Shown in pieces: positions 1-64,000 of a stretch of 64,000 nt of DNA. This DNA is from Psychrobacillus glaciei (GTDB lineage: Bacteria > Bacillota > Bacilli > Bacillales_A > Planococcaceae). Positions within the stretch are counted from its first letter, which is position 1. Every line of letters begins with the position of its first letter. Both the position numbers and the translations under genes were made by a program. Below the pieces are notes generated by a model. That model had not been told where the DNA came from and made no database searches. It was given only the letters and a program-made list of their open reading frames with translations. The stretch spans positions 186,001-250,000 of the forward strand of contig NZ_CP031223.1 in assembly GCF_008973485.1 (NCBI RefSeq). Direction: 5' to 3'.

Positions 1-387
1 AGCTTGATATTATTTATCGTATTAGTTGCTTTGGGTTTACCGTTATTATCAGGCGGACGTGGTGGTTTATCTGTATTAGTAGGACCATCTGCGGGATACA
101 TTTTGAGCTGGCCAATTGCCGCATTTTTTATCGGATTTGCAATTGAAAAAGTATGGTCATCGTTAAAAGTATGGAAAGTGATTGTCATCAATTTTATTTT
201 TGGCGTTGTACTTGTTAGTTTAATTGGTGCACCAATAATGGCACTCATCACTCATACTTCAATCTGGGCTGGACTTGTAGGTGCAACTGCATTTTTACCA
301 GGAGATCTAATTAAAGCAATTATTGTGGCTGTTATTGCTATACAACTAAAAGCTGTTAGTCCGATTGAACAGAAATTGAACAATTAA
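1..387 (+). CDS. bioY: BioY biotin transporter S-component (5' partial)
   Basis: This is the substrate-binding membrane subunit of an energy-coupling-factor (ECF) biotin transporter. The reading frame is open from base 1, so the N-terminal part, about one third of a typical 180-190 residue BioY, lies outside the window. The visible 128 residues contain the BioY signature region (PLLSGGRGGLSVLVGPSAGY) followed by hydrophobic helices and a C-terminal segment with PGDLIKAI, as in the intact BioY at 17556-18095. It is followed 33 bp later by an acyl-CoA ligase and, downstream in the same operon, by EcfA1, EcfA2 and EcfT, so it probably has a dedicated ECF motor. In Bacillus subtilis the BioY paralogue YhfU sits beside the thiolase YhfS and the ligase YhfT, which supports the same grouping here. 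Confidence 0.92.
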   Translation, partial: SLILFIVLVALGLPLLSGGRGGLSVLVGPSAGYILSWPIAAFFIGFAIEKVWSSLKVWKVIVINFIFGVVLVSLIGAPIMALITHTSIWAGLVGATAFLPGDLIKAIIVAVIAIQLKAVSPIEQKLNN

Positions 388-420
388 TAGATAGAATGAT
401 GAAATAGGTGTGAGGAAGAG

Positions 421-1902
421 ATGAATCTAGCAGAACCAATTGTACGATATGCAACAGAGCAGCCGAACAAAATTGCCTTAACAGATGGCCAAGATTGTCG
501 TACCTATTTGGAATTAGTAATGGCAATGAAAAAAATTGCGCATGGTTTGCAACAAAATGGCCTCGTGCATGAAAAAATTGCGATATTATCAACGAATCGC
601 ATGGAATTTGTAGAAGTTTTTTTAGGTGCCATTTATGCTGGATGTATTCCCATTCCTCTAGATCCTAAATGGAGTGAAAATGAAATAAGCGCCATTTTAC
701 AGCTATGTCAACCAAAAATGATTTTTGCAGAGCCTGTATTTGCAATAAATCTAACTTCGCAGGATAGTGAGATTCAATTGCTAACCTTTACAGCGGAAGA
801 AACAGGGTCCTATGACAACTGGTCAGCTCGTTTATTGCCAATTGCTGAAATGGATAACACGAACGAATTACTATTTATCGGCTTTACCTCAGGCACAACA
901 GGCATACCAAAAGGGTATATGCGTACACATTTGTCGTGGATTAAAAGCTTTGAAGCGACGAATGAAGCCTTCCAATTTGATAATATGGAACATATTTTGG
1001 CGCCAGGTCCGTTCGTACAGTCCTTATCATTATTTGCTTTAATGCAGAGCTTGTATTTTGGTGCTACATTTCATATCGTACATAAATTTAATCCTCAAGA
1101 GGTATTAACGCTTTGCAAACAGAATCCAGATGCTATTTTGTTTGTAGTTCCAACGATGATTGAATCGATGATGCAACAGGCTGTCCAAGAGCAAACGCAA
1201 ATTCAAGCGTTAATAAGTTCTGGTGCCAAATGGTCGACGGAATCGAAGAAAAGAGCTAAGGAAATATTTGGAGAGGCGAATTTATATGAATTTTATGGCT
1301 CATCCGAAGCGAGTTATATCAGTTATTTGGATGTCTTTGCAGAAAATAAATCCAATTCCGTAGGCAAACCCTTTTCAGGCGTTCAAGTATCCATTCGCGA
1401 TGAGCATTTTCAGGAAGCACCTATTGGAACAATTGGGCAGCTTTACATTCGAAGTGATTTGATGTTTTCAGGCTATCATCATTTGCCGGAAGAAACGTCA
1501 GCAGCTTTCCAAGATGGGTGGCTCATTCTTGGGGATTATATGTATATGGACGAAGATGGCTACTTATATTTGGCAGGTCGCGCGAAAAATATGCTTGTGT
1601 CGGGCGGCCTAAACATTTTTCCAGAAGAAGTAGAGTCGGTTCTACAACAACTTCCTGCAATCCAAGAAGTGATGGTGCTAGGAGTACCAGATTTATACTG
1701 GGGAGAACAGGTGACGGCACTCGTTAAGTGGAATGGACAACATCGCTTATCAATAAAAGAGATAAAAGATTATTGTCGTCAGCATTTAGCAAGCTATAAA
1801 GCTCCAAAGCAACTTATAACGGTGGACCATTTTATCTATACAGGCAATGGAAAATTGGCACGTAAAGCGATGAAAGACTATGTGGAGAAGGTGAAAGTAT
1901 GA
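421..1902 (+). CDS. AMP-forming acyl-CoA synthetase (YhfT-like)
   Basis: ANL-superfamily acyl-CoA ligase of 493 residues. It would activate a carboxylic acid to its acyl-adenylate and then to the CoA thioester. The ATP-binding loop is TSGTTGIPKGY near residue 160, the A5-type motif is YEFYGSSEAS, the hinge region is GDYMYMDEDGYLYLAGR, and the catalytic lysine sits in the C-terminal GNGKLARKAM. The start has a GAGGAAGAG ribosome site. The gene overlaps the following thiolase by 4 bp. Its position between bioY and a beta-oxidation-type enzyme set suggests a substrate linked to biotin supply, such as pimelate, a longer dicarboxylate or biotin itself. The substrate is inference and cannot be read from the sequence. 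Confidence 0.88.
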   Translation: MNLAEPIVRYATEQPNKIALTDGQDCRTYLELVMAMKKIAHGLQQNGLVHEKIAILSTNRMEFVEVFLGAIYAGCIPIPLDPKWSENEISAILQLCQPKMIFAEPVFAINLTSQDSEIQLLTFTAEETGSYDNWSARLLPIAEMDNTNELLFIGFTSGTTGIPKGYMRTHLSWIKSFEATNEAFQFDNMEHILAPGPFVQSLSLFALMQSLYFGATFHIVHKFNPQEVLTLCKQNPDAILFVVPTMIESMMQQAVQEQTQIQALISSGAKWSTESKKRAKEIFGEANLYEFYGSSEASYISYLDVFAENKSNSVGKPFSGVQVSIRDEHFQEAPIGTIGQLYIRSDLMFSGYHHLPEETSAAFQDGWLILGDYMYMDEDGYLYLAGRAKNMLVSGGLNIFPEEVESVLQQLPAIQEVMVLGVPDLYWGEQVTALVKWNGQHRLSIKEIKDYCRQHLASYKAPKQLITVDHFIYTGNGKLARKAMKDYVEKVKV

Positions 1903-3050
1903 CAGATGCTGTGATTGTCATGGCTAAACGTACACCGATAGGAAAGATGGGTGGCATATTAAGTACGCTTGAACCGGAGAAATTATTAGCGCCACTCATT
2001 CAGCATATTGTAGCGGAAACGAATTTGCCAAAGGACATAATTGATGATGTATTCATTGGTAATGTAGTTGGTCCAGGTGGCAATATTGCACGAGTTTCAG
2101 CTTTAGAAGCAGGTCTTCCTGTTACGGTACCTGGCGTTACGATCGACCGGCAATGTGGCTCTGGTTTAGAGGCGATAAATTTAGCGTCAAGGTTAATTCA
2201 AAGTGGTGCAGGAGAGGTTTATTTAGCTGGTGGTGTTGAAAGTACAAGCCGCGCACCTTGGAAAATGGCTAAACCGCAAACCTTGATGGGTGTACCGGAA
2301 TTATATACACGTGCTCATTTCACCCCGAAATCTTACGGTGATCCAGATATGGGTATTGCCGCTGAGAATGTCGCCCAAAAATATGCTATTTCTAGAGAAG
2401 AACAGGATAGATTTTCCTTGGAAAGCCATCAAAAAGCCATTCACTCTCAGCAAACTGGACGGTTTGAGCAAGAGATTGTGCCTCTTCAAGTTAAGGGAGA
2501 ATGGATTACAGAAGATGAATGCCCAAGATCTAATACGAACATGGAAAAACTGTCAAAACTTCTGCCTGTTTTTCAGGAACATGGAACCGTCACAGCAGGG
2601 AATACATGTCCACTTAATGACGGGGCAGCTCTTGTATTAATAATGTCAATTGAAAAATGTCGAGAGCTAAACCTCCAGCCTATTTTACGAGTAGTGGATG
2701 CTCAGGCAGCGGGTGTAGATCCCAATTATTTGGGTATCGGCCCTATTCCAGCTGTACAAAAGTTGCTAAAACGTCAGCAACTGACGGTAGATGATATTGA
2801 CATAGTGGAATTTAATGAAGCTTTTGCTTCACAAGTGTTAGCTTCGCTAAAGGAGCTTCAAATTCCACTACATAAAGTGAACCGCGGTGGCGGTGCACTA
2901 GCAATTGGCCATCCATTTGGCGCATCAGGTGCAATATTAATGACTCGTTTATGTGCTGAAATGCTGCATCAACCATATAAAAAGGGCATTGCCACACTCG
3001 GTATTGGCGGAGGCATAGGTCTTGCAACGCTTGTGGAGTCAGTCGAATGA
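1899..3050 (+). CDS. Thiolase family protein (YhfS-like) lacking the second catalytic cysteine
   Basis: Thiolase-fold acyl-CoA acyltransferase of 383 residues, which would cleave or form 3-oxoacyl-CoA. The nucleophile Cys86 is present in IDRQCGSG. NEAFA is present, and His338 lies in GHPFGASG. The usual second cysteine, in the C-terminal CxGGG motif, is replaced by glycine (residue 368, TLGIGGGIG). Loss of this general acid/base is unusual for a biosynthetic or degradative thiolase and may change direction, rate or substrate. The start overlaps the ligase stop (ATGA), and the stop overlaps the next start the same way, indicating translational coupling. A role in the biotin-precursor pathway is inferred from context. 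Confidence 0.87.
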   Translation: MTDAVIVMAKRTPIGKMGGILSTLEPEKLLAPLIQHIVAETNLPKDIIDDVFIGNVVGPGGNIARVSALEAGLPVTVPGVTIDRQCGSGLEAINLASRLIQSGAGEVYLAGGVESTSRAPWKMAKPQTLMGVPELYTRAHFTPKSYGDPDMGIAAENVAQKYAISREEQDRFSLESHQKAIHSQQTGRFEQEIVPLQVKGEWITEDECPRSNTNMEKLSKLLPVFQEHGTVTAGNTCPLNDGAALVLIMSIEKCRELNLQPILRVVDAQAAGVDPNYLGIGPIPAVQKLLKRQQLTVDDIDIVEFNEAFASQVLASLKELQIPLHKVNRGGGALAIGHPFGASGAILMTRLCAEMLHQPYKKGIATLGIGGGIGLATLVESVE

Positions 3051-3430
3051 AAAGGCTGCATGTACAGCTTTATGTGACCGATGAGTGGATTTCACACTAT
3101 GCTCAAAGTATTGAGTCTCCTATACAAACCATCCATGGAAAACTTATAGCACCGGTAACAATGCCCGTTATTTTTTGGCAAGCATTCAATATTCCTTGGC
3201 TGAAAACAGATACACCATTGATTCACGGGACTCAGCAGTTTTCATACAAGTCTCCCATTATCGCAGGAATGACATTAGATTGCGAATTCACTTTAACGAA
3301 GGTTTCCAAAAAAGAAGGTAAACAAGGCATGCTTACTTTTTTAACAAATACGCTAGATTGTAAATGCGAAGGGAACCTTATTGTCACAGCGGAAACCGTA
3401 TTAATTCAAGTAGGTGAACAAGATGAATAA
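3047..3430 (+). CDS. Hot-dog fold dehydratase-like subunit (MaoC N-type)
   Basis: A 127-residue protein resembling the N-terminal half of MaoC/FAS1-type dehydratases. The visible pattern is LIHGTQQFSYKSPIIAGMTL, the family's tail of the hot-dog helix followed by a beta strand. It lacks the catalytic Asp/His motif, which is in the next gene, so the two probably form a heteromeric hydratase, as in split enoyl-CoA or 3-hydroxyacyl dehydratases. It overlaps the thiolase by 4 bp and the next gene by 8 bp. Substrate unknown; an intermediate CoA thioester of the operon's pathway is likely. Confidence 0.75.
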   Translation: MKRLHVQLYVTDEWISHYAQSIESPIQTIHGKLIAPVTMPVIFWQAFNIPWLKTDTPLIHGTQQFSYKSPIIAGMTLDCEFTLTKVSKKEGKQGMLTFLTNTLDCKCEGNLIVTAETVLIQVGEQDE

Positions 3431-3764
3431 ACACGTCACAGCTGAAGTTATCCGACGATATGCAGCAGTTTCCAAAGATTCGGCTGCCATTCATGTAGAC
3501 AATGAAGCTGCAGCAAAGGTTGGATACAAGCGCCCCATAGCCCATGGCATGTATATCATGGGAGTCGCACAATCACTTTATTTAGCAGATCATCCAAAGC
3601 AATGGATTATAGATTATGATATGAAATTTCTAAAGCCACTATTAGTAGATACTGTCGCGATTTTTGATTTTGTGTTCAGTGAATGCAATATCGAAGTGAC
3701 GGTTACAGCAGAAACTGGTGAGGTAATTGCTTCGGGATCTTTTTCAGTAAAGGAGTTGGAGTGA
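3423..3764 (+). CDS. MaoC-like (R)-hydratase / dehydratase catalytic subunit
   Basis: A 113-residue single hot-dog domain carrying the hydratase-2 motif. The catalytic Asp and His are in SKDSAAIHVD, followed by PIAHGMYIMG. It would add water to or remove it from 2-enoyl/3-hydroxyacyl-CoA. The ATG at 3423 was chosen over an in-frame GTG at 3414 because AGGTG (3412-3416) is well spaced for it. The gene overlaps the upstream half-hydratase and ends within the start of the SDR gene, so the two hot-dog subunits are very likely made in equal amounts. Confidence 0.8.
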   Translation: MNKHVTAEVIRRYAAVSKDSAAIHVDNEAAAKVGYKRPIAHGMYIMGVAQSLYLADHPKQWIIDYDMKFLKPLLVDTVAIFDFVFSECNIEVTVTAETGEVIASGSFSVKELE

Positions 3765-4585
3765 TGAAAAAAGTAGCGATTATTACAGGTTCCACTAGGG
3801 GCATTGGTCGTAGCATCGCCATGCATCTTGCGCAATCTAACTACCAAGTAGTTATCAATGGCTCTAAGCAAGATTTAATAGACGAAGTAGTCCAAGAGAT
3901 TCAGCTAGCTGGTGGGGTAGCTATGGGATACCTTGCTGATGTAGCAGATCCTTTCGCAGTCACCGCTATGATTGATGCAGTCATAGCTAAATATGGCCGT
4001 ATAGATGTGCTGATTCCTAACGCTGGCAATTTACATGATCAAAAATGTATATATATGACGGATGAAGAGTGGCAATCTGTAATAGACGTGCATTTGAATG
4101 GTGCCTTTTATAGCATTCAGCGAGTGGTTCCACATATGCAAAAAAGTGGTGGTGACATACTTTTATTAACTTCTACAGCCGGATTAATGGGCTCTATTGG
4201 GCAAGTAAATTATAGCGCCGCAAAAGCCGGAGTGCTCGGCATGATGTGGACGCTTGCGGCTGAACTAAAACGCAATCATATTAGAGTAAATGCTATTTCA
4301 CCAGCTGCTTTAACGGATATGACCAGACCTGTAATCGAACATGTGAAGGGGAAATATGCGAGTAAAAATGAACCATTTCCAGAATTTTGGAAAGTTGGCG
4401 AAGCAGATGATATAGCTCGTTTTATTATTGCATTATTAGCGCAAGAAGATGAAGATTTAACTGGTGAAATATTTGGCGTTAACGGTTCAAAGGTGACAAA
4501 GTGGCATAAGCCCGTTCCTTCATTTTCTGAGAACAGTATAGATGCATTTTTTACTACATGGAAAAGTCAAAAAGGAAGTGAATAA
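3764..4585 (+). CDS. SDR-family 3-oxoacyl reductase (FabG-like)
   Basis: Short-chain dehydrogenase/reductase of 273 residues. The nucleotide-binding TGSTRGIGRS is at the N-terminus, followed by NAG, the catalytic Ser in LLTSTAG and the YSAAK Tyr/Lys pair. The TGSTRG loop is typical of NADP-dependent FabG-type reductases. It probably interconverts 3-oxoacyl-CoA and 3-hydroxyacyl-CoA between the thiolase and the hydratase of this operon. ATG 3764 was chosen; AGGAG at 3751-3755 is correctly spaced, and the upstream stop overlaps it. An enoyl reductase or acyl-CoA dehydrogenase that would complete a cycle is not in the window. Confidence 0.87.
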   Translation: MKKVAIITGSTRGIGRSIAMHLAQSNYQVVINGSKQDLIDEVVQEIQLAGGVAMGYLADVADPFAVTAMIDAVIAKYGRIDVLIPNAGNLHDQKCIYMTDEEWQSVIDVHLNGAFYSIQRVVPHMQKSGGDILLLTSTAGLMGSIGQVNYSAAKAGVLGMMWTLAAELKRNHIRVNAISPAALTDMTRPVIEHVKGKYASKNEPFPEFWKVGEADDIARFIIALLAQEDEDLTGEIFGVNGSKVTKWHKPVPSFSENSIDAFFTTWKSQKGSE

Positions 4586-5386
4586 ATGCTTACATTTGAT
4601 CATGTTCATTTTTATTATAAAAAAGGGCAGCCTGTTGTAGAGGATGTTAGCTTTACGATTAAAGCAGGAGAGTTTGTTTCGATTGTTGGAGCAAATGGGA
4701 GTGGGAAATCCACCATTGCTAAGCTAATGGATGGATTGCTACTACCAAAGGAAGGTACTATAAAACTTCAACAGCTAGACACGTCAAAAACAGCAGATTT
4801 GTTCGAAATTCATCAACAAATAGGCTTTGTTTTTCAAAATCCAGAGGACCAATTCATCACCACGACCGTCATGGATGAGGTGCTTTTTGGATTGGAGAAT
4901 ATTCGCGTTCCAAGGGAAGAAATGCGTAGTCGAATGGACCATGCGTTACTAGCTGTTCATATGGAGGATTATTTAGACTCAATGCCGCATCAACTATCTG
5001 GAGGTCAAAAGCAACGCGTAGCGATAGCAGCAATTTTGGCAATGCGTCCTCAAATTATAATTTTCGATGAGGCAACTTCTATGCTAGATCCACAGGGAAG
5101 GGAGCAGGTGCTATATATAATGCATGAATTGCATTTACAAGGCATGACGATTATTCACATTACTCATCATATGGAGGAAGTACTATCTGCTGAGCGCATT
5201 TTACTTATACATAAAGGTCGACTTCAATTTGACGGTGACCCGTTAACTTTTTTTGAAACAGTACCTGTAGCGGAATATCAATTACAACTACCGTTTTCCG
5301 TGCGTTTACATCAAACACTCCAACTTGAAAAGCCGATTAGTCCAGATTGGAAAGAGGGGATTCGTTCACAATGGCCTATCAATTAA
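4586..5386 (+). CDS. ecfA1: ECF transporter ATPase A1
   Basis: ATP-binding subunit of an ECF transporter, 266 residues. Walker A is GANGSGKST, the Q-loop region is FVFQNPEDQF, the signature is LSGGQKQR, and Walker B is IIIFDEATS, followed by a switch histidine in ITHH. The start abuts the SDR stop with no gap. With EcfA2 and EcfT it forms the energising module, here very probably for the BioY at the head of the operon. Bacillales normally carry a shared ECF module beside ribosomal protein genes, so this would be an extra, dedicated copy. That last point is inference because the rest of the genome is not visible. Confidence 0.93.
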   Translation: MLTFDHVHFYYKKGQPVVEDVSFTIKAGEFVSIVGANGSGKSTIAKLMDGLLLPKEGTIKLQQLDTSKTADLFEIHQQIGFVFQNPEDQFITTTVMDEVLFGLENIRVPREEMRSRMDHALLAVHMEDYLDSMPHQLSGGQKQRVAIAAILAMRPQIIIFDEATSMLDPQGREQVLYIMHELHLQGMTIIHITHHMEEVLSAERILLIHKGRLQFDGDPLTFFETVPVAEYQLQLPFSVRLHQTLQLEKPISPDWKEGIRSQWPIN

Positions 5387-6228
5387 ACAATGTATGTGTG
5401 AACTATTCCCATCAAATGGCTCTGAAGAATGTCAGTTGTACAATAGAAAAGGGAAAATGGATTTCTGTCATTGGTCAAACAGGTGCTGGAAAGTCCACGT
5501 TCGTCAAAGTGCTGAAGGGTTTGATCGCTTCCATTGATGGTAGCTATTTGATAGATGAGCAGCCCGTTAAAAAAGATGCCAAAGGACGATTAAAAGTCAT
5601 TCCGGAAATCGGATTCGTTTTTCAATATCCGGAGCATCAGCTATTTGAAACAACGGTTTTCAAGGAGCTTGCCTTTGCACTAAAGCAACAAGGTTCCTCA
5701 CGTCTGCAAATAAAAGAGGCTATTTCAAAGATTTTACCGCAATTAGGCTTGTCCGAGGAAATGCTTCCATTAGCCCCGTTCCAGCTAAGTGGAGGACAAA
5801 AGCGCCGCGTAGCCATTGCCTCTGTATTGATGACGGAACCGAAGCTTCTTATAGTGGATGAACCAACAGCAGGTCTCGACCCAAAAAGCAAAGTCGCTCT
5901 ATTGCAGCTTCTACAAGAATGGCAGCAACAAGAAAACAGGACCATTATCTTCGTATCGCATCAAATGGATGATGTTGCTGAGTATTCGGATAAGGTAATC
6001 GTATTTCACGAAGGGAAACTAATGGGACAATTTGATCCGAATCACTTATTTTTGGAGCAGTCTTCGTTACTGGAAAAAATAGGATTGTCACTACCAGAGC
6101 CTGTGCAGTTCCTAAAGCTACTGGAAGAATTATCTGGCCAGAAAATAGAAGTTGCAAGTTGTAGAGAGCAGGATATTTTTAGGGAAGTTAAACCTCTTTG
6201 GAATTCAAGGGGGCTTCTAAATGTCTAG
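5371..6228 (+). CDS. ecfA2: ECF transporter ATPase A2
   Basis: Second ECF ATPase, 285 residues from the ATG at 5371. Walker A is GQTGAGKST, the Q-loop is FVFQYPEHQLF, the signature is LSGGQKRR, and Walker B is LLIVDEPTAGLDP. The ATG was preferred to a TTG at 5347 because AGAGGGGA lies just upstream (5353-5360) and the protein then begins like other EcfA2 proteins. It overlaps ecfA1 by 16 bp and ecfT by 8 bp. It pairs with EcfA1 as the asymmetric motor of the transporter. Confidence 0.92.
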   Translation: MAYQLNNVCVNYSHQMALKNVSCTIEKGKWISVIGQTGAGKSTFVKVLKGLIASIDGSYLIDEQPVKKDAKGRLKVIPEIGFVFQYPEHQLFETTVFKELAFALKQQGSSRLQIKEAISKILPQLGLSEEMLPLAPFQLSGGQKRRVAIASVLMTEPKLLIVDEPTAGLDPKSKVALLQLLQEWQQQENRTIIFVSHQMDDVAEYSDKVIVFHEGKLMGQFDPNHLFLEQSSLLEKIGLSLPEPVQFLKLLEELSGQKIEVASCREQDIFREVKPLWNSRGLLNV

Positions 6229-7024
6229 TACCGTACTAATTGGCCAATATATGGAGACAAATTCCATGTTTCACCGACTAGATCCAAGGACGAAAATTTT
6301 ATGTATTTTTATTATTATGTTGAGCTTCCTAACACTAGAAACAGCAATTAGTTATGTGGTTTCAAGCCTTTTTGTTTTCGGGGTTTTGTTTTTATCCAAC
6401 GTTCCATTACACGTTTTTGTGAGAGGTTTAAAGCCATTATTATTTATTTTAATGTTCACTTTTCTATATAATGTCTTACTTACAAAAGGAACTACCATCT
6501 GGTCTTGGTCTTTCATAGAGGTGACTTGGGAAGGGTTAGAAAATGGGATGCGCTATGTCGGTCGTATTATTTTACTCGTATTATTAGCATCTGTCTTAAC
6601 GTTAACGACAATGCCGCTAGATTTAGCTAGAGGGCTTGAAAAACTACTAGCTCCGTTGTCCAAACTCAACGCGCCAGTGGAACAGTTTTCATTAATGATA
6701 GTCATTGCCATACGCTTTATCCCAACAATCTTGCAGGAGCTTGATCGGATTCTCCTGGCTCAAAAAGCAAGAGGATACGATATGTCATCATTATCGCTAC
6801 CAAAACGTATTTATGCTTACATCCCAATATTAATTCCTCTTCTCTTTACAACCATTCAACGGGCGGAGCAGCTGACCTACGCGATTGACGCACGTGCTTA
6901 TGGAAAAGGCAAGGGAAGAACTCAATATAAGCAGTTGCAATTTCAGCAAATCGATTACATAGCAGGGGCAATCGCAATTTTATTTGTGTTAACGCTACTA
7001 CTAATAAAGTTAGGGGGATTATAA
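6221..7024 (+). CDS. ecfT: ECF transporter transmembrane coupling protein T
   Basis: Membrane coupling subunit EcfT, 267 residues, with several hydrophobic helices between about residues 25 and 130 and one at the C-terminus. The two Ala-Arg-Gly-type coupling motifs are visible as QKARGYD and DARAYGKG; in this family they contact the ATPases. It completes a BioY-A1-A2-T set within one operon. Its stop is immediately followed by the start of the CHY zinc-finger gene. Confidence 0.92.
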   Translation: MSSTVLIGQYMETNSMFHRLDPRTKILCIFIIMLSFLTLETAISYVVSSLFVFGVLFLSNVPLHVFVRGLKPLLFILMFTFLYNVLLTKGTTIWSWSFIEVTWEGLENGMRYVGRIILLVLLASVLTLTTMPLDLARGLEKLLAPLSKLNAPVEQFSLMIVIAIRFIPTILQELDRILLAQKARGYDMSSLSLPKRIYAYIPILIPLLFTTIQRAEQLTYAIDARAYGKGKGRTQYKQLQFQQIDYIAGAIAILFVLTLLLIKLGGL

Positions 7025-7333
7025 ATGAAAGTCTATGGTGCTATCGTGGACAATGAAACACGTTGTACGCATTATCGTACGGAAAAAGATATTATCGCCA
7101 TAAAGTTTAAATGCTGCAATCGATACTATCCTTGCTACAAATGCCACGAGGAAGATGCAGACCATACGATCGAGCGTTGGCCGAAGGAGCAGTTTGACGA
7201 ATTGGCCATCCTTTGTGGTAGTTGCCAAACAGAGTTGACAATAAATGAGTATATGCAAACAGATAGCTGTCCACATTGTCAGGCAACCTTCAACGAGAGA
7301 TGTGCCGCGCATTATCCGATTTATTTTGAATGA
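7025..7333 (+). CDS. CHY zinc-finger protein
   Basis: A 102-residue protein rich in Cys and His. The pattern TRCTHY, CCNRYYPCYKCHEEDADH and later CGSCQ and CPHCQ matches the CHY zinc finger, which binds several zinc ions; the eukaryotic relative Hot13 acts on redox and zinc state of small proteins. It starts directly after ecfT with no gap and ends just before a strong terminator, so it is the last gene of the biotin/ECF operon. Its job there is unknown; zinc handling for an operon enzyme is only a guess. Confidence 0.85.
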   Translation: MKVYGAIVDNETRCTHYRTEKDIIAIKFKCCNRYYPCYKCHEEDADHTIERWPKEQFDELAILCGSCQTELTINEYMQTDSCPHCQATFNERCAAHYPIYFE

Positions 7334-7342
7334 TCTGCAAAG

Positions 7343-7387
7343 AAAAGGAGTTGTTCCAAAAGTAACTTTTGGAACAACTCCTTTTCT
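7343..7387 (+). terminator. Terminator of the bioY-ecf operon
   Basis: A 20-bp perfect inverted repeat (7343-7362 with 7366-7385) has a 3-nt loop and U-rich end, immediately after the CHY gene. It closes the operon that starts left of the window. Confidence 0.85.
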
Positions 7388-7609
7388 GAATTTGAAAACA
7401 GTACATTGAGCATATCAGTGTGGATGATACACGATTTAGGGCATATAGGAAAGAAGATCCTAAAACTAAATTCACGTTATCTAAATAAGAGTGGAAAAGC
7501 TGGAGATAACATAGAAGTCGTATCTATCACTCTAATAAGCAGGTATTTTTAGTAGAATAGCGAAGTAGGATAATGATAGGCATAATAAATCAAATTTTGG
7601 AGGCGTAAC
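7386..7609. other. Intergenic stretch without clear feature
   Basis: A 224-bp AT-rich spacer between the operon terminator and the lipoprotein gene. It should hold the lipoprotein promoter, but no convincing -35/-10 pair could be singled out. No small ORF with a ribosome site is visible. Confidence 0.4.
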
Positions 7610-8194
7610 TTGAAAAAACAGAATACTTTGTTTATCTTGTTTTATTTGATTTTATTATTGTTGATTGTTGGTTGTACGAATAAAAATGTTCCTTCAGATG
7701 ATTTTGAGAATGATATAAGTAAATTAGAAAATAAAATTGTGGAACTTAATCAAGCTGTGGAAAAACAACGATTTTTATTGGAGGAACAAGAAAAGAAAAT
7801 AATGTTAAATGAAATGAAAATGGAAACAGTTGAAGAATTAAATACAGTACTTCATAATAACTTCCATTCTATGAATGAATTGATAAACCTTTCTATAGAC
7901 TCTAAAACTGCAATGTTAAATAGTGCAGAAATTAAAGGAAATACACTGAATCTAAATATTACTTTTACAGAGAAAATAATGGATCAGGATGCACCAAATG
8001 GATTTCATTTGGAGGAAACAGAGGGAGGTGCTATAACCTTAAGCATTTCTGAAAATGTTCCGATTTGTTTGGTGAAAGGTGGATCTTCGTTAATCCAAGT
8101 AGATTGGGAGGAGGTTGTTATTCATAGAGGGTTACTTCAACTATACGAAAAGGATGGAGAAGTTGTTTTCATATCTGAAATCTATCTACCATAA
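7610..8194 (+). CDS. Putative lipoprotein with coiled coil, unknown function
   Basis: A 194-residue protein with a lipoprotein signal: a basic start, a hydrophobic run and lipobox LIVGC with Cys22. Residues about 30-85 are charged and heptad-like (KLENKIVELNQAVEKQR), suggesting a coiled coil, followed by a beta-rich C-terminal domain. The start is a TTG with GGAGG (7599-7603) 6 nt upstream. No family was recognised. It stands alone, followed by a weak hairpin at 8214-8242 and the dispersed repeat. Confidence 0.75.
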   Translation: MKKQNTLFILFYLILLLLIVGCTNKNVPSDDFENDISKLENKIVELNQAVEKQRFLLEEQEKKIMLNEMKMETVEELNTVLHNNFHSMNELINLSIDSKTAMLNSAEIKGNTLNLNITFTEKIMDQDAPNGFHLEETEGGAITLSISENVPICLVKGGSSLIQVDWEEVVIHRGLLQLYEKDGEVVFISEIYLP

Positions 8195-8341
8195 TTAATC
8201 TGAAAACGGTTGTTCCCCAACTAAAGAGGTGTTAGTTGAGGGAGAAATGGAACCTTTAAAAAATGGGTTTTTCTTTAACTGTTACTAATTGAGTCAATTT
8301 CATAAATAGGATATAACTATTAAAACACGAACAATGATTAT

Positions 8342-8905
8342 TTTAAAAGAAAAGAAAGTATATGAATCTTGGATGCTAGTAAATCAGTAATAGTAAGGAT
8401 TCATAGTATATTTTCAAGGGTTTGATCTTGATTTTTTTTAGTTTTAACGTCCACAGTGTACATGAATCAGTACGTGTATGATTCGAGTAAGTGTTACTAA
8501 AGAAAAATAGATAGCATCCATGTATAAAGAAGCGCTGAGCGGACGAAATTGCATCTTCGTCCACTTTTAAAAGAATAGGAAAGTATCTAATCTCTCATTA
8601 AACACCCCTTACGTACCTAGTCTCTACATATTCCAAGAGGGCGGCGGATAAACATCCGCCACAAGATTACTGAAAAAAATGGATCGTGAAGTGACGCAGT
8701 CACTTCACGATCCACAAAAGAAACACCGGTAATAGTGTAGCGATGATTCATCCAAAGCACTCTGGGAATAGAGAAGACAAGAGCACTTAAAGGACGCTAG
8801 CGTTTTTCTTATCAATTGGAGCGACAGGCGGCGACTCCAACGGGATGAGTGAGATAGATGGCTCATCACTCACCCCGCGAAAAGCGTCCGCCTATAGCGG
8901 AATCA
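8342..8905. repeat. Dispersed intergenic repeat, copy 1 (modules P and Q)
   Basis: This fills most of the 825-bp gap before the methyltransferase gene. Module P (8342-8812) closely matches 14341-14763, with long shared runs such as GCTGAGCGGACGAAATTG and ATAGAGAAGACAA and the same end, AAAGGACGCTAGCG then TTTTTCTTAT. Copy 1 has an extra 14-bp perfect hairpin (8681-8713) and a smaller one (8643-8660). Module Q (8818-8905) contains GGCGGCGACTCC and GCGAAAAGCGTCCGCC and matches part of 61394-61574. No ORF or transposase is seen. Confidence 0.8.
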
Positions 8906-8969
8906 TGCTAATTTATGAAAAGTATATGATTCAATTATAAGCATTAAACTTAACAACTTATTCGACCAC

Positions 8970-9009
8970 AAAAAGGAATGAATGAACCATTGTCCACCAT
9001 TCCTTTTTT
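8970..9009 (-). terminator. Terminator of the RlmI-like gene
   Basis: Inverted repeat AAAAAGGAATG / CATTCCTTTTT (8970-8980 with 8998-9008). Read on the minus strand it ends in a T-tract just after the methyltransferase stop. Confidence 0.7.
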
Positions 9010-9019
9010 GAAAATACTC

Positions 9020-10210
9020 TTATTTTATTCTTATAAATAGCACTTTCAAATAATTTCCTTCTTTAAAAAGCGAAGAAGTTCTAAAATCACTTGGAAGAGA
9101 AAATTCTTCTTCAATTGTATATTTACGATTACTCTCTTTAAAAGCCTTTTCCACAAATGTTTGAAATTTTTTCATTCCAAACGTTGCATTGTTTGTAGAT
9201 GCAACGATCACACCATTTTTTTCTGTAATTGCAATAGCATCTTTTAGCAAATTCGTATAATCCTTTGCAGAGCTAAATGTGTACTTTTTCGAACGTGCAA
9301 AGCTAGGCGGATCTAGGATTACTACATCAAAAGCTAGTTCTTTTCGTTTGGCATATTTAAAATAATCAAATACATCCATCACGATAATGTCTTGCTTTTC
9401 TACATCTATTCCGTTCACTTCAAATTGCTCCGTCGTTTTGCTTAAGCTTCTTTTGGCAAGATCGACACTTGTGGTTTTCTTCGCTCCGCCAGCTACAGCA
9501 AAAACAGAAAAAGCTCCTGTATACGAAAATGTGTTTAGAACTGTTTTCCCTTTAGAATAAGCATCACGAATTTTTTTGCGAACATCACGTTGGTCAAGAA
9601 ACACACCAACCATCGCTCCGTCATTCAAATAGATTGCGAAGTTTAGACCGTTTTCCTTCACGATTAGTGGAAACTCACCGCATTCGCCTCTCACAAAATC
9701 ATCGTCTTCTACATACTGACCTTTTGTATCAAATCGTTTCTTCTCATAAATACCTTTATATGAAACAGATGCCTCAAGTGCCTCTAAAATCATTTCTTTA
9801 AAGGAATAGATTCCTTCGCTATACCAGCTTATTAAATAAAAACCATCGAAATAATCAATTGTTAGACCGCCGATTCCATCGCCTTCTCCGTTAAATATAC
9901 GGAATGCAGTCGTATCGTTACTATTATAGTAATCCTCCCGATTTTTGATTGCTGTTGCAATTTTCTTTTGGAAAAAGGAAGTATCAATTTTTTCGTTTTC
10001 ATTTTTCGACAGAAGCCAGCCTATCCCTTTATTTTGCATTCCTACATAGCCTTTTCCGACAAATTTACCTGCAGGGTTTTGCAATTTTAAAATAGAACCT
10101 TCTTTTAAAGAATCAGCCTCATGAAATCCATCTTTTAATAGAATAGGAACTCCTTTTTGCAAATCTTGTGCTAATGCATCTTTCAGTTTTACATCTATTT
10201 CATTTGTCAT
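9020..10210 (-). CDS. Class I SAM-dependent rRNA cytosine methyltransferase (RlmI/RlmK-like)
   Basis: About 396 residues. An N-terminal PUA-like region (GSILKLQNPAGKFVGKGY) is followed by a Rossmann methyltransferase domain with SAM loop NTFSYTGAFSVFAVAGGA, an acidic residue in VDLAKRS, and the catalytic-type motif VILDPPSFARS. This order is typical of RlmI, which makes m5C in 23S rRNA. The ATG at 10210 was chosen because GAGGA precedes it at good spacing; upstream TTG and ATG codons lack that. It is monocistronic, ending at a terminator. The exact rRNA target is inferred from family. Confidence 0.85.
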   Translation of the reverse strand: MTNEIDVKLKDALAQDLQKGVPILLKDGFHEADSLKEGSILKLQNPAGKFVGKGYVGMQNKGIGWLLSKNENEKIDTSFFQKKIATAIKNREDYYNSNDTTAFRIFNGEGDGIGGLTIDYFDGFYLISWYSEGIYSFKEMILEALEASVSYKGIYEKKRFDTKGQYVEDDDFVRGECGEFPLIVKENGLNFAIYLNDGAMVGVFLDQRDVRKKIRDAYSKGKTVLNTFSYTGAFSVFAVAGGAKKTTSVDLAKRSLSKTTEQFEVNGIDVEKQDIIVMDVFDYFKYAKRKELAFDVVILDPPSFARSKKYTFSSAKDYTNLLKDAIAITEKNGVIVASTNNATFGMKKFQTFVEKAFKESNRKYTIEEEFSLPSDFRTSSLFKEGNYLKVLFIRIK

Positions 10211-10260
10211 TGTTGTCATCCTCAAATTTCATTTTTAATCATTATCTCATAAGCGCTCAC

Positions 10261-10383
10261 TTATTCGCTCGATTTATTATTTTCTAGCTCAATCACTCGT
10301 TTTTCCAGTTTGTTATATTTGTTTGTTGCATCTAATGCAAATACGAAGGCAACAATAGCAAATACAAAAGTAACAGATCCCAT
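10261..10383 (-). CDS. Small single-pass membrane protein with coiled coil (40 aa)
   Basis: A short ORF of 40 codons. It begins MGSVTFVFAIVAFVFALDAT, one transmembrane helix, and continues with KYNKLEKRVIELENN, a short coiled coil. AGGAG lies 9 nt upstream of the ATG on the minus strand, a strong reason to consider it real. It is divergent from the small membrane protein at 10457. Similar tiny membrane/coiled-coil proteins are common in Bacillales; the function is unknown. Confidence 0.7.
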   Translation of the reverse strand: MGSVTFVFAIVAFVFALDATNKYNKLEKRVIELENNKSSE

Positions 10384-10456
10384 TATCGTCTACTCCTCTC
10401 TATACATATTCTTATGGTACAATATATTATACGTATGCATAGGAAGGAAGTTCGCT

Positions 10457-10690
10457 GTGAAAAAGTCTAAAGTAATCGTGCCAATTATGGTCGTAGTAGC
10501 TGTGCTTGCAACAATTATTCTAAACCAAGAAGATTATAATGAAGTAACTATTATAAATAAAATCCTAATCATTGCAGGAGCTGCAATTGTGTCCTCTATT
10601 ATAGGATATTTCCTACTTGGATCTGATGTTAATAAAATAGATCCAAAACCAGCGAATAACACATTTAACAATAAGAAGGGGAAACAGTAA
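10457..10690 (+). CDS. Small two-helix membrane protein (77 aa)
   Basis: From a GTG start with AGGAAGGA (10441-10448) upstream, this 77-residue protein has two hydrophobic helices (VIVPIMVVVAVLATIIL and ILIIAGAAIVSSIIGYFLL) and a polar, lysine/asparagine-rich tail. The frame is open further upstream, but only this start has a ribosome site. It precedes recQ with a weak terminator-like hairpin between (10677-10711). No family recognised. Confidence 0.65.
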   Translation: MKKSKVIVPIMVVVAVLATIILNQEDYNEVTIINKILIIAGAAIVSSIIGYFLLGSDVNKIDPKPANNTFNNKKGKQ

Positions 10691-10711
10691 ATAATCTGTT
10701 TACCCTTTTTT
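10677..10711 (+). terminator. Possible weak terminator before recQ
   Basis: A GGGGAAACAG / CTGTTTACCC inverted repeat with one mismatch runs into a T-rich tract. It overlaps the end of the small membrane protein gene. Confidence 0.45.
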
Positions 10712-10732
10712 CATAAAGGAGGAGTCGCTCTA

Positions 10733-12499
10733 GTGTTAGAAAAAGCACGTCAATTATTACAAACTTATTTTGGATATGATTCGTTTCGAGAAGGACAGGA
10801 AACCGTTATAAACTATGTGTTAGAAAATAAAGCGAGTTTATGTGTAATGCCAACAGGAGGAGGGAAATCTCTTTGCTATCAAATTCCTTCTTTAATGTTG
10901 GAAGGAACAACAATCGTTATTTCGCCCTTGATTTCTCTAATGAAAGATCAAGTAGACACATTATTACAGGCAGGGATTCCAGCTACCTTTATCAATAGTA
11001 CATTAACTGCTGAAGAAGTAAGAGAAACGATGGAAGAAGTGCAAAATGGGCAATATCGTCTCCTTTATATTGCACCTGAACGACTGGAATCTACAAACTT
11101 CTTAAATCAACTAAAGCGTGTTAAAGTGCCATTAATAGCAGTAGATGAAGCGCATTGTATTTCCCAATGGGGACATGATTTCCGACCAAGCTATCGTGCA
11201 ATTCATCGATTAAAGGAAGTTTTTGAAGAAGCACCTGTTGTACTTGCTTTAACTGCCACCGCTACTCCAGATGTTCGTGCCGATATATGTAGATTGCTTC
11301 AAATTAAAGAGGATAATACAGTAATTACAGGATTTGCTCGTTCAAATTTATCTTTTTCGGTTGTACTAGGACAAGATAAAAATCGGTTTTTAAAGGACTT
11401 TATTAAAAAGAACGCTCAAGAAGTCGGTATTATTTATGCTGCTACTAGAAAAACGGTCGATTTACTATATGAGTTGTTAATAAAATCAGGAGTCCGAACT
11501 GCAAAATATCATGCAGGACTTCCGGAAGCATTTCGAAATAAAGAGCAGGAGCGGTTTTTAACAGATGAAGCACAAGTAATGGTTGCGACGAATGCATTCG
11601 GCATGGGAATCGATAAATCGAATGTACGATATGTCATTCATTATCAGCTTCCTAAAAACATGGAGAGTTATTATCAAGAGGCAGGAAGAGCTGGACGAGA
11701 CGGTTTGCCGAGTGAGTGCGTCGTTTTATATGCTTCACAAGACGTGCAAACGCAACGATTTTTAATAGATCAAGCGTTGGATCGTGAAAGAATTCCGCAA
11801 GAATTGGAAAAGCTACAAGGAATGGTCGATTATTGTCATACGGAAAATTGTTTACAACAGTTTATCGTGTATTATTTTGGAGAGCCAAACGGAGAGCCAT
11901 GTGGTCGTTGTGGAAATTGCACGGATAAAAGGGAAATGTCAGATGTTACAAAAGAAGTCCAAATGGTCTTGTCTTGTGTTGTTCGAATGGGTCAAAAATT
12001 TGGGAAAACAATTACGGCGCAAGTGTTAACCGGTTCACAAAACAAAAAAGTAGTGGATTTTGGATTTATAAAACTATCTACGTACGGGATATTAAAAAAT
12101 AAGTCGTTAAAAGAAGTTTCTGGTCTAATGGAGTTTATGATTTCAGAAGGTTTACTTTCAGTTAATCATGGCAGCTTACCTACCATTTATGTATCGGATG
12201 CAGGAAAGGATGTATTACTTGGGAAAAGACAAGTGATGCGTAAAGGAGTAGCAGTAACGAAACAAATCGCGAAGAATGATCCGTTATTTGAAGGTTTAAG
12301 AGTGCTTCGGAAAAAACTTGCGGACGAAGCTGGTGTACCACCGTTTGTTATTTTTTCAGATAAAACACTACAAGACATGTGTGTAAAGCGCCCGCAAACC
12401 GAAGAAGAATTATTAGATGTTCATGGAGTAGGTGCAAATAAGCAAGAAAAATACGGAAAAGTTTTTCTCGAAGAAATTAATCGTTATAGTACAGTGTAA
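10733..12499 (+). CDS. recQ: ATP-dependent DNA helicase RecQ
   Basis: A 588-residue RecQ helicase that unwinds recombination and replication intermediates 3' to 5'. Walker A is MPTGGGKSLCYQ, the Walker B/DEAH box is VDEAHCISQWGHDFRP, the arginine-finger region is QEAGRAGRDG, the zinc-binding cysteines are in YCHTENC and CGRCGNC (residues about 365-400), then a winged-helix region and a C-terminal HRDC domain (PLFEGLRVLRKKLADEAG onward). The GTG start has a strong AAAGGAGGAG. The 3' end overlaps the convergent DUF2187 gene by 16 bp. Confidence 0.95.
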   Translation: MLEKARQLLQTYFGYDSFREGQETVINYVLENKASLCVMPTGGGKSLCYQIPSLMLEGTTIVISPLISLMKDQVDTLLQAGIPATFINSTLTAEEVRETMEEVQNGQYRLLYIAPERLESTNFLNQLKRVKVPLIAVDEAHCISQWGHDFRPSYRAIHRLKEVFEEAPVVLALTATATPDVRADICRLLQIKEDNTVITGFARSNLSFSVVLGQDKNRFLKDFIKKNAQEVGIIYAATRKTVDLLYELLIKSGVRTAKYHAGLPEAFRNKEQERFLTDEAQVMVATNAFGMGIDKSNVRYVIHYQLPKNMESYYQEAGRAGRDGLPSECVVLYASQDVQTQRFLIDQALDRERIPQELEKLQGMVDYCHTENCLQQFIVYYFGEPNGEPCGRCGNCTDKREMSDVTKEVQMVLSCVVRMGQKFGKTITAQVLTGSQNKKVVDFGFIKLSTYGILKNKSLKEVSGLMEFMISEGLLSVNHGSLPTIYVSDAGKDVLLGKRQVMRKGVAVTKQIAKNDPLFEGLRVLRKKLADEAGVPPFVIFSDKTLQDMCVKRPQTEEELLDVHGVGANKQEKYGKVFLEEINRYSTV

Positions 12500-12705
12500 T
12501 TTTTGTGGGATACTACGGTTAAATTAGAAGGAACATTAATTTTCTTCGCGTCTTCAGTAGAAATTTCGACAATAACTGACTGCTCTAAAATTTTGAAAAT
12601 AGTACCATGAACTTCATGATCATTACGTGTAAAAGAGATTTTCTCATCAATTGACCGTGCTGCTACGAAGTCAGAAACTTCTTTTGGTTGTCGTTGGAAA
12701 CTCAT
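12484..12705 (-). CDS. DUF2187 family protein (YkvS-like)
   Basis: A 73-residue small beta-barrel-like protein. The core from about residue 20 onward (DEKISFTRNDHEVHGTIFKI, then LEQSVIVEIS) fits the DUF2187 family, best known from Bacillus YkvS, whose role is not established. It is transcribed toward recQ and overlaps its 3' end by 16 bp. A strong ribosome site (AAAGAGG) precedes the ATG. Confidence 0.75.
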   Translation of the reverse strand: MSFQRQPKEVSDFVAARSIDEKISFTRNDHEVHGTIFKILEQSVIVEISTEDAKKINVPSNLTVVSHKNYTVL

Positions 12706-12770
12706 GTGCTAACCTCTTTTCTAGTTTTGTTCACGCAAAAAGCGATATTTCAATTATACCACAGTTAACC

Positions 12771-12779
12771 TGTTATAAT
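12771..12779 (+). promoter_or_regulatory. Extended -10 promoter candidate for dbpA
   Basis: TGTTATAAT combines a TG extension with a perfect TATAAT (12774-12779). It lies about 90 bp before the dbpA start, in the divergent region with the DUF2187 gene. No good -35 is seen, which is usual for extended -10 promoters. Confidence 0.5.
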
Positions 12780-12871
12780 GTGATAATGAGGTTATTTGTC
12801 GAAACTTGTTCAACAAATAGGAAGATAAATATTCAACTGTTAAATAAGATTTAAAGAGGAGATTATGCATA

Positions 12872-14308
12872 GTGCATTTTAAAGAGTTAAAGTTAGACGA
12901 AAAAATATTACGTGCCATCGAACAACTAGGCTACACAGAGCCAACAGAAGTACAACAAAGAGTAATTCCGGTTGCCCTTCAGAAACAAGATATTCTTGTA
13001 AAATCTAAAACAGGTAGTGGAAAAACCGCATCATTTGCGACGCCATTATGTGAGCTTGTAGATTGGGAAGAAAACAAACCACAAGCATTAGTGCTCACTC
13101 CAACAAGAGAATTAGCTGTTCAAGTACAGGAAGACATCACGAATATTGGTCGTTATAAGCGAATAAAAGGTCTTGCCTTGTACGGGAAATCGCCATTTGC
13201 TAGACAAAAATTAGCGTTAAAGCAAAAAACACATATTGTCGTAGGGACACCAGGACGCGTACTGGACCATATCGAAAAAGGGACACTTGATGTGTCAAAA
13301 ATGGAGTACCTTGTCATCGATGAAGCAGATGAAATGTTAAATATGGGCTTTTTAGAACAAGTGGAATCCATTATTAAATTATTGCCCAAAGAACGCACAA
13401 CTATGTTATTTTCCGCAACTTTATCAGACGTGATTAAAAAGTTAAGTAGCAAATACATGAAGCAAGCTGTTTCGATTGAGATAGATGCTGCAGAAGAAAA
13501 TGCTCCGGATATTGAGCATGTAAAGTATGTTGTGAGGGAGGAACTTAAGTTTTCATTCCTCGAAAAATTGACGATTATCGAAAACCCTGACAGTTGTATC
13601 ATCTTCTGCCGTACAAAAGACAGAGTGGAACAATTGGTGGATATGTTAGATGAAAAAGGCTATACGGCAGATAAAATTCATGGTGGAATGATGCAGGAAG
13701 ACCGCTTTGAAGTAATGGACGATTTCCGTCGAGGAGATTTCCGATATTTAATTGCCACAGATGTAGCAGCCCGTGGGATTGATATTGAAGACATCACACA
13801 TGTAGTTCATTATGATGTGCCGCTTGAAAAAGAAAGCTATGTCCATCGTACTGGTAGGACGGGACGCGCAGGCCGTAGCGGAAAATCGATTATGCTTGCA
13901 ACCCCACATGAGGACAAGTTTGTAAAAGAAATTGAAGATTATATTGGCTTTGAGATTCCTACGGGAGCTGAGTTATCACCGGAAGCAATTGTGAAAAGTC
14001 GCACAGCATTTAATTTGAAAATGCAGGAGCAACCAGAAGTAAAAGAATCAAAAGGCGCTCAATTAAACGCAAACATCACAAAACTGTATTTCAACGGCGG
14101 CAAGAAAAAGAAACTTCGCGCAGTCGATTTCGTAGGAACACTTGCCAAAATAGAGGGAGTTTCTGCTGACGACATCGGTATTATCACAATTCAAGACACT
14201 GTCACATACGTAGAAATACTAAATGGCAAAGGTCCGCTCGTATTAAAAACGATGAGAAACACAACAATTAAAGGTAAATTACTTAAAGTGCATATTGCAA
14301 ATAAATAA
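12872..14308 (+). CDS. dbpA: DEAD-box RNA helicase DbpA/YxiN
   Basis: A 478-residue DEAD-box helicase acting in 50S ribosome assembly. The Q motif lies at [19 protein letters not shown], motif I is SKTGSGKT, motif II is DEAD in [13 protein letters not shown], motif III is SATLS, and motif VI is [11 protein letters not shown]. The C-terminal about 75 residues ([20 protein letters not shown] onward) form the DbpA RNA-binding domain, which recognises hairpin 92 of 23S rRNA. The start is GTG (12872) with AAAGAGGAG upstream; an ATG at 12865 is out of frame and stops at once. Confidence 0.94.
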
Positions 14309-14343
14309 AAAAAGGAGAGGGACTAGTTCCTTCTTCTTTTTTT
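14307..14343 (+). terminator. Terminator of dbpA
   Basis: A purine-rich arm beginning AAAAAAAGGAGAGGGA pairs with TTCCTTCTTC plus a T-tract using a few G-U pairs, directly after the dbpA stop. Confidence 0.7.
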
Positions 14344-14763
14344 AAAAGATAAGAATGTATATGAATCTTGCATGCTAGGAATCCAGTAATAGTAAGGTTT
14401 CATAATATAGCTTTAAGGGATTGATCTTGATTTTTTAGTTTTACCGTACACAGTATACAGGGATTAGTGGGTGTATCATTAGAGTAGGTGGTACTAGAGA
14501 AAAATAGCTATCATTCATATATAAAGAAGTGCTGAGCGGACGAAATTGTATCTTCGTCTGCTTTTAAAAGAATAGGAAAGGATTTATTCTCTCATTAACC
14601 AAAACAAATGCATTATGTCTTTACATTTTTCAAGAAGGCGACGAACAAACATCCGTCACGATCCATTTTCTCTAACTGTAATAGTGTAGCAAATGTTTCG
14701 TCCAAAGCACTCTAGAAATAGAGAAGACAAAATGCACTTAAAGGACGCTAGCATTTTTCTTAT
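14341..14763. repeat. Dispersed intergenic repeat, copy 2 (module P)
   Basis: Close relative of 8342-8812. It runs from the sequence around GTATATGAATCTTG through GCTGAGCGGACGAAATTG to AAAGGACGCTAGC and TTTTTCTTAT. Compared with copy 1 it lacks the large hairpin and module Q. It occupies most of the 580-bp gap between dbpA and the Nudix gene. Confidence 0.8.
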
Positions 14764-14796
14764 GGAGGATTGCTTTTCAAAAGAATGATATAAATT

Positions 14797-14876
14797 GTGC
14801 GAGTGCAGCACGAACTTTCTGAGTACCACATACCCAGTGTGAGCACCAGATAACCAAGTCCGAGCAACACAAAATG
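14797..14876. repeat. Degenerate 20-21 nt tandem array E (four units)
   Basis: Units start at GAG positions 14801, 14821, 14841 and 14862, giving spacings of 20, 20 and 21 nt. The cores are GAGTGCAGCAC, GAGTACCACAT, GAGCACCAGAT and GAGCAACACA. It lies between the dispersed repeat and the 3' end of the Nudix gene. Confidence 0.6.
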
Positions 14877-14889
14877 AGCTTGAGGCTAC

Positions 14890-15333
14890 TTAAATCTCAA
14901 GCCCATCCTCTATAAATTTCCGATAAGAAGCCAACATACCATCCGGCAAATTATTCGGGGCAAAAAATTGAAGACTGATCGATTCATCCCCATCCGGTGA
15001 CATATCTCCATTATAATCTCTTGTTTTATACACAGCAGTAACGGAATAGAAAGTATCTCCATTTTCTACTTCAAAATAATACTCGGGTCCAGAGTATACA
15101 TGACATAATTCTAACTCACCGACATATAATCCTGTTTCCTCTATAACCTCTCTTCGTGCAGCATCCTCTAAGCTTTCTCCAAGTTCCATTAATCCACCAG
15201 GCAAACCGAATATCCCGGGAGCTCTTTCTTGTAGTAATACTTCATCTTTATTATTTAAAATGAGCACAACAGATCCCGGAAGTATAAGTGGGCTATGACC
15301 AACATATTTACGTAATTCTTTGTAGTATTCCAT
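14890..15333 (-). CDS. Nudix hydrolase
   Basis: A 147-residue Nudix hydrolase, which would cleave a nucleoside diphosphate linked to another moiety. The Nudix box is complete (GGLMELGESLEDAARREVIE, then ETG). The N-terminal GSVVLILNNKDEVLLQERAP strand and loop are standard for ADP-ribose/MutT-type members. The ATG at 15333 was chosen because AAGGAGG is 6-8 nt upstream; the frame is open further but without a ribosome site. Substrate unknown. Confidence 0.85.
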   Translation of the reverse strand: MEYYKELRKYVGHSPLILPGSVVLILNNKDEVLLQERAPGIFGLPGGLMELGESLEDAARREVIEETGLYVGELELCHVYSGPEYYFEVENGDTFYSVTAVYKTRDYNGDMSPDGDESISLQFFAPNNLPDGMLASYRKFIEDGLEI

Positions 15334-15469
15334 AAAGGTCCTCCTTTCAAGCGTAGTTATATTATCAGTGTACAATAAAAAATGATAAGATACTTGATAG
15401 AGTGAAACTTCGATCAACTAGAATCGTATAACCATTTAAGAAGAAATAAATGAAGGATGTGGGCGTTAG

Positions 15470-16558
15470 GTGGCAAATAAGCGATGGTTTCAAGTAGGTG
15501 TAGCAGTACTGCTTACGTTGTTAATAATCTATATGTTTATGGAAGTAAAAACTATTTTTTCTCCATTAGTTATTATTGGACAAACAATATTTATGCCTTT
15601 ATTAATAGGCGGAGTCTTATTTTATTTAGCAAGACCATTACAAAAATGGTTAGAGTCAATGAAATTTCCGAGATGGGCTAGTATCATTTCTGTTTTCATT
15701 GCTATTGGTCTAATCGGTTGGGGATTTTATGCACTTGTAGGTCCTCCTCTTACAAAACAAGTGAACTCCCTTGTGGAAAATACACCGGAAATTGTAAAAG
15801 AAATAGGAGACTTTACAAAATACACTATTTCTCAAAGAGATAGGCTTACGGATCTTCCTGAGCCAATCCAGAATACGATAAAAGAAGCAACCGGAAAGAT
15901 TGATACGATTGCAGCTGTAGCAGGTTCTCTATTAGTAAAATTTGTTCAAAGTGTGTTCCAAGGAGTATTCTTACTTGTTCTTGTTCCGTTTTTTCTTGTA
16001 TATATGCTGAAGGATCATGAAAAATTTGCACCTTTTGTCGCTAAGTTTTTTAAAGGTGATAAGAAAACATGGATTCGAAAAACATTATCGGATGTTGACG
16101 ATACATTACGGTCGTATATTCAAGGTCAGTTATTCGTCAGCTTTTTAGTCGGAGTAATGCTATTCATAGGATATTTTGCAATTGGGCTTAAATATGCCCT
16201 ATTACTTGCATTATTCGGAATGATGATGAATGTAGTACCATTTTTAGGTCCATATATAGCCCTTGTTCCGGCCCTAATCATTGCGTTACTTCAAGAGCCC
16301 AAAATGGCCATTTATGTTGCAATTATTATGCTTGTTTCACAGCAAATTGAAAGTAACTTTATTACACCGAATGTGATGGGGAAATCATTAGATATCCATC
16401 CACTAACCGTTATTACGATTATTTTAGCAGCAGGAAATATTGCTGGGTTATGGGGAATTATTTTAGGTGTTCCAACTTATGCAGTAGTGAAATCAATCTT
16501 AAAAAATATTTACGTACATCGTGAAGGAATAAAGGATGCTGCTACAGAATCCATATAG
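15470..16558 (+). CDS. AI-2E family transporter (PerM/YdiK type)
   Basis: A 362-residue membrane protein with paired N-terminal helices, a soluble middle part (VNSLVENTPEIVKEIGDF), and a C-terminal helix set including FGMMMNVVPFLGPYIALVPA and IESNFITPNVMGKSLDIHP, the family's signature. The family includes the proposed autoinducer-2 exporter TqsA and Na+/H+ antiporter-like members, so the substrate is open. The GTG start has only a weak ribosome site. It is followed 12 bp later by the PH-domain gene. Confidence 0.85.
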   Translation: MANKRWFQVGVAVLLTLLIIYMFMEVKTIFSPLVIIGQTIFMPLLIGGVLFYLARPLQKWLESMKFPRWASIISVFIAIGLIGWGFYALVGPPLTKQVNSLVENTPEIVKEIGDFTKYTISQRDRLTDLPEPIQNTIKEATGKIDTIAAVAGSLLVKFVQSVFQGVFLLVLVPFFLVYMLKDHEKFAPFVAKFFKGDKKTWIRKTLSDVDDTLRSYIQGQLFVSFLVGVMLFIGYFAIGLKYALLLALFGMMMNVVPFLGPYIALVPALIIALLQEPKMAIYVAIIMLVSQQIESNFITPNVMGKSLDIHPLTVITIILAAGNIAGLWGIILGVPTYAVVKSILKNIYVHREGIKDAATESI

Positions 16559-16570
16559 GTAGGTGATTAT

Positions 16571-17023
16571 ATGACGTTTAAATCCAAGAGAGATCGGACT
16601 TTTATCATCCTTATCATGGTAGCCAGTGTTCTAATTGCATTGGCAACCCTTTTGCCGATGGTAATTGAATTATTTTTTATGGAAGCACCTGATATGAACG
16701 CCGTTTGGATAACGCTTGTACTTTTTCTACTATGTGAAGGATTTATTTTATGGGTTTCTTTAGACATAGAATATACGTTTAAAGAAGATTATTTATTTGT
16801 CCGTGGTGGACTGTTCCGAAGTAAAATCCCGTTTGAGGACATAACGAAAGTGAATCCAACATCGAATATTCTCTTTGGATACCGCATTCTATCCTCAACA
16901 GATGCTTTAGAGATTCAGTATAAAAAAGCGATTATGGGAAGTATAATTATCTCACCTGAGAATCGAGAAAATTTTTTAAAGGTTTTATTAGAAAAGGCTC
17001 CACACATTCATTTTGTGAAATGA
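16571..17023 (+). CDS. Membrane protein with bacterial PH domain (YyaB-like)
   Basis: A 150-residue protein with two transmembrane helices (about residues 10-32 and 42-62), then a bacterial pleckstrin-homology domain of the DUF1200 kind (FKEDYLFVRGGLFRSKIPFE, DITKVNPTSN). This matches small Bacillus YyaB-like proteins of unknown role. A GGTGA ribosome site precedes the ATG. Closely linked to its neighbours on the same strand. Confidence 0.75.
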   Translation: MTFKSKRDRTFIILIMVASVLIALATLLPMVIELFFMEAPDMNAVWITLVLFLLCEGFILWVSLDIEYTFKEDYLFVRGGLFRSKIPFEDITKVNPTSNILFGYRILSSTDALEIQYKKAIMGSIIISPENRENFLKVLLEKAPHIHFVK

Positions 17024-17035
17024 GGGTTGCAGTTG

Positions 17036-17422
17036 ATGGATAATGAAAATTTAAATAAACCAAGTAACGATTTAATCGGAGACATATTAAGGAATTATGA
17101 AAAGACTGGTGGCATGGATAATTTAAAGGGCAAAGGTAAGCCGCTGCCAGATGAATATTTTTCGGGAGACGTATTTCAACACTTTCAAAAAATCGCAAAA
17201 GACGCAGGATTCAAGCCGCATTGGTTAAAGTTGCAGCATGAGATTCGCGATGAATTAAAAGACATTGCCGAGAAATACGCAAGCGGTCAAAAAAACGAGT
17301 TGCAATTCCGAGTAACGAAAGTAAATGAAAAGATTATTGCATATAATAAAACATGTCCACCTCCAATGCAAAAAGGAACGATCAGATTAGAATCAATCGA
17401 AGCAGCAAGTAATAGGTGGTAA
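17036..17422 (+). CDS. DUF1992 (DnaJ-homologue conserved domain) protein
   Basis: A 128-residue protein of the DUF1992 family, which has bacterial stand-alone members and the C-terminal part of eukaryotic DNAJC28. Conserved stretches seen are NLKGKGKPLPDEYF and the tail TCPPPMQKGTIRLESIE. The ATG at 17036 was preferred to a TTG at 17027 because GAGGG lies 9 nt upstream. The function is not established. Confidence 0.75.
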   Translation: MDNENLNKPSNDLIGDILRNYEKTGGMDNLKGKGKPLPDEYFSGDVFQHFQKIAKDAGFKPHWLKLQHEIRDELKDIAEKYASGQKNELQFRVTKVNEKIIAYNKTCPPPMQKGTIRLESIEAASNRW

Positions 17423-17426
17423 AAAA

Positions 17427-17463
17427 TAAAAACAGTGTCTCTTTTCGTAGAGCACTGTTTTTT
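17427..17463 (+). terminator. Terminator after the DUF1992 gene
   Basis: AAAACAGTG-t-CTC pairs with GAGCACTGTTTT (one bulge) and runs into a T-tract, ending the 15470-17422 cluster. Confidence 0.8.
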
Positions 17464-17466
17464 ATA

Positions 17467-17496
17467 TTGACGAGATGTTATCTATTAATTTAAGAT
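17467..17496 (+). promoter_or_regulatory. Promoter candidate of the solo bioY
   Basis: TTGACG (17467-17472), an 18-nt spacer and TAAGAT (17491-17496). The predicted start falls inside the BirA-type operator just downstream. Confidence 0.5.
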
Positions 17497-17500
17497 ACAA

Positions 17501-17534
17501 TTGAGTTAACTAGTTATTATTGTGTGTTTACTTA
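17501..17534 (+). promoter_or_regulatory. BirA-type biotin operator
   Basis: The inverted arms TTGAGTTAAC and TGTTTACTTA flank 14 nt. Counted from the cores, GTTAAC and GTTTAC are 15 nt apart, the spacing of Bacillus BirA sites (TTGTTAAC near-palindromes). It lies 22 bp before the bioY start and over the predicted transcription start, as expected for biotin-dependent repression by BirA. The right arm is imperfect. Confidence 0.65.
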
Positions 17535-17555
17535 TTTAACTTAGGGGGAAATAGA

Positions 17556-18095
17556 ATGAGAAATGAACGATTGAAAATGATGATTGTAGCTGCGCTATTC
17601 GCTGCAATTATTGCGGTTGCAGCACAGACTATGATTAATATACCACCAGTACCGTTTACGTTAATGACGATTGCAGTCATGCTAACAGTAACTATTCTTG
17701 GGAAAAAATTTGGCACTATAGCAGTGACTATCTATGTATTGATGGGAGTAATTGGTATACCTGTTTTTGCAGGAATGACGAGTGGATTAGGAATTATTAT
17801 AGGCCCAACCGGTGGATATCTCATAGCCATTATACCTGCCGCTTTATTTATAGGGTGGTATCTTGAAAAACTTGGATATACAAAAGTGCATGCAATTATT
17901 GCGAATATAATCGCAGTTTTTATAATATTAATTATTGGAGCAATTTGGTTAAAGTTTGTAGCAGCACTTCCTTGGGATGGGGCTTTTAAAGGAGGTATGC
18001 TCCCATTTATCTTGCCAGATCTTGCAAAAGCGATCGTTGCCGCATTGTTAGCAGTTATCATTAGAACTCGTTTAGTCACTGCAAAATTATTATAA
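17556..18095 (+). CDS. bioY: BioY biotin transporter S-component (solo)
   Basis: Intact 179-residue BioY with about six membrane helices and the family motifs ISVQ-like N-terminal region, TSGLGIIIGPTGGYL and PFILPDLAKAIVAALL. It binds biotin and pairs with an ECF motor; none is adjacent, so it must use a shared module or the one at 4586-7024. The ATG at 17556 has AGGGGG upstream; an earlier in-frame ATG at 17520 would lie inside the operator. Paired with the copy at the window's left edge, this makes two BioY proteins within 18 kb. Confidence 0.93.
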   Translation: MRNERLKMMIVAALFAAIIAVAAQTMINIPPVPFTLMTIAVMLTVTILGKKFGTIAVTIYVLMGVIGIPVFAGMTSGLGIIIGPTGGYLIAIIPAALFIGWYLEKLGYTKVHAIIANIIAVFIILIIGAIWLKFVAALPWDGAFKGGMLPFILPDLAKAIVAALLAVIIRTRLVTAKLL

Positions 18096-18096
18096 A

Positions 18097-18130
18097 AAAC
18101 AAGCTCCGAGTTGTTCGGAGCTTGTTTCTT
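18097..18130 (+). terminator. Terminator of the solo bioY
   Basis: AAACAAGCTCCGA / TCGGAGCTTGTTT (18097-18109 with 18115-18127), 5-nt loop, short U-rich end. Confidence 0.8.
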
Positions 18131-18134
18131 CTTA

Positions 18135-18344
18135 TTAGGGGTATCGTTCTTCACTTAAAGAACGACTTTTGGTGTGGTGGTGATAGTTTTCGTCTTGCAC
18201 TTTCATATTGAGTTCTTCCACTTGAATGGCATCTACGGTTTGCATGTCTTCATGCATATCAAATAGACTTTCTTTTGTAGTTCGTACACCATCTGGATTG
18301 TCCAGAAATGGACCTATAGCATCCTTACGAACTTTATTATTCAT
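18135..18344 (-). CDS. Hypothetical protein, 69 aa
   Basis: A polar, acidic 69-residue protein with no hydrophobic segment. It carries HHHTKSRS near the C-terminus and FLDNPDGVRTTKESLF in the first half. It overlaps the upstream DUF3243 gene by 8 bp, so the two are co-transcribed. No family recognised. Confidence 0.6.
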   Translation of the reverse strand: MNNKVRKDAIGPFLDNPDGVRTTKESLFDMHEDMQTVDAIQVEELNMKVQDENYHHHTKSRSLSEERYP

Positions 18345-18648
18345 TCTTAACCATGTTTAAGAGCATATGGCTAAGTGCATGTTGTTGCTCTTTGTCTCCA
18401 TTTTTCCATAACTCTTGCAGAAGATATTGTTCGCGATTTCGTGGTTCTTCATGCTTCGCTAAATAGCCAGCCACTTTTTCTGTTGCTTTTGCTAATACCT
18501 CTTCACTTAAGCCCATTTTTTCTCCAGCAGTTACTTTGCCTGCCAAATAGGACTTAAAAGAAGAAAAGTTCTTTAAGATTTCTTCTTTTTCTTCTGTACC
18601 GATACTATTTAACTTATTCTCAACGCGTTCCTCTATTTTGTTTCCCAA
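18337..18648 (-). CDS. DUF3243 family protein (YmfJ-like)
   Basis: A 103-residue helical protein. From about residue 25, FSSFKSYLAGKVTAGEKMGL and VAGYLAKHEEPRNREQYLLQ followed by ELWKNGDKEQQHALSHMLLN match the DUF3243 family of Bacillus YmfJ. AGGAGTGAGG precedes the start. It forms a two-gene unit with the downstream 69-residue hypothetical protein. Role unknown. Confidence 0.72.
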   Translation of the reverse strand: MGNKIEERVENKLNSIGTEEKEEILKNFSSFKSYLAGKVTAGEKMGLSEEVLAKATEKVAGYLAKHEEPRNREQYLLQELWKNGDKEQQHALSHMLLNMVKNE

Positions 18649-18729
18649 GCTTCCTCACTCCTTTAAAATTAGACTCTTATTAGCTATTCCCAAAGGATGA
18701 TTAAACATGCATGAAAAAAATTTTAAAAG

Positions 18730-19416
18730 TTAGTTTGGACAGAATCCACATTTTTGTAGTCCAGGAATGTCTTTTGAAAAACAGCATGTTGTTCGGACTG
18801 GGGCGTTTATTAGTTGTGCGGGATTTTTTCCTTTTAAATAATTTGATAAAGACGATTTTGTCGTAAATTTTTTCCACATCTCGTCATCTTGAAGTAGGTT
18901 CCAATCTATTTTAGCTTGCTCAGCAATTACTGGATTATCTAAAAAAACGTAGTAATGCCAAAGCAAATAACCAAACACATTTTCCCAAAGTGTCAAAGGG
19001 GAGATGCTGCATTGTGCTCGAAGTTGTTGGATGATTGGATAGCATTGATGCTCCCAAACAAGTCGAATATCTTCTGCTCGATGTTCTTTTACATTTCGAA
19101 AGTATTCTGCCGGTATATACGTGCTAATTGTCTTGTTGTTATACTCGGTTGTTACAAAAAATTGTAATGATTCAAGTGGTCCATCCCAAATTTCATCATA
19201 CATAGTCATCATATAAAACTGCATGGAAATGAACATTCCAACTCTTCGCATAAAAAAGGATGCAGCAATTGGATCATTCGGTGCTTGGGAAATTAGCTTA
19301 ATCATCGGAAGTGCATTATCCACGTTTTTTGCATGAAAAATGGGTATTCCAGTTGCTTCCAAATAGACGCTGTAATTATTCAGTTGTCGGATTTGATCGT
19401 TCGTTAAAGTTGTCAT
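18730..19416 (-). CDS. FhuF-like siderophore-iron reductase
   Basis: A 228-residue protein ending with the FhuF iron-sulfur motif: Cys-Cys, ten residues, Cys, two residues, Cys (CCFSKDIPGLQKCGFC). In FhuF this binds a [2Fe-2S] cluster and reduces ferric iron of hydroxamate siderophores. The rest is helical, as in the family, with about the usual length. A Fur box lies 46 bp upstream. The ATG at 19416 is preferred; an upstream in-frame TTG (19431) also exists. No ribosome site is visible before either, and a TATACT hexamer ends 7 nt before the ATG, so the message could be leaderless. Confidence 0.8.
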   Translation of the reverse strand: MTTLTNDQIRQLNNYSVYLEATGIPIFHAKNVDNALPMIKLISQAPNDPIAASFFMRRVGMFISMQFYMMTMYDEIWDGPLESLQFFVTTEYNNKTISTYIPAEYFRNVKEHRAEDIRLVWEHQCYPIIQQLRAQCSISPLTLWENVFGYLLWHYYVFLDNPVIAEQAKIDWNLLQDDEMWKKFTTKSSLSNYLKGKNPAQLINAPVRTTCCFSKDIPGLQKCGFCPN

Positions 19417-19447
19417 ACAAGTAGTATACAATTTTTTTAGAAATTAG

Positions 19448-19480
19448 TTGACATTTTAAATGAAAATGATTATCATTACC
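19448..19480 (+). promoter_or_regulatory. Fur box over a strong plus-strand promoter
   Basis: GAAAATGATTATCATTACC (19462-19480) matches the 19-bp Fur box closely. It overlaps TTGACA (19448-19453), 17 nt, TATCAT (19471-19476) on the plus strand, so that Fur with iron would block this promoter. The box also lies upstream of the FhuF-like gene on the minus strand and may control both. Confidence 0.82.
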
Positions 19481-19482
19481 AT

Positions 19483-19628
19483 ATAGAAACTTACTCTTAA
19501 TGTGAGAAGGTTCTTAACAGCGACTTTTCTCCAAATTGTAGCTGATTAATCGCACACTTAACCCCCTCAACGTTGAGTTAGTGCATTCATGTATATCGGT
19601 AGCCAAAAATGGTTGCCGATTTTTTTTG
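19483..19628 (+). ncRNA. Candidate Fur-regulated C-rich small RNA (FsrA-like in design)
   Basis: A transcript of about 145 nt is predicted from the Fur-controlled promoter to a factor-independent terminator (stem 19595-19604 with 19611-19620, then seven T). It has no ORF with a ribosome site. It contains single-stranded-looking C-rich stretches, CTTTTCTCC near 19530 and TAACCCCCTC near 19560, the latter in a hairpin with GTTGAGTTAGTG. Fur control, short length and C-rich pairing loops are the hallmarks of Bacillus FsrA, the functional analogue of RyhB. Identity with FsrA is inference. Confidence 0.6.
19595..19628 (+). terminator. Terminator of the small RNA candidate
   Basis: ATCGGTAGCC / GGTTGCCGAT, a 10-bp stem with two G-U pairs, 6-nt loop and T7. 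Confidence 0.8.
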
Positions 19629-19648
19629 TGAGGATTAATAATTCGATT

Positions 19649-19690
19649 GTTTTGTGCAACTCTTCACTAATTCTGTGCAACCTTTCACTA
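19649..19690. repeat. Degenerate 21-nt tandem array A (two units)
   Basis: TGTGCAAC recurs at 19653 and 19674, exactly 21 nt apart, each followed by TTCACTAA (CTCTTCACTAA and CTTTCACTAA). It sits between the small RNA terminator and the malic enzyme promoter. Confidence 0.6.
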
Positions 19691-19692
19691 AA

Positions 19693-19761
19693 TTGACATT
19701 AAAAAATTTAGTGCCTATAATCTTGAGAATATACAGTTGGGTAGGTATGGAGTACCTACCT
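19693..19761 (+). promoter_or_regulatory. Consensus sigma-A promoter and leader hairpin of malic enzyme
   Basis: TTGACA (19693-19698), exactly 17 nt, TATAAT (19716-19721): a perfect match to the consensus. The predicted transcript begins near 19728 and soon forms the hairpin GTAGGTA-tggag-TACCTAC (19741-19759), well before the ribosome site at 19797. Confidence 0.75.
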
Positions 19762-19810
19762 TTGCTTATAGTAGAGATAGAGGCTACTAAAAATAGAAGG
19801 AGGTAGAAGA

Positions 19811-21016
19811 GTGAAGATGGATTTAAAGACACAAGCATTAAATATGCATCGAAGCTATAAAGGGAAAATGGAGATGATTTCAAAGGTTCCTATAGAAAGT
19901 ATGGTAGATTTGAGTTTAGCTTATTCGCCTGGAGTGGCAGAACCTTGTTTGGAAATAAAAAATAATCCTTCTACCATTTATGACTATACGATGAAAGGTA
20001 ATCTGGTAGGAATTGTGACAGATGGGACAGCCGTTTTAGGATTGGGTGATATCGGACCAAAAGCAGCTTTACCTGTAATGGAAGGCAAGGCAATTTTATT
20101 AAAAAGATTTGCGAATGTCGACGCTTTTCCAATTTGTTTAGATACAAAAGATATAGATGAGATTGTGCAAATTGTAAAAGCATTAAGCCCGACATTTGGA
20201 GCGATAAATTTAGAAGATATTTCAGCTCCTCGATGTTTTGAAATTGAAGACCGTCTTCGTCAAGAACTAAATATACCGGTATTTCATGATGATCAGCATG
20301 GAACAGCTATTGTAGTTGGGGCAGGACTGCAAAATGCAGTAAAGATTGTTCAGAAAGAGATTTCTTTATTAAAAGTAGTGATTAATGGTGCTGGAGCTGC
20401 AGGAATGGCTATCTTAAGAATTCTTCAACAACTTGGGTATCAACAAATTATTATGTGTGATTCAACAGGAATTATTTATGAGGGTCGTGAAGAAGGAATG
20501 AACCCAATTAAAGAAGCTATTGCGAGTACTACGAATCCGCTCGGTTTAAAGGGATCATTAAAAGATGCAATGGATGAAGCTGATGTATTTATCGGTGTTT
20601 CTGTAGCTAATCTTTTAACGAGAGAAATGATTGATGCGATGAAAGTTAATCCTATCATTTTTGCTTTAGCAAATCCGAATCCTGAAATCGCGTATGATTT
20701 AGCGAAAGAGTGGGGTGTCAGAGTTATTGCGACTGGACGTTCTGATCATCCGAACCAAGTGAATAATGTTTTAGCTTTTCCAGGAATTTTCAGAGGAGCA
20801 CTAGATGTACGAGCAACGGATATTAACGAGGAAATGAAGCTAGCTGCCGTTCAAGCAATTGCTTCACTTATTGAAGAGAGTGAACTTCGAGAAGACTACA
20901 TCATTCCGGATGCATTTGATGAAAGAGTAGTAAGTGCGGTTGCAAAAGCCGTTAGTGATGCTGCAATTAAATCGGGTGTCTCGGTTTTATTTCAACAAGA
21001 ATTGAAAGAAGTATAA
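19811..21016 (+). CDS. NAD(P)-dependent malic enzyme
   Basis: A 401-residue malic enzyme that decarboxylates malate to pyruvate. Motifs: the N-terminal LSLAYSPGVAEPC, the catalytic region LGDIGPKAALPVMEGKAILL, metal ligands in LEDISAPRC and FHDDQHGTAI, and a Rossmann loop VINGAGAAGMAI. Length and start fit the short YtsJ-type enzymes rather than the 560-residue forms. The GTG start has AAGGAGG 7 nt upstream. It is transcribed alone from a consensus promoter and ends at a terminator. Cofactor choice cannot be settled by eye. Confidence 0.9.
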   Translation: MKMDLKTQALNMHRSYKGKMEMISKVPIESMVDLSLAYSPGVAEPCLEIKNNPSTIYDYTMKGNLVGIVTDGTAVLGLGDIGPKAALPVMEGKAILLKRFANVDAFPICLDTKDIDEIVQIVKALSPTFGAINLEDISAPRCFEIEDRLRQELNIPVFHDDQHGTAIVVGAGLQNAVKIVQKEISLLKVVINGAGAAGMAILRILQQLGYQQIIMCDSTGIIYEGREEGMNPIKEAIASTTNPLGLKGSLKDAMDEADVFIGVSVANLLTREMIDAMKVNPIIFALANPNPEIAYDLAKEWGVRVIATGRSDHPNQVNNVLAFPGIFRGALDVRATDINEEMKLAAVQAIASLIEESELREDYIIPDAFDERVVSAVAKAVSDAAIKSGVSVLFQQELKEV

Positions 21017-21023
21017 ACATAGC

Positions 21024-21066
21024 AAAACGTTCTAAGAGGAAAGTGCCTCGATGGAACGTTTTTTTA
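21024..21066 (+). terminator. Terminator of malic enzyme
   Basis: AAAACGTTC pairs with GAACGTTTT around an inner GAGG/CCTC stem, then a T-tract. Confidence 0.8.
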
Positions 21067-21127
21067 TTGGAAACTTTTCCTCCGGTCAAACGTAAAATTA
21101 GGTACATGAAGAAAAGAGGGGATTCAA

Positions 21128-21466
21128 ATGGACGTACGCGAATTTTATGTTTCATTATCACCAAAAGCAGCGCTGGACATTTTGCAAGAGTCTATCGTAC
21201 AAGGAAGTATTTCGGGAGCAATTGTAGACGTGTATGAACGTGTTGTTGGCGAGCAGCAAGTCATTGTATGTGTTTTAGAAAAGTATTATATGCGTACAAG
21301 TAATCGTGCTTCATTAACTATCACAATTGACAACTTGGAGAATAATACGAAAGTGCACGCCGCTTCATCCGGTGCAGGGCAAGGCGTATTTCTTCGCTTC
21401 GACTGGGGAGCGGGAGGAAGTTTTGTAAATAATGTGGAAAAAGCGCTAGAAGAATATAGAATATAA
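21128..21466 (+). CDS. DUF6054-like family protein
   Basis: A 112-residue soluble alpha/beta protein. The C-terminal ASSGAGQGVFLRFDWGAGGS resembles the small Firmicutes family DUF6054. The N-terminus EFYVSLSPKAALDILQESI fits too. GAGGGGA lies upstream of the ATG. It stands alone between two terminators. The family has no known function; assignment is from memory of the pattern. Confidence 0.6.
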   Translation: MDVREFYVSLSPKAALDILQESIVQGSISGAIVDVYERVVGEQQVIVCVLEKYYMRTSNRASLTITIDNLENNTKVHAASSGAGQGVFLRFDWGAGGSFVNNVEKALEEYRI

Positions 21467-21468
21467 AT

Positions 21469-21508
21469 AAAAGTGCAGTATTATGATCACTCATAACACT
21501 GCACTTTT
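21469..21508. terminator. Bidirectional terminator
   Basis: AAAAGTGCAGT pairs with ACTGCACTTTT, with an inner TTATGA/TCATAA stem. It serves the convergent DUF6054-like and EamA-type genes. Confidence 0.8.
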
Positions 21509-21510
21509 TA

Positions 21511-22464
21511 TTATTTGGTTTTCAAGGCCTTTTTCGTATTCAAAACTTTCGTATAGTAACTATGTAAAAACATTCCTAGAATAATAACGCCAAGGCCAAT
21601 TAGTGCAATTGGTGCTGGCAAAGGAACATGGAGCAAAAACATTTCGCCAATAATAACGAAAATAATTTCAGTGGACTGGGTTGCTTCTACCGCCGCAAGT
21701 TTACCTTGATGATTCCGAACACGATCCGTTGCCATAAAGAATAAAATGGTTGCGACAACTCCGGAGCTGATAGCGACAATTAAAGATTGAACAACTTGAG
21801 CTAAGGAAGGTAAGCCAACCGTGAAAATCGCATATATTGCCAATAAGATCCAAGAAGGCATCGAAGCAATGGTCATGCCTAAAACGCGCTGAAATGTATC
21901 TAGCCTACCTTCTAAATGTCCCATCATTTTCCGATTTCCTAACGGATAAGCAAATGATGCAACGATTACAGGTAGGATCCCTAAAAAGATCATGTTCATA
22001 TGAACTGATTCTGTATTTGGAATTTGTATAAGAATGATTCCTATTAAAATAACAAGCGATATAAAAAGAGAGACAATTGGAATCTTTTGTTTCATAATTC
22101 GATTCTCGATTTTCAGCGTGAATAATGGTGCAAGGAGAACACCTGCTACAATTGTAAACTGCCACATCCCTGATATTAGCCAGCCTGGTCCGTAAGCAGC
22201 CGCAAAAGTTAGTGGTGCGTAAAATAGCACAAAACCAACGAAGCTCCAAACTAGCCAAGGAAAAGGAGCAGTTTTTAATTCCTTAAACGTTGTAGATAAA
22301 CCTTTTCTATAAAAGACAATGATGAATAAAAAAGGGACCATAAAAAAATATCGGAGGGAAGAGCTCCAAAGCCAGCTTCCTCCCGACATTTCCATTGAAC
22401 GATTAAGTATAAAGGTTACCGCAAAAAATAATGAGGCTAAAACACCAAGTAAAATTTCGCGCAC
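21511..22464 (-). CDS. Multidrug resistance efflux transporter family protein (DMT/EmrE-type)
   Basis: A 317-residue membrane protein with about ten helices of the drug/metabolite transporter superfamily, in the subgroup annotated as multidrug resistance efflux transporter. Features include MREILLGVLASLFFAVTFIL with NRSM at the N-terminus and the second repeat with KLAAVEATQSTEIIFVIIGE. It lies 12 bp downstream of pepT on the same strand, so co-transcription is likely. Substrate unknown. Confidence 0.82.
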   Translation of the reverse strand: MREILLGVLASLFFAVTFILNRSMEMSGGSWLWSSSLRYFFMVPFLFIIVFYRKGLSTTFKELKTAPFPWLVWSFVGFVLFYAPLTFAAAYGPGWLISGMWQFTIVAGVLLAPLFTLKIENRIMKQKIPIVSLFISLVILIGIILIQIPNTESVHMNMIFLGILPVIVASFAYPLGNRKMMGHLEGRLDTFQRVLGMTIASMPSWILLAIYAIFTVGLPSLAQVVQSLIVAISSGVVATILFFMATDRVRNHQGKLAAVEATQSTEIIFVIIGEMFLLHVPLPAPIALIGLGVIILGMFLHSYYTKVLNTKKALKTK

Positions 22465-22476
22465 ATGAGCACCTAC

Positions 22477-23703
22477 TTAAGCTTGTTTTTCGAACGATTG
22501 GATAATGCCTTTAACGACTTCCGTTGCTTTTTCCATCACGTCTACTGAGATGAATTCATATTTCCCGTGATAATTTTCTCCACCTGTAAACACGTTTGGA
22601 GTAGGCATTCCCATGTAAGAAAGCTGAGATCCATCCGTACCGCCGCGAACTGGAATGATAAGTGGTTCGATATCTAATGAAACCATTACATCTCTTGCTA
22701 CATCTACAATTTCCATAACAGGTGTAATTTTTTCACCCATATTATAGTACTGGTCAATTAATTCAACCGAAACAGCATCTTCACCGCATTCTGCATTAAC
22801 TTTTGCTGCAGTATCTAGGAATAATTGCTTTTTCGCTTCAAATTTTTCACGATCATGATCACGAATTATATAGCTAAGTTCTGTTTTCTCCACATCACCA
22901 TTAAAATTCATCAAATGGATAAACCCTTCATAGCCATCTGTTTTTTCGGGAACCGAGTCTGTTGGCATATGGGATTGGAATTTTGTAGCTATTGTAATAG
23001 AGTTCACCATTTTTCCTTTTGCAGAACCGGGATGCACGCTTGTGCCATTCGTTACAACTTTAACACCCGCTGCATTGAAGCTTTCAAATTGCAATTCGCC
23101 AAGTGGACCTCCATCCATCGTATAAGCAAACTTTGCGCCAAATGCTTCCACGTCAAATTTATGTGGACCACGTCCGATTTCTTCATCTGGAGTAAATGCA
23201 ACACGAATTTTTCCGTGTTTTACTTCTGGATTTTGAATGAAGTATTCCATTGCCGTCATAATAATCGCGATACCTGCTTTATCGTCGGCACCTAAAAGTG
23301 TAGTACCATCCGTTGTCAAAAGTGTATGTCCAACGTAATTTTTAAGTTCTGGAAAATCTTTCACAGTCATCACAGTCGATGCATTTAGAGTGATATCTTG
23401 TCCGTCATAGTTATCGATACGTTGAGGATTTACATTTTTACCTGTGTAATCCGTTGCAGTATCAACATGTGCCAAAAATCCAATTGTCGGAAGATCTTTT
23501 TCAGTATTGGAAGGCAATGTAGCAAATAAATAACCGTTTTCATCTAAAGTGATTTCTTCCAACCCTACTTCAGCTAATTCTTTTTCTAATACATGAAGCA
23601 AATCCCATTGTCCAGCAGTCGTTGGACAAGTAATACTTGCTGCATCTGATTGTGTGTCTATTTTTGCGTAGCGTGTTAAACGCTCGATTAATGTTTCTTT
23701 CAT
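22477..23703 (-). CDS. pepT: Peptidase T
   Basis: Zinc tripeptide aminopeptidase of the M20 family, 408 residues, removing N-terminal residues from tripeptides in the cytosol. Metal-binding and catalytic motifs are [25 protein letters not shown] and the His in [10 protein letters not shown] near the C-terminus. Full family length. The start has AAGGGGA upstream. Followed closely by the EmrE-type transporter gene. Confidence 0.95.
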
Positions 23704-23739
23704 GAGAATAAATCCCCTTTCAAATTATAAAGCATATGC

Positions 23740-24393
23740 TTATTTTAACAGATTCTTTCGATTTGCGGAATAATAGGTATGAATACTATAAGCAAATAAG
23801 AACTGTGCTCCGTAATAGGAAATCATAATAAGGGCATCCGAAAAAGGAACATCTACAATAAATCGATTAATGGCAAGCACTGAATCCGAAAACATAAATA
23901 AAATGGCACCAATAATCGCTAATTTATTAGCTGTTTGAAAAGCATTCCAGCCCATTAACAAAATAACGACAATATAAAGGATAACTGCAAAAGCTAAAAT
24001 AGTTTCTCCACTAGTCCAAAGAGTTCCGGCAATCCAGATAGCCATAGCAATTCCATACACAATCAGAAGTACCGCAGCCCGCTTTGGAATAGTTGCCGTT
24101 TTAATATGACGGAACGCAACGATATACCAAATATGCCCGATTAAAAATGTAATAAGGCCAACAATAAACCAATAAATTAAACCATCCGCAAGCATACATA
24201 TAAATAGTCCAGTCATAATAAGTATTTTATATTTTTTGGACTCTCCAGCAGATTGCTTAAATGCAAGCAAAATAATCAATAGCATTGGGATAAGTTTAAA
24301 TATTATTTTTGTGGATACTGGATCCGCTGGAATGAAGAAAATATAAATAATTGCCATAACCACTGTAAAAATGCTAATAATCTTTTTCCACAT
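23740..24393 (-). CDS. YhhN/TMEM86-family lysoplasmalogenase-like membrane protein
   Basis: A 217-residue protein with about eight transmembrane helices. The family motif is visible as GAILFMFSDSVLAINRF, preceded by GLFICMLADGLIYW. The eukaryotic relative TMEM86 hydrolyses lysoplasmalogen vinyl ethers; the bacterial substrate is generally unproven. GGGGTG lies before the ATG. It is 37 bp downstream of pepT's 5' end and may be in the same transcript. Confidence 0.8.
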   Translation of the reverse strand: MWKKIISIFTVVMAIIYIFFIPADPVSTKIIFKLIPMLLIILLAFKQSAGESKKYKILIMTGLFICMLADGLIYWFIVGLITFLIGHIWYIVAFRHIKTATIPKRAAVLLIVYGIAMAIWIAGTLWTSGETILAFAVILYIVVILLMGWNAFQTANKLAIIGAILFMFSDSVLAINRFIVDVPFSDALIMISYYGAQFLFAYSIHTYYSANRKNLLK

Positions 24394-24466
24394 AAAAATA
24401 ATGACACCCCTTATATTTTAAATTCGTTATTGGTAGAAAATATCCTGCAATAGTATATGCGAATAT

Positions 24467-24504
24467 AAAATAAAAAAAGAACAAGCATTAGTAAATGCTT
24501 GTTC
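24467..24504 (-). terminator. Terminator after the RDD-family gene
   Basis: GAACAAGCATT / AATGCTTGTTC (24479-24489 with 24494-24504). On the minus strand it is followed by a long T-tract. Confidence 0.8.
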
Positions 24505-24513
24505 CATTGTTCT

Positions 24514-24921
24514 TTATTGTTCTAGTGAATTGTAAGTTACATAAGTCCCGGCAATTAAATCGTGAATTGCCCGGTTATCTTTAAGGAGACCTACCATGAA
24601 CGCACTAACAATCAATCCGATTCCAAAAGTGAAAATATATACAAGACCACCAACTACTACGCGCAAAATCATTGCTCCATAACCGAGCTTCGAGCCATCT
24701 ACTTTGGCAATTCGGATACCTAACATCTTCTTTCCAATCGTAAACCCATACCATAAAACGGGAACAATTAAAGTATATAAGATATTTCCAAAGCTAGTAA
24801 TCGGTGTTTCCTCCCAATCACCAGCAAGAAGATAGCTAATAATAGCTAATGGAATCCCGATAATTAAACTATCTAGAAGGCTTGCAGCAAATCGTATCCA
24901 AAAACCGGCAGGATTCTGCAT
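24514..24921 (-). CDS. RDD family membrane protein
   Basis: A 135-residue RDD protein. The N-terminal GFWIRFAASLLDSLIIGIPL carries the Arg and Asp pair of the family, and the second conserved block is GKKMLGIRIAKVDGSKLGYG. Three transmembrane helices. Some RDD proteins act as Na+/H+ antiporters, but for most the function is unknown. A strong AAAGGAGG precedes the ATG. It lies 21 bp after pepF. Confidence 0.85.
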   Translation of the reverse strand: MQNPAGFWIRFAASLLDSLIIGIPLAIISYLLAGDWEETPITSFGNILYTLIVPVLWYGFTIGKKMLGIRIAKVDGSKLGYGAMILRVVVGGLVYIFTFGIGLIVSAFMVGLLKDNRAIHDLIAGTYVTYNSLEQ

Positions 24922-24942
24922 GTTAGAACCTCCTTTCTTTGT

Positions 24943-26640
24943 TTATAGAGCAGAGTCATCCACACTATTCAAATATTCTTCTATCGAACCAATAACCGAT
25001 TCCACACAGCCTTCTTCAAATGGAGATATTAAGTTTGCATCCGCTACTAATTTAGTAAAAGATTTTGAGCCGCCTAACTGACAAAGGTGTAAATAATCCT
25101 TCCAAGCCCCTTCGTGATCTTCTCTTGAACGCTTCCAAAATTGGAATGCACAAATTTGAGCTAATGTGTAGTCAATATAATAGAATGGGCTAGCATAGAT
25201 ATGCCCTTGACGTTGCCAGAAGCCACCTGCTTCTAAGTAACTATTTCCTTCATAATCACGATGAGGTAAATAAATTTCCTCGATTTTTTTCCAGGCAGCT
25301 TTACGTTCAGCAGGAGTCATTTCCGGATTTTCATACACGACATGTTGGAATTCATCCACTGCGACCCCATAAGGCAAGAACAGAAGTCCGCTGCTTAAAT
25401 GTGCGAATTTATATTTGTCTGTTTGCTCTTTAAAGAATAATTCCATCCATGGCCATGTGAAAAATTCCATACTCATCGAGTGTATTTCACATGATTCAAA
25501 TGTCGGCCAAACGTACTCAGGAATTCCAATATTGCGGCTCGTAAACACTTGGAATGCGTGACCTGCTTCATGTGTTAACACATCGATATCTCCAGATGTT
25601 CCATTAAAGTTAGAGAAAATATACGGAGATTCATAATTATCGATGAATGTACAATATCCTCCAGATTCCTTCCCTTTCTTCGCTACTAAATCCATCAAAT
25701 CACGGTCAATCATAAACTGGAAGAACTCAGCCGTTTCAGGTGATAACTCTTCATACATCTTTTTACCATTATCCACAATCCACTCAGGAGATCCTTGTGG
25801 TGTAGCATTTCCGGTTAAGAATTTAAGTGACTCATCGTAAAATTTTAATTCATCGATTCCAATACGCTTCGCTTGGCGTTCGTATAACTTTGTTGCAACA
25901 GGCACGATAAAATCACGTACTTGATCACGGAATTTTTTCACCATTTCGGCATTATAATCGATACGATTCATACGAATATAGCCAAGCTCCACGAAGTTTT
26001 TATATCCTAGTTTAGTTGCAATTTCATGACGAACTTTTACAAGCTGATCATAAATATTATCGAACTTTGCTTCATGTTCCTGGAAGAAACTAGATCTTGT
26101 TTCCATTGCCTTCTTACGCACATCTCGATCTGTCGATTCTGAATATGGTCCAAGTTGGGCAAGAGTCAAAGTTTCCCCGTTAAATTCTACTTGTGCAGAA
26201 GCAACGAGCTTCGAATAGTCAGAAGCTAATTTGTTTTCCTTCTGCATTAAAGAAATTACTTCAGAAGAAAAGGCTTTTATTTGAAAATCAGCAAGGTCAA
26301 ATAGCTGGCTACCCCATTTTTCTTCTAATTCATTTCGGAAAGGAGAAGCGACAAGTGCTTTGTAATATTCCGTAACAAGCTCTTCAACTTCTGGACTTAC
26401 TTCATCAAAGTAATCTCTTTCTTTTTGATAATATTCATCATTCGTATCAATGGATGCCCGAATATATACCAAATTAGCCTGCGTTGAAAAATCATTGCGA
26501 AGTGCATTCAGTTCTTCAATCGTTGTACTTTGCTCTTCTACAGAAGCTGCTTCCTTAAACTTCGTTAAAGCCTCATGAAACTTTACTTTGTCTTCGTCTA
26601 AATTTGGGCGTTTATATTCATAATCTTTAAATGTTACCAA
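24943..26640 (-). CDS. M3-family oligoendopeptidase (PepF-like)
   Basis: A 565-residue zinc metallopeptidase that degrades cytosolic oligopeptides. The zinc motif HEAGH begins at about His357, with a downstream Glu in TFESCEIHSMSMEFF. The frame is open from an ATG at 26700, but AGGAGGAGA sits just before a TTG at 26640, and the protein then begins LVTFKDYEYKRPNL, like relatives that start MxxFxDYEYKRP. The TTG is therefore the likely start. The gene is divergent from the DUF2087 regulator, sharing a palindromic region. Confidence 0.9.
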   Translation of the reverse strand: MVTFKDYEYKRPNLDEDKVKFHEALTKFKEAASVEEQSTTIEELNALRNDFSTQANLVYIRASIDTNDEYYQKERDYFDEVSPEVEELVTEYYKALVASPFRNELEEKWGSQLFDLADFQIKAFSSEVISLMQKENKLASDYSKLVASAQVEFNGETLTLAQLGPYSESTDRDVRKKAMETRSSFFQEHEAKFDNIYDQLVKVRHEIATKLGYKNFVELGYIRMNRIDYNAEMVKKFRDQVRDFIVPVATKLYERQAKRIGIDELKFYDESLKFLTGNATPQGSPEWIVDNGKKMYEELSPETAEFFQFMIDRDLMDLVAKKGKESGGYCTFIDNYESPYIFSNFNGTSGDIDVLTHEAGHAFQVFTSRNIGIPEYVWPTFESCEIHSMSMEFFTWPWMELFFKEQTDKYKFAHLSSGLLFLPYGVAVDEFQHVVYENPEMTPAERKAAWKKIEEIYLPHRDYEGNSYLEAGGFWQRQGHIYASPFYYIDYTLAQICAFQFWKRSREDHEGAWKDYLHLCQLGGSKSFTKLVADANLISPFEEGCVESVIGSIEEYLNSVDDSAL

Positions 26641-26734
26641 TGATATTCTCCTCCTGGTCGTTTCTTCGAAATTCGAAACGTTCTCATTTCCATTGTTCAT
26701 TATTTTCAGATATATTGCAACTGTATATTTTTGT

Positions 26735-26771
26735 TTGATTTTTTATAGACAATAGTTTATTATGTCTATAA
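26735..26771 (+). promoter_or_regulatory. Promoter and perfect palindrome upstream of the DUF2087 regulator
   Basis: TTGATT (26735-26740), 17 nt, TATTAT (26758-26763) forms a promoter for the regulator. Over it lies a 9-bp perfect inverted repeat, TTATAGACA (26743-26751) and TGTCTATAA (26763-26771), with an 11-nt centre. Such placement suits a repressor site, perhaps autoregulatory and shared with divergent pepF. Confidence 0.65.
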
Positions 26772-26802
26772 AATAACAAACGAAAAAAGGTTGTGTTTAT
26801 TT

Positions 26803-27558
26803 ATGGAGGTATCGGAGTTGTTTTGGAATGCAAATGCAGAACGATTGAAAGTTGGTTATATAGAAGAAAGCGAATCTTTTGTTTGCCTATTATGTGGAGA
26901 AAAGATTGAAAAAGGTATTATTTACCCTGCAGAAAATTTATTATTTGAGGCAGAGCGATATATGAAACGACATATTGAGTTGGAGCATGGATCTGTATTT
27001 CATTATCTAATTGATCTCAATAAAAAACTTACGGGACTAACGGAACATCAAAGTAGTTTGCTTCGATTATTTTACGAAGGTAAAAGTGATGCGGAAATAC
27101 AAACAGAACTGAATATAGGCAGCGGTTCGACAATTCGAAATCATCGTTTTGTCTTAAAGGAAAAAGAGCGGCAAGCAAAAATATTTTTCACGATGATGGA
27201 ATTACTGAAGGAAAAAGATGACCATGCTCCAACATTCCTACCTCTTCATAAAACAGCAACAATGGTAGATGATCGTTACAATATCACGAAAGAAGAGCAA
27301 GTGGACGTAGAGAAGAAATTTTTCCCTGAGGGCGTCGATGGAATGCTAATAAAGTTCCCAAAGAAAGAAAAACAAAAACTTGCAACCCTACGTGTCATCG
27401 TTAAACGATTTGAGCAAGAAAAAACATACAGCGAAAAAGAAATAAATGAAGTACTAAAAAATGTATATGCTGACTTCGTTACATTAAGACGTTATCTTAT
27501 CGAATACGGATTTTTAGATAGAAAAGATGACGGTAGCGCGTATTGGGTAAAAAACTAA
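26803..27558 (+). CDS. Zinc-finger/HTH/DUF2087 transcriptional regulator
   Basis: A 251-residue probable DNA-binding protein in three parts. First is a Cys-x2-Cys...His-x4-His finger-like region (FVCLLCGEKIEK to KRHIELEHG, residues about 20-60). Next is a LuxR-like helix-turn-helix (FYEGKSDAEIQTELNIGSGS then TIRNHR). The C-terminal domain is DUF2087 (KLATLRVIVKRFEQEKTYSE to FLDRKDDGSAYW). The ATG at 26803 was chosen over a TTG at 26791; the ribosome site is poor for both. A GIY-YIG gene follows after 18 bp. Confidence 0.8.
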   Translation: MEVSELFWNANAERLKVGYIEESESFVCLLCGEKIEKGIIYPAENLLFEAERYMKRHIELEHGSVFHYLIDLNKKLTGLTEHQSSLLRLFYEGKSDAEIQTELNIGSGSTIRNHRFVLKEKERQAKIFFTMMELLKEKDDHAPTFLPLHKTATMVDDRYNITKEEQVDVEKKFFPEGVDGMLIKFPKKEKQKLATLRVIVKRFEQEKTYSEKEINEVLKNVYADFVTLRRYLIEYGFLDRKDDGSAYWVKN

Positions 27559-27576
27559 AGTAGAGGATGGAGTAAA

Positions 27577-27921
27577 TTGGATCGCAAAAAAGAATTAAAA
27601 CAAGCATACAAAGAAGTAAAAATTGAAAGTGGAATTTATGTCATCACAAATAATCAAAACGGTAAAAAGTTCATTGCATCGACACGTAACTTTAAAACGT
27701 TAAACGGTACGAAATTCACCTTAGAAACAGGTACGCATACAAATCGTCAGCTCCAAGAGGAATGGAATCAATTCGGAAAAGATGCATTTGAAATAGAGAA
27801 AGTGGAAATCCTTAAACCGTCGGAAAATCAATTTATTGATGAAAAGAAAGAACTTGAAAAGTTACTAAGCAAATGGATTGAACAAATGCAACCATTTGGG
27901 GATAAAGGTTACCATACTTAA
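27577..27921 (+). CDS. GIY-YIG nuclease-family protein
   Basis: A 114-residue stand-alone GIY-YIG domain. GIYVITNNQNGKKFIAS aligns with the two sheet motifs, but the second reads FIA rather than YIG. The Arg in STRN and an acidic residue in DAFEIEKVEIL are present. Such Bacillales proteins are common and uncharacterised; nuclease activity is unproven. TTG start with GGATGGAG upstream. Probably co-transcribed with the DUF2087 regulator, and it ends at a terminator. Confidence 0.78.
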   Translation: MDRKKELKQAYKEVKIESGIYVITNNQNGKKFIASTRNFKTLNGTKFTLETGTHTNRQLQEEWNQFGKDAFEIEKVEILKPSENQFIDEKKELEKLLSKWIEQMQPFGDKGYHT

Positions 27922-27934
27922 GAAATTGGCACGA

Positions 27935-27966
27935 AAAAGGCTTCTTTATCCAGAGAAGCCTTTTAA
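27935..27966 (+). terminator. Terminator of the regulator/GIY-YIG unit
   Basis: AAAAGGCTTCT / AGAAGCCTTTT (27935-27945 with 27954-27964), 8-nt loop. Confidence 0.82.
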
Positions 27967-28057
27967 TAAACCAGAAGAATGAAACTAAAAAAGTAACCGA
28001 TTTGTCCGTCCGAGAGCAATCCGCCTAGATCTGAGAGATCCCAATCCCGATCAAGTG

Positions 28058-28093
28058 CGAAAAAAATAACTCCGAACATATCCAGAGTTATTT
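28058..28093 (-). terminator. Terminator of the plsY-ydcF pair
   Basis: AAATAACTC / GAGTTATTT (28064-28072 with 28085-28093) includes the stop codon of the YdcF-like gene and is followed by T7 on the minus strand. Confidence 0.75.
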
Positions 28094-28675
28094 CCCTACA
28101 ATATAAGTTTTCAAAAGCGCCGCCCGCTCACGCAACCTCAATTTCATTTCCACGCTTTTCGGAGTTTTTGCTGCCACGCTATCGGCATCCCAAACTAACT
28201 TTTTAGCAAGTATTTTCGCTCGATGTAAGTGGTAGTCACTTGTAATAATTGTCACGGAGGTCACATTATCGGGGAGTAACTCTTGCGAAAATAGTAAGTT
28301 TTCATAAGTAGAAGTTGACTGATCTTCTACGATAAGTCGATCTTCTACTATCCCATTTTCTAAGAGAAATTCCTTCATGTAAACAGCTTCCGCAATATCT
28401 TCATCTTGTCCTTGTCCACCAGAGACAACAAGCTTCACATGTGGATATTCTCTTGCATATGCTAGCGCCGAATCTAATCGATACTTTAATGCTAGAGAAG
28501 GAATATTTCCTTTTTTCACTTTTGCCCCAAGCACGATAGCATACTCATTCGATCCATTCGCTTTCGGCTCAAGACCATCATCAATCCATTTATTAGTAAG
28601 CAACCAAACGCCAAATCCCCCAGAAGCAATAACGAATAAAGGAATAAGCACAATCCACCTCATTTTTTTCTTCAT
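28088..28675 (-). CDS. YdcF/ElyC/SanA family (DUF218) protein
   Basis: A 195-residue protein with one N-terminal membrane helix (WIVLIPLFVIASGGFGVWLL) and a DUF218 domain. Motifs are YAIVLGAKVKKG, VVSGGQGQDEDIAEA, EDQSTSTYENLLFS and TSDYHLHRAK. Enterobacterial relatives affect envelope integrity. It lies 18 bp after the PlsY-like gene, and both concern the envelope. Confidence 0.85.
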   Translation of the reverse strand: MKKKMRWIVLIPLFVIASGGFGVWLLTNKWIDDGLEPKANGSNEYAIVLGAKVKKGNIPSLALKYRLDSALAYAREYPHVKLVVSGGQGQDEDIAEAVYMKEFLLENGIVEDRLIVEDQSTSTYENLLFSQELLPDNVTSVTIITSDYHLHRAKILAKKLVWDADSVAAKTPKSVEMKLRLRERAALLKTYIVGK

Positions 28676-28693
28676 TCAAATCACTCATTTCAT

Positions 28694-29335
28694 TCACATA
28701 GAAGGCTTCTTTTTTCTTAAAAAGGCTGATATTCTTGGCTCTTCATTAGAAGCCAAACGACGAAAATTTTCGATATGCAAAATTAATGCCATGACGAATA
28801 AAAAACTCGCGATAACAATAGAAGCAAATCCTTCTGTAAACCAAATAGTCCCGCCCACAAATACAAAGTAAAAAACAAATACACCAATCAATAAATAGTC
28901 CGTTAAAAAAGTCGTGCCTATTAATAATAAAAGTCCAATCAGTCCAATGGGCCAATAAATAGCAAACAAAATACCGATAATTGAAGCAGTTCCTTTTCCA
29001 CCTTTAAACCTAGTGTAGATGGGAAAGTTATGACCTAAAATAACAGCGGCTCCGGCTAAATAAAGTAATAAGTCTTGTTCCACATCTGAAAATAAAGAAA
29101 AATGCTGCATAAAAAAACGGGTACCACTAATAACGAATACCCCTTTCAGAATATCGATCAATGCAACCAAAACCCCATACTTCATTCCGAGAACAATGGC
29201 CGCGTTGGAAGCGCCAGAATTTTTAAGGCCTTCATTTTTAATATTAACTCCACTAAAAAACTGAGCAACCTTTGAACCATGAATTGCTCCGACTAAATAG
29301 CTAATAATTAATACACAAATAATCCAAACTACCAT
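28694..29335 (-). CDS. plsY: PlsY-family glycerol-3-phosphate acyltransferase
   Basis: A 213-residue membrane acyltransferase that transfers the acyl group of acyl-phosphate to glycerol-3-phosphate, the first step of phospholipid synthesis. The family's glycine-rich motifs are visible: NEGLKNSGASNAAIVLG, GHNFPIYTRFKGGKGTA, and a terminal hydrophobic segment. GGGGG precedes the ATG. PlsY normally reads GSGNxGxTN at the first motif; the SGASNA variant here suggests either PlsY or a close paralogue, so whether it is the sole copy is uncertain. Confidence 0.82.
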   Translation of the reverse strand: MVVWIICVLIISYLVGAIHGSKVAQFFSGVNIKNEGLKNSGASNAAIVLGMKYGVLVALIDILKGVFVISGTRFFMQHFSLFSDVEQDLLLYLAGAAVILGHNFPIYTRFKGGKGTASIIGILFAIYWPIGLIGLLLLIGTTFLTDYLLIGVFVFYFVFVGGTIWFTEGFASIVIASFLFVMALILHIENFRRLASNEEPRISAFLRKKKPSM

Positions 29336-29414
29336 TAAACTACCCCCATAAAATTCCTCTAATACATTTAACGTTTGAGAAATAAAGAAGTTTCAGAATT
29401 TTATATTAAAACAC

Positions 29415-29444
29415 TTGACTACGAGATAAAGATAATCATATACT
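29415..29444 (+). promoter_or_regulatory. Promoter of the SAM-riboswitch transcript
   Basis: TTGACT (29415-29420), 18 nt, TATACT (29439-29444), placing the transcript start about 25 nt before the riboswitch P1 stem. Confidence 0.6.
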
Positions 29445-29474
29445 GTGTAACAAGATGGAAAACTAAATCTAATA

Positions 29475-29640
29475 CTCTTATCAAGAGTGGCGGAGGGACT
29501 AGGCCCTACGATGCCCGGCAACCAACAAGTTCTGAACTTGGAAAGGTGCTAAATCCTACAAATTCAGAGTTTGAATTTGGAAGATAAGAGGAGGAACATG
29601 CGAAACTGCACCCCTCTTCTTAAGTGAAGAGGGGTTTTTG
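29475..29640 (+). ncRNA. SAM-I (S-box) riboswitch with terminator
   Basis: Classic S-box leader. P1 is CTCTTATC (29475-29482) with GATAAGAG (29583-29590). GGCGGAGGGACTAGGCCC, GATGCCCGGCAACC and AAGGTGCTAAATCC are the invariant segments of the aptamer. The expression platform ends in the terminator CCCCTCTTC / GAAGAGGGG (29611-29619 with 29626-29634) plus T5. When SAM is abundant it should stop transcription into metY and the homoserine dehydrogenase. Confidence 0.97.
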
Positions 29641-29685
29641 TTTGTTGTCTAGTAAAAAAATAGCGAACATTGCTATATGTTTACT

Positions 29686-29806
29686 GGCCAGCTGCAGCAC
29701 CTAACCCCTCGAGGTCTAATGGAAATCTTCTACGTCAAACAAGTTTGACTGCGAAGCTCCCCATTAGCTTGTCGGGGTAGACACAGGTGTTTTCGCATTT
29801 CTAATA
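29686..29806. repeat. Intergenic repeat element in the met leader
   Basis: Between the riboswitch terminator and metY lies an element with GCTGCAGCACCTAACCCC, CTCGAGGTCTAATGG, a complementary CCATTAGCTTGTCGGGG and an end of ACAGGTGTTTTCGC. It can fold back on itself and recalls a repeat common in Bacillaceae intergenic regions. It forms part of the mRNA leader downstream of the switch. Confidence 0.55.
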
Positions 29807-29862
29807 CTCCTCTCTAGCCTCCCTAAGCATCCATCTAAACTACTTTATAGGAGGAATTCAAA

Positions 29863-31155
29863 ATGACAAATCTTCAACCAGAAACACTTCTTTTACACGG
29901 TGGTCAGCAACCAGATCCAGTGACAGGTTCAAGAGCAGTGCCTATCCACAAAACAACTTCTTTTGTATTTCGTGATACAGAGCACGCACAAAATCTTTTC
30001 GCATTAAAAGAGTCAGGTAATATTTATTCACGTATTACAAACCCAACAGTGGATGTCTTTGAACAACGGGTTGCATTACTAGAAGGCGGAACAGCTGCTG
30101 TTGCCTTATCTTCTGGAATGGCTGCAATTGCATTCTCCATTTTGAATATAGCGGGAGCGGGCGATGAAATCATTGCAGCGGAGAATTTATACGGTGGAAC
30201 ATTTAATTTATTTGCCCATACATTGCCGCGATATGGTATTACAGTGAAATTTATCGATTCAACAGATCCAGAAAACTTCCGTGCAGCAGTGACGGACAAA
30301 ACAAAAGGATTCTTTGCCGAAATTATTGGAAACCCGAGTTTAAATGTCCTTGATGTGGAGAAAGTCGCAGCAATTGCAAATGAAGTAGGGGTACCTTTAC
30401 TTGTGGATAATACATTTGCAAGCCCGTATGGTGCAAATCCAATTAAACACGGTGCACATGTAGTTATCCATTCAGCAACAAAATGGATCGGCGGACATGG
30501 AACAACAATTGGAGGAGTAGTTGTAGATGGAGGGAATTTTAATTGGGATTCTCAAAAGTTCCCCGGATTTACAGAACCAGACGTAACCTATCATGGCTTA
30601 CGATATGGAATTGATGTTCCAAACGTAGCGTTTGCAGTTAAACTACGTGTTCAACTGCTTCGTGATTTCGGTCCTTCCTTAAGCCCGGAAGCAGCATTCT
30701 CTTTTTTACAAGGTTTAGAAACACTTCATCTGCGAGTACCAAAACATAACGAAAATGCACAAAAAATAGCAGAATATCTATCCAATCATGAAGGGGTAGA
30801 ATGGGTTAACTACCTTGGGTTAGAAGAACACCCATCCTATGAACTTGCACAAAAATACTTAAACTATGGTTTCGGTTCTATCTTAACGTTTGGAGTGAAA
30901 GGTGGAAAAGAAGCAGGCCGACATATTATTGACAATATTGAAATTTGGTCGCATGTAGCAAATGTTGGGGATGCGAAATCGCTCATTATCCATCCTGCAT
31001 CTACAACCCATCAACAATTGACGTCAGAGGACTTAGTGAAATCTGGTGTTACAGAAGACTTAATCCGCTTGTCGGTAGGTCTAGAAGCGGTAGAGGATTT
31101 GCGAAATGCGCTTGATAAAGTACTTGTAGAAAGCACAAATGTCCTCTCTAGATAG
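29863..31155 (+). CDS. metY: O-acetylhomoserine sulfhydrylase MetY
   Basis: A 430-residue PLP enzyme of the Cys/Met metabolism family, which forms homocysteine from O-acetylhomoserine and sulfide. The PLP lysine is in HSATKWIGGHGTTIGG. The N-terminal TLLLHGGQQPDPVTGSRAVP and the about 430-residue length distinguish it from the 380-residue MetB/MetC types. A strong AGGAGG precedes the ATG. Controlled by the SAM-I riboswitch; probably co-transcribed with the homoserine dehydrogenase 128 bp downstream, as no terminator intervenes. Confidence 0.94.
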   Translation: MTNLQPETLLLHGGQQPDPVTGSRAVPIHKTTSFVFRDTEHAQNLFALKESGNIYSRITNPTVDVFEQRVALLEGGTAAVALSSGMAAIAFSILNIAGAGDEIIAAENLYGGTFNLFAHTLPRYGITVKFIDSTDPENFRAAVTDKTKGFFAEIIGNPSLNVLDVEKVAAIANEVGVPLLVDNTFASPYGANPIKHGAHVVIHSATKWIGGHGTTIGGVVVDGGNFNWDSQKFPGFTEPDVTYHGLRYGIDVPNVAFAVKLRVQLLRDFGPSLSPEAAFSFLQGLETLHLRVPKHNENAQKIAEYLSNHEGVEWVNYLGLEEHPSYELAQKYLNYGFGSILTFGVKGGKEAGRHIIDNIEIWSHVANVGDAKSLIIHPASTTHQQLTSEDLVKSGVTEDLIRLSVGLEAVEDLRNALDKVLVESTNVLSR

Positions 31156-31283
31156 AATTTTGTTGTTAATTGGGCAAAAATAGTCTACAATATGTAAAAT
31201 AGTCAGTCGGATTGAAAATTCGATATTTTATTAGAATATGTGGATGGAAGCTCAATTGTGCAGATTCATTTGGAGGAGAAAGT

Positions 31284-32270
31284 ATGGCAAAAATAAAAGC
31301 AGCAATTCTTGGTTTTGGAACAGTAGGTCAAGGAATTTATCATATTGTGAATGAAAAAAAAGAAGACTTAAAAAAATCATTAGGATTGGACATCGAAATT
31401 AGTGCCATTCTCGTAAATAATTTAGCGAAAGAAAGAATACAAACACCTGGGGTACTCGTAACAGACGATTTCGAGGATATTATTAATATTCCAGGACTTC
31501 AAGTTGTGTTTGAAGCCATTGTGAATGAAGAGCCAGCATATGGCTACTTATGTAAAGCGATTGATAAAGGATGTCACGTGATTACGGCAAATAAAGTGAT
31601 GTTTTCTAAATATAGTATTCCACTTCATGAACGTGCAAAATCACGTGGTGTATTTATCGGATACGAAGCAACCACAGCTGGTGGAGTTCCTGTTATTAAA
31701 ACGTTGAAAAATTTACTTCAAGTGAATTCAGTGAAAAGAATTCAAGGAATATTAAACGGCACGTCTAACTACATTTTGACGCAAATGCGTTTAAATGAAT
31801 GCCAGTTCAATGATGCATTAACAGAAGCACAAGATTTAGGCTATGCGGAAGCAGATCCGTATAATGACATTTCTGGTCAAGACGCATTTCGTAAGTTGAT
31901 GATATTAAGTGCGCTTGCATTTAAGAAGCAACCAAATTGGGATGATGTGCGAGTGGTTGGAATTGACGGCATTTCATTAGAAGATGTGAAAAAAGCAAAG
32001 CAAGAAGGGCTTCGTTATCGCCATGTGGCAGAAATCGAGCAAGATGAAAATGGCGAACTTTTCGCTTCCGTAGGCCCACAACTTGTCGGTCCAGACCATC
32101 CTTTATATGCAATTGAAGCAGTAAACAATGCGGTCGCCCTAGATACAAACTATATCGGTACACTAACACTCGTTGGGCCTGGAGCAGGAATGTACCCAAC
32201 CGCAAGTGTTATGGTAGAGGATTATGCAGAAATCATCGGCAAACGAGCAGGGTTTATGATTACGATCTAA
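31284..32270 (+). CDS. Homoserine dehydrogenase, short form without ACT domain
   Basis: A 328-residue NAD(P)-dependent homoserine dehydrogenase. Rossmann loop GFGTVGQGIYHI; catalytic core with GTSNYILTQM, EAQDLGYAEADPYNDISGQD and the substrate lysine region. It stops at about the point where the regulatory ACT domain begins in the usual 430-residue Firmicutes enzyme, so feedback inhibition by threonine is not expected. The ATG at 31284 has GGAGGAG upstream. It provides homoserine for MetY, which fits its place behind the SAM riboswitch; a separate threonine-pathway copy is likely elsewhere. Confidence 0.9.
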   Translation: MAKIKAAILGFGTVGQGIYHIVNEKKEDLKKSLGLDIEISAILVNNLAKERIQTPGVLVTDDFEDIINIPGLQVVFEAIVNEEPAYGYLCKAIDKGCHVITANKVMFSKYSIPLHERAKSRGVFIGYEATTAGGVPVIKTLKNLLQVNSVKRIQGILNGTSNYILTQMRLNECQFNDALTEAQDLGYAEADPYNDISGQDAFRKLMILSALAFKKQPNWDDVRVVGIDGISLEDVKKAKQEGLRYRHVAEIEQDENGELFASVGPQLVGPDHPLYAIEAVNNAVALDTNYIGTLTLVGPGAGMYPTASVMVEDYAEIIGKRAGFMITI

Positions 32271-32382
32271 AGTAAAAAAGTGCTTTTCCCTCAATTGAAG
32301 TAGACTGTTCAGCTGAGTGGTACAAAACATCAAATAACATCGCAAATATCAAAAAAAAATAGTATGAGCATATGTAAAAAGA

Positions 32383-32419
32383 AAAGGTACAATAGTCCGT
32401 TTCGGACTATTGTACCTTT
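32383..32419 (+). terminator. Terminator of the metY-homoserine dehydrogenase operon
   Basis: A 17-bp perfect stem (AAAGGTACAATAGTCCG and its complement) with a 3-nt loop. Confidence 0.85.
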
Positions 32420-32615
32420 AAATGTATTCACCAATATCCTAGTGAAGGTTGGATAAGTTTGCTTCAGCCCTTGCTTGTAGTGGGTTCCTGCATGATGCTC
32501 ATGCACTTAGACGGCAGTTTTACTGACAAATGGTAATTTGTTATAGGATAATGGCTATATATTTGATGGGAAAAATATTAGAGGAAAAACTCCAAAGAGA
32601 AGGAAGTGCTAAACG
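32420..32615. other. Intergenic stretch without clear feature
   Basis: About 195 bp before the alkylation-repair gene. A GATAAT hexamer near 32548 could serve as a -10, but no good -35 supports it. No ORF with a ribosome site. Confidence 0.35.
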
Positions 32616-33323
32616 ATGAATTTAGAAATGGTTATGCAGGAGCTTGAAGCGCTTGGCAAGGAACGATCTAAAAAAATGTACATGTCCAATGGTGCACATG
32701 AGCCGCTTTTTGGTGTAGCAACAGGTGCTATGAAACCAATCGTAAAAAAAATAAAGATAAATCAGCCTTTAGCTGAAGAGCTGTATGCCACAGGGAACTA
32801 CGATGCGATGTACTTTGCAGGCATTATTGCAGACCCAAAAGCTATGACGGAATCGGATTATGATCGTTGGATGGATGCGGCGTATTTTTATATGATATCC
32901 GATTTTGTAGTGGCCATAACGTTATCTGAGTCAGATATTGCGCAAGAAGTTGCTGATAAATGGATTGCAAGCGACGAGGAGCTGAGAATATCAGCGGGTT
33001 GGAGTTGCTACTGTTGGCTTTTAGGGAATCGAAAGGATGTAGAATTCTCAGAAAGTAAGATTTTCAATATGCTTGATATGGTGAAAAATATGATTCATCA
33101 TTCGCCAGAACGAGCGAAATCCTCTATGAATAATTTTGTATATACGGTGGGGATTTCCTATTTGCCACTCCATGAAAAGGCAGTCGAGACTGCAAAGGCA
33201 ATAGGGATAGTTGAAGTAAAACGGGACGAGAAAAAAAGCAGTTTCCTAAATGCTTACGAAACCATTCTAAAAGGAGTCGATCAAGGAAGAATTGGTTTTA
33301 AACGCAAACATGTAAGATGTTGA
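32616..33323 (+). CDS. DNA alkylation repair protein (AlkD-like)
   Basis: A 235-residue all-helical HEAT-repeat protein. GVATGAMKPIVKKI near the N-terminus and the helical repeats (ISAGWSCYCWLLGNRKD, MIHHSPERAKSSMNNFVYTV, GISYLPLHEKAVETAKAIG) fit the DNA-alkylation-repair family. Members such as AlkD excise alkylated bases without base flipping; many paralogues bind DNA without activity. AAGGAAGTG precedes the ATG. Transcribed alone. Confidence 0.78.
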   Translation: MNLEMVMQELEALGKERSKKMYMSNGAHEPLFGVATGAMKPIVKKIKINQPLAEELYATGNYDAMYFAGIIADPKAMTESDYDRWMDAAYFYMISDFVVAITLSESDIAQEVADKWIASDEELRISAGWSCYCWLLGNRKDVEFSESKIFNMLDMVKNMIHHSPERAKSSMNNFVYTVGISYLPLHEKAVETAKAIGIVEVKRDEKKSSFLNAYETILKGVDQGRIGFKRKHVRC

Positions 33324-33438
33324 AATTGGCCTCGCATTGGGAAATGATCTTTCATTATTTAAGGCTGATTAGTAGGGCAAGTTATAATGTGAATGGTTTA
33401 AAGTTATAGAGCATTTCGTTGTGAAAGAGGCATGCGAA

Positions 33439-33470
33439 AAGGGCTTTCCCACAAATTTGGGAAAGCCCTT
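33439..33470. terminator. Bidirectional terminator
   Basis: AAGGGCTTTCCC / GGGAAAGCCCTT (33439-33450 with 33459-33470) between convergent genes. Confidence 0.75.
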
Positions 33471-33480
33471 CTTATATGCA

Positions 33481-33711
33481 TTAGTCTTCGTCTTTCACAT
33501 CAATATCATCTGGAATCGGTGTATTACGCCACTCGTCAATTTGACGTTTTATTTCTTCCACTTGCTGTAAATGTGTTTCAAATTGAGCGCTATTTACGAA
33601 ATAATCTTCTCCGTCGAAAATAGCACGAATCTTTTTTTCCGCAATATACCGTTTTACTTGTTCAATAGGCATTGATAAATAATTTGCAGTTTCTTCTACT
33701 GTCATATACAA
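33481..33711 (-). CDS. Excisionase-family HTH protein, 76 aa
   Basis: A MerR/excisionase-type helix-turn-helix: MTVEETANYLSMPIEQVKRY, IAEKKIRAIFDGEDYFV, then an acidic helical tail. This fold is used by phage excisionases but also by many chromosomal small regulators; no integrase or phage gene is nearby, so an excisionase role is unlikely. AGGAGGCATTTACC lies upstream. Function unknown. Confidence 0.72.
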   Translation of the reverse strand: MYMTVEETANYLSMPIEQVKRYIAEKKIRAIFDGEDYFVNSAQFETHLQQVEEIKRQIDEWRNTPIPDDIDVKDED

Positions 33712-33811
33712 GGTAAATGCCTCCTATCATTATTAGTATATGATACGATTGTATGTATCTCAATATGTGCTATATGAAAAGTTTATAAAAGAAGAACCGG
33801 GGGAGTGAAAA

Positions 33812-34684
33812 ATGTCTTTTCTGCCATACATATTTGTATTACTTGGTGCCATTTTATGGGGTACGACGGGTACCGCTCAAACATTATTGCCGGATAGTGC
33901 CCACCCTTTTGTGATTAGTGCTGGACGTTCTACAGTAGGTGGTTTTTCTCTATTAGTAATTATGATTCTATTAAAAAAGATTAATTTCAAAACATGGCCA
34001 TGGAAAGAAACGGTTTATGCAGCTATTTGTATTTCGCTTTTTCAATTATTGTTTTTTTCATCGGTTTTATTAACAGGAGTTGCCATTGCAAGCGTTGTAG
34101 CAATTGGGAGTGCTCCGGTATTTTCAGGAATCATTGAATGGGTATTTCTCAAGTTACGACCATCTAAGATTTGGGGGATATCCACTTCATTTGCAATTGT
34201 AGGTTGTTTGTTTCTGTTTTTAAATAAAGGGGAAATTACGATCAATCCTATTGGCATCCTGTATTCACTTATCGCAGGGCTAATATTCGCATTTTATACG
34301 CTCTCCAGTAAATCTTTGTTACAAAAAGTAGAGGCTATACCTGCTGTGGCAATGACTTTTTCCACTAGTGCCCTTTTATTGATGCCTTTCTTATTTATAT
34401 ATGATGTTAGCTGGTTAAAGGATGCGGGAAACGTCGGGATAATCTTCTACTTAGGCCTTGCCACAACAAGTGTTGCGTATGTGTTGTATGCGAGAGGCCT
34501 GCATAAAATTCCTTCCTCATCGGCGTTGACGCTGTCTTTAGCGGAACCAACGACAGCCGCTATTCTAGGGGTATTCATTGTAGGTGAAGTGCTTGGAGTA
34601 ATGTCTTGGATAGGGATACTTTTATTGTTAGGTAGTATTGTGGTTTTAACGGTTGGTAGTAAATCAAATAGAAAAGTAGCTTAA
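33812..34684 (+). CDS. EamA/DMT-family transporter
   Basis: A 290-residue transporter with ten predicted helices in two EamA repeats. The N-terminal GAILWGTTGTAQTLLP and the second-repeat ending SSALTLSLAEPTTAAILGVF are typical. Many such proteins export amino acids or metabolites; the substrate is unknown. GGGGGAGTG lies before the ATG. It is monocistronic and ends at a terminator. Confidence 0.85.
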   Translation: MSFLPYIFVLLGAILWGTTGTAQTLLPDSAHPFVISAGRSTVGGFSLLVIMILLKKINFKTWPWKETVYAAICISLFQLLFFSSVLLTGVAIASVVAIGSAPVFSGIIEWVFLKLRPSKIWGISTSFAIVGCLFLFLNKGEITINPIGILYSLIAGLIFAFYTLSSKSLLQKVEAIPAVAMTFSTSALLLMPFLFIYDVSWLKDAGNVGIIFYLGLATTSVAYVLYARGLHKIPSSSALTLSLAEPTTAAILGVFIVGEVLGVMSWIGILLLLGSIVVLTVGSKSNRKVA

Positions 34685-34702
34685 GAAGTAGATAGCTTTT
34701 TG

Positions 34703-34740
34703 AAAGCACTATCCCCCTTTTAGAAGGATAGTGCTTTTAG
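34703..34740. terminator. Terminator between EamA gene and BsuPI lipoprotein gene
   Basis: AAAGCACTATCC / GGATAGTGCTTT (34703-34714 with 34726-34737), T-rich on both sides, between convergent genes. Confidence 0.8.
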
Positions 34741-34745
34741 AATTT

Positions 34746-35444
34746 TTATTCCCCTAGTTGTGCAGATTGGATAACTTTTTGTTCATTTTCTACTACATAC
34801 TCTACGAAAATATGTTTACCTTTTTCTAATCCTTCAAAGAAAGGTACCGCAACTTCGGATAGTTGCATTGCTTCTGTTGTGCCCTCTAAATTTTCCACTT
34901 CAATGGAATGAAGATCTTGTTGACCGATATAAATGACTTCTTGTTTCTCCACAACTAGTTTTTTAGGTGCTTCAGTCGTAATAGCTCCAGTCCACTTATA
35001 GGTGGTCTCGATTTTAAGATCATTAAGTCCATCTGTAGTTGACCATACGACCAACTTATAAGTTCCGGTTGGTACTCCTGCAAGTTCTGCTTGGAGATTT
35101 AGTGGAATAATCCACTCTTCCCCTGGTTGTAATTTGTTCTCCACAATTCCTTGCATAAACATTTTGTTCGCGGAGTAGGTGTAGATTGTTTCCTTCGCTT
35201 CATTCAAAAGTTGAAACTCAATTTGTTGTCCGCTCGATGAGGTCAGAACAACTTCCTTTTTTGATTCATTTTTAATAATAAAAGAACCTTCACCATCTGC
35301 GTCTAGGACAAGCCTTGTAGATATATTATTATCTTTGCCTTCGCTCCCCGTTGTAGAGCTAACATTACTAGTTCCACAGCTCGCCAAAACGAGGAGGGAA
35401 GTACACAGTAGTAAAATCCAGGTAACTCTTTTTGATTTTCTCAT
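34746..35444 (-). CDS. BsuPI-domain lipoprotein
   Basis: A 232-residue lipoprotein with lipobox LASC (Cys23). Residues about 50-150 form an Ig-like BsuPI domain, named after the B. subtilis intracellular proteinase inhibitor: FIIKNESKKEVVLTSSSGQQ, PGEEWIIPLN, PTGTYKLVVWSTTDG. A shorter C-terminal domain follows. AGGAGGTG precedes the ATG. Its anchoring in the membrane argues for an extracellular binding role rather than inhibition of a cytosolic protease. It is divergent from the response-regulator operon across array B. Confidence 0.8.
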   Translation of the reverse strand: MRKSKRVTWILLLCTSLLVLASCGTSNVSSTTGSEGKDNNISTRLVLDADGEGSFIIKNESKKEVVLTSSSGQQIEFQLLNEAKETIYTYSANKMFMQGIVENKLQPGEEWIIPLNLQAELAGVPTGTYKLVVWSTTDGLNDLKIETTYKWTGAITTEAPKKLVVEKQEVIYIGQQDLHSIEVENLEGTTEAMQLSEVAVPFFEGLEKGKHIFVEYVVENEQKVIQSAQLGE

Positions 35445-35517
35445 ATATTACACCTCCTGTTTAAGAATTAGACCATTATTTGGATAAAAAGTTACACTAG
35501 ATGTAGCTTTTTTTTTT

Positions 35518-35619
35518 AATGGTCGCTTTCAAGCTATAATTGGTCGCTATTGCAGAAATTTAGTTGCTTTCAGAGACAAATTGGTTGCTCTTCTAAGTAA
35601 TTTGGTCTCTCTTCTCCAT
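35518..35619. repeat. Degenerate 20-21 nt tandem array B (five units)
   Basis: Units begin at 35518, 35538, 35558, 35578 and 35599. Cores: GGTCGCTTTC, TGGTCGCTATT, TAGTTGCTTTC, TTGGTTGCTCTT and TTGGTCTCTCTT, each followed by 6-9 unrelated bases. It lies in the 337-bp divergent gap between the BsuPI lipoprotein and response regulator genes; the remaining gap holds no other clear feature. Confidence 0.7.
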
Positions 35620-35781
35620 TTATTTCCTAAAACTAAAGAGTTTCTTAAGAATTTCTTCATATTTATCCTGCTGGAATGTTAAGAAATGAAGGGTACAATA
35701 AGAAACATAAGAGAGATTAGGGAAGGCATCCTGTGGCAACGGATGAATGACTCGCAATGTGCGGACCGAGGAGGTAAGAAG

Positions 35782-36474
35782 ATGACACAATTTACAGTAT
35801 TAGTAACGGATGATGACCAAGATATTCGAGATGGTATTGAAATTTACTTAAAAAATGAAGGATATAACGTTCTAAAAGCTGCAGACGGATTAGAAGCACT
35901 GCAGTTAATAGAAGAAAATGAAGTTCACGTCATTATTTTAGATATTATGATGCCGAAAATGGACGGAATTGCAGCGACATTCAAAATTAGAGAGCAAAAA
36001 AACATTCCTATTATTATGCTGAGTGCGAAAGCGGAGGATTCAGATAAAATCCATGGATTATCAGTTGGAGCAGATGATTATGTAACGAAGCCTTTCCATC
36101 CGATGGAGCTGGTGGCACGTGTGAAGTCGCAGTTACGGAGATACACGAAGCTAGGCACCTACCAAGGGCAGCAAAAAGTTATAGAAGTGGATGGACTGAC
36201 GTTAATTCAAGAAGCAAAAGAACTTACCGTGGAAGGAGAAATTGTCAAACTGACACCTATCGAATTTAAAATTACAGAGCTACTAATGGTCAATGCAGGA
36301 CGTGTGTTTTCAATTAATGAAATATATGAGCGCGTTTGGAATGAACCCGCATATAACGCAGAAAATATCGTAGCAGTTCATATTCGAAAAATTCGAGAAA
36401 AGATTGAAGCGGATTCAAAAAATCCAAGATATCTAAAGGTGGTGTGGGGCGTTGGCTATAAAATCGACAAGTAA
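35782..36474 (+). CDS. OmpR/PhoB-family response regulator
   Basis: A 230-residue regulator. Receiver domain with acidic pocket TDDDQD and phosphorylation site Asp54 (ILDIMMPKMDG), Lys in TKPFHPMELVAR, then a winged-helix output domain (VKLTPIEFKITELLMVNAGR to VVWGVGYKIDK). ATG 35782 has GAGGAGGT upstream; earlier in-frame ATGs lack one. It is followed by a small membrane ORF and the sensor kinase, presumably its partner. Resembles orphan-type Bacillales pairs; the signal is not known. Confidence 0.92.
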   Translation: MTQFTVLVTDDDQDIRDGIEIYLKNEGYNVLKAADGLEALQLIEENEVHVIILDIMMPKMDGIAATFKIREQKNIPIIMLSAKAEDSDKIHGLSVGADDYVTKPFHPMELVARVKSQLRRYTKLGTYQGQQKVIEVDGLTLIQEAKELTVEGEIVKLTPIEFKITELLMVNAGRVFSINEIYERVWNEPAYNAENIVAVHIRKIREKIEADSKNPRYLKVVWGVGYKIDK

Positions 36475-36619
36475 GTGGAGTGTCTATTTATCTTTACTAG
36501 CAATTGTCTGCGGGGTGACTTGTTTATTTTTTTGTGTAGCCAATTTAATCCCATTTGTCGAAATTAGCCAAAGCTTTCTACAAATCATCCAAAACATGAA
36601 AGGGGGAGTTACAGGATGA
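36452..36619 (+). CDS. Small membrane protein candidate between regulator and kinase (55 aa)
   Basis: A 55-codon ORF in a different frame from both neighbours. It starts with TTG inside the 3' end of the response regulator gene (AAAGGTGG upstream), runs through one long hydrophobic helix (VYLSLLAIVCGVTCLFFCVA), and stops at TGA overlapping the kinase ATG (GGATGA). It fills the only gap in the operon with overlapping junctions on both sides, which favours a real, translationally coupled gene. No family recognised; it could modulate the kinase or be the decayed 5' end of an older membrane gene. Confidence 0.5.
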   Translation: MAIKSTSKWSVYLSLLAIVCGVTCLFFCVANLIPFVEISQSFLQIIQNMKGGVTG

Positions 36620-38796
36620 AGCATACAATAGGTAAAAATGTTTTACTTAGTGTACTAGCAGTCATAACGCTTTTTGCGCTTATTACACTGACGGATAAGG
36701 GACGTAATTTTAGTGGAACGAGTTATTTTGATAGTGACGACTTTCAAAGGGAATTTTCTCAATTCGAAACGTCTATTGTTCCGCTAGTTTTAGCAATTCC
36801 AGATAAAGAAGAAGTGAAGAAAAAAATAACGGTGACAGCGGATGAAATAGAGGAATATCGTTTCAGATACGGAGATTTAGAAAGTCAGTTGGAGTCCATC
36901 AAGCAACAGTATGAAGAAACAACCACCACAGAAACAACTGTAGAAGAAGGTGCAACAGGAGGAACAACAACGGTAGCGCCTAAAGTAGCAATAGACAAAG
37001 TATCGAATGCAGAACGCGATAAAAAGTTAGATGATATTACTAAAAATTTTACGGACGATAGTTATGTAGAAAAAAAGATTCTATTAGAAAAAGAAGCACA
37101 AGTCGATGCTTATTTTAAATCAATCGAAAGAGCTAAAAATGATTTCTTGAATGACAACGAAGACATTAACTATGACTTGAAAAATATAGAAACAGGCGAA
37201 CGTTTTACAAGTGGGGACATTAAGTCGAACAATGCATTTGCTAAGAAATACTCCAGTAACTATGGTTATTTAAAAGAAAGAACTGCTTATGAAAATGCGG
37301 AAGGCTACGGGAATATTCAAGAGCTATTAGGAAATCCGATTGCACGATTTGAAGGTACGGTTGCTATTCCGGACGATAGCATATTAAATGGGCACAGAGC
37401 ATATCAATACAAATACTTTTTAACGAATCAACGAACTTTTTATGGAGTACTAGTTGCGGGTTTATTTGCTACCATCGCTTTTGTTTTGCTATGGAGAAAA
37501 AGTATGGAGAAATTCCAACATGAGGAATGGGAACAAAAGTATTGTAGTTTACCGATAGATGTACGAATAGCATTGTTTTTTATAAGTATATTTGTAGCTA
37601 TTACGGCTACAAAAGTGCTAATAGATAATATTTTTTATTATAAAGGCTGGGATTTACCTATATTCACTAGTCTTTTCGCAATATTTTTTACAGGTTTCAC
37701 ATTGTATCAATGGAGCTGGCTGCGAACAGGACTTGGCAAGATAGATTGGAAACAAAGTTTGATATATAGCTGGAGCAGATCATTGAAAGGTTTTTTCTTA
37801 AAGCGTTCCATCGGTGTTCAAACAATTATTATGTTGATTGTTATATTCTTTTGGGGATTTGGAACAATGTTGGTATTCACCGTACCAGAAGTCATTATTG
37901 TTTGGATTCTGGCTACTCTATTCATCGGTATTCCAGTTCTACTATTTTTATTATCTAGAATGGCTCACTTGAACCGAATCATCGTGAAAACGGAGGAAAT
38001 GGCAAGAGGTGTTATCGGAAATGAAATAGACGTAAAAGGGAAGTCACCAATTGCAGAGCATGCAGCGAGTTTGAACGAACTTCGTGGTCGAATAAAATCT
38101 TCTCATTCCGAACAAGCAAAAAGTGAACGATTGAAAACCGAATTAATCACCAATGTAAGTCACGATTTACGGACACCATTAACATCCATCATTACGTATA
38201 CCGATTTGTTGAAAAATCCAAGCATAACGGATGAAGAGCGAGCATCCTATATTACGATATTGGATAAAAAATCAATGCGATTGAAAACATTAATTGAAGA
38301 TTTGTTTGAAGTGTCTAAAATGGCATCGGGCAATATGGAACTAGATAAGCGAAAAGTAGATCTTACGCAATTATTGCAACAAGCCGTTGCAGAGCATCAA
38401 GAAGATATTGATAAATCAGGACTTGAATACCGTGTAACGATCGGCACAAAACCTATTATGTCTTATGTAGATGGCCAAAAATGGTGGCGAGTACTCGATA
38501 ACTTAATCATTAACACATTGAAATATGCACTCCCAAATACACGAGTGTATATCAATTTAGATCAAGTCAACAGGGAAGCCGTTTTCGTCATTAAAAACAT
38601 AGCGAAGTATGAATTGGGCAATGACGTCAATGAATTAACTGAGCGATTCAAGCGAGCGGATACATCGCGCAACACAGAGGGATCTGGACTAGGCCTTGCA
38701 ATTGCGCAATCCATTGTGGATTTACATGGCGGCAATCTGCAAATGGAAGTAGACGGCGATTTATTTAAAGTAACTGTGAAAATAGCAACAGTATAA
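36616..38796 (+). CDS. Membrane sensor histidine kinase with large N-terminal sensor region
   Basis: A 726-residue kinase. Residue 5-25 is a membrane helix, then about 250 extracellular residues rich in Thr/Glu and charged helices (ETTTTETTVEEGATGGTTTV), followed by five or six helices between about 275 and 450, a HAMP-like linker, the dimerisation histidine His516 in NVSHDLRTPLTSI, and an ATPase domain with N-box NLIINTLKYA and GSGLGLAIAQ. The usual G1 box (DxGxG) is absent; the region reads FVIKNIAKYELGNDVNELTE, as in a Firmicutes subclass. GAAAGGGGGAG precedes the start. Partner of the upstream regulator. Confidence 0.88.
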   Translation: MKHTIGKNVLLSVLAVITLFALITLTDKGRNFSGTSYFDSDDFQREFSQFETSIVPLVLAIPDKEEVKKKITVTADEIEEYRFRYGDLESQLESIKQQYEETTTTETTVEEGATGGTTTVAPKVAIDKVSNAERDKKLDDITKNFTDDSYVEKKILLEKEAQVDAYFKSIERAKNDFLNDNEDINYDLKNIETGERFTSGDIKSNNAFAKKYSSNYGYLKERTAYENAEGYGNIQELLGNPIARFEGTVAIPDDSILNGHRAYQYKYFLTNQRTFYGVLVAGLFATIAFVLLWRKSMEKFQHEEWEQKYCSLPIDVRIALFFISIFVAITATKVLIDNIFYYKGWDLPIFTSLFAIFFTGFTLYQWSWLRTGLGKIDWKQSLIYSWSRSLKGFFLKRSIGVQTIIMLIVIFFWGFGTMLVFTVPEVIIVWILATLFIGIPVLLFLLSRMAHLNRIIVKTEEMARGVIGNEIDVKGKSPIAEHAASLNELRGRIKSSHSEQAKSERLKTELITNVSHDLRTPLTSIITYTDLLKNPSITDEERASYITILDKKSMRLKTLIEDLFEVSKMASGNMELDKRKVDLTQLLQQAVAEHQEDIDKSGLEYRVTIGTKPIMSYVDGQKWWRVLDNLIINTLKYALPNTRVYINLDQVNREAVFVIKNIAKYELGNDVNELTERFKRADTSRNTEGSGLGLAIAQSIVDLHGGNLQMEVDGDLFKVTVKIATV

Positions 38797-38797
38797 C

Positions 38798-38837
38798 AAA
38801 AAGTGGGAAACCTGAGCCGGGGTTTCCCGCTTTTTTT
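38798..38837 (+). terminator. Terminator of the two-component operon
   Basis: AAAAAGTGGGAAACC / GGTTTCCCGCTTTTT (38798-38812 with 38821-38835), one G-T pair, then T2. Confidence 0.85.
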
Positions 38838-38853
38838 GAGTGAAAATGATTTT

Positions 38854-38969
38854 AGTTGGAATTCTGAGTGGAGTAGCTGGGAAATATGAAGTGTTAGTTG
38901 GAATTTTAGAGCATTTAGTTGGAATTCTTCGTGGTATAGTTGGAATAAAGAATAAAATAGTTGGAAAAA
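38854..38969. repeat. Degenerate 21-nt tandem array C (six units, exact period)
   Basis: Cores start at 38854, 38875, 38896, 38917, 38938 and 38959, all exactly 21 nt apart. Cores read AGTTGGAATT, AGCTGGGAAA, AGTTGGAATT, AGTTGGAATT, AGTTGGAATA and AGTTGGAAAA; the other 11 bases of each unit differ. It lies between the kinase terminator and the DinB-like gene. Because 21 is a multiple of 3, open frames appear on both strands and are not evidence of coding. Confidence 0.85.
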
Positions 38970-38990
38970 CACAAAAGGGAGATGTTTCTA

Positions 38991-39455
38991 ATGGAGATTT
39001 TGAATCAATTAACCTTCGCACGAATGTATACATTAGGAAAAATTAAACAGAGTAATGGGGCAGCTTGGGACGTAAAGCCAAATGGATTCAACAATACAAT
39101 CCATTGGAATACAGGACATGTATTTGCAACAATGGAATCACTTACGAAACGAGCAATTCCTTCCTATGAGCCCGTGAATTCAGAGTGGTTACCCCTATTT
39201 GTTCCCGGAACAAACCCGGATAATTGGCAAATAGAGCCTCCAACAATGGAAGAACTGATACAAGCATTAGAAGCGCAACCGGCACGAATAAAAAAAGCAC
39301 TCGAAAATAATATGCAAAACCAATTAACAGAACCAATGGCAATCGGGAAATTGTATCAAATGGATACAGTAGAAGCTATTGTGCAATTTATGGTTTGGCA
39401 TGAAGGTGTCCATGCTGGAATTATTCATGCTTTAAATCGCGCTACAATGGAATAA
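38991..39455 (+). CDS. DinB-family protein
   Basis: A 154-residue four-helix-bundle protein of the DinB/YfiT type. The likely metal histidines are in IHWNTGHVFA and VWHEGVHAGI, matching the family's three-His site. Family members include thiol transferases (BstA, bacillithiol-linked) and many of unknown function. The ATG at 38991 has AAGGGAGA upstream, so it was chosen over in-frame ATGs at 38961 and 38982. The next gene starts 3 bp after its stop. Confidence 0.82.
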   Translation: MEILNQLTFARMYTLGKIKQSNGAAWDVKPNGFNNTIHWNTGHVFATMESLTKRAIPSYEPVNSEWLPLFVPGTNPDNWQIEPPTMEELIQALEAQPARIKKALENNMQNQLTEPMAIGKLYQMDTVEAIVQFMVWHEGVHAGIIHALNRATME

Positions 39456-39458
39456 ATA

Positions 39459-39968
39459 ATGAAAGTTTATATAGTAGGTTCCGTGGGTAGTGGAAAAACA
39501 ACTTTAGCAAGAAAAGTGGCAAGGACGCTGCAAATACCACATTTTGAAACGGATAACTTCGTATGGAAGCGACATGCCCCAGAAGATATTCGAAATGAAG
39601 TTGAAGTACGCAATCAGTTATTGCTGAACGTGGTTGCATTGGATAATTGGATCATTGAAGGTGTTCATATAGATTGGACAGATCCCGGTTTGCGAGCAGC
39701 TGATCAAATTATCTTTTTAGATATTCCTGTTAAGAGCCGATCCTGGCGAATAGTTGCACGATACATTCGTCAGCTCATAAAAGTTGAAAAAGCAAATTAC
39801 AAACCGACACTCACTATTTTTTTTCGAATGTTCAAATGGAATAGATACTTCGAAGAGCAAATGAAACCATCATTTCAAATGAAATTTAATAAATTTAATC
39901 ATAAAGTACACCACTTTGTTACGGACAAAGAAGTAGAAGAGTGGTTGCAACGAATAGAAAGAGGATGA
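39459..39968 (+). CDS. P-loop kinase-like protein (FlaR/adenylate-kinase type)
   Basis: A 169-residue P-loop NTPase. Walker A is GSVGSGKTTLARKVA near the start; then FETDNFVWKRH, IIEGVHIDW and IIFLDIPVKSRSWRI fit the group labelled topology-modulation or FlaR-like, relatives of adenylate and shikimate kinases. It nearly abuts the DinB-like gene, so they form a pair. The phosphoryl acceptor is unknown. Confidence 0.75.
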   Translation: MKVYIVGSVGSGKTTLARKVARTLQIPHFETDNFVWKRHAPEDIRNEVEVRNQLLLNVVALDNWIIEGVHIDWTDPGLRAADQIIFLDIPVKSRSWRIVARYIRQLIKVEKANYKPTLTIFFRMFKWNRYFEEQMKPSFQMKFNKFNHKVHHFVTDKEVEEWLQRIERG

Positions 39969-39995
39969 TTAAATAGATCATCCTCTTTCTATTCG
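39951..39995. terminator. 18-bp perfect inverted repeat spanning the stop codon
   Basis: The arms (39951-39968 and 39978-39995) pair perfectly over 18 bp with a 9-nt loop. The left arm is the last codons of the P-loop gene. There is no clean T-tract, so it may be a weak terminator or an mRNA 3'-end stabiliser. Confidence 0.55.
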
Positions 39996-40064
39996 AACCA
40001 AATACCGACTAAAAGAGCGACCGCTTAAGCCCAAAACAAAAAAAGGACTCCCTTTCTCTAAAGG

Positions 40065-40328
40065 TCATCCTCTTCTCTTCAATTCATCTATTTCGCTTAA
40101 CAAAAAATCCAATTTTCTTTGGATTTGGTTAAAGTGTTCCTTATTCCGCAAGCCTGCTTTCCTATCGATTTCATCTTTACGATTTATTTCAGATAACTCA
40201 ATGCCCTCACCTATAGTATTAATGATAAAACCAATCGTAATAATAACAGATCCAATTAACCCTACAGCCAAACCTAAACGAGTTGGTAGCTCGTCATTAG
40301 GATCTTCAGGAAACATGTACACATACAT
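40065..40328 (-). CDS. Hypothetical membrane protein, 87 aa
   Basis: An 87-residue protein with one long helix (LGLAVGLIGSVIITIGFIIN) after an acidic N-terminus (MFPEDPNDELP) and a charged, coiled-coil-like C-terminus (EHFNQIQRKLDFLLSEIDEL). GGAG lies 6 nt upstream of the ATG at 40328; an ATG four codons in is also possible. It follows the lia operon on the same strand after 47 bp. No family recognised. Confidence 0.6.
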   Translation of the reverse strand: MYVYMFPEDPNDELPTRLGLAVGLIGSVIITIGFIINTIGEGIELSEINRKDEIDRKAGLRNKEHFNQIQRKLDFLLSEIDELKRRG

Positions 40329-40375
40329 CCTTTACTCCATCTTTTCATTAGCATATGATGAACAACTCATAGACG

Positions 40376-41017
40376 TTATTTTTTCGGCGGAACAAGCTGA
40401 TTTTCAAATGCATAGATAACTGCTTGCGTGCGGTCACTTACTTCCAGCTTGGATAGAATATTGCTGACATGTGTTTTTGCGGTTTTCAATGCAATAAAGA
40501 GGGTGTCCGCTATGTCTTGATTCGTTTTGCCTTCTGCCATAAGAAGCAGTACTTCGAGCTCTCGATCCGTTAAGTCTTCATGCAGAGAATGGGTGGAACC
40601 TTGGCGCATACGCTTCATCATTTTATTCGTCACTTCAGGCTCTAATACAGCATCTCCATTCATTGTTTTTCGAATGGATTCAGCAATATGAGTAGCTTTT
40701 GAAGTTTTTAATAAATAACTAATTGCTCCTGCTTCGAGGGCAGGATAAACTTTATCATCATCAATAAAGCTCGTTATAATCATTACTTTTGCTTCTGGCC
40801 ACTTTTGCACAATTTCGCGAGTAGCCTCCGCACCGTTCATAATGGGCATCACCATATCCATTAAAATAATATCTGGTTTATGGATTAGCGCCATGTCAAC
40901 CGCTTCGCGACCATTTACGGCTTCCGCGACTACTTCCATATCAGGCTGGGCCTGCAAGTATGCTGATACGCCGATGCGTACCATTTCATGATCATCCGCT
41001 AGTAATATTCGAATCAT
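40376..41017 (-). CDS. liaR: Response regulator LiaR
   Basis: A 213-residue NarL/FixJ-family regulator. Receiver with Asp54 (ILMDMVMPIMNG) and Lys in LLKTSKATH, output HTH at LTDRELEVLLLMAEGKTNQD to TAKTHVSNILSKLEV. Its cognate genes liaS, liaF, liaH and liaI are directly upstream, so the name is well supported. It responds to lipid-II-cycle antibiotics in Bacillus. ATG 41017 has GAGAGGAG upstream and overlaps liaS by 26 bp. Confidence 0.93.
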   Translation of the reverse strand: MIRILLADDHEMVRIGVSAYLQAQPDMEVVAEAVNGREAVDMALIHKPDIILMDMVMPIMNGAEATREIVQKWPEAKVMIITSFIDDDKVYPALEAGAISYLLKTSKATHIAESIRKTMNGDAVLEPEVTNKMMKRMRQGSTHSLHEDLTDRELEVLLLMAEGKTNQDIADTLFIALKTAKTHVSNILSKLEVSDRTQAVIYAFENQLVPPKK

Positions 41018-42080
41018 TTTCTCGCTCCTCTCCATGTGCAGTCTCTTGGGCACTTGCGGTTCTCTCAATTGGCAGTTTCACTTCAACAATTGTTCCTTGT
41101 GATGGGACAGATACTACTTTGCAAGTAGCACCTATTTCAACCGCTCTTTCCTTTACATTATCCAAGCCGTAAGAACCCGTTTTCCCGTCTGAGACATCAA
41201 AGCCGACCCCATTATCCTGTACTCGGAAAATAGCAAGATTGTCCCGTTCCACGAATAATATGTCTACTTCTGTCGCTTTTGCATGTCGCAAAGTATTAGA
41301 TAATGTTTCCTGAGCAATTCGGAATAAATGATCCTCCGCACCTTTTGGTAGGGAAACCTCTTCTAGTCGATAACGAATTGTAAAAAATACTTTTTGTTGA
41401 AGCTCCAAAAGCAACTCTTCCATTCCTTGCTTCAACGTCTTATTATGCAGAGCAGCTGGACGTAAATGAAGTAACAATGCACGCATTTCTAACTGAGCTT
41501 GTTGTACAATCTTTTCTGTTTGAAGTAAAGTTTTTGGTGCTTCTCTTTGTTGCGACTCTTCTATTTCTACCATGGTAGTAAGGAGCATGGATGCAGCGAA
41601 CAATTGCTGTGAAACCGAATCATGCAGCTCTCTTGCCAAGCGCTGTCTTTCTTGCACGATTCGTTCCTGAATAAGCTTATCTTGTGCTTCTGCTTTTTCA
41701 TTCGTAATACGTTGCAATGTTTTTCGTTGGGTGAAGATGAGCTGCTCTAATTGATTGGTCGTGACATGTAGTCGCTTAGAGTAAGCATATTTTTTCTTAG
41801 TTGGTACAAATTCTTCTGCCTCCAACAAAGGTCTTAAGCTGTTTTCAATTTTCTTTTCTTGATCGCGTACTTTGAGAAGTGTATTTGTGGAAAAACTAAA
41901 ACTCATAAACGCTAAAACCATAATAATCCAAGCACCTAAAGGGATTTGTGCATATGTAGTCTCCAATAAAGACCACCATTCTGAATCATTAGGCCATCCC
42001 CAAAGTGCATATAATAGCATTGCTGCAAGCGCTAATAAAATAAAAAAGAAGGAAAATCCTTGACCGAAGAATATCTTCAT
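40992..42080 (-). CDS. liaS: Sensor histidine kinase LiaS
   Basis: A 362-residue kinase with two membrane helices (residues about 8-28 and 45-63), a linker coiled coil, the HisKA_3 histidine in RELHDSVSQQLFAASMLL and an ATPase domain ending with DNGVGFDVSDGKTGSYGLDN. The short loop between the helices is typical of intramembrane-sensing kinases. It overlaps liaF by 4 bp at its start and liaR at its end. It is held inactive by LiaF in the Bacillus model. Confidence 0.93.
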   Translation of the reverse strand: MKIFFGQGFSFFFILLALAAMLLYALWGWPNDSEWWSLLETTYAQIPLGAWIIMVLAFMSFSFSTNTLLKVRDQEKKIENSLRPLLEAEEFVPTKKKYAYSKRLHVTTNQLEQLIFTQRKTLQRITNEKAEAQDKLIQERIVQERQRLARELHDSVSQQLFAASMLLTTMVEIEESQQREAPKTLLQTEKIVQQAQLEMRALLLHLRPAALHNKTLKQGMEELLLELQQKVFFTIRYRLEEVSLPKGAEDHLFRIAQETLSNTLRHAKATEVDILFVERDNLAIFRVQDNGVGFDVSDGKTGSYGLDNVKERAVEIGATCKVVSVPSQGTIVEVKLPIERTASAQETAHGEERENDSNITSG

Positions 42081-42778
42081 TTACGAATCACCTCGATATC
42101 CCCAATCCATGTGGAAACAGTGATGACTAACTCTGAAGCGTATGCAACATCTACTAAATACCCATCTTTTAACACGACTGATTGATTCCATAAACGCTGA
42201 ATTCCACGACCAAAAATGTTCGCTTCTCCAATAATCGTTGCATAATGGAGCCTAACAGGTACTTCATATGGAACATAAATTGTAACTTTTCCAAGTGACT
42301 GACGAATAGAAATAAAGGAGGTACCTTTTGGTAATACGGTTTGTGTTACATCAATAACATGCTCTCCGTAGAAACTCTGAACATGAACATCTTGCCATTC
42401 ATACGCATTAAACGGAGTAGTTTGTGCAGAAAATAGTTTGTTCTGAATGATACTATTGGGAGTTTCTTTATAGACAGTGTCGAATGGTCGTATCATTTGA
42501 CGAATCGGTTCATTTTTCCAAAGTTTATAAAGTACATATATCATAATGGCAATAAGTAAAAGACGCAGACTCCACATCGAAAAAATAGCGATGAGAATAA
42601 AAATAAATCCACCCCAAAATAAAAAGCGTGCACGTCTTCGTAAACTAAAATAAACCATCCCGATGCCAAGAAGGACTAATACAATGCTGCCATTTCCAAA
42701 AACTGTAGCCTCGATAAACATAAGAAAAACAAAACAAATGAGAATAAACGCAAGCTTGTTTGTTCGGTTTTCTTTCAT
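42077..42778 (-). CDS. liaF: Negative regulator LiaF
   Basis: A 233-residue protein with about four N-terminal helices (to about residue 90) and a C-terminal beta-rich DUF2154 domain (RQSLGKVTIYVPYEVPVRLH, IIGEANIFGRGI, STWIGDIEVIRK). In Bacillus it represses LiaS until cell-wall antibiotics act. ATG 42778 has AAGGAGG upstream. Separated from liaH by 127 bp but on the same strand. Confidence 0.92.
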   Translation of the reverse strand: MKENRTNKLAFILICFVFLMFIEATVFGNGSIVLVLLGIGMVYFSLRRRARFLFWGGFIFILIAIFSMWSLRLLLIAIMIYVLYKLWKNEPIRQMIRPFDTVYKETPNSIIQNKLFSAQTTPFNAYEWQDVHVQSFYGEHVIDVTQTVLPKGTSFISIRQSLGKVTIYVPYEVPVRLHYATIIGEANIFGRGIQRLWNQSVVLKDGYLVDVAYASELVITVSTWIGDIEVIRK

Positions 42779-42905
42779 ATTAAGTATTCCTCCTTCTTCA
42801 CATAAAGATATGGAGGAGAAAATTCCTCCCCCCTTAAATTTCAATTTAGTAACCGTTCAGACTCAAACGGCTTTACTACGAGAATGCTCACGCTTTTCTT
42901 ATAGT

Positions 42906-43544
42906 TTACACAATTTCCGCTTTAGGTTGTGCATTTTTTTCTAACATTTCTAAACGTTGTTCCATAGAAGTGACTTCATGTTCTTTTTCTATCTTTGTTC
43001 CAAGGCGTTCAATATATTGTTCCATCTCTTGGAAAGTTCCGAAACTCTTTTCTTTTTGTTCTGGCTGTAAGATACGATCCATTTGGTGATGAGCGCGTGT
43101 AACGTTTTCTTTACCCATTAATTGCAATTGACGAACTTTCATATCTTTAATTTTATGTTTCATCTCTTCGTATTTACGCTCTAGACCGAAAAGTTCTTCG
43201 GTCGTTTGGAGAATGCTGTTTTGTAAGACAGAAGTTCTTTCGCTGTAAGCATCCACTTCTACTTGCGCAAAAGCTATTAAATCTTCTTCGCCACTAACTG
43301 TTGCAAGCTCTACTTGAGCTTTGCGCTTTTCAACCATTAGTATTGTCTCTCCAAGTTCTTTTTCAAGCGCTTGTTTTAATTTTCCTTGGCGTTCTAACCA
43401 TTTACCAGTTTGTTCTGTTTGTTTTTCTGCTTCACGGATGTATTGATTGAGCATCGCAATTGGATTTTTCTCTTCTTTTTTATCAAATAATTTGTGTAAG
43501 TCTGCCTCTACTGAATATTTTAGTCTTTTAAAAAGTGATGTCAT
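42906..43544 (-). CDS. liaH: PspA/IM30-family protein LiaH
   Basis: A 212-residue, almost fully coiled-coil protein of the phage-shock/ESCRT-III-like family. The start MTSLFKRLKYSVEADLHKLF and NPIAMLNQYIREAEKQTEQT match LiaH/PspA. It forms large oligomers that support the membrane under envelope stress. ATG 43544 has AAGGAGG upstream; it overlaps no gene but lies 13 bp after liaI's stop region. Confidence 0.92.
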   Translation of the reverse strand: MTSLFKRLKYSVEADLHKLFDKKEEKNPIAMLNQYIREAEKQTEQTGKWLERQGKLKQALEKELGETILMVEKRKAQVELATVSGEEDLIAFAQVEVDAYSERTSVLQNSILQTTEELFGLERKYEEMKHKIKDMKVRQLQLMGKENVTRAHHQMDRILQPEQKEKSFGTFQEMEQYIERLGTKIEKEHEVTSMEQRLEMLEKNAQPKAEIV

Positions 43545-43557
43545 GTTATTTTCCTCC

Positions 43558-43911
43558 TTATTTTGAAAGTTCATTCCATTGCTTTTCGAAATTTACAAAT
43601 GGGTCATCTGATTTTACGATTGATTTAGTAAAACAAAATGATTGTTTATTCCACTTCTTAACAACATATAACACTACTACGATTGCTAAAATACCGAAGA
43701 AACCAGGTACGTTTGCAACCGCTGAAAATAATCCGATGATTCCTACAGTTGCCCAAAAGATTTTCAAAAACGTAGAATCGCTTTTCAAGTAAAAATGTAC
43801 CCCCGCAAAAACAACTAATGCTGATATTGCAAGACCTATTAAAGAACCTAAGCTTGCTAGTGCAACTATTCCTGCGATTATACCGAGTGCCAATAAGCCA
43901 AATTTTTTCAT
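43558..43911 (-). CDS. liaI: LiaI-like membrane protein
   Basis: A 117-residue protein with three to four hydrophobic helices (LLALGIIAGIVALASLGSLI, LAISALVVFAGVHFYL, IFWATVGIIGLFS, FFGILAIVVVLYVV) and a polar C-terminal tail. Position directly ahead of liaH, as in Bacillus, marks it as the membrane anchor LiaI. GAAGGGAGG precedes the ATG. The tail of about 30 residues is longer than usual and could contact LiaH. LiaG is missing from this operon. Confidence 0.78.
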   Translation of the reverse strand: MKKFGLLALGIIAGIVALASLGSLIGLAISALVVFAGVHFYLKSDSTFLKIFWATVGIIGLFSAVANVPGFFGILAIVVVLYVVKKWNKQSFCFTKSIVKSDDPFVNFEKQWNELSK

Positions 43912-44072
43912 ATGATTGTTCCTCCCTTCGTTTGTATACATAGCTTATCAATTCCACCAACTTATCCAAACGGGCTAGAACATGATTTTCATATCGGTCT
44001 TGAGGCTTAGGGGAGAGTAGTCCTATAAAATCTGCTATACTAAATGAAAAATACAAATACTGGAGAACTGAA

Positions 44073-45161
44073 ATGAAAAGAATCGGTGCTGCTACATTAG
44101 TAATCATCTTATATTCGGCAATTGTTTTTTACTTTGGGTGGACAGTAGTCACCTGGTTGGAAGCTTTCTTTCCTATAAACCACTGGCTATTTGGAATTGT
44201 CTGGGCACTTATCGCATATGGATTTATCATTGGAAGAATCAATCATAGTCTGCGGTTATTTAGTATTGCGGGATCATATTGGATGATCATTATGGAATAC
44301 GGGGTTATTCTTTTTCCCATTGCCACATTAATAACGTGGATTTTCCCTGGTCAATTAAGAACGGTAGGTTGGATTGTTTTCCTTTTATTTGCATGGATTT
44401 TGATAAAAGGTACGTATAATGCATATACGCCAGTAGTTCGGGAACTTTCTATTAGCATGCCTAAACAGAACTCAGACCTTACAGAATTAAAAGTAGTAGT
44501 TGCGTCTGATTTCCACTTGGGTTTATTATCCAATAAAACGCATTTAAAAAGATTTGTGAAAAAAGCAAACGAAGAAAAACCAGATTTAGTCTTACTCGTT
44601 GGGGATTTAGTGGATGACGATCCAATTTGGTTCGTGAAAAATGGCATGTCCGAAGTGATGAAGCAACTATCGTCCACGTATGGTGTATATGGGGTACTCG
44701 GAAATCATGAATACTACGGCAAAAAAATTCCGCTTTTAGTAGAAGAGATGGAATCATCCAATGTCCACATGTTATTAGACGAAACTATTTTGTTGGCAGA
44801 TTCGTTTTATTTAACTGGCAGGGAAGACTTGACGAATAAAGAAAGAAAGCAGCTTTCCAATTTAGTACCAGAAAAACGTAACCTTCCTTGGTTTGTTATG
44901 GATCATACGCCTTCGAATCTAATGATTCCTGAAAAAGAAGGAGTAGATTTTCACGTGTCTGGTCATACGCATCGAGGACAAATGTGGCCAAATCATTTAT
45001 TTACAAGGAAATTATTCGAACTAGATTATGGGTACAAACAAAAAGGAAACTTGCATGCAATTGTGTCTTCTGGATTTGGTTTCTGGGGTCCTCCAATTCG
45101 TTTGGGTAGTCAATCGGAACTATGGTCGGTTCATATAAAATTTGAGGACGTGAAACTATAA
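44073..45161 (+). CDS. Membrane-anchored metallophosphoesterase (YkuE/YaeI-like)
   Basis: A 362-residue protein with about four N-terminal membrane helices and a calcineurin-like phosphoesterase domain. Metal motifs: VVASDFHLG, LVGDLVDDD, LGNHEYY and VSGHTHRGQMWP. Relatives YkuE and YaeI act on membrane-linked phosphates at the envelope. CTGGAGAA precedes the ATG. Head of an operon with dedA and uppP (1-bp and 9-bp junctions) and divergent from lia. Confidence 0.88.
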   Translation: MKRIGAATLVIILYSAIVFYFGWTVVTWLEAFFPINHWLFGIVWALIAYGFIIGRINHSLRLFSIAGSYWMIIMEYGVILFPIATLITWIFPGQLRTVGWIVFLLFAWILIKGTYNAYTPVVRELSISMPKQNSDLTELKVVVASDFHLGLLSNKTHLKRFVKKANEEKPDLVLLVGDLVDDDPIWFVKNGMSEVMKQLSSTYGVYGVLGNHEYYGKKIPLLVEEMESSNVHMLLDETILLADSFYLTGREDLTNKERKQLSNLVPEKRNLPWFVMDHTPSNLMIPEKEGVDFHVSGHTHRGQMWPNHLFTRKLFELDYGYKQKGNLHAIVSSGFGFWGPPIRLGSQSELWSVHIKFEDVKL

Positions 45162-45763
45162 TGGAAGCATGGATTACGGACTGGCTCAGTCAGTTTGGTT
45201 ATCTAGGCGTATTTTTGTTAATATTAATCGAAAATATTTTTCCGCCAATTCCTTCTGAAGTCATTTTAACGCTCGGTGGATTTATGACGACAACAACAAC
45301 GATGACTAGGTTAGGAATTGTTATTGCGTCAACTGCTGGTTCGGTCGGAGGAGCCGCTATTTTATATGGGATTGGTTCATTATTAGATGTAAATCGTTTG
45401 GAGAAAATTGTGCAGAAGTACGGTAAGTTGTTGCGACTAACGACTAAAGATATTCAAAAAGCCAATGTATGGTTTGAGAAATATGGTGTATGGGCCGTGT
45501 TTTTCGGAAGACTAGTTCCACTTGTTAGAAGCCTTATTTCGATTCCTGCGGGGATGTCCAAGATGGGTTTTGGTTTATTTCTTTTATTCACGACATTAGG
45601 GACGCTGATCTGGAATACGGTGTTAGTTTCGGTAGGAGCAGCGGTCGGTGAAAATTGGGATGAAATTGTAGCATATATGGATATATACTCCAATGCAGTG
45701 TATATTATTTTAGCGATTATTGGTATTATATTTTTAGTTTGGTATTTCAAAAAACGTGACTAA
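45161..45763 (+). CDS. DedA-family membrane protein
   Basis: A 200-residue DedA/SNARE-associated protein. Conserved sequence ENIFPPIPSEVILTLGG at the N-terminus and FGRLVPLVRSLISIPAGMSK are the family's functional core with the essential Glu and Arg. Members of this family (UptA in Bacillus) recycle undecaprenyl phosphate across the membrane. Here it shares the last base of the upstream stop codon and sits 9 bp before uppP, which supports that role. Confidence 0.9.
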   Translation: MEAWITDWLSQFGYLGVFLLILIENIFPPIPSEVILTLGGFMTTTTTMTRLGIVIASTAGSVGGAAILYGIGSLLDVNRLEKIVQKYGKLLRLTTKDIQKANVWFEKYGVWAVFFGRLVPLVRSLISIPAGMSKMGFGLFLLFTTLGTLIWNTVLVSVGAAVGENWDEIVAYMDIYSNAVYIILAIIGIIFLVWYFKKRD

Positions 45764-45772
45764 GGAGATCTT

Positions 45773-46600
45773 ATGGAATTTTTAGAGTTAATAAAGGCAT
45801 TAATATTAGGTTTTGTAGAAGGTATGACAGAATTTGCTCCTGTTTCGTCCACAGGTCATATGATTATTGTGGATGATATGTGGCTAAAGACGGAGACCTT
45901 TTTAGGAATGTATTCAGCAAATACGTTTAAAATTGTCGTACAGTTAGGATCTATTTTGGCAGTAGTTGTTGTGATGTGGAAACGATTATTTAGTTTAGTA
46001 GGACTATATAAAATCGATAGCGAGCAATCAAGCAAGCATTTTAATCTACTGCATGTAATTATAGGAATGCTTCCAGCTGTTATATTAGGATTTGCTCTAA
46101 AAGATTTTATTGATGATAATTTATTTGGCGTGAAAACGGTAATATTTAGCCTTGTGGCTGGATCTATCTTAATGATTATTGCAGATAAATTCGGACCGAA
46201 AAAACCTTCCATCGTTAGTTTAGATCAAATTTCGTATGGGCAAGCATTTAAAGTGGGCTTGGTACAATGTCTATCTTTATGGCCAGGGTTCTCTCGCTCG
46301 GGAGCTACCATTTCTGGTGGTGTACTATTCGGGATGAGTCATAAAACAGCTGCAGATTTTACGTTCATCATGGCAGTTCCAATTATGGCTGGGGCAAGCT
46401 TAGTATCTGTGTTGAAAAACTGGGAACAAATTAATATGGATGACATTGGGTTTTATGTAGTAGGATTTATTAGTGCGTTTGTATTCGCACTTATCTCCAT
46501 CAAGTTTTTCTTGAAATTGGTATCGCGAATCAAATTAGTACCATTTGCGATCTATCGTATCGTGTTGGCGGTAGTGCTTGCGATCATCATATATATGTAA
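45773..46600 (+). CDS. uppP: Undecaprenyl-diphosphatase UppP (BacA)
   Basis: A 275-residue membrane phosphatase that converts undecaprenyl diphosphate to the monophosphate and confers bacitracin resistance. Conserved motifs: LGFVEGMTEFAPVSSTGHMI (catalytic Glu and Ser/His region) and WPGFSRSGATISGGV. AAGGAG precedes the ATG. With dedA upstream it forms a carrier-recycling pair beside the Lia system, which senses bacitracin-type damage. Confidence 0.95.
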   Translation: MEFLELIKALILGFVEGMTEFAPVSSTGHMIIVDDMWLKTETFLGMYSANTFKIVVQLGSILAVVVVMWKRLFSLVGLYKIDSEQSSKHFNLLHVIIGMLPAVILGFALKDFIDDNLFGVKTVIFSLVAGSILMIIADKFGPKKPSIVSLDQISYGQAFKVGLVQCLSLWPGFSRSGATISGGVLFGMSHKTAADFTFIMAVPIMAGASLVSVLKNWEQINMDDIGFYVVGFISAFVFALISIKFFLKLVSRIKLVPFAIYRIVLAVVLAIIIYM

Positions 46601-46608
46601 AAATGAAT

Positions 46609-46637
46609 GGCAGACATTTCAAAATGTCTGTCTTTTG
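46609..46637 (+). terminator. Terminator of the dedA-uppP operon
   Basis: CAGACATTT / AAATGTCTG with TCTTTTG after it, nine bases behind the uppP stop. Confidence 0.7.
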
Positions 46638-46669
46638 TATGTGGACTTTGTTCCTATGTACAAGCCTAA

Positions 46670-46717
46670 ACACAATATGTTAGATTGTATAAGTAAATAA
46701 AACACAATATATAGTAT
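46670..46717 (+). promoter_or_regulatory. Paired NrdR-like boxes and promoter of the nrd operon
   Basis: ACACAATATATAGTAT (46702-46717) matches the NrdR box (acaCwATATaTwGtgt) in nearly every position. A weaker copy, ACACAATATGTTAGAT, is at 46670-46685. Their starts are 32 bp apart, three helical turns, the spacing typical of paired NrdR boxes. TTGTAT (46685), 17 nt, TATATA (46708) gives a promoter whose -10 lies in the second box. Confidence 0.68.
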
Positions 46718-46734
46718 GTGAACGATGATTTGGT

Positions 46735-47025
46735 ACCTTTATGGTTTAAAAGGGAATTCGGTAAAAAAACCGAAGCTGTCCCCGCAACTGTGAGTGTGGA
46801 CGACTGTTGAAATAGCCACTTCGAGCAATCGAGGGAAGGTCGACAGAAGGATGAAACACGAGCCAGTAGACCTGCCTCTTCATCGGTGAAGCAACACTTT
46901 CTTCGGGGGTTGAGAGGTGGGGGCGAGGGACTCTCTTTCAACCAATTGATATGTCTTGTAGTTTCCTACTTTTTAAATTTGAGCGATAACTCAGCCGAAG
47001 AGGCTTGGGGTATCGCTTTTTTGTT
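46735..47025 (+). ncRNA. Cobalamin riboswitch with terminator
   Basis: AAAGGGAA (46759), GCTGTCCCCGCAACTGT, GCCACTTC, GAAGGTCGAC and GAGCCAGTAGACCTGCC (ending about 46878) are the core boxes of the B12 aptamer in the right order. The expression platform contains an AGCGATA / TATCGCT stem (46982-46988 with 47011-47017) with an inner paired segment and T6, a likely terminator. The next gene, from 47138, is ribonucleotide reductase. Confidence 0.93.
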
Positions 47026-47137
47026 TTGTATCAAAAAAAGTATATGAGCACCACATGACCTGTCTTTAGTCCCGCATAAATGAGAGCCTGACCACGACAT
47101 ACACACCAGCCAACCAAATAAACAAGGAGGAGTTTAT

Positions 47138-49363
47138 ATGACAATCATCTCAAATACTACAAAGCAAGTAGTATTACATAATTTAACTAAGGAATTCGGG
47201 GAAGATAACATAGCACCACTTATCAAATCACATGAAAGATGGGTGAGAAAGTTCCCAGAAGGATCTACATCAGCTTGGTCCAAATCGATGTCACTAGAAG
47301 CATTAAGCTTTCTAGATGAACAAGAAACGTATTGGACATTTGTCGCAGCGCGCATTCATCTAGCGGATGTATATGAGAAAGTGGCTCTAAATAGAAAAAC
47401 AACAGCTGACACAGTTTACAGTAAGTTTGCGAGCAATGTACAAGCATTAATTGCAAAAGGGCTTTACGACAAGCGTATTGCAGAAGCATATTCAATTGAG
47501 GAACTTCAACAATTAGCGGAAATAATCGTGCCCGAGCGAGATTTTTTGTTCACGTATATCGGTTTAAAAACATTGCTCGATCGCTATGTAGCAAAAGACT
47601 TTGATAAATCGATTGTAGAACTTCCTCAAGAGCGCTGGCTAGTCATTGCAATGACACTTATGAAAGACGAGAAAGAAAATCGTCTTGCGAAAATTAAGGA
47701 ATCATACTGGGCAATGAGTAATTTATATATGACCGTGGCAACACCAACTCTTTCAAACGCAGGGAAACCTCATGGACAGTTATCTAGCTGTTTCATAGAC
47801 ACGGTAGATGACAGTCTTCAAGGGATTTACGATAGTAATACAGACATAGCGACACTGTCAAAATTCGGTGGTGGTATCGGTGTGTATATGGGGAAAGTGC
47901 GCAGTCGTGGATCTTCTATTCGCGGATTCGTTGGTGCATCAAGTGGCGTACTTCCTTGGATTAAACAATTAAATAACACAGCAGTAAGTGTGGATCAACT
48001 TGGGCAGCGTCAAGGAGCAATCGCTGTTTATCTAGATGTTTGGCATAAAGATATTTTCACGTTTCTAGATTTACGTTTGAATAATGGGGATGAACGTCTT
48101 CGTGCGCATGATATTTTTACAGGTGTATGCTTGCCAGATTTATTTATGGAAAAAGTGGACGCTCGGGAAGAATGGCATTTATTTGATCCACATGAGGTTC
48201 GCCAATTAAATGGCTATTCTTTAGAAGATTATTACGATGAAAAACGTGGAGAAGGTTCCTTCCGAGAAAAATACGAAGAATGTGCAAATGATAGCCGGTT
48301 ATCTCGTGAAACTGTTCCGGCAATTGACTTGATGAAACGAATTATGCGTTCTCAACTGGAAACAGGTGTGCCGTATATGTTTTATCGCGACGAAGTAAAT
48401 CGTAGTAATCCAAACAAGCATGCGGGTATGGTGTACAGCAGTAATCTGTGTACCGAAATATTTCAAAACCAAAGTGCCACGTCGTTTAAATCGATTGAAT
48501 TAGAAGACGATGTCATTGTGACTCGTCGAAAAGCAGGGGATTTTGTTGTTTGTAACTTATCTTCTATTAATCTTGGACGAGCGGTTCCAGCAGATGTGTT
48601 GGAGCGTTTAATCAAAATCCAAGTGCGCATGCTCGATAATGTGATTGATTTGAATATGATTCCGGTTCCACAAGCAGAACGCACAAACGCTAGATACCGT
48701 GGAATTGGCCTAGGCACATTTGGTTGGCATCATTTGCTTGCTCTAAATAGTATTCGCTGGGAATCGAACGAAGCTGTGGAGTTCGCAGATAAGTTATATG
48801 AAAGAGTGGCCTACTTAACAATCCAAGCTTCTGTAGAACTTGCAAAAGAAAAAGGGGCATATCCCTTATTTGAAGACTCGGATTGGCAAACAGGCGCATA
48901 TTTTGAAAAACGCCAATACGAAAGTGAAGAATGGAATGAACTGCGTGATCAAGTTGCCGAAAATGGAATTCGTAACGGCTACTTAATGGCGGTTGCGCCT
49001 AACTCATCAACATCTATTCTAGCTGGAAGCACTGCGAGTATCGATCCAATATTTCAAAAGTCATACTCGGAAGAAAAGAAAGATTACAAAATACCAGTAA
49101 CAGTGCCAGATCTTAATTCGGAAACGACTTGGTTTTACAAATCAGCATACTTCATTGATCAACACTGGACATTAAAGCAAAATGCTGCACGTCAGCGTCA
49201 TATCGATCAAGGTGTTTCATTAAACTTATACGTACAAAATACAATCAAAGCTAAGGAATTACTAGATATACACTTGGATGCTTGGAACAGTGGTCTAAAA
49301 ACGACCTATTACGTACGTTCTACTTCGGTTGAATTAGTCGATTGTGATTCTTGTTCAAGTTAA
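47138..49363 (+). CDS. nrdA: Ribonucleoside-diphosphate reductase class I alpha subunit
   Basis: A 741-residue catalytic subunit reducing ribonucleotides. Conserved catalytic parts: the redox Cys in GQLSSCFIDTVDD, SSNLCTEIF with the radical-relay Cys and Glu, the partner-Cys region GTFGWHHLLALNS, and a C-terminal CDSC shuttle pair. The N-terminus begins directly with the barrel region and lacks an ATP-cone, so dATP inhibition by that domain is not expected. AGGAGGAG precedes the ATG. It lies downstream of the cobalamin riboswitch and is followed by nrdB at 13 bp. No nrdI is adjacent. Confidence 0.92.
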   Translation: MTIISNTTKQVVLHNLTKEFGEDNIAPLIKSHERWVRKFPEGSTSAWSKSMSLEALSFLDEQETYWTFVAARIHLADVYEKVALNRKTTADTVYSKFASNVQALIAKGLYDKRIAEAYSIEELQQLAEIIVPERDFLFTYIGLKTLLDRYVAKDFDKSIVELPQERWLVIAMTLMKDEKENRLAKIKESYWAMSNLYMTVATPTLSNAGKPHGQLSSCFIDTVDDSLQGIYDSNTDIATLSKFGGGIGVYMGKVRSRGSSIRGFVGASSGVLPWIKQLNNTAVSVDQLGQRQGAIAVYLDVWHKDIFTFLDLRLNNGDERLRAHDIFTGVCLPDLFMEKVDAREEWHLFDPHEVRQLNGYSLEDYYDEKRGEGSFREKYEECANDSRLSRETVPAIDLMKRIMRSQLETGVPYMFYRDEVNRSNPNKHAGMVYSSNLCTEIFQNQSATSFKSIELEDDVIVTRRKAGDFVVCNLSSINLGRAVPADVLERLIKIQVRMLDNVIDLNMIPVPQAERTNARYRGIGLGTFGWHHLLALNSIRWESNEAVEFADKLYERVAYLTIQASVELAKEKGAYPLFEDSDWQTGAYFEKRQYESEEWNELRDQVAENGIRNGYLMAVAPNSSTSILAGSTASIDPIFQKSYSEEKKDYKIPVTVPDLNSETTWFYKSAYFIDQHWTLKQNAARQRHIDQGVSLNLYVQNTIKAKELLDIHLDAWNSGLKTTYYVRSTSVELVDCDSCSS

Positions 49364-49376
49364 GGAGGAAATTTAT

Positions 49377-50414
49377 ATGCAGTTAGAAAAAAGAAAACTA
49401 ATGGATAAAGAAGCTCCGAACCGTTCGACGGGAATTGTGAACGGCCAAAGTTCGAATATATTAAACTGGGACGACGTGCAATTTAGTTGGGCCTATCCAA
49501 AGTATAAAAAAATGCTTGGAAACTTTTGGACACCATTTGAGATAAATATGAGTAATGACATTAAGCAGTTTTCGCAGTTAAATGAAGCGGAGCGGGATGC
49601 GTTTTTGAAAATAATTGGGTTGCTTGCCCTTTTAGATAGTGTGCAAACCGATTTTGCAGGGAAGGTAGCTGACTTTCTGACTGATTCTAGCTTGAACGCA
49701 TTGATGATTATTTTGGCACAGCAAGAAGTTATCCATAACCATTCCTATTCGTATGTGCTTTCTAGCTTAGTATCGAAAGATGAGCAAAACCGTGTGTTTG
49801 ATTTTTGGCGCACGGAGCCTGTTTTGCAAAAACGAAATGACTTTGTGTTGAAAGGTTATGAAGAATTCGCGGAGCAGCCAAATGTTGATAGCATGCTGCG
49901 CTCGATTGTGTATGATGTCATTTTAGAAGGACTATTTTTCTATTCTGGATTTGCTTTTTTCTATCACCTTGCAAGACATCAAAAAATGGTTGGAACAAGT
50001 ACAATGATTAACTATATAAATCGGGATGAGCAGTTGCATGTCGATTTATTTGTTAAAATTTACAGAGAATTATTAACGGAGTATCCGGAGTTTGATACAC
50101 CAGAACGTGCAGTTGAGGTAGAAGAAATTTTCCGCGAAGCAGCGCAACTAGAAGTAGACTGGGCGCGTGAAATTATTGGGGAGAAAATAGACGGTCTCGA
50201 TGTAGAAGATGTCGAAGCATACATCTACTTTTACGCCAATGTGCGATGCTCTCAACTGGGTTACGACCGACCGTTCCCTGAGTATCGCAAAAATCCGTTG
50301 AAATGGATCAAAGCCTACGAAGAAGTAGATTTAGGGAAAACTGACTTTTTCGAACAAAAGTCCCGTCAATACGTCAAAGTAAATGTACAAGATAACGGAT
50401 TTGATGATTTATAA
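49377..50414 (+). CDS. nrdB: Ribonucleoside-diphosphate reductase class I beta subunit
   Basis: A 345-residue radical-generating subunit. The dinuclear metal ligands are visible: Asp87 (LLDSVQ), Glu117 and His120 (QEVIHNHSY), Glu184 (ILEGLFF), Glu218 and His221 (NRDEQLHVD). The radical tyrosine Tyr124 is in HSYSY. This places it in the tyrosyl-radical class Ia/Ib group. With no nrdI nearby, class Ia is the better guess. ATG 49377 has AAGGAGGA upstream. Confidence 0.92.
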   Translation: MQLEKRKLMDKEAPNRSTGIVNGQSSNILNWDDVQFSWAYPKYKKMLGNFWTPFEINMSNDIKQFSQLNEAERDAFLKIIGLLALLDSVQTDFAGKVADFLTDSSLNALMIILAQQEVIHNHSYSYVLSSLVSKDEQNRVFDFWRTEPVLQKRNDFVLKGYEEFAEQPNVDSMLRSIVYDVILEGLFFYSGFAFFYHLARHQKMVGTSTMINYINRDEQLHVDLFVKIYRELLTEYPEFDTPERAVEVEEIFREAAQLEVDWAREIIGEKIDGLDVEDVEAYIYFYANVRCSQLGYDRPFPEYRKNPLKWIKAYEEVDLGKTDFFEQKSRQYVKVNVQDNGFDDL

Positions 50415-50457
50415 TTTTTTGGTGGGAATAAAGGTTATGAAATAAACCACATGAAGA

Positions 50458-50539
50458 AGAGCCCCTTTTAGCATCAAAAAGGGGCTCTCACATAACAAAA
50501 GTTTCTCATCCTTTCATTTAAATGAAAGGATGCTTTTTT
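50458..50539 (+). terminator. Terminators after nrdB
   Basis: Two hairpins. The first is AGAGCCCC-type (50458-50469 with 50477-50488). The second is a perfect 26-bp palindrome CATCCTTTCATTT with its complement (50507-50532), followed by T6. Confidence 0.78.
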
Positions 50540-50543
50540 ATAA

Positions 50544-50912
50544 TTAAATCCATTCTAATATTTCAATACGGTTGCCAAACGGATCATGGACATAAATTCT
50601 ATTTGCTCCCGGTAAATCTGTATCTACTACGAAGCTAACTGCATTTTCTGTTAATTGCATTTTCAGTGCATCTAGATTTTCTACTTCAAATGCAGGATGT
50701 GCTTTTTTAGCAGGGGAAAATGGTTCTTCAATTCCGATATGAATTTGATAATTATTGAATTGAAACCATACGCCCCCTTTTTTTCTTAACGTCTCTGGCT
50801 TTTCTACTTCTTGAAAACCTAATAGCTCACCAAAAAACTTTCTCGCTACTGTCTCTGAACCTTTAGGAGCTGCTAGTTGAATATGGTCAATCGATTTGAA
50901 CATAAATGACAT
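50544..50912 (-). CDS. VOC-family (glyoxalase-like) protein
   Basis: A 122-residue vicinal-oxygen-chelate domain. SIDHIQLAAPKGSETVARKF, a mid-domain IHIGIEEPFSPAKKAHPAFE and a terminal IYVHDPFGNRIEIL are the two beta-alpha-beta halves. The metal residues His, His and Glu appear in place. Substrate unknown; family members include glyoxalase, dioxygenases and fosfomycin enzymes. GGGGGA lies before the start. Confidence 0.8.
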   Translation of the reverse strand: MSFMFKSIDHIQLAAPKGSETVARKFFGELLGFQEVEKPETLRKKGGVWFQFNNYQIHIGIEEPFSPAKKAHPAFEVENLDALKMQLTENAVSFVVDTDLPGANRIYVHDPFGNRIEILEWI

Positions 50913-51019
50913 AGTGAATCCCCCTTTATGCTTACTAGATTAAGCATATCGTAAATAAACCTTTTTGGAAATTTAATTGTAATTATCAATTGACATTAGA
51001 AATGCTTATGAACAATTAC

Positions 51020-51137
51020 AATCGGTCGAATAAACAAGATAGTCGGTTGAATAGTTAGCATAATCGGTCGTATATCCCAGATATCGGTCGAATACTAAGT
51101 ATAATCGGTCGTATCTCCCAAACAATCGGTCGAAAAA
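51020..51137. repeat. Degenerate 21-nt tandem array D (six units)
   Basis: TCGG recurs at 51022, 51043, 51064, 51084, 51105 and 51126: spacings 21, 21, 20, 21, 21. Cores are ATCGGTCGAAT, AGTCGGTTGAAT, AATCGGTCGTAT, ATATCGGTCGAAT, AATCGGTCGTAT and AATCGGTCGAAA, with about 9 unrelated bases between. It lies between the minus-strand VOC and DUF1697 genes. Confidence 0.82.
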
Positions 51138-51166
51138 AGGCTTCCACCAACGCAAGGCGGAAACCT
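51133..51166 (-). terminator. Terminator of the DUF1697 gene
   Basis: On the minus strand AGGTTTCC pairs with GGAAGCCT and T6 follows, starting right at the stop codon. Its T-tract lies at the end of array D. Confidence 0.65.
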
Positions 51167-51167
51167 C

Positions 51168-51668
51168 TCACATTTTCAACATTATTTTGTTTACCGTATT
51201 CTGGTTTCGCGCAGTAGATGGCATTCCAAGCTTCTTCTCGAAAAAATTATTCGTAAACTTGGTCTTGTGATAATTCGCCGATAGATTAATAATGATATTT
51301 TTACGATTACACACTGCAAATTCATCTTCGACTAATTCGCCAAGCAATGCTTGCTGTTCATCCGAGGTTTCATTTGCCAAAAACATAATATACACTTGTT
51401 CTTTGGCGAAGATTGAATGCTGCTGAATCTCTTCCAGCTCTTCTTTCGACCGTACGATGACTGGTATGTTGAAACCATACTTTTCACGAAGCGCGGTCTC
51501 AATCGCGGACACATCATAAGCTGCATTATCAAAAATAACATTCCCGGTCTGAATGTAAGTCCGCACATTTTCATAGCCCATTTCTTCGAATAGCCCCTTC
51601 AAAGATTTCATATCTACTTTATTTCTAGCGCCAAGATTAATTCCACGAAGTAAAGCAACAAACGACAT
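51168..51668 (-). CDS. DUF1697 family protein
   Basis: A 166-residue alpha/beta protein of the DUF1697 family. The start SFVALLRGINLGARNKVDMK and VRTYIQTGNVIFDN are diagnostic. The ATG at 51668 was chosen because AGGAG is 8 nt upstream; in-frame ATG/GTG at 51674 and 51677 are too close. Function unknown. Stands alone. Confidence 0.85.
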   Translation of the reverse strand: MSFVALLRGINLGARNKVDMKSLKGLFEEMGYENVRTYIQTGNVIFDNAAYDVSAIETALREKYGFNIPVIVRSKEELEEIQQHSIFAKEQVYIMFLANETSDEQQALLGELVEDEFAVCNRKNIIINLSANYHKTKFTNNFFEKKLGMPSTARNQNTVNKIMLKM

Positions 51669-52022
51669 CCTCATCACTCCTAAGCTAATAGATCTAGTTC
51701 TATATTAACCAAGTCACAGTTGATTCGTACAGCTTAAAACTAATGTGAATAAAAATAAAACCACCAAAACTAGGTCCACTTTTCCAATCGGGATCACCTG
51801 AAAATAAATACTTCTTCGTTCTCATTCAAAGTTTAGGTGCAAAAGCTGTATTTGCACCAATACGCTACAAGAGCTTCTAAATGCTTATGATCTTCAGAAC
51901 GGGCATGTGTAAATGCCTCTTCATAAATGCAAACACATCTTGAATATCTCGGTGAATACCAGTTGCAAAATTAAGTACTTTCACTCATGCTTAAGCTATT
52001 AGAATATTTGGAGGTTTCAATT
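51669..52022. other. Intergenic stretch without clear feature
   Basis: A 354-bp divergent region between DUF1697 and the 2-hydroxyacid dehydrogenase. It must hold both promoters, but none stands out. No repeat or small ORF with a ribosome site is visible. Confidence 0.35.
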
Positions 52023-52982
52023 TTGGGGAAAATATTAATTACACGCAAGTTGCCAGATGAAGTGGTGAACCCATTAAAAGAAAAGTTTGAAGTAAAGATG
52101 TGGCATAGGGATGATGTGCAGATGAGTTATGAGGAGTTAAAGACAGAAGCAAAAGATGTTCGTGCAATTTGGACAATGCTTTCTGATAAGATAGATCGTG
52201 CACTTATTGAAAGTTTGCCAGATTTAAAAGTAATTAGTAATTTAGGGGTTGGGTACAATAATATCGATGTGGATGCAGCGAAAGAACATGGAATTATTGT
52301 AACAAATACGCCAGGAGTCTTAACGGAAACTACTGCGGATTTAGCTTTTTCCTTATTACTAGCTACTGCTCGTCGTGTGATGGAGGCAGAACATGATCTT
52401 CGTGCAGGCAAGTGGAAGTCACGGTCACCAATGCAATATACCGGAATGGATGTATTTGGTACAACCCTTGGAATCATTGGAATGGGACGCATTGGTGAAG
52501 CGGTAGCAAGAAGGGCAAAAGGCTTTAATATGAACGTTCTTTACCATAATCGAACACGAAAAATGGAAGCTGAAAAGGATTTCGGATTCACTTACGCAGA
52601 ACTCGATTCACTACTGAAAGAATCTGATTTTGTTGTACTGTTAACTCCACTAACTTCAGAAACGAGAGGGCTAATCGGTGAACGTGAGCTGAACCTAATG
52701 AAAGAAACTGCAGCGATTATTAACGTAGCTCGCGGTGGAATCATTGATGAACAAGCCCTATACGAAGCATTAATGACAAATAAAATCTGGGCTGCAGGAC
52801 TGGATGTATTCGAAGTTGAACCAGTACCATTTGATCATCCTTTGCTAACATTACCGAATGTTACAGTCTTACCACACATAGGTAGCGCTAGTATTCGAAC
52901 GAGACTTGCAATGATGCAGTTGAATGTTGAAGCGATTGAAGCCGTTTTAGAAAATAAAGAACCAAAAAATCGTGTAGTTTAA
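52023..52982 (+). CDS. D-2-hydroxyacid dehydrogenase (glycerate/glyoxylate type)
   Basis: A 319-residue NAD(P)-dependent dehydrogenase. Rossmann loop GIIGMGRIGEAVARRAKG; NVARGGIIDEQALYEAL with the catalytic Arg environment; catalytic Glu in VFEVEPVPFDHPL; His in LPHIGSAS. The start is taken as TTG 52023 because GGAGG (52010-52014) is 8 nt upstream and the protein then begins GKILITRKLPDEV, like relatives; an ATG at 51987 lacks a site. Closest in pattern to glyoxylate/hydroxypyruvate reductase-type enzymes. Confidence 0.88.
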   Translation: MGKILITRKLPDEVVNPLKEKFEVKMWHRDDVQMSYEELKTEAKDVRAIWTMLSDKIDRALIESLPDLKVISNLGVGYNNIDVDAAKEHGIIVTNTPGVLTETTADLAFSLLLATARRVMEAEHDLRAGKWKSRSPMQYTGMDVFGTTLGIIGMGRIGEAVARRAKGFNMNVLYHNRTRKMEAEKDFGFTYAELDSLLKESDFVVLLTPLTSETRGLIGERELNLMKETAAIINVARGGIIDEQALYEALMTNKIWAAGLDVFEVEPVPFDHPLLTLPNVTVLPHIGSASIRTRLAMMQLNVEAIEAVLENKEPKNRVV

Positions 52983-53042
52983 CCTAAAAAAGAAGCCCTA
53001 ATTGTCGAGTGTAAGCCGACTTAGTGCTTCTTTTTTAGGTTT
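52982..53042. terminator. Long terminator after the dehydrogenase gene
   Basis: A 21-bp near-perfect stem (52982-53002 with 53022-53042; one mismatch), rich in A on the left and T on the right, with a 19-nt loop that holds a GTCG/CGAC stem. Confidence 0.8.
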
Positions 53043-53091
53043 ATTTCCTAGGAAATCGACAAGAAAGAGAAATTTTCTTCCTTTTATATAG

Positions 53092-53297
53092 AGATATGTA
53101 AATATGTGAATTTGGTATGCATTGGTGAAAATAAACTCTTCATCCAAATTTAAAGAATAGAAAAGGAGTTTATTTCTTAATTATCTACCACAAATGGATC
53201 ATTTACTTAAAAGTTCCAAAAGTGTGATGGACAAACGCTTGTTACATAAATGATGAAAAGAAGAAACTCTCAAAGGACGCTCACGGTTTTCGTATTA
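53092..53297. repeat. Dispersed intergenic repeat, degenerate copy 3
   Basis: A decayed, shortened relative of module P. It has ATATGTGAATTTGGTATGCA near the start, AGAATAGAAAAGGAGTTTAT in the middle and AAAGGACGCTCACG then GTTTTCGTATTA at the end, in the same order as 8342-8812. It fills most of the 319-bp gap before the lipoprotein stop. Confidence 0.55.
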
Positions 53298-53301
53298 TCC
53301 T

Positions 53302-54375
53302 TTATTTTGCGATTAGTAATATATTGTCAGCAGTTGCCCATTTGTTTGTAGGTACTACCTTGTATTTTGCACCGGACTTTAATTTAGTGTCTTTAATATC
53401 GAAAATACCAACTGCACCATTACGAGAAGAGAAACGATATTGTGCTTGAATCATACTTCCGTCTTCACTTTGTAATTTTACGCTTCGGCCAGCAAATAAC
53501 TCCATACCGGGATCTTTTTCTAAAGTTAATTGGAATGATTTGTTGTCTATTGCTTCTGCTGTCTTGATTGTAAGTGGTGCAATCTCTTTCGTGTTAAAGG
53601 ATGGATTTTTAATCAATGCCCAGTCAGACGACACAGTATACTTTGTGCCGGGTGTTAAAGTTTGTCCGTCTGGTAAACGAAACTTTGGTGCTTGTCTACC
53701 ATCTGCTGCTTGTGTAAACGGGACATAATTCGCGATTATTTTTTCTCCATTACTTGATTTAATAGTTAATGTCCGATCTCTTAAAGAAGAGATTACTTGA
53801 TATTTTTTCCCATTTTCATCTATATTTTCGTCATTTACTTGAAAAGCGAGGTTACCTCTATCAGGACGATATGCTTCAATAATGTTTGCATAATCAGTTA
53901 CACCATCTTCTTTAAAAGATTCAATTTCAAATGTATCGCTTGTAACCTGTTTTGTTTGACGTATATTGATTTTCTCATCACTTGCTTCAAAGGTTTGGTC
54001 CTTTCCTCCTTTATAGTTAACTGTATAAGCTGTTACAGGCTTTTGTATGGTTACAGGCACAATATAGGTGCTTTTTGCTCCAGTCTTTAACCTAGGAACA
54101 TTGACAATGCTCATCTCATTATCAAATTTAAAATTTTGCTTAATTTTATCTATGTTAGCAGGATTAACTTCCTCGTCCAGTAATGGCTCGGCGAACGTTA
54201 CTTGTAATGTCATTGCATTTAAAGGCTGTAACCCCGTAATTTGGGTATCCTTTTGAGGTTTTTTTTGGATTTGTTCTTCCTTTTGTTTACTTTGTTTTTG
54301 GGGAGTATTACATCCTGTTAATACTAGTGTTAATCCAAGTGCTATAGGGATGAATGTTCTGATTGCCTTGTTCAT
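53302..54375 (-). CDS. Putative lipoprotein with Ig-like repeats
   Basis: A 357-residue lipoprotein with lipobox LTGC (Cys22), a Lys/Gln-rich linker, then beta-rich segments. Phrases such as NAMTLQVTFAEPLLDEEVNP, AIDNKSFQLTLEKDP and PGTKYTV resemble the SbsA/S-layer-type Ig-like domains that begin with 'what is the effect' strands. It may be an envelope or S-layer-associated protein. No enzyme motif seen. Transcribed alone, leftward. Confidence 0.68.
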   Translation of the reverse strand: MNKAIRTFIPIALGLTLVLTGCNTPQKQSKQKEEQIQKKPQKDTQITGLQPLNAMTLQVTFAEPLLDEEVNPANIDKIKQNFKFDNEMSIVNVPRLKTGAKSTYIVPVTIQKPVTAYTVNYKGGKDQTFEASDEKINIRQTKQVTSDTFEIESFKEDGVTDYANIIEAYRPDRGNLAFQVNDENIDENGKKYQVISSLRDRTLTIKSSNGEKIIANYVPFTQAADGRQAPKFRLPDGQTLTPGTKYTVSSDWALIKNPSFNTKEIAPLTIKTAEAIDNKSFQLTLEKDPGMELFAGRSVKLQSEDGSMIQAQYRFSSRNGAVGIFDIKDTKLKSGAKYKVVPTNKWATADNILLIAK

Positions 54376-54887
54376 TTTGTCAGCTCCAAGTCCTTATTTT
54401 TTATGATGTATAAAATCATCTTAGCCATTAATTTCACTCCAATATAAGACATTAGAAATCTTATTTTATTAGATATAGCATCCCTATCACCTCAAAGTTT
54501 ACACTACATTCGTTTATACAACCTTTGTTGTATTGCAAGGTTATATAAGAACTTAAATGAACCATAACAAACAAATATATTCATTAGTACTTACTCGGCC
54601 TTATGACACAGTATTTGCTTAACGTCCCCGTAAATATTCGAATAAATGTCTTTTCTTTTTTATTTCAGAAATTAACTAGTTTTTTACACTTTTTACCTTC
54701 TTTATTTGCAATGATTTTCTAAGTCTAGTAGTAATAACAGTTACGATTTAGATGTTCCGGATTTTTGGTAATTTTAATGTGAAAATTGTTATGGTTTTAG
54801 GAGGTTTAAATTTTAAAAATAAGGGTAAACAAGAAGGAGGGAAGTACGGTGCATCTAATTAGGAAATAGAGAGAAGAGGGAAATTTC
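54376..54887. other. Divergent regulatory region, lipoprotein / betaine transporter
   Basis: A 512-bp AT-rich gap. It contains a 7-bp perfect inverted repeat, ATACAAC-cttt... GTTGTAT (54516-54533), about 140 bp before the lipoprotein start, and a sigma-B-like promoter at 54804. No ORF with a ribosome site. Confidence 0.5.
54804..54828 (+). promoter_or_regulatory. Sigma-B-like promoter of the betaine transporter operon
   Basis: GTTTAA (54804-54809), 13 nt, GGGTAA (54823-54828). This matches the Bacillus general-stress consensus (GTTTAA, 12-14 nt, GGGTAT) in all but the last base. It lies 60 bp before the coding start. Confidence 0.65.
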
Positions 54888-55883
54888 ATGAGGAAAGTAG
54901 TGTTGTTTTTTTCATTGTGCACGCTTTTAGTTCTAGCCGCGTGTAGTAATGGTGCAAGTAAGGATAGTATTAAGGTTATTAAGTTTGCAGATGCAGGATG
55001 GGACAGTATTCGGGTTCATAATAGTATTGCGCAGCTAATTGTAGAAAAAGGATATGGATATGATACCGAGGTTACAAGTGGTACATCAGCAGCTACGATG
55101 CAAGCACTTGAACAAGGAGATTTAAATGTCTATATGGAAGTATGGACAGACAATATTAAAGATGTTTATGAAAAAGCAATAGATAGCGGGAAAGTTATTA
55201 AAGTATCTACAAACTTCGATGATAACTCACAAGGACTATATGTTCCAACTTACGTAATTGAAGGAGACGCTAAAAGAGGCATTAAAGCAGTTGCTCCCGA
55301 TTTAAAAACTGTGGAGGACTTAGCGAAGTATCCGCAGATTTTTCAAGACCCCGAAGATAAGGACAAAGGACGCATTATCGGCGCCCCGTCAAGTTGGGTT
55401 GTTAGTGAACAATTGGAGACGAAACTTGAAACATATGGACTTGACAAACAATTTAACTACCTAGCACCCGGGTCTGATTCTGCAATTGTTGCTGATCTCG
55501 CCGGTGCCTACAAAAAAGGGAAGCCGTGGGTAGGTTATTATTGGTCACCAACTTGGGTTACAGCAAGTTATGATTTAACACTTCTAAAAGATAAACCTTA
55601 TGACAAAAAAGCATGGGATGAAAGTAAAGGGACGGAATTTCCACCAAACGACGTGGTAATTGCTGTGAATAAAGACTTAGTAACACAAGCAAAAGGTGTT
55701 GTAGACTTTTTAAGTAAATATCATACAAGCAGTGAGTTAACGGAAGATGCACTTAAATACATGAATGAAAAAGGTGTAGAACCAGAAGAAGCCGCACGTT
55801 GGTGGATGAAAGAACATGAAGACGTTTGGACAACTTGGGTGTCTGATGAAGTTGCACAAAAAGTGAAAGCAGCTTTGAAATAA
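54888..55883 (+). CDS. opuAC: Glycine betaine/proline ABC transporter substrate-binding lipoprotein
   Basis: A 331-residue lipoprotein (lipobox LAAC, Cys19) with an OpuAC-type domain. The N-terminal KVIKFADAGWDSIRVHNSIA and tryptophans placed for betaine cages (YMEVWTDN, GYYWSPTWV) suit quaternary-ammonium binding. It is the first gene of a three-gene importer and lies behind a sigma-B-like promoter. GAGAAGAGGG precedes the ATG. The order (binding protein, permease, ATPase) is the reverse of Bacillus opuA. Confidence 0.88.
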   Translation: MRKVVLFFSLCTLLVLAACSNGASKDSIKVIKFADAGWDSIRVHNSIAQLIVEKGYGYDTEVTSGTSAATMQALEQGDLNVYMEVWTDNIKDVYEKAIDSGKVIKVSTNFDDNSQGLYVPTYVIEGDAKRGIKAVAPDLKTVEDLAKYPQIFQDPEDKDKGRIIGAPSSWVVSEQLETKLETYGLDKQFNYLAPGSDSAIVADLAGAYKKGKPWVGYYWSPTWVTASYDLTLLKDKPYDKKAWDESKGTEFPPNDVVIAVNKDLVTQAKGVVDFLSKYHTSSELTEDALKYMNEKGVEPEEAARWWMKEHEDVWTTWVSDEVAQKVKAALK

Positions 55884-55958
55884 TGATTCATGTTATAAAA
55901 AATCTAACCAAGAAATGTGAGGTGTCAGAGGCTGTTTAAATCTAACAGTCCGAGACTT

Positions 55959-56819
55959 ATGAATGAATTTCCTGATATACGTATACCAATAGGCAATGGT
56001 GTGGAAAAATTTATTGATTTTTTAGCAGCAAACTTTGATAGTTTTTTTGACTTTATATTCGTTATTTCCTCTGCAATGATTAAGGGGCTGGAAGCAGGTC
56101 TTCTTGCCATCCCTTGGTGGTTGCTTATTATCGTTATATTTTCATTGGGATGGTATTTTACTTCTTTATACGGAGGACTTCTATTTGCTCTTTTTATGTT
56201 TCTAATAGGTACTTTTAATTTGTGGCCACAAACAATGACTACTATATCGATTGTATTAATATCCGTAATTCTTTCTCTTGTCATTGGTATTCCTTTTGGC
56301 ATTTGGACAGCTTTTAGTAAAACAATGTCTGCAATTATGCGTCCAATACTAGACGCCATGCAAACAATGCCAAGTTTTGTTTATTTAATACCAGTTATTT
56401 TCTTCTTTCCCCTAGGGAATGTACCCGCAGTGATAGCTACCATCATTTATGCGTTGCCCCCAGTTATTCGATTGACCGAACTTGGAATTCGTAATGTGGA
56501 TCAAGAGATAGTGGAATCTGCGCAATCATTTGGATCGTCTAGATCACAAATGCTTCTTAAAGTAGAGCTGCCACAAGCATTACCGACTATAATGGCAGGA
56601 GTAAACCAGACGACAATGATGGCTCTTGCTATGGCTGTTGTTGGATCAATGGTTGGAGCACAAGGCCTAGGAGAAAGAGTGCTGTACGCCATCAATCGAA
56701 TCGATATTTCATTAGGTTTTGAAGCGGGAGTTAGTATTGTTTTTTTAGCAATCATCATTGATCGCATTACAGGCGGAATCGCGAAGCGCCTTCAGAAACA
56801 CGGGAGGGATGCAGCATGA
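55959..56819 (+). CDS. opuAB: Glycine betaine/proline ABC transporter permease
   Basis: A 286-residue membrane protein with about seven helices and the ABC-permease loop (ESAQSFGSSRSQMLLKVELP). The N-terminus FPDIRIPIGNGVEKFIDFLA and TPILD/QTMPSFVYLIPVIFFF agree with OpuAB. The ATG at 55959 gives the family's usual start; a GTG at 55917 is possible and neither has a strong ribosome site. The stop overlaps the ATPase start. Confidence 0.87.
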   Translation: MNEFPDIRIPIGNGVEKFIDFLAANFDSFFDFIFVISSAMIKGLEAGLLAIPWWLLIIVIFSLGWYFTSLYGGLLFALFMFLIGTFNLWPQTMTTISIVLISVILSLVIGIPFGIWTAFSKTMSAIMRPILDAMQTMPSFVYLIPVIFFFPLGNVPAVIATIIYALPPVIRLTELGIRNVDQEIVESAQSFGSSRSQMLLKVELPQALPTIMAGVNQTTMMALAMAVVGSMVGAQGLGERVLYAINRIDISLGFEAGVSIVFLAIIIDRITGGIAKRLQKHGRDAA

Positions 56820-58006
56820 CCGTAAAACTAAAAATTGAACATGTATCTAAGATATTTGGACCTAGACCTAAAAAAGTGATTCCAATGGTTCAGGATGGTG
56901 TATCTAAGGAAGAGATACTTGCTAAAACTGGCCATACAGTTGGAGTTTACGATGCTTCTATGGAGATAATGGAAGGCGAAACCTTCGTCATCATGGGACT
57001 TTCTGGTAGCGGTAAATCGACATTAATTCGTTGCTTAAACTTGTTGAACCGTCCGACATCTGGTGCAATTTATGTAGATGGTGAAAATGTAGTTGGTTAC
57101 AATAAAAACCAACTAAAGTACTATCGTCAGAAAAAAATTGCAATGGTATTTCAACACTTCGGCTTATTTAGTCATCGTACAGTACTAGAAAACATCGAAT
57201 ACGGACTAGAAGTAAGAGGTATGCCTAAAGTCGAACGCCAGCAAATCGCACAAAAGCATCTAGAAACAGTGGGACTCAAAGGATATGAAAATCAATATCC
57301 TGATGAACTTTCCGGAGGGATGCGTCAACGTGTCGGAATTGCGAGAGCGCTAGCCAACGATCCAGACATATTACTAATGGATGAGCCCTTTAGTGCCTTG
57401 GATCCTTTAATTCGCAGAGAAATGCAGCTTGAACTACTCGATATACAAAACCGTCTTCAAAAAACCATCATTTTTATCACACATGATGTCAATGAAGCCT
57501 TCAAAATAGGAGATCGTGTGGCGGTAATGAAAGATGGGAAAGTAGAGCAAATTGGAACTCCGGAAGAAATTCTAGATAAACCAGCAAGCAATTACATCTC
57601 TGAATTCATCCGAGACATTGATCGTTCAAAGATATTACAAGCGGAAAATATTATGATGAAACCGTATGGCTTAGTCTCATTAAAAGATGGGTTAAATGTA
57701 GCGATACAAGTTATGCGCGAAAATGGCATATCGAGTGCGTTTGTAGCAGACCGAAAACGTCAATTGCAAGGGATTGTAACAATAGATCAAGCAATTGAAG
57801 GGCGTAAACAGAAAAAGTCGTTGCAAGAAGTTATGTCTACGGACGTTAAAACTGTTCGTCCAGACGAGTATGTGCAAGATATTATTCCATATGTTCTTGA
57901 TTCCAAATATCCGCTAGTTGTTACAGGGGAGGACTTGACTATTATGGGAATTATCCTACGTGTTCATGTATTAGCAAGTTTGATAAGTGACAATATAGAA
58001 GAATAA
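56816..58006 (+). CDS. opuAA: Glycine betaine/proline ABC transporter ATPase with CBS domains
   Basis: A 396-residue ATPase. Walker A is GLSGSGKSTLIR, signature LSGGMRQRVG, Walker B DILLMDEPFSALDP, and switch His in FITHDVNEAF. Residues about 280-390 contain two CBS domains, which in OpuA sense ionic strength. Together with the binding protein and permease this makes an osmoprotectant importer. It overlaps the permease by 4 bp. Confidence 0.92.
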   Translation: MTVKLKIEHVSKIFGPRPKKVIPMVQDGVSKEEILAKTGHTVGVYDASMEIMEGETFVIMGLSGSGKSTLIRCLNLLNRPTSGAIYVDGENVVGYNKNQLKYYRQKKIAMVFQHFGLFSHRTVLENIEYGLEVRGMPKVERQQIAQKHLETVGLKGYENQYPDELSGGMRQRVGIARALANDPDILLMDEPFSALDPLIRREMQLELLDIQNRLQKTIIFITHDVNEAFKIGDRVAVMKDGKVEQIGTPEEILDKPASNYISEFIRDIDRSKILQAENIMMKPYGLVSLKDGLNVAIQVMRENGISSAFVADRKRQLQGIVTIDQAIEGRKQKKSLQEVMSTDVKTVRPDEYVQDIIPYVLDSKYPLVVTGEDLTIMGIILRVHVLASLISDNIEE

Positions 58007-58300
58007 AATAGTATTGTTCCAGTGGAAGTTTTAAACTTAAAAACTTGAAAAAAATAATAAATTGGTAAAATCAAAAAAATGCAAAAACTACATTTTTTGT
58101 GGTTACTGTTTTATTAGGTGAATTGGCTTATTTTGTGAGTGTATAAATAGCATTTAAGTGACTATCTAATTAGGTATAACGAAAAAATAATAAAAAGGAC
58201 TTTCATAATTGATATGAAAGTCCTTTTTATTTTGGGTAAACTGAACTTAAAATTTAATGGAGATATGATATAATTTTAGTATATTTCTCCATTAAAGGTA
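58007..58300. other. Intergenic region with terminator
   Basis: A 294-bp gap. The only clear element is the terminator at 58192-58228; the rest is AT-rich and probably carries the promoter of the MHYT protein. Confidence 0.4.
58192..58228 (+). terminator. Terminator downstream of the opuA-like operon
   Basis: AAAAAGGACTTTCATA / TATGAAAGTCCTTTTT, a 16-bp perfect stem with a 5-nt loop. Confidence 0.85.
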
Positions 58301-60370
58301 GTGACGAAAGTGCTTACTCATCCATTGCAGAATAATTTAATAGAATTACAGGGTGAATATTCTTTCCTGATGGTTGCCCTTTCGATTATGCTTGCGTTTA
58401 TAGTTACTTACACCGCATTTGTAATGAATAATCGGGTTCAAAATAATAGTTTTTATCATCGCAAGTTTTGGTTTGTGCTTGCTTCTATTGCAATGGGATT
58501 TGGTATTTGGACAATGCATTTTGTTGGTATGTTAGCTTTTTCCTTACCTGTTGGCATTTATTACGATCATTTATCAACTATTATTTCCATTGTCCCAGCG
58601 ATTGCAGCATCCTTTATTGCTTTTTATTTAGCAAATCGTCAAAAAAAGTCTATTTGGACTATTTTTATGTTTAGTTTGGTTATTGGTATAGGAATTTCAA
58701 CGTGTCACTACGTTAGTATGTTAGGAATGAGAACGGAAGCAATTCATACGTATAAACGAAGCATTTTCGTCTTATCTTTCGTTATTTCTGTAGTAATTCC
58801 ATTTTTGGCAAGTATTGTTTTTTTAAAATTACAGCGCTATGTGGAAATTCGCACTCTTCGTCTATACATGGCACTTGCATTAGGTTTGGCCATTTCTGGA
58901 ACCTATTATACTTGGATGAGTTCGATGAGTTTCTATCTCCCTAAGCATTTTTCGCCACATTCGAGAATTATTCAAATGGTCGATATAGATTTGTTAGGTG
59001 TTATCGTGACTATTGGTGTGACATTACTCTTAAGTTTTCTTCTTTTATCGAATCTTATGGATAAGTACATAGAAAATCGTGCGAGTTATTATGATCCATT
59101 AACTAAATTGCCGAATCGTCGTTTGTTTGAGCAAAAAATAAAAACGACCGAGTTTCCTCAAAGTTTGGCTATTTGGCATTTACATGGGTTAGAACATGTA
59201 AATCGAGAGTATGATTACCAATTTGGTGACAAGGTAATTCAACAATTATCTTTAGAGTTTAGAGCATTAGTACCCTCCGTGATGGAGCTTTATCGAATTG
59301 ATGGACATCGCTTTGCTTTTCTCACACATCATATAGATGGTATGGATTATTTACAAAAAGAGATGGAGGAAGTTGCAGGATACCTTCGTAAGCCACTTAT
59401 AGTGGAGGATTATGAAGTTAATATCTCTGCTGTATGCGCCATATCAAGAGCAAATAATATAGAAGAAATGGCGAATATATATACGAATGCACAAGCAGTG
59501 TTAAACTATTCTTCCATCGAATTCAATTACGAAATCATTCACTATGATTCTACGATACATACATATGCATTTGGGCTGGAAATCGTAGAGAATATTGGGC
59601 GAGCAATGAAGCAAGAAGAGTTTTTTCTTGTTTATCAGCCAAAAGTAAACATGGTCACCAATAAAGTTGCAGGAGTTGAAACATTGCTTCGTTGGAATCA
59701 TCCGACATATGGATTTCTTTCTCCAGAAGTGTTTATCCCAATTTTAGAAGAGAATCATCGAATGGTTGTTGTGACGGATTGGATTATTGAAAAAGTTTGC
59801 AGACAAATAGCGGATTGGCGAAATGACGGAGTATTTTTTCAGCAAGTGGCCATCAATATTCCTGGACAATATGTTACGTCGAGCCGTCTATTAGAAGTAT
59901 TAAAACATAAATTAAACAAATATAAATTAGAGTCCAGTCTATTGGAACTTGAAATTACAGAAACTAGCTTTGTGAAAAATATTGAAGAGGCAATAAAAGC
60001 GGTCAATACCTTCCGTCAAGAAGGTTTTTCAGTAGCGCTAGATGACTTTGGAACAGGAGTTTCTTCCCTATCGTATTTAAAAAAGATGCCTATTTCTACG
60101 TTGAAAATTGATAAATCTTTCATTGATGATGTTCCGCATTCTGGAAAAGATTCCTCCATAATCCGAGCTATTATTGCGTTAGGAGAATCCTTAGATTTAA
60201 CGATTGTATTTGAAGGAGTCGAAACAAAGGAGCAAGTAGAGTTTTTGGCAACTACTTGTGAAAGTCCGATTATTCAAGGGTATTATTTTGCCAAACCAAT
60301 GAAAGTGGATGAACTTGTTCAGTGGAGCCAAGCATTTGAACAAACATTCAAAATTCCGATCCGAACATAA
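58301..60370 (+). CDS. MHYT-GGDEF-EAL cyclic-di-GMP signalling protein
   Basis: A 689-residue membrane protein. Residues about 15-245 form a seven-helix MHYT sensor with motifs TMHFVGM and TCHYVSMLGMR. Residues about 265-400 are a GGDEF-like domain whose active motif is degenerate (YRIDGHRF). Residues about 430-685 are an EAL phosphodiesterase with ETLLRWNHP (in place of EALLRW), EITET, DDFGTG, LKIDKSF and FEGVE, so the catalytic residues are kept. It is therefore probably a c-di-GMP phosphodiesterase controlled by a membrane-sensed signal. GTG 58301 is the likely start, but a GTG at 58310 is also possible. Confidence 0.88.
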   Translation: MTKVLTHPLQNNLIELQGEYSFLMVALSIMLAFIVTYTAFVMNNRVQNNSFYHRKFWFVLASIAMGFGIWTMHFVGMLAFSLPVGIYYDHLSTIISIVPAIAASFIAFYLANRQKKSIWTIFMFSLVIGIGISTCHYVSMLGMRTEAIHTYKRSIFVLSFVISVVIPFLASIVFLKLQRYVEIRTLRLYMALALGLAISGTYYTWMSSMSFYLPKHFSPHSRIIQMVDIDLLGVIVTIGVTLLLSFLLLSNLMDKYIENRASYYDPLTKLPNRRLFEQKIKTTEFPQSLAIWHLHGLEHVNREYDYQFGDKVIQQLSLEFRALVPSVMELYRIDGHRFAFLTHHIDGMDYLQKEMEEVAGYLRKPLIVEDYEVNISAVCAISRANNIEEMANIYTNAQAVLNYSSIEFNYEIIHYDSTIHTYAFGLEIVENIGRAMKQEEFFLVYQPKVNMVTNKVAGVETLLRWNHPTYGFLSPEVFIPILEENHRMVVVTDWIIEKVCRQIADWRNDGVFFQQVAINIPGQYVTSSRLLEVLKHKLNKYKLESSLLELEITETSFVKNIEEAIKAVNTFRQEGFSVALDDFGTGVSSLSYLKKMPISTLKIDKSFIDDVPHSGKDSSIIRAIIALGESLDLTIVFEGVETKEQVEFLATTCESPIIQGYYFAKPMKVDELVQWSQAFEQTFKIPIRT

Positions 60371-60414
60371 CTGCCCCTCTACTGCGGAGCGGCAGTTAAG
60401 CTAGTCTTCGCGTT

Positions 60415-60894
60415 TTACTTCATAAATTTCTGTTCATGCGCAAGAAGCCATTCTTTTCTCCATAAGCCACCGGCATAACCAGTTAATTTTCCATTCGAAC
60501 CAATAATGCGATGACAAGGAATCACAATGCTTAGCTTATTTTTTCCGTTTGCACTTCCTACTGCGCGAACGGCATTTTCTTTTCTAATTGAAACCGCAAT
60601 ATCCTTATACGATCCAGTTTCTGCGTAAGGAATCGTTGTCAAAGCGTTCCAAACGGATTTCTGAAATTCAGTACCCGTATTAATGTAAGAGAATGAAAAC
60701 TCATGGCGCTCCCCTTTAAAATATTCATCCATTTCATGATAGCAATTCTGAAGTACTACAGGGGTATCCTTAGTTAACAGATGAGTAACTACGTCTTGAT
60801 CTGAAAACATAATCGAAATTATAGCTTCTTCCGTCCCAATAATCTCCAAAACACCGATAGGAGTGGAATAATCTGCTTGAAAAGTTTTACTCAT
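60415..60894 (-). CDS. ogt: Methylated-DNA-protein-cysteine methyltransferase
   Basis: A 159-residue suicide repair protein that removes the methyl group from O6-methylguanine. The active cysteine is in IVIPCHRIIGSNGKLTGYAG, and the Arg-finger and helix-turn-helix lie just before (AVGSANGKNK). AGGAGGT precedes the ATG. It is a single gene, with no Ada-type regulator domain. Confidence 0.93.
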   Translation of the reverse strand: MSKTFQADYSTPIGVLEIIGTEEAIISIMFSDQDVVTHLLTKDTPVVLQNCYHEMDEYFKGERHEFSFSYINTGTEFQKSVWNALTTIPYAETGSYKDIAVSIRKENAVRAVGSANGKNKLSIVIPCHRIIGSNGKLTGYAGGLWRKEWLLAHEQKFMK

Positions 60895-61004
60895 ATTAAA
60901 ACCTCCTGCTTCGTAAAGTCTTTAATTTATATTATAGACTATAAGACTATTTAATGCGGAAATTACATTGAAAGGGAGCTAAAATTCATAGTCTTAACTA
61001 GACA

Positions 61005-61172
61005 TTAATCAATCACTATTTTCCCATCTTTATCTAGTAACGGAGTCATTCCATTCAACCCCAAACCACTTGTAATGAGATAATTTACACCTGTTTCAGT
61101 ATCTACTACAATTTTAATAATGCCTCCACTGACGTGTTCTTTTAATTTTACTGTAAATCTTTTTTTCATCAT
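61005..61172 (-). CDS. DUF6440-like small protein (55 aa)
   Basis: Short beta-rich protein: KRFTVKLKEHVSGGIIKIVV, DTETGVNYLITSGLGLNGMT, PLLDKDGKIVID. The pattern resembles the small Firmicutes DUF6440 family, mostly from memory. ATG 61172 is chosen as GGGGGAA is about 6 nt upstream; an ATG one codon later is possible. Stands alone, function unknown. Confidence 0.6.
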   Translation of the reverse strand: MMKKRFTVKLKEHVSGGIIKIVVDTETGVNYLITSGLGLNGMTPLLDKDGKIVID

Positions 61173-61346
61173 TACATTCCCCCTTCCGATATCTATCATT
61201 AATAACTTTCATTATTTAAATTTTACATTAAATTTTTAATGAAAGCTTAAAATAATTAGAACCATGAATTATTCACCAATCTATTAATATAGTCTATGAA
61301 TGCCTTTTTCATCGTATTTCTTGTCCTTTGCTATTCATAAAAACAC

Positions 61347-61574
61347 TAAAGGGCACTTGCGCTTTTCTTTAAAGAAAGTATATAAGTTTTGATGCCATGA
61401 ACAGGTAGATTCCCGCTGAAAGAGGACGCGGCGACTTCTGCGGGAATAGCGTGAGCGGAAGGAAGGCTAAAGGCGCCTCTTCTCTGAGGCAACGCCTTCA
61501 TGACCAACATCCTGTTGGCCTAGGAGACTGAAGCCATGTCCGCGAAAAGCGTCCGCCATAGCGGAAATCAGGTG
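61347..61574. repeat. Dispersed intergenic repeat, copy 4 (module Q)
   Basis: It opens with AAAGGGCACTTGCG, like the end of module P. It then carries GCGGCGACTTCTGCGGGAA, GGCGCC and AACGCC arms that can pair, and closes with GCGAAAAGCGTCCGCC and ATAGCGGAAATCA, matching 8818-8905. It occupies nearly half of the 570-bp gap between the small protein and the TetR gene; the rest is AT-rich. Confidence 0.7.
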
Positions 61575-61685
61575 GTATTTCTAAGTTACTCTTCTTAAAA
61601 GGACCGGGCGTCTTTTGCCCGGTTTTCCTTACATTCAAAAGAATAAAATTAGACGACCTTGGTTGATTAATGTTAATCTACAATC

Positions 61686-61698
61686 GACCAGAGTGGTC
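61686..61698 (+). promoter_or_regulatory. Probable TetR operator
   Basis: GACCA-gag-TGGTC, a 13-bp palindrome. It lies 44 bp before the TetR gene, just behind a TACAAT -10-like hexamer (61679-61684), a position suited to autorepression. Confidence 0.5.
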
Positions 61699-61742
61699 TA
61701 CATATGTTCTTACTGGAATAAACATTAAATAGTTAGGGGGAA

Positions 61743-62366
61743 ATGGTTATTACAAAGCGATTTGAAAATCTAGATGTTAAGAAACAAAAAAGAATTATTG
61801 ACGCAGCTTTAAATGAGTTTAAGGAGAAAGGTTTTGATCAAGCTTCAACCAACCAAATAGTGAAGAAAGCTGGAATCGGAAAAGGAATGCTCTTTTATTA
61901 TTTTAAGACTAAACAGGACCTCTATTTGTATTTAATCGAATATTGTCTTGAAATGGTGGAAAATGAGTATTTTGAAGAAATAAATTCCAAAGAACCTGAT
62001 TTGTTGGAACGAATGAAGCAAATTGTAGTGGTTAAAATGGATTTTCTCTCAAAATATCCAGAAGCCATCAACTTTATAGCCACTATTATTTTGAATGATC
62101 AAATTGATGCGGACTTAAAATCTCGGATAGAAACGTTGTATGAAACTGGTTACGCTAGGATTTATGGAAATATAGATTATACGTTTTTTAAAGAGGGGAT
62201 GGATGTTCAAAAAGCATTTAACTTAATCAGATGGTCGATTGAAGGGTATGAAAATGAACTAAAGCGGCGATTGAAGGGGCAAGATTTAAGTGCAATGGAC
62301 TATGATTCCTATGTCAAAGAGTTTTTGGATTATATAAATATAATGCGAGCTTTGTATTATAAATAA
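61743..62366 (+). CDS. TetR/AcrR-family transcriptional repressor
   Basis: A 207-residue regulator with an N-terminal TetR DNA-binding domain (KKQKRIIDAALNEFKEKGFD, then STNQIVKKAGIGKGMLFYYF). The C-terminal ligand-binding part is divergent. It precedes an ABC exporter ATPase by 15 bp, so it probably controls that exporter. The ATG at 61743 follows AGGGGG by only 2 nt, an unusually short spacing; no better start is visible. Confidence 0.88.
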   Translation: MVITKRFENLDVKKQKRIIDAALNEFKEKGFDQASTNQIVKKAGIGKGMLFYYFKTKQDLYLYLIEYCLEMVENEYFEEINSKEPDLLERMKQIVVVKMDFLSKYPEAINFIATIILNDQIDADLKSRIETLYETGYARIYGNIDYTFFKEGMDVQKAFNLIRWSIEGYENELKRRLKGQDLSAMDYDSYVKEFLDYINIMRALYYK

Positions 62367-62381
62367 AGGGAGGGTCAAAAT

Positions 62382-63269
62382 ATGTCGATCATACAAACGA
62401 ATAACTTAACGAAAAAATTTGGGAAGTTCACCGCTTTAGATCATGTGAGTTTAGTAGTGAATGAAGGAGAAGTATATGGATTCATCGGTCCAAATGGAGC
62501 GGGTAAATCTACAACGATTCGTCTGTTGCTCGGTATGATTAAAGCATCAGAAGGTGGGGCAACTATTTTTGGTAAGGATGCTTGGAATGATGCTTTGGAT
62601 ATTCATAAACGCGTTTCATATGTACCAGGTGATGTGAACTTATGGCCGAATTTAACGGGCGGAGAAGTAATTGATTTGTTCATGAAATTACGGGGAGCAA
62701 TAAATAAAAATCGGCGAGAAGAAATGATTGAAAAGTTTAAGTTTGACCCTTCCAAAAAATGTAGAACTTATTCTAAAGGAAATCGACAAAAGGTTGCATT
62801 AATAGCAGCATTCGCATCGGGTGCGGACCTATATATTTTGGATGAGCCAACATCAGGTCTAGACCCTCTGATGGAAAGAGTGTTCCAAGAATGTGTGATG
62901 GATGCTAAAAAAGAAGGAAAAAGCATTCTACTATCCAGTCATATTCTTTCCGAAGTAGAAAAGTTATGTGATCGAGTAGGAATCATCCGACAAGGTAAAA
63001 TGATTGAAACAGGTACATTAAGCGAACTAAGACATTTAACTCGAACCAATGTACTCGTCGAAGCGAAGTTGCCAATTATCGGATTAAGTGAATTAAAAGG
63101 TATTTATTCTATAGAACAAAACAATCGAGTACTTTCATTCCAAGTAGATTCAGACCAATTGGATGCGGTTATTAGGCATGTTAGTCAGTTTGGAGTTGTA
63201 AGATTAGAAAGTGCCCCTCAAAATTTAGAAGACTTATTTATGCGCCATTATGAGGGAGACGCAGTCTGA
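62382..63269 (+). CDS. ABC exporter ATP-binding protein
   Basis: A 295-residue ATPase of the drug/antibiotic exporter group. Walker A is GPNGAGKSTTIR, signature YSKGNRQKVALI, Walker B LYILDEPTSGLDP, and switch His in LLSSHIL. The signature replaces LSGGQ with YSKGN, as in many two-component exporters. The C-terminal 70 residues are the usual regulatory tail. GGGAGG precedes the ATG, and the stop overlaps the permease start. Confidence 0.9.
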   Translation: MSIIQTNNLTKKFGKFTALDHVSLVVNEGEVYGFIGPNGAGKSTTIRLLLGMIKASEGGATIFGKDAWNDALDIHKRVSYVPGDVNLWPNLTGGEVIDLFMKLRGAINKNRREEMIEKFKFDPSKKCRTYSKGNRQKVALIAAFASGADLYILDEPTSGLDPLMERVFQECVMDAKKEGKSILLSSHILSEVEKLCDRVGIIRQGKMIETGTLSELRHLTRTNVLVEAKLPIIGLSELKGIYSIEQNNRVLSFQVDSDQLDAVIRHVSQFGVVRLESAPQNLEDLFMRHYEGDAV

Positions 63270-64000
63270 TGTCAAAACAGCTGTTTAAACATACAGGAAT
63301 GCTTGCCTACTTTATATTACGGCAAAATCGTTTGCGGATCTCTATTTGGATTATTGCTTTACTTTTAATAACACTCAGCACTGCTAATGCATTTAAGGAT
63401 TTATACCAAACTTCAGAGGATAGACAGGCAATTGCGCAAACAATGTTGAACCCTGCAATGACAGCAATGGTTGGTCATAGTGATGGGTTAGACAACTATA
63501 CAAACGGAGCGATGATGGCTCATCAGATGTTGCTTTTTACTGCTATAGCAGTTGCTATCATGAGTATTTTACTTGTAGTAAGACATACGCGCGCAGAGGA
63601 AGAAGATGGGCAGATGGAATTGATACGCTCGCTACCTATTGGTCGATTGTCGAATTTAAGTGCCACTGTCTTAGTTGTGAGTGGAACGAATATTTTATTA
63701 GCTTTCTTAATGGGTTTTGGATTGTACGCATTAGGAATTGAAAGTATGGATTTAGAAGGCTCCGTGTTATACGGAGCGGCTTTAGGGGCAACGGGAATCA
63801 TTTTTACAGGGATAACAGCTGTATTTGCCCAACTATCGGAGAACTCTCGCGGGACAATAGGGTTAAGTTTTGCCGTACTAATTATCGCGTATTTAATTCG
63901 AGCGGTAGGAGATGTTAGCAATGAAACACTTTCCTGGTTTTCACCCCTAGGAATCCCATTAAAAGCGGAAGTCTATGTTCACAATAACTGGTCACCCATT
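63269..64000 (+). CDS. ABC exporter permease (3' partial)
   Basis: The first 244 codons of a membrane protein, running off the right edge. Helices at about residues 25-45, 85-110, 135-160, 170-190 and 195-215. The phrase TRAEEEDGQMELIRSLPIGR is typical of ABC-2-type permeases of large exporters (about 530 residues in full). It overlaps the ATPase stop (TGATG). It completes the TetR-ABC set. Confidence 0.87.
   Translation, partial: MSKQLFKHTGMLAYFILRQNRLRISIWIIALLLITLSTANAFKDLYQTSEDRQAIAQTMLNPAMTAMVGHSDGLDNYTNGAMMAHQMLLFTAIAVAIMSILLVVRHTRAEEEDGQMELIRSLPIGRLSNLSATVLVVSGTNILLAFLMGFGLYALGIESMDLEGSVLYGAALGATGIIFTGITAVFAQLSENSRGTIGLSFAVLIIAYLIRAVGDVSNETLSWFSPLGIPLKAEVYVHNNWSPI

Follow-up and report, generated by a model that had tools for sequence, protein, structure and literature searches.

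The window analysed here is a 64,000-nucleotide stretch of the genome of the soil bacterium Psychrobacillus glaciei (contig NZ_CP031223.1, positions 186,001 to 250,000). A ten-gene operon lies at its start and encodes a BioY-type S component, an acyl-CoA ligase, a thiolase, HadA-like and MaoC-like proteins, an SDR, EcfA1, EcfA2, EcfT and a CHY zinc-finger protein. All ten genes are on one strand and almost gapless. Pfam families confirmed each gene and the order given in an earlier note, which had described the operon as tightly packed from the letters alone. Two gene starts were corrected: the BioY ATG is at genome position C1:185836 (locus coordinate L003:7837), so that the operon starts 165 bases upstream of window position 1, and EcfA2 likely starts at the ATG at 5371. 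The S, T and A components are encoded together, as expected of a dedicated (group I) ECF transporter, and the family models agreed with the dedicated motor proposed earlier.

Table 1. Genes of the operon in window coordinates, with the supporting family models.
Feature	Position	Strand	Evidence
BioY-type S component, 3' part	1..387	+	Pfam PF02632 E 5.5e-24, in-window portion only
AMP-forming acyl-CoA ligase, YhfT position	421..1902	+	AMP-binding PF00501 4.5e-62, PF13193 1.4e-14
Thiolase-fold condensing enzyme (suggested), YhfS position, Gly368 for second catalytic Cys	1899..3050	+	Thiolase_N PF00108 3.6e-73
HadA-like hot-dog subunit	3047..3430	+	FAS1_DH_region PF13452 4.5e-9
MaoC-like hot-dog subunit with Asp22/His27	3414..3764	+	PF01575 2.9e-14
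SDR ketoreductase, FabG-like	3761..4585	+	adh_short PF00106 7.1e-49
EcfA1 ATPase, dedicated ECF motor	4586..5386	+	TIGR04520 322.4 bits, above cut-off 315; ABC_tran 1.8e-33
EcfA2 ATPase	5371..6228	+	TIGR04521 best model, 285.9 bits, below cut-off 330; ABC_tran PF00005 4.4e-29
EcfT transmembrane component	6221..7024	+	CbiQ/EcfT PF02361 2.2e-35
CHY zinc-finger protein	7025..7333	+	zf-CHY PF05495 5e-14

The operon was found, whole or in part, at 80 Bacillota loci, the best of at least 485 confirmed places. Six further loci shared all ten genes in the same order (Psychrobacillus sp. OK032, P. soli, Rummeliibacillus suwonensis and three Viridibacillus loci), with 33 to 90% identity per protein. BioY, ligase and thiolase occurred together in 71 of the best 80 loci. 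These two results indicated that the arrangement is not due to chance. Among the same 80 loci, BioY was present in 71 (counted by tblastn, as ORF clustering showed an antisense frame in its place in six), the ligase in 80, the HadA-like gene in 51 and the CHY zinc-finger gene in 15, and 11 held the bare BioY-ligase-thiolase form. Planococcaceae, the family of the window organism, is not the main carrier: a thiolase at E <= 1e-120 was found in 11 of its 151 genomes (diverged copies may fall outside this threshold; the weakest hit accepted had 8.3e-121), as against 29 of the best 80 loci in Paenibacillus. The wider counts below cover 86 loci, with two included twice (L036 = L060, L039 = L073), as they also are in the 85 thiolases and 77 BioYs; the L085 thiolase was omitted (broken frame), and L034 and L035 (same as L043 and L042) and L040 (operon absent) were excluded.

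The window operon has BioY, ligase and thiolase on one strand in the order of B. subtilis yhfU-yhfT-yhfS, and this gene order bears out the relation to that group claimed in the earlier note. L103 has the order BioY-thiolase-ligase, and ECF genes and an amidohydrolase intervene in L104 and L119. The best curated model for the ligase was PRK07638 (458.6 bits, under its cut-off of 518), and the thiolase scored 443.3 bits against PRK06690 (under its cut-off of 498); we take these models to represent YhfT and YhfS. In residue alignments, whose gene clusters miss some diverged members, the C-terminal catalytic-type Lys of the ligase was present in 82 of 84 sequences (gaps in the other two), Asp and His of the MaoC-like subunit in 51/51, and Ser, Tyr and Lys of the SDR in 64/64.

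A BirA site upstream of position 1 had also been suggested, and a predicted BirA-type operator does lie there, outside the window (C1:185720-185752). It overlaps a -35-like TTTACA with 17-bp spacing to TATGAT. Its score against an assumed BirA consensus was 17/20, and the highest of 60 shuffles reached 16. A strict BirA pattern had a single match in the 4.35-Mb genome, and the backward control pattern had 10. The genome encodes one BirA (TIGR00121, 220.6 bits, 326 aa) with a DNA-binding HTH_11 domain at residues 7-60 (63.8 bits), as expected of a group II BirA. Across both strands of 1.756 Mb of loci, boxes scoring >= 18/20 were confined to the heads of operons, 40 in all and 39 of them distinct; the L038 operon is on the minus strand, so the lone other plus-strand match is its own box, and the 40 minus-strand matches are the same palindromes read in reverse. 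The score was below 16 in 17 of the 86 loci, and shuffles attain 15-17; for L104 and L119, only the stretch before the ligase was scored, and the whole-locus scan at >= 18 gave no match. Five loci lacking BioY (L044, L056, L062, L063 and L066) still had boxes of 18-20 before the ligase, indicating that the enzymes themselves are under the box there. Tentatively, then, the operon may be repressed by BirA, a judgement made jointly with the acid-import and two-carbon-lengthening reading set out below.

Cys86, Asn306, His338 and Gly368 were present in 85/85 aligned operon thiolases. The nucleophilic Cys, the Asn of NEAF and the His of GHP are thus retained, and the second catalytic Cys, of the CxG motif near the C terminus, is replaced by Gly. 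The same position was Cys in 14/14 non-operon thiolases from three carrier genomes (the window genome and those of L045 and L076). This loss of the base Cys suggests that the operon enzyme has a condensing role, and it would make malonyl-CoA a likelier donor than acetyl-CoA, a step that we infer from a single residue. Cys237, also invariant in 85/85, was considered as a candidate replacement base, but it would correspond to the CoA-contacting Ser of the Zoogloea enzyme.

The earlier note had found an enoyl reductase missing. None is encoded among the ten window genes, but a FabK-like gene was present in 23 of the best 80 loci (assigned by Pfam in 6 of the 23 and by clustering in the remainder), with SDR and hydratase genes alongside in 23/23. 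In Paenibacillus and Kurthia it forms part of the operon, and a 65% identical paralogue lies elsewhere in the window genome. Its nearest solved relative was the FabK enoyl-ACP reductase (PDB 7l00, E 1.8e-68), and the L044 copy scored 286.9 bits with its best NCBIfam model, TIGR03151, below the FabK cut-off of 453.1. Pfam found no acyl-CoA dehydrogenase among the ten genes; of the 86 loci, two (L104 and L119, both Paenibacillus) had a homologue of the L119 acyl-CoA dehydrogenase close to the operon, and none of the other 84 did at 1e-8.

Related gene sets occurred in two other phyla. In rhizobia (L252-L254, L256) and the actinomycete Streptantibioticus (L255), the ligase and thiolase genes were accompanied by a 4HBT thioesterase and an MDR protein, and L253 and L255 additionally held BioY and an ECF ATPase. 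The S. meliloti MDR protein matched mitochondrial 2-enoyl thioester reductases at E about 1e-22, behind a putative quinone reductase at 7e-34. Judged by homology, the MDR protein of these sets appears to be an independent replacement of the enoyl reductase. At a threshold of 1e-8, none of the 86 Bacillota loci had a thioesterase homologue. On Azospirillum, Paracoccus and Sinorhizobium plasmids, BioY with A and T units was followed by ligase and thiolase genes; of nine BioY plasmid records examined, five had neither beside BioY, and both are lacking from the P. denitrificans plasmid BioMNY copy. A BioR-type box (<= 1 mismatch) was not found in ten plasmid loci, so biotin control of these loci is conjectural.

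The cargo of the transporter was considered from the S component. The operon BioY scored 120 bits against the solved L. lactis BioY, whereas the second BioY of the window genome scored only 68. Asp163 and Lys166 (L. lactis numbering, offset 10), to which we assign a binding role, were kept in 77/77 operon BioYs, and Asn79 was changed to Arg in 77/77. We dropped this Arg as a sign against biotin transport, since BioY beside A and T genes on alphaproteobacterial plasmids shares it. Passages in PMC11487621 report that the syntenic S component of B. subtilis, YhfU (renamed PanU), is BirA-repressed and needed for pantothenate uptake, which places biotin as the cargo of the operon BioY in doubt; those passages mention no test with biotin.

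Biotin synthesis genes were searched in 49 carrier genomes, namely the window genome and 48 from the 80 loci, chosen to span the arrangements; completeness is stated for the window genome alone. BioW was present in 7, BioB was absent in 22, and BioA scored over its cut-off in 14; all three were absent from the window genome. The carriers without BioB, the window genome among them, and the 35 without BioA over the cut-off point to a substrate that already bears the ring. In Planococcaceae, BioB was present in 9 of 11 carriers and 86 of 140 non-carriers (p 0.21), indicating that the operon there is not simply a tool of auxotrophs.

Our preferred reading, offered tentatively, is that the operon is a BirA-repressed cassette for taking up a carboxylic acid and extending it by two carbons, the substrate and direction being our inference. 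It draws on a BirA-type operator that overlaps a promoter-like stretch, on an S component accompanied by its own motor, and on enzyme families for activation, condensation, ketoreduction and dehydration. When biotin is low, BirA would leave the operator and the ECF importer would bring in the acid for the ligase to activate as a CoA thioester. Next, the thiolase-fold enzyme, whose remaining Cys-Asn-His set is KASIII-like, would condense the acyl-CoA with a C2 donor, and SDR reduction and HadA/MaoC dehydration would follow. A FabK-type enzyme, in the window genome possibly the paralogue outside the operon, would reduce the enoyl-CoA, and a thioesterase would free an acid two carbons longer. The likeliest conversion would be bisnorbiotin to biotin and, where BioB exists, also bisnor-dethiobiotin to dethiobiotin, and the purpose would be the repair of side chains shortened by the beta-oxidation of other organisms. 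It is possible, though we hold this with reserve, that bacteria import beta-oxidised biotin (bisnorbiotin, perhaps tetranorbiotin) and re-extend it through a dedicated C2 cycle that is CoA-linked and uses a KASIII-like thiolase, which would form a BioB-free biotin source; Bacillota, Alphaproteobacteria and Actinomycetota would have put this together using different enoyl reductases. The reworking of biotin vitamers, one of several options in the earlier note, is the one that the evidence leaves standing. Counted against lengthening are the pantothenate role of YhfU, the BioB frequency in Planococcaceae carriers, the absence of a thioesterase from the 86 Bacillota loci at 1e-8, the bare forms (11/80), the weak boxes (17/86), the sub-cut-off scores of ligase, thiolase and FabK-like protein, the two Paenibacillus acyl-CoA dehydrogenases, the five of nine plasmid records with no ligase and thiolase beside BioY, and the ten plasmid loci without a BioR-type box.

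An alternative that we consider unlikely, if worth weighing, is a biotin-sparing lipid module: acetyl-CoA carboxylase fails when biotin is short, and fatty or short acids from outside would be activated and elongated as CoA esters, with the S component supplying pantothenate for CoA. The pantothenate service of BirA-repressed YhfU, as reported in passages of PMC11487621, agrees with this, as do the CoA-type elongation set including FabK in 23 of 80 loci and the many carriers without BioB or BioA. A bypass of the carboxylase must use acetyl-CoA, yet the thiolase cysteine that usually activates it is missing in 85/85, and the operon S component is the nearer of the two to L. lactis BioY. Bacilli make phospholipids from acyl-ACP and acyl-phosphate and are not known to use acyl-CoA for this, which also makes the outlet doubtful. 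Less probable still is acyl transfer, in which the thiolase would pass an acyl group from CoA to ACP, an amine or an alcohol and the other genes would modify the product. The single remaining catalytic Cys and the 11 of 80 loci with BioY, ligase and thiolase alone would suit it, but hydratase, SDR and FabK are C2-elongation steps, and FabK occurred only with the other two (23/23).

A degradative beta-oxidation cycle, by which the operon would shorten biotin or its analogues, fits poorly and is improbable. Ligase, thiolase, hydratase and SDR do belong to such a cycle, and an acyl-CoA dehydrogenase is close by in L104 and L119; however, no homologue of this gene was found in the other 84 loci at 1e-8, the recurring redox partner is FabK-like, the second thiolase cysteine is gone, and BirA would shut the operon off just when biotin is plentiful. 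Biotin catabolism was disfavoured on the BirA control and the residue loss. Pimeloyl-CoA synthesis or salvage for biotin was the leading idea of the earlier note; we regard it, for example as an elongation of glutaryl-CoA, as very improbable. A C5 to C7 elongation is chemically suitable, 3-oxoadipyl-CoA thiolases are among the nearest thiolase models, and a review, in the passage concerned, calls the pimelate source for BioW unknown (PMC11089781). Against it, BioW is lacking in 42 of the 49 carriers, besides the gaps in BioB and BioA, and the bare form is the commoner one with BioW (5/7 versus 2/42, p 2e-4, kinship among genomes ignored). Pimelate supply was rejected for carriers without BioB.

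The preferred two-carbon lengthening resembles several known systems. The operon is an enlarged form of the unexplained yhfUTS theme, sharing with B. subtilis yhfU-yhfT-yhfS the gene order, on which orthology rests, and the BirA operator. The B. subtilis group presumably consists of just three genes, lacking hydratases, SDR, FabK and a dedicated motor. Its yhfU operator is bound by BirA only with biotin and ATP, according to the relevant passages (PMC4016012), and its S component PanU, of the BioY family, BirA-repressed and in the syntenic place as in the window operon, uses the general EcfA1-EcfA2-EcfT where the window operon has a private set (PMC11487621, in the part cited). The S. aureus yhfS-yhfT genes likewise place ligase and thiolase under biotin/BirA control but form a target separate from bioY, with a putative function in the passages cited (PMC7235819, PMC6391492). 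The yhfT-yhfS genes of both species are known BirA regulon members, and the passages cited describe no role for them. Alphaproteobacterial BioMNY also joins BioY to its own A and T units, but has a single ATPase gene, and some copies lie close to a thioesterase and MDR gene or to a nitroreductase gene. The BioZ pathway, as outlined in the cited parts of PMC7645780, PMC8024396 and PMC11089781, is another two-carbon elongation serving biotin; it leads from glutaryl-CoA to 3-ketopimeloyl-ACP and depends on BioB, which 22 of 49 operon carriers lack. Reverse beta-oxidation and FAS II share the proposed sequence of condensation, ketoreduction, dehydration and enoyl reduction, but the window operon is joined to a vitamin-type importer and to control through a biotin repressor, and its thiolase is without the second cysteine.

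The extended operons indicate what chemistry may surround yhfT-yhfS, namely a reductive C2 cycle, with a thioesterase in some loci of the two other phyla, and carrier genomes unable to make biotin narrow the choice of substrate. If the repair reading is true, biotin degradation products would be a nutrient, some 'auxotrophs' would live on more than intact biotin, and the operon thiolase would represent a natural conversion of a thiolase to a KAS-like enzyme.

The host genome of the window (4.35 Mb, 100% complete, two contigs) carries the operon as ten genes in one orientation, overlapping by a few bases at most junctions; profile results agreed with the families assigned to these genes in the earlier note. 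A BirA-type site, TGTGTTAACC-N13-TGTTTACACA, was located 5' of BioY, and on our reading of the sequence its right half overlapped the -35 element of a promoter-like pair (TTTACA-17-TATGAT). Using the BirA-site consensus, we searched the whole genome with the strict pattern GTTWACC-N12-17-GTTWACA. It matched only once, exactly at the operon site, where the earlier note had suggested looking for one; the backward pattern, used as the control, matched 10 times. The BirA protein of this genome contained an HTH_11 domain.

A 20-letter box was then scored in the 300 bases before the first gene of 86 loci (two were duplicates). The score was at least 16 in 69 loci and lower in 17, including L051, L085, L090 and L101. 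Shuffled sequences gave mean scores of 12.5 to 14.2; single shuffles attained 15 to 17, so a score of 16-17 alone is weak. Boxes scoring at least 18 stood at 40 operon heads, 39 of them distinct, and the two strands of 1.756 Mb of loci contained no others. The available text of PMC4016012 states that binding of B. subtilis BirA to the yhfU operator requires biotin and ATP. In the Paenibacillus loci L051 and L085, the enzymes and motor were present, BioY and the BirA box were absent from the stretch examined, and a vitamin-uptake-type transporter, Vut_1 (PF02592), lay upstream.

Coordinates of the operon and other features (C1, contig numbering, in which the window is 186001-250000; L, loci of other genomes; otherwise window numbering)
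Feature	Position	Strand	Remarks
BirA-type site	C1:185720-185752		5' of BioY
Operon	BioY ATG at C1:185836 to 7333	+	ends with CHY zinc-finger gene
CHY zinc-finger gene	7025-7333	+	across genera, downstream of EcfT and upstream of FabK if present
BirA-like site, weaker	17505-17532		GTTAACT-N14-GTTTACT, upstream of second BioY
Second BioY gene	17556-18095	+	solitary; 33% identical to operon BioY
SAM riboswitch	29475-29590	+	Rfam
Cobalamin riboswitch	46714-46893	+	Rfam
Bacillaceae-1 RNA	61451-61518	+	Rfam
FabK-like copy	C1:1251616		65% identical; neighbours without obvious operon link (judged by eye)
Adenine-deaminase-like amidohydrolase	L104:6742-8481; L119:6682-8406		two Paenibacillus; between EcfT and ligase, then GT28-like glycosyltransferase and acyl-CoA dehydrogenase; in L104, MDR-like stretch immediately 5' of BioY
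Nitroreductase-family flavoprotein	L247:6514-7191; L250:5176-5868		Thioclava, Paracoccus; adjoins importer, ligase, thiolase

Cys86, Asn306 and His338 were conserved in all 85 operon thiolases. Position 368, the cysteine of the thiolase CxG motif, corresponding to Cys378 of the Zoogloea enzyme, was glycine in 85/85. Three carrier genomes contained 17 thiolases in all; Gly was confined to the three operon copies, and each of the remaining 14 had Cys. In thiolases generally, the CxG cysteine deprotonates acetyl-CoA, and KASIII uses Cys-His-Asn and a malonyl donor. Without its second cysteine, the operon site resembles that of KASIII; this Cys-His-Asn likeness and the loss of the CxG cysteine suggest that the thiolase would act in the condensing, biosynthetic direction.

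A scan of named genomes with eight operon thiolases confirmed 485 places, and the 80 best of these were analysed further. They contained the ligase (80/80), BioY (71), SDR (59), MaoC (53), HadA (51), EcfT (34), a FabK-like gene (23) and CHY (15). BioY-Lig-Thio-hydratase-SDR was the commonest arrangement (n=13), followed by the bare core BioY-Lig-Thio (n=11), BioY-Lig-Thio-SDR (n=9) and hydratase, SDR, ECF and FabK forms with (n=9) or without CHY (n=9). All 23 FabK loci also had both SDR and hydratase. Six of the 23 FabK-like proteins were scanned, and all six belonged to PF03060 (E 4e-60 to 1e-65). For the L044 copy, which fell below the curated FabK cut-off, FabK was the closest solved relative, and enoyl reductases and nitronate monooxygenase types ranked lower. 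The enoyl reductase thought to be missing from the cycle has a candidate in relatives' loci, and the operon chemistry is more complete than was visible from the window. The operon thiolase occurred in 11/151 genomes of the family and 3/17 of the genus (E <= 1e-120). The window copy was 85% identical to that of Paenibacillus glacialis and 66-69% to those of Viridibacillus of its own family, which suggests transfer between families.

Biotin synthesis genes were surveyed in 49 carriers, the window genome and 48 that we selected from the best 80 places. BioW was found in 7, BioB in 27 and BioA over the cut-off in 14 (one with an internal stop); 22 had no known enzyme for thiophane ring closure and 35 no BioA over the cut-off. 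The window genome had none of the three. The operon of the earlier note stood as real, conserved and preceded by a biotin-repressor site, but its proposed supply of pimeloyl-CoA was rejected where BioB is absent (22/49, window genome included); BioW, whose co-occurrence it had raised, was infrequent. Within the family, carriers did not lack BioB more often (present in 9/11 carriers vs 86/140 non-carriers). Thirteen of the 49 had BioB without BioA over the cut-off. Six such loci were inspected, and in four of them (L233, L234, L235 and L237; Pfam confirms two) bioB directly followed bioY, as expected of dethiobiotin users, and these genomes are likely dethiobiotin scavengers.

In the 22 carriers lacking a known ring-closing enzyme, any product of the operon enzymes that serves biotin must already contain the ring. 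The function we infer for the operon is that the imported acid would be extended by two carbons to biotin, which points to bisnorbiotin as the substrate. We hold this tentatively, at somewhat under even chances, because the substrate is putative and because B. subtilis YhfU, in the same gene position, is required for pantothenate uptake according to the available text of PMC11487621. The YhfU result could reflect a broad S component or one that diverged in B. subtilis, or could favour a rival role in lipid or CoA metabolism. The available texts of PMC7235819, PMC6391492 and PMC11089781 describe yhfT and yhfS as BirA targets whose function is putative. In the open literature searched, no paper on the extended operon or on re-extending the side chain of biotin was listed; most subscription papers lay outside it, so this does not show absence from print.

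Related clusters were also found in other phyla. BioY matched 103 plasmid records, of which we examined nine picked by hand, which do not amount to a survey. Ligase and thiolase adjoined BioY in four: Azospirillum lipoferum (ECF ATPase, transmembrane unit, BioY, ligase, thiolase), Sinorhizobium sp. C101, and Paracoccus sp. SMMA_5 and Thioclava, both with a nitroreductase. The other five (Fusobacterium, P. denitrificans, Arthrobacter, L. plantarum, Thermomicrobium) had no pair in the stretch examined, plasmid annotation being incomplete. Identity to the window proteins was 38% for the Paracoccus and Thioclava thiolases and 26-27% for their ligases. From a thiolase search (908 records), five were likewise hand-picked. 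S. meliloti had ATPase, transmembrane unit, BioY, ligase, thiolase, thioesterase and an enoyl-reductase-like MDR protein; Streptantibioticus cattleyicolor had MDR, thioesterase, ATPase, BioY, ligase and thiolase; Rhizobium etli CFN 42 and CIAT 652 and R. leguminosarum had MDR, thioesterase, ligase and thiolase, with no BioY in the stretch examined. The CxG position was also Gly in Azospirillum, S. meliloti and R. etli, and by eye Ala in Paracoccus and Thioclava. The two thioesterases scanned were 4HBT proteins. The S. meliloti MDR was closest to a putative quinone reductase, then to mitochondrial 2-enoyl thioester reductases, and the Thioclava and Paracoccus nitroreductase is perhaps a third reductase type for the same step.
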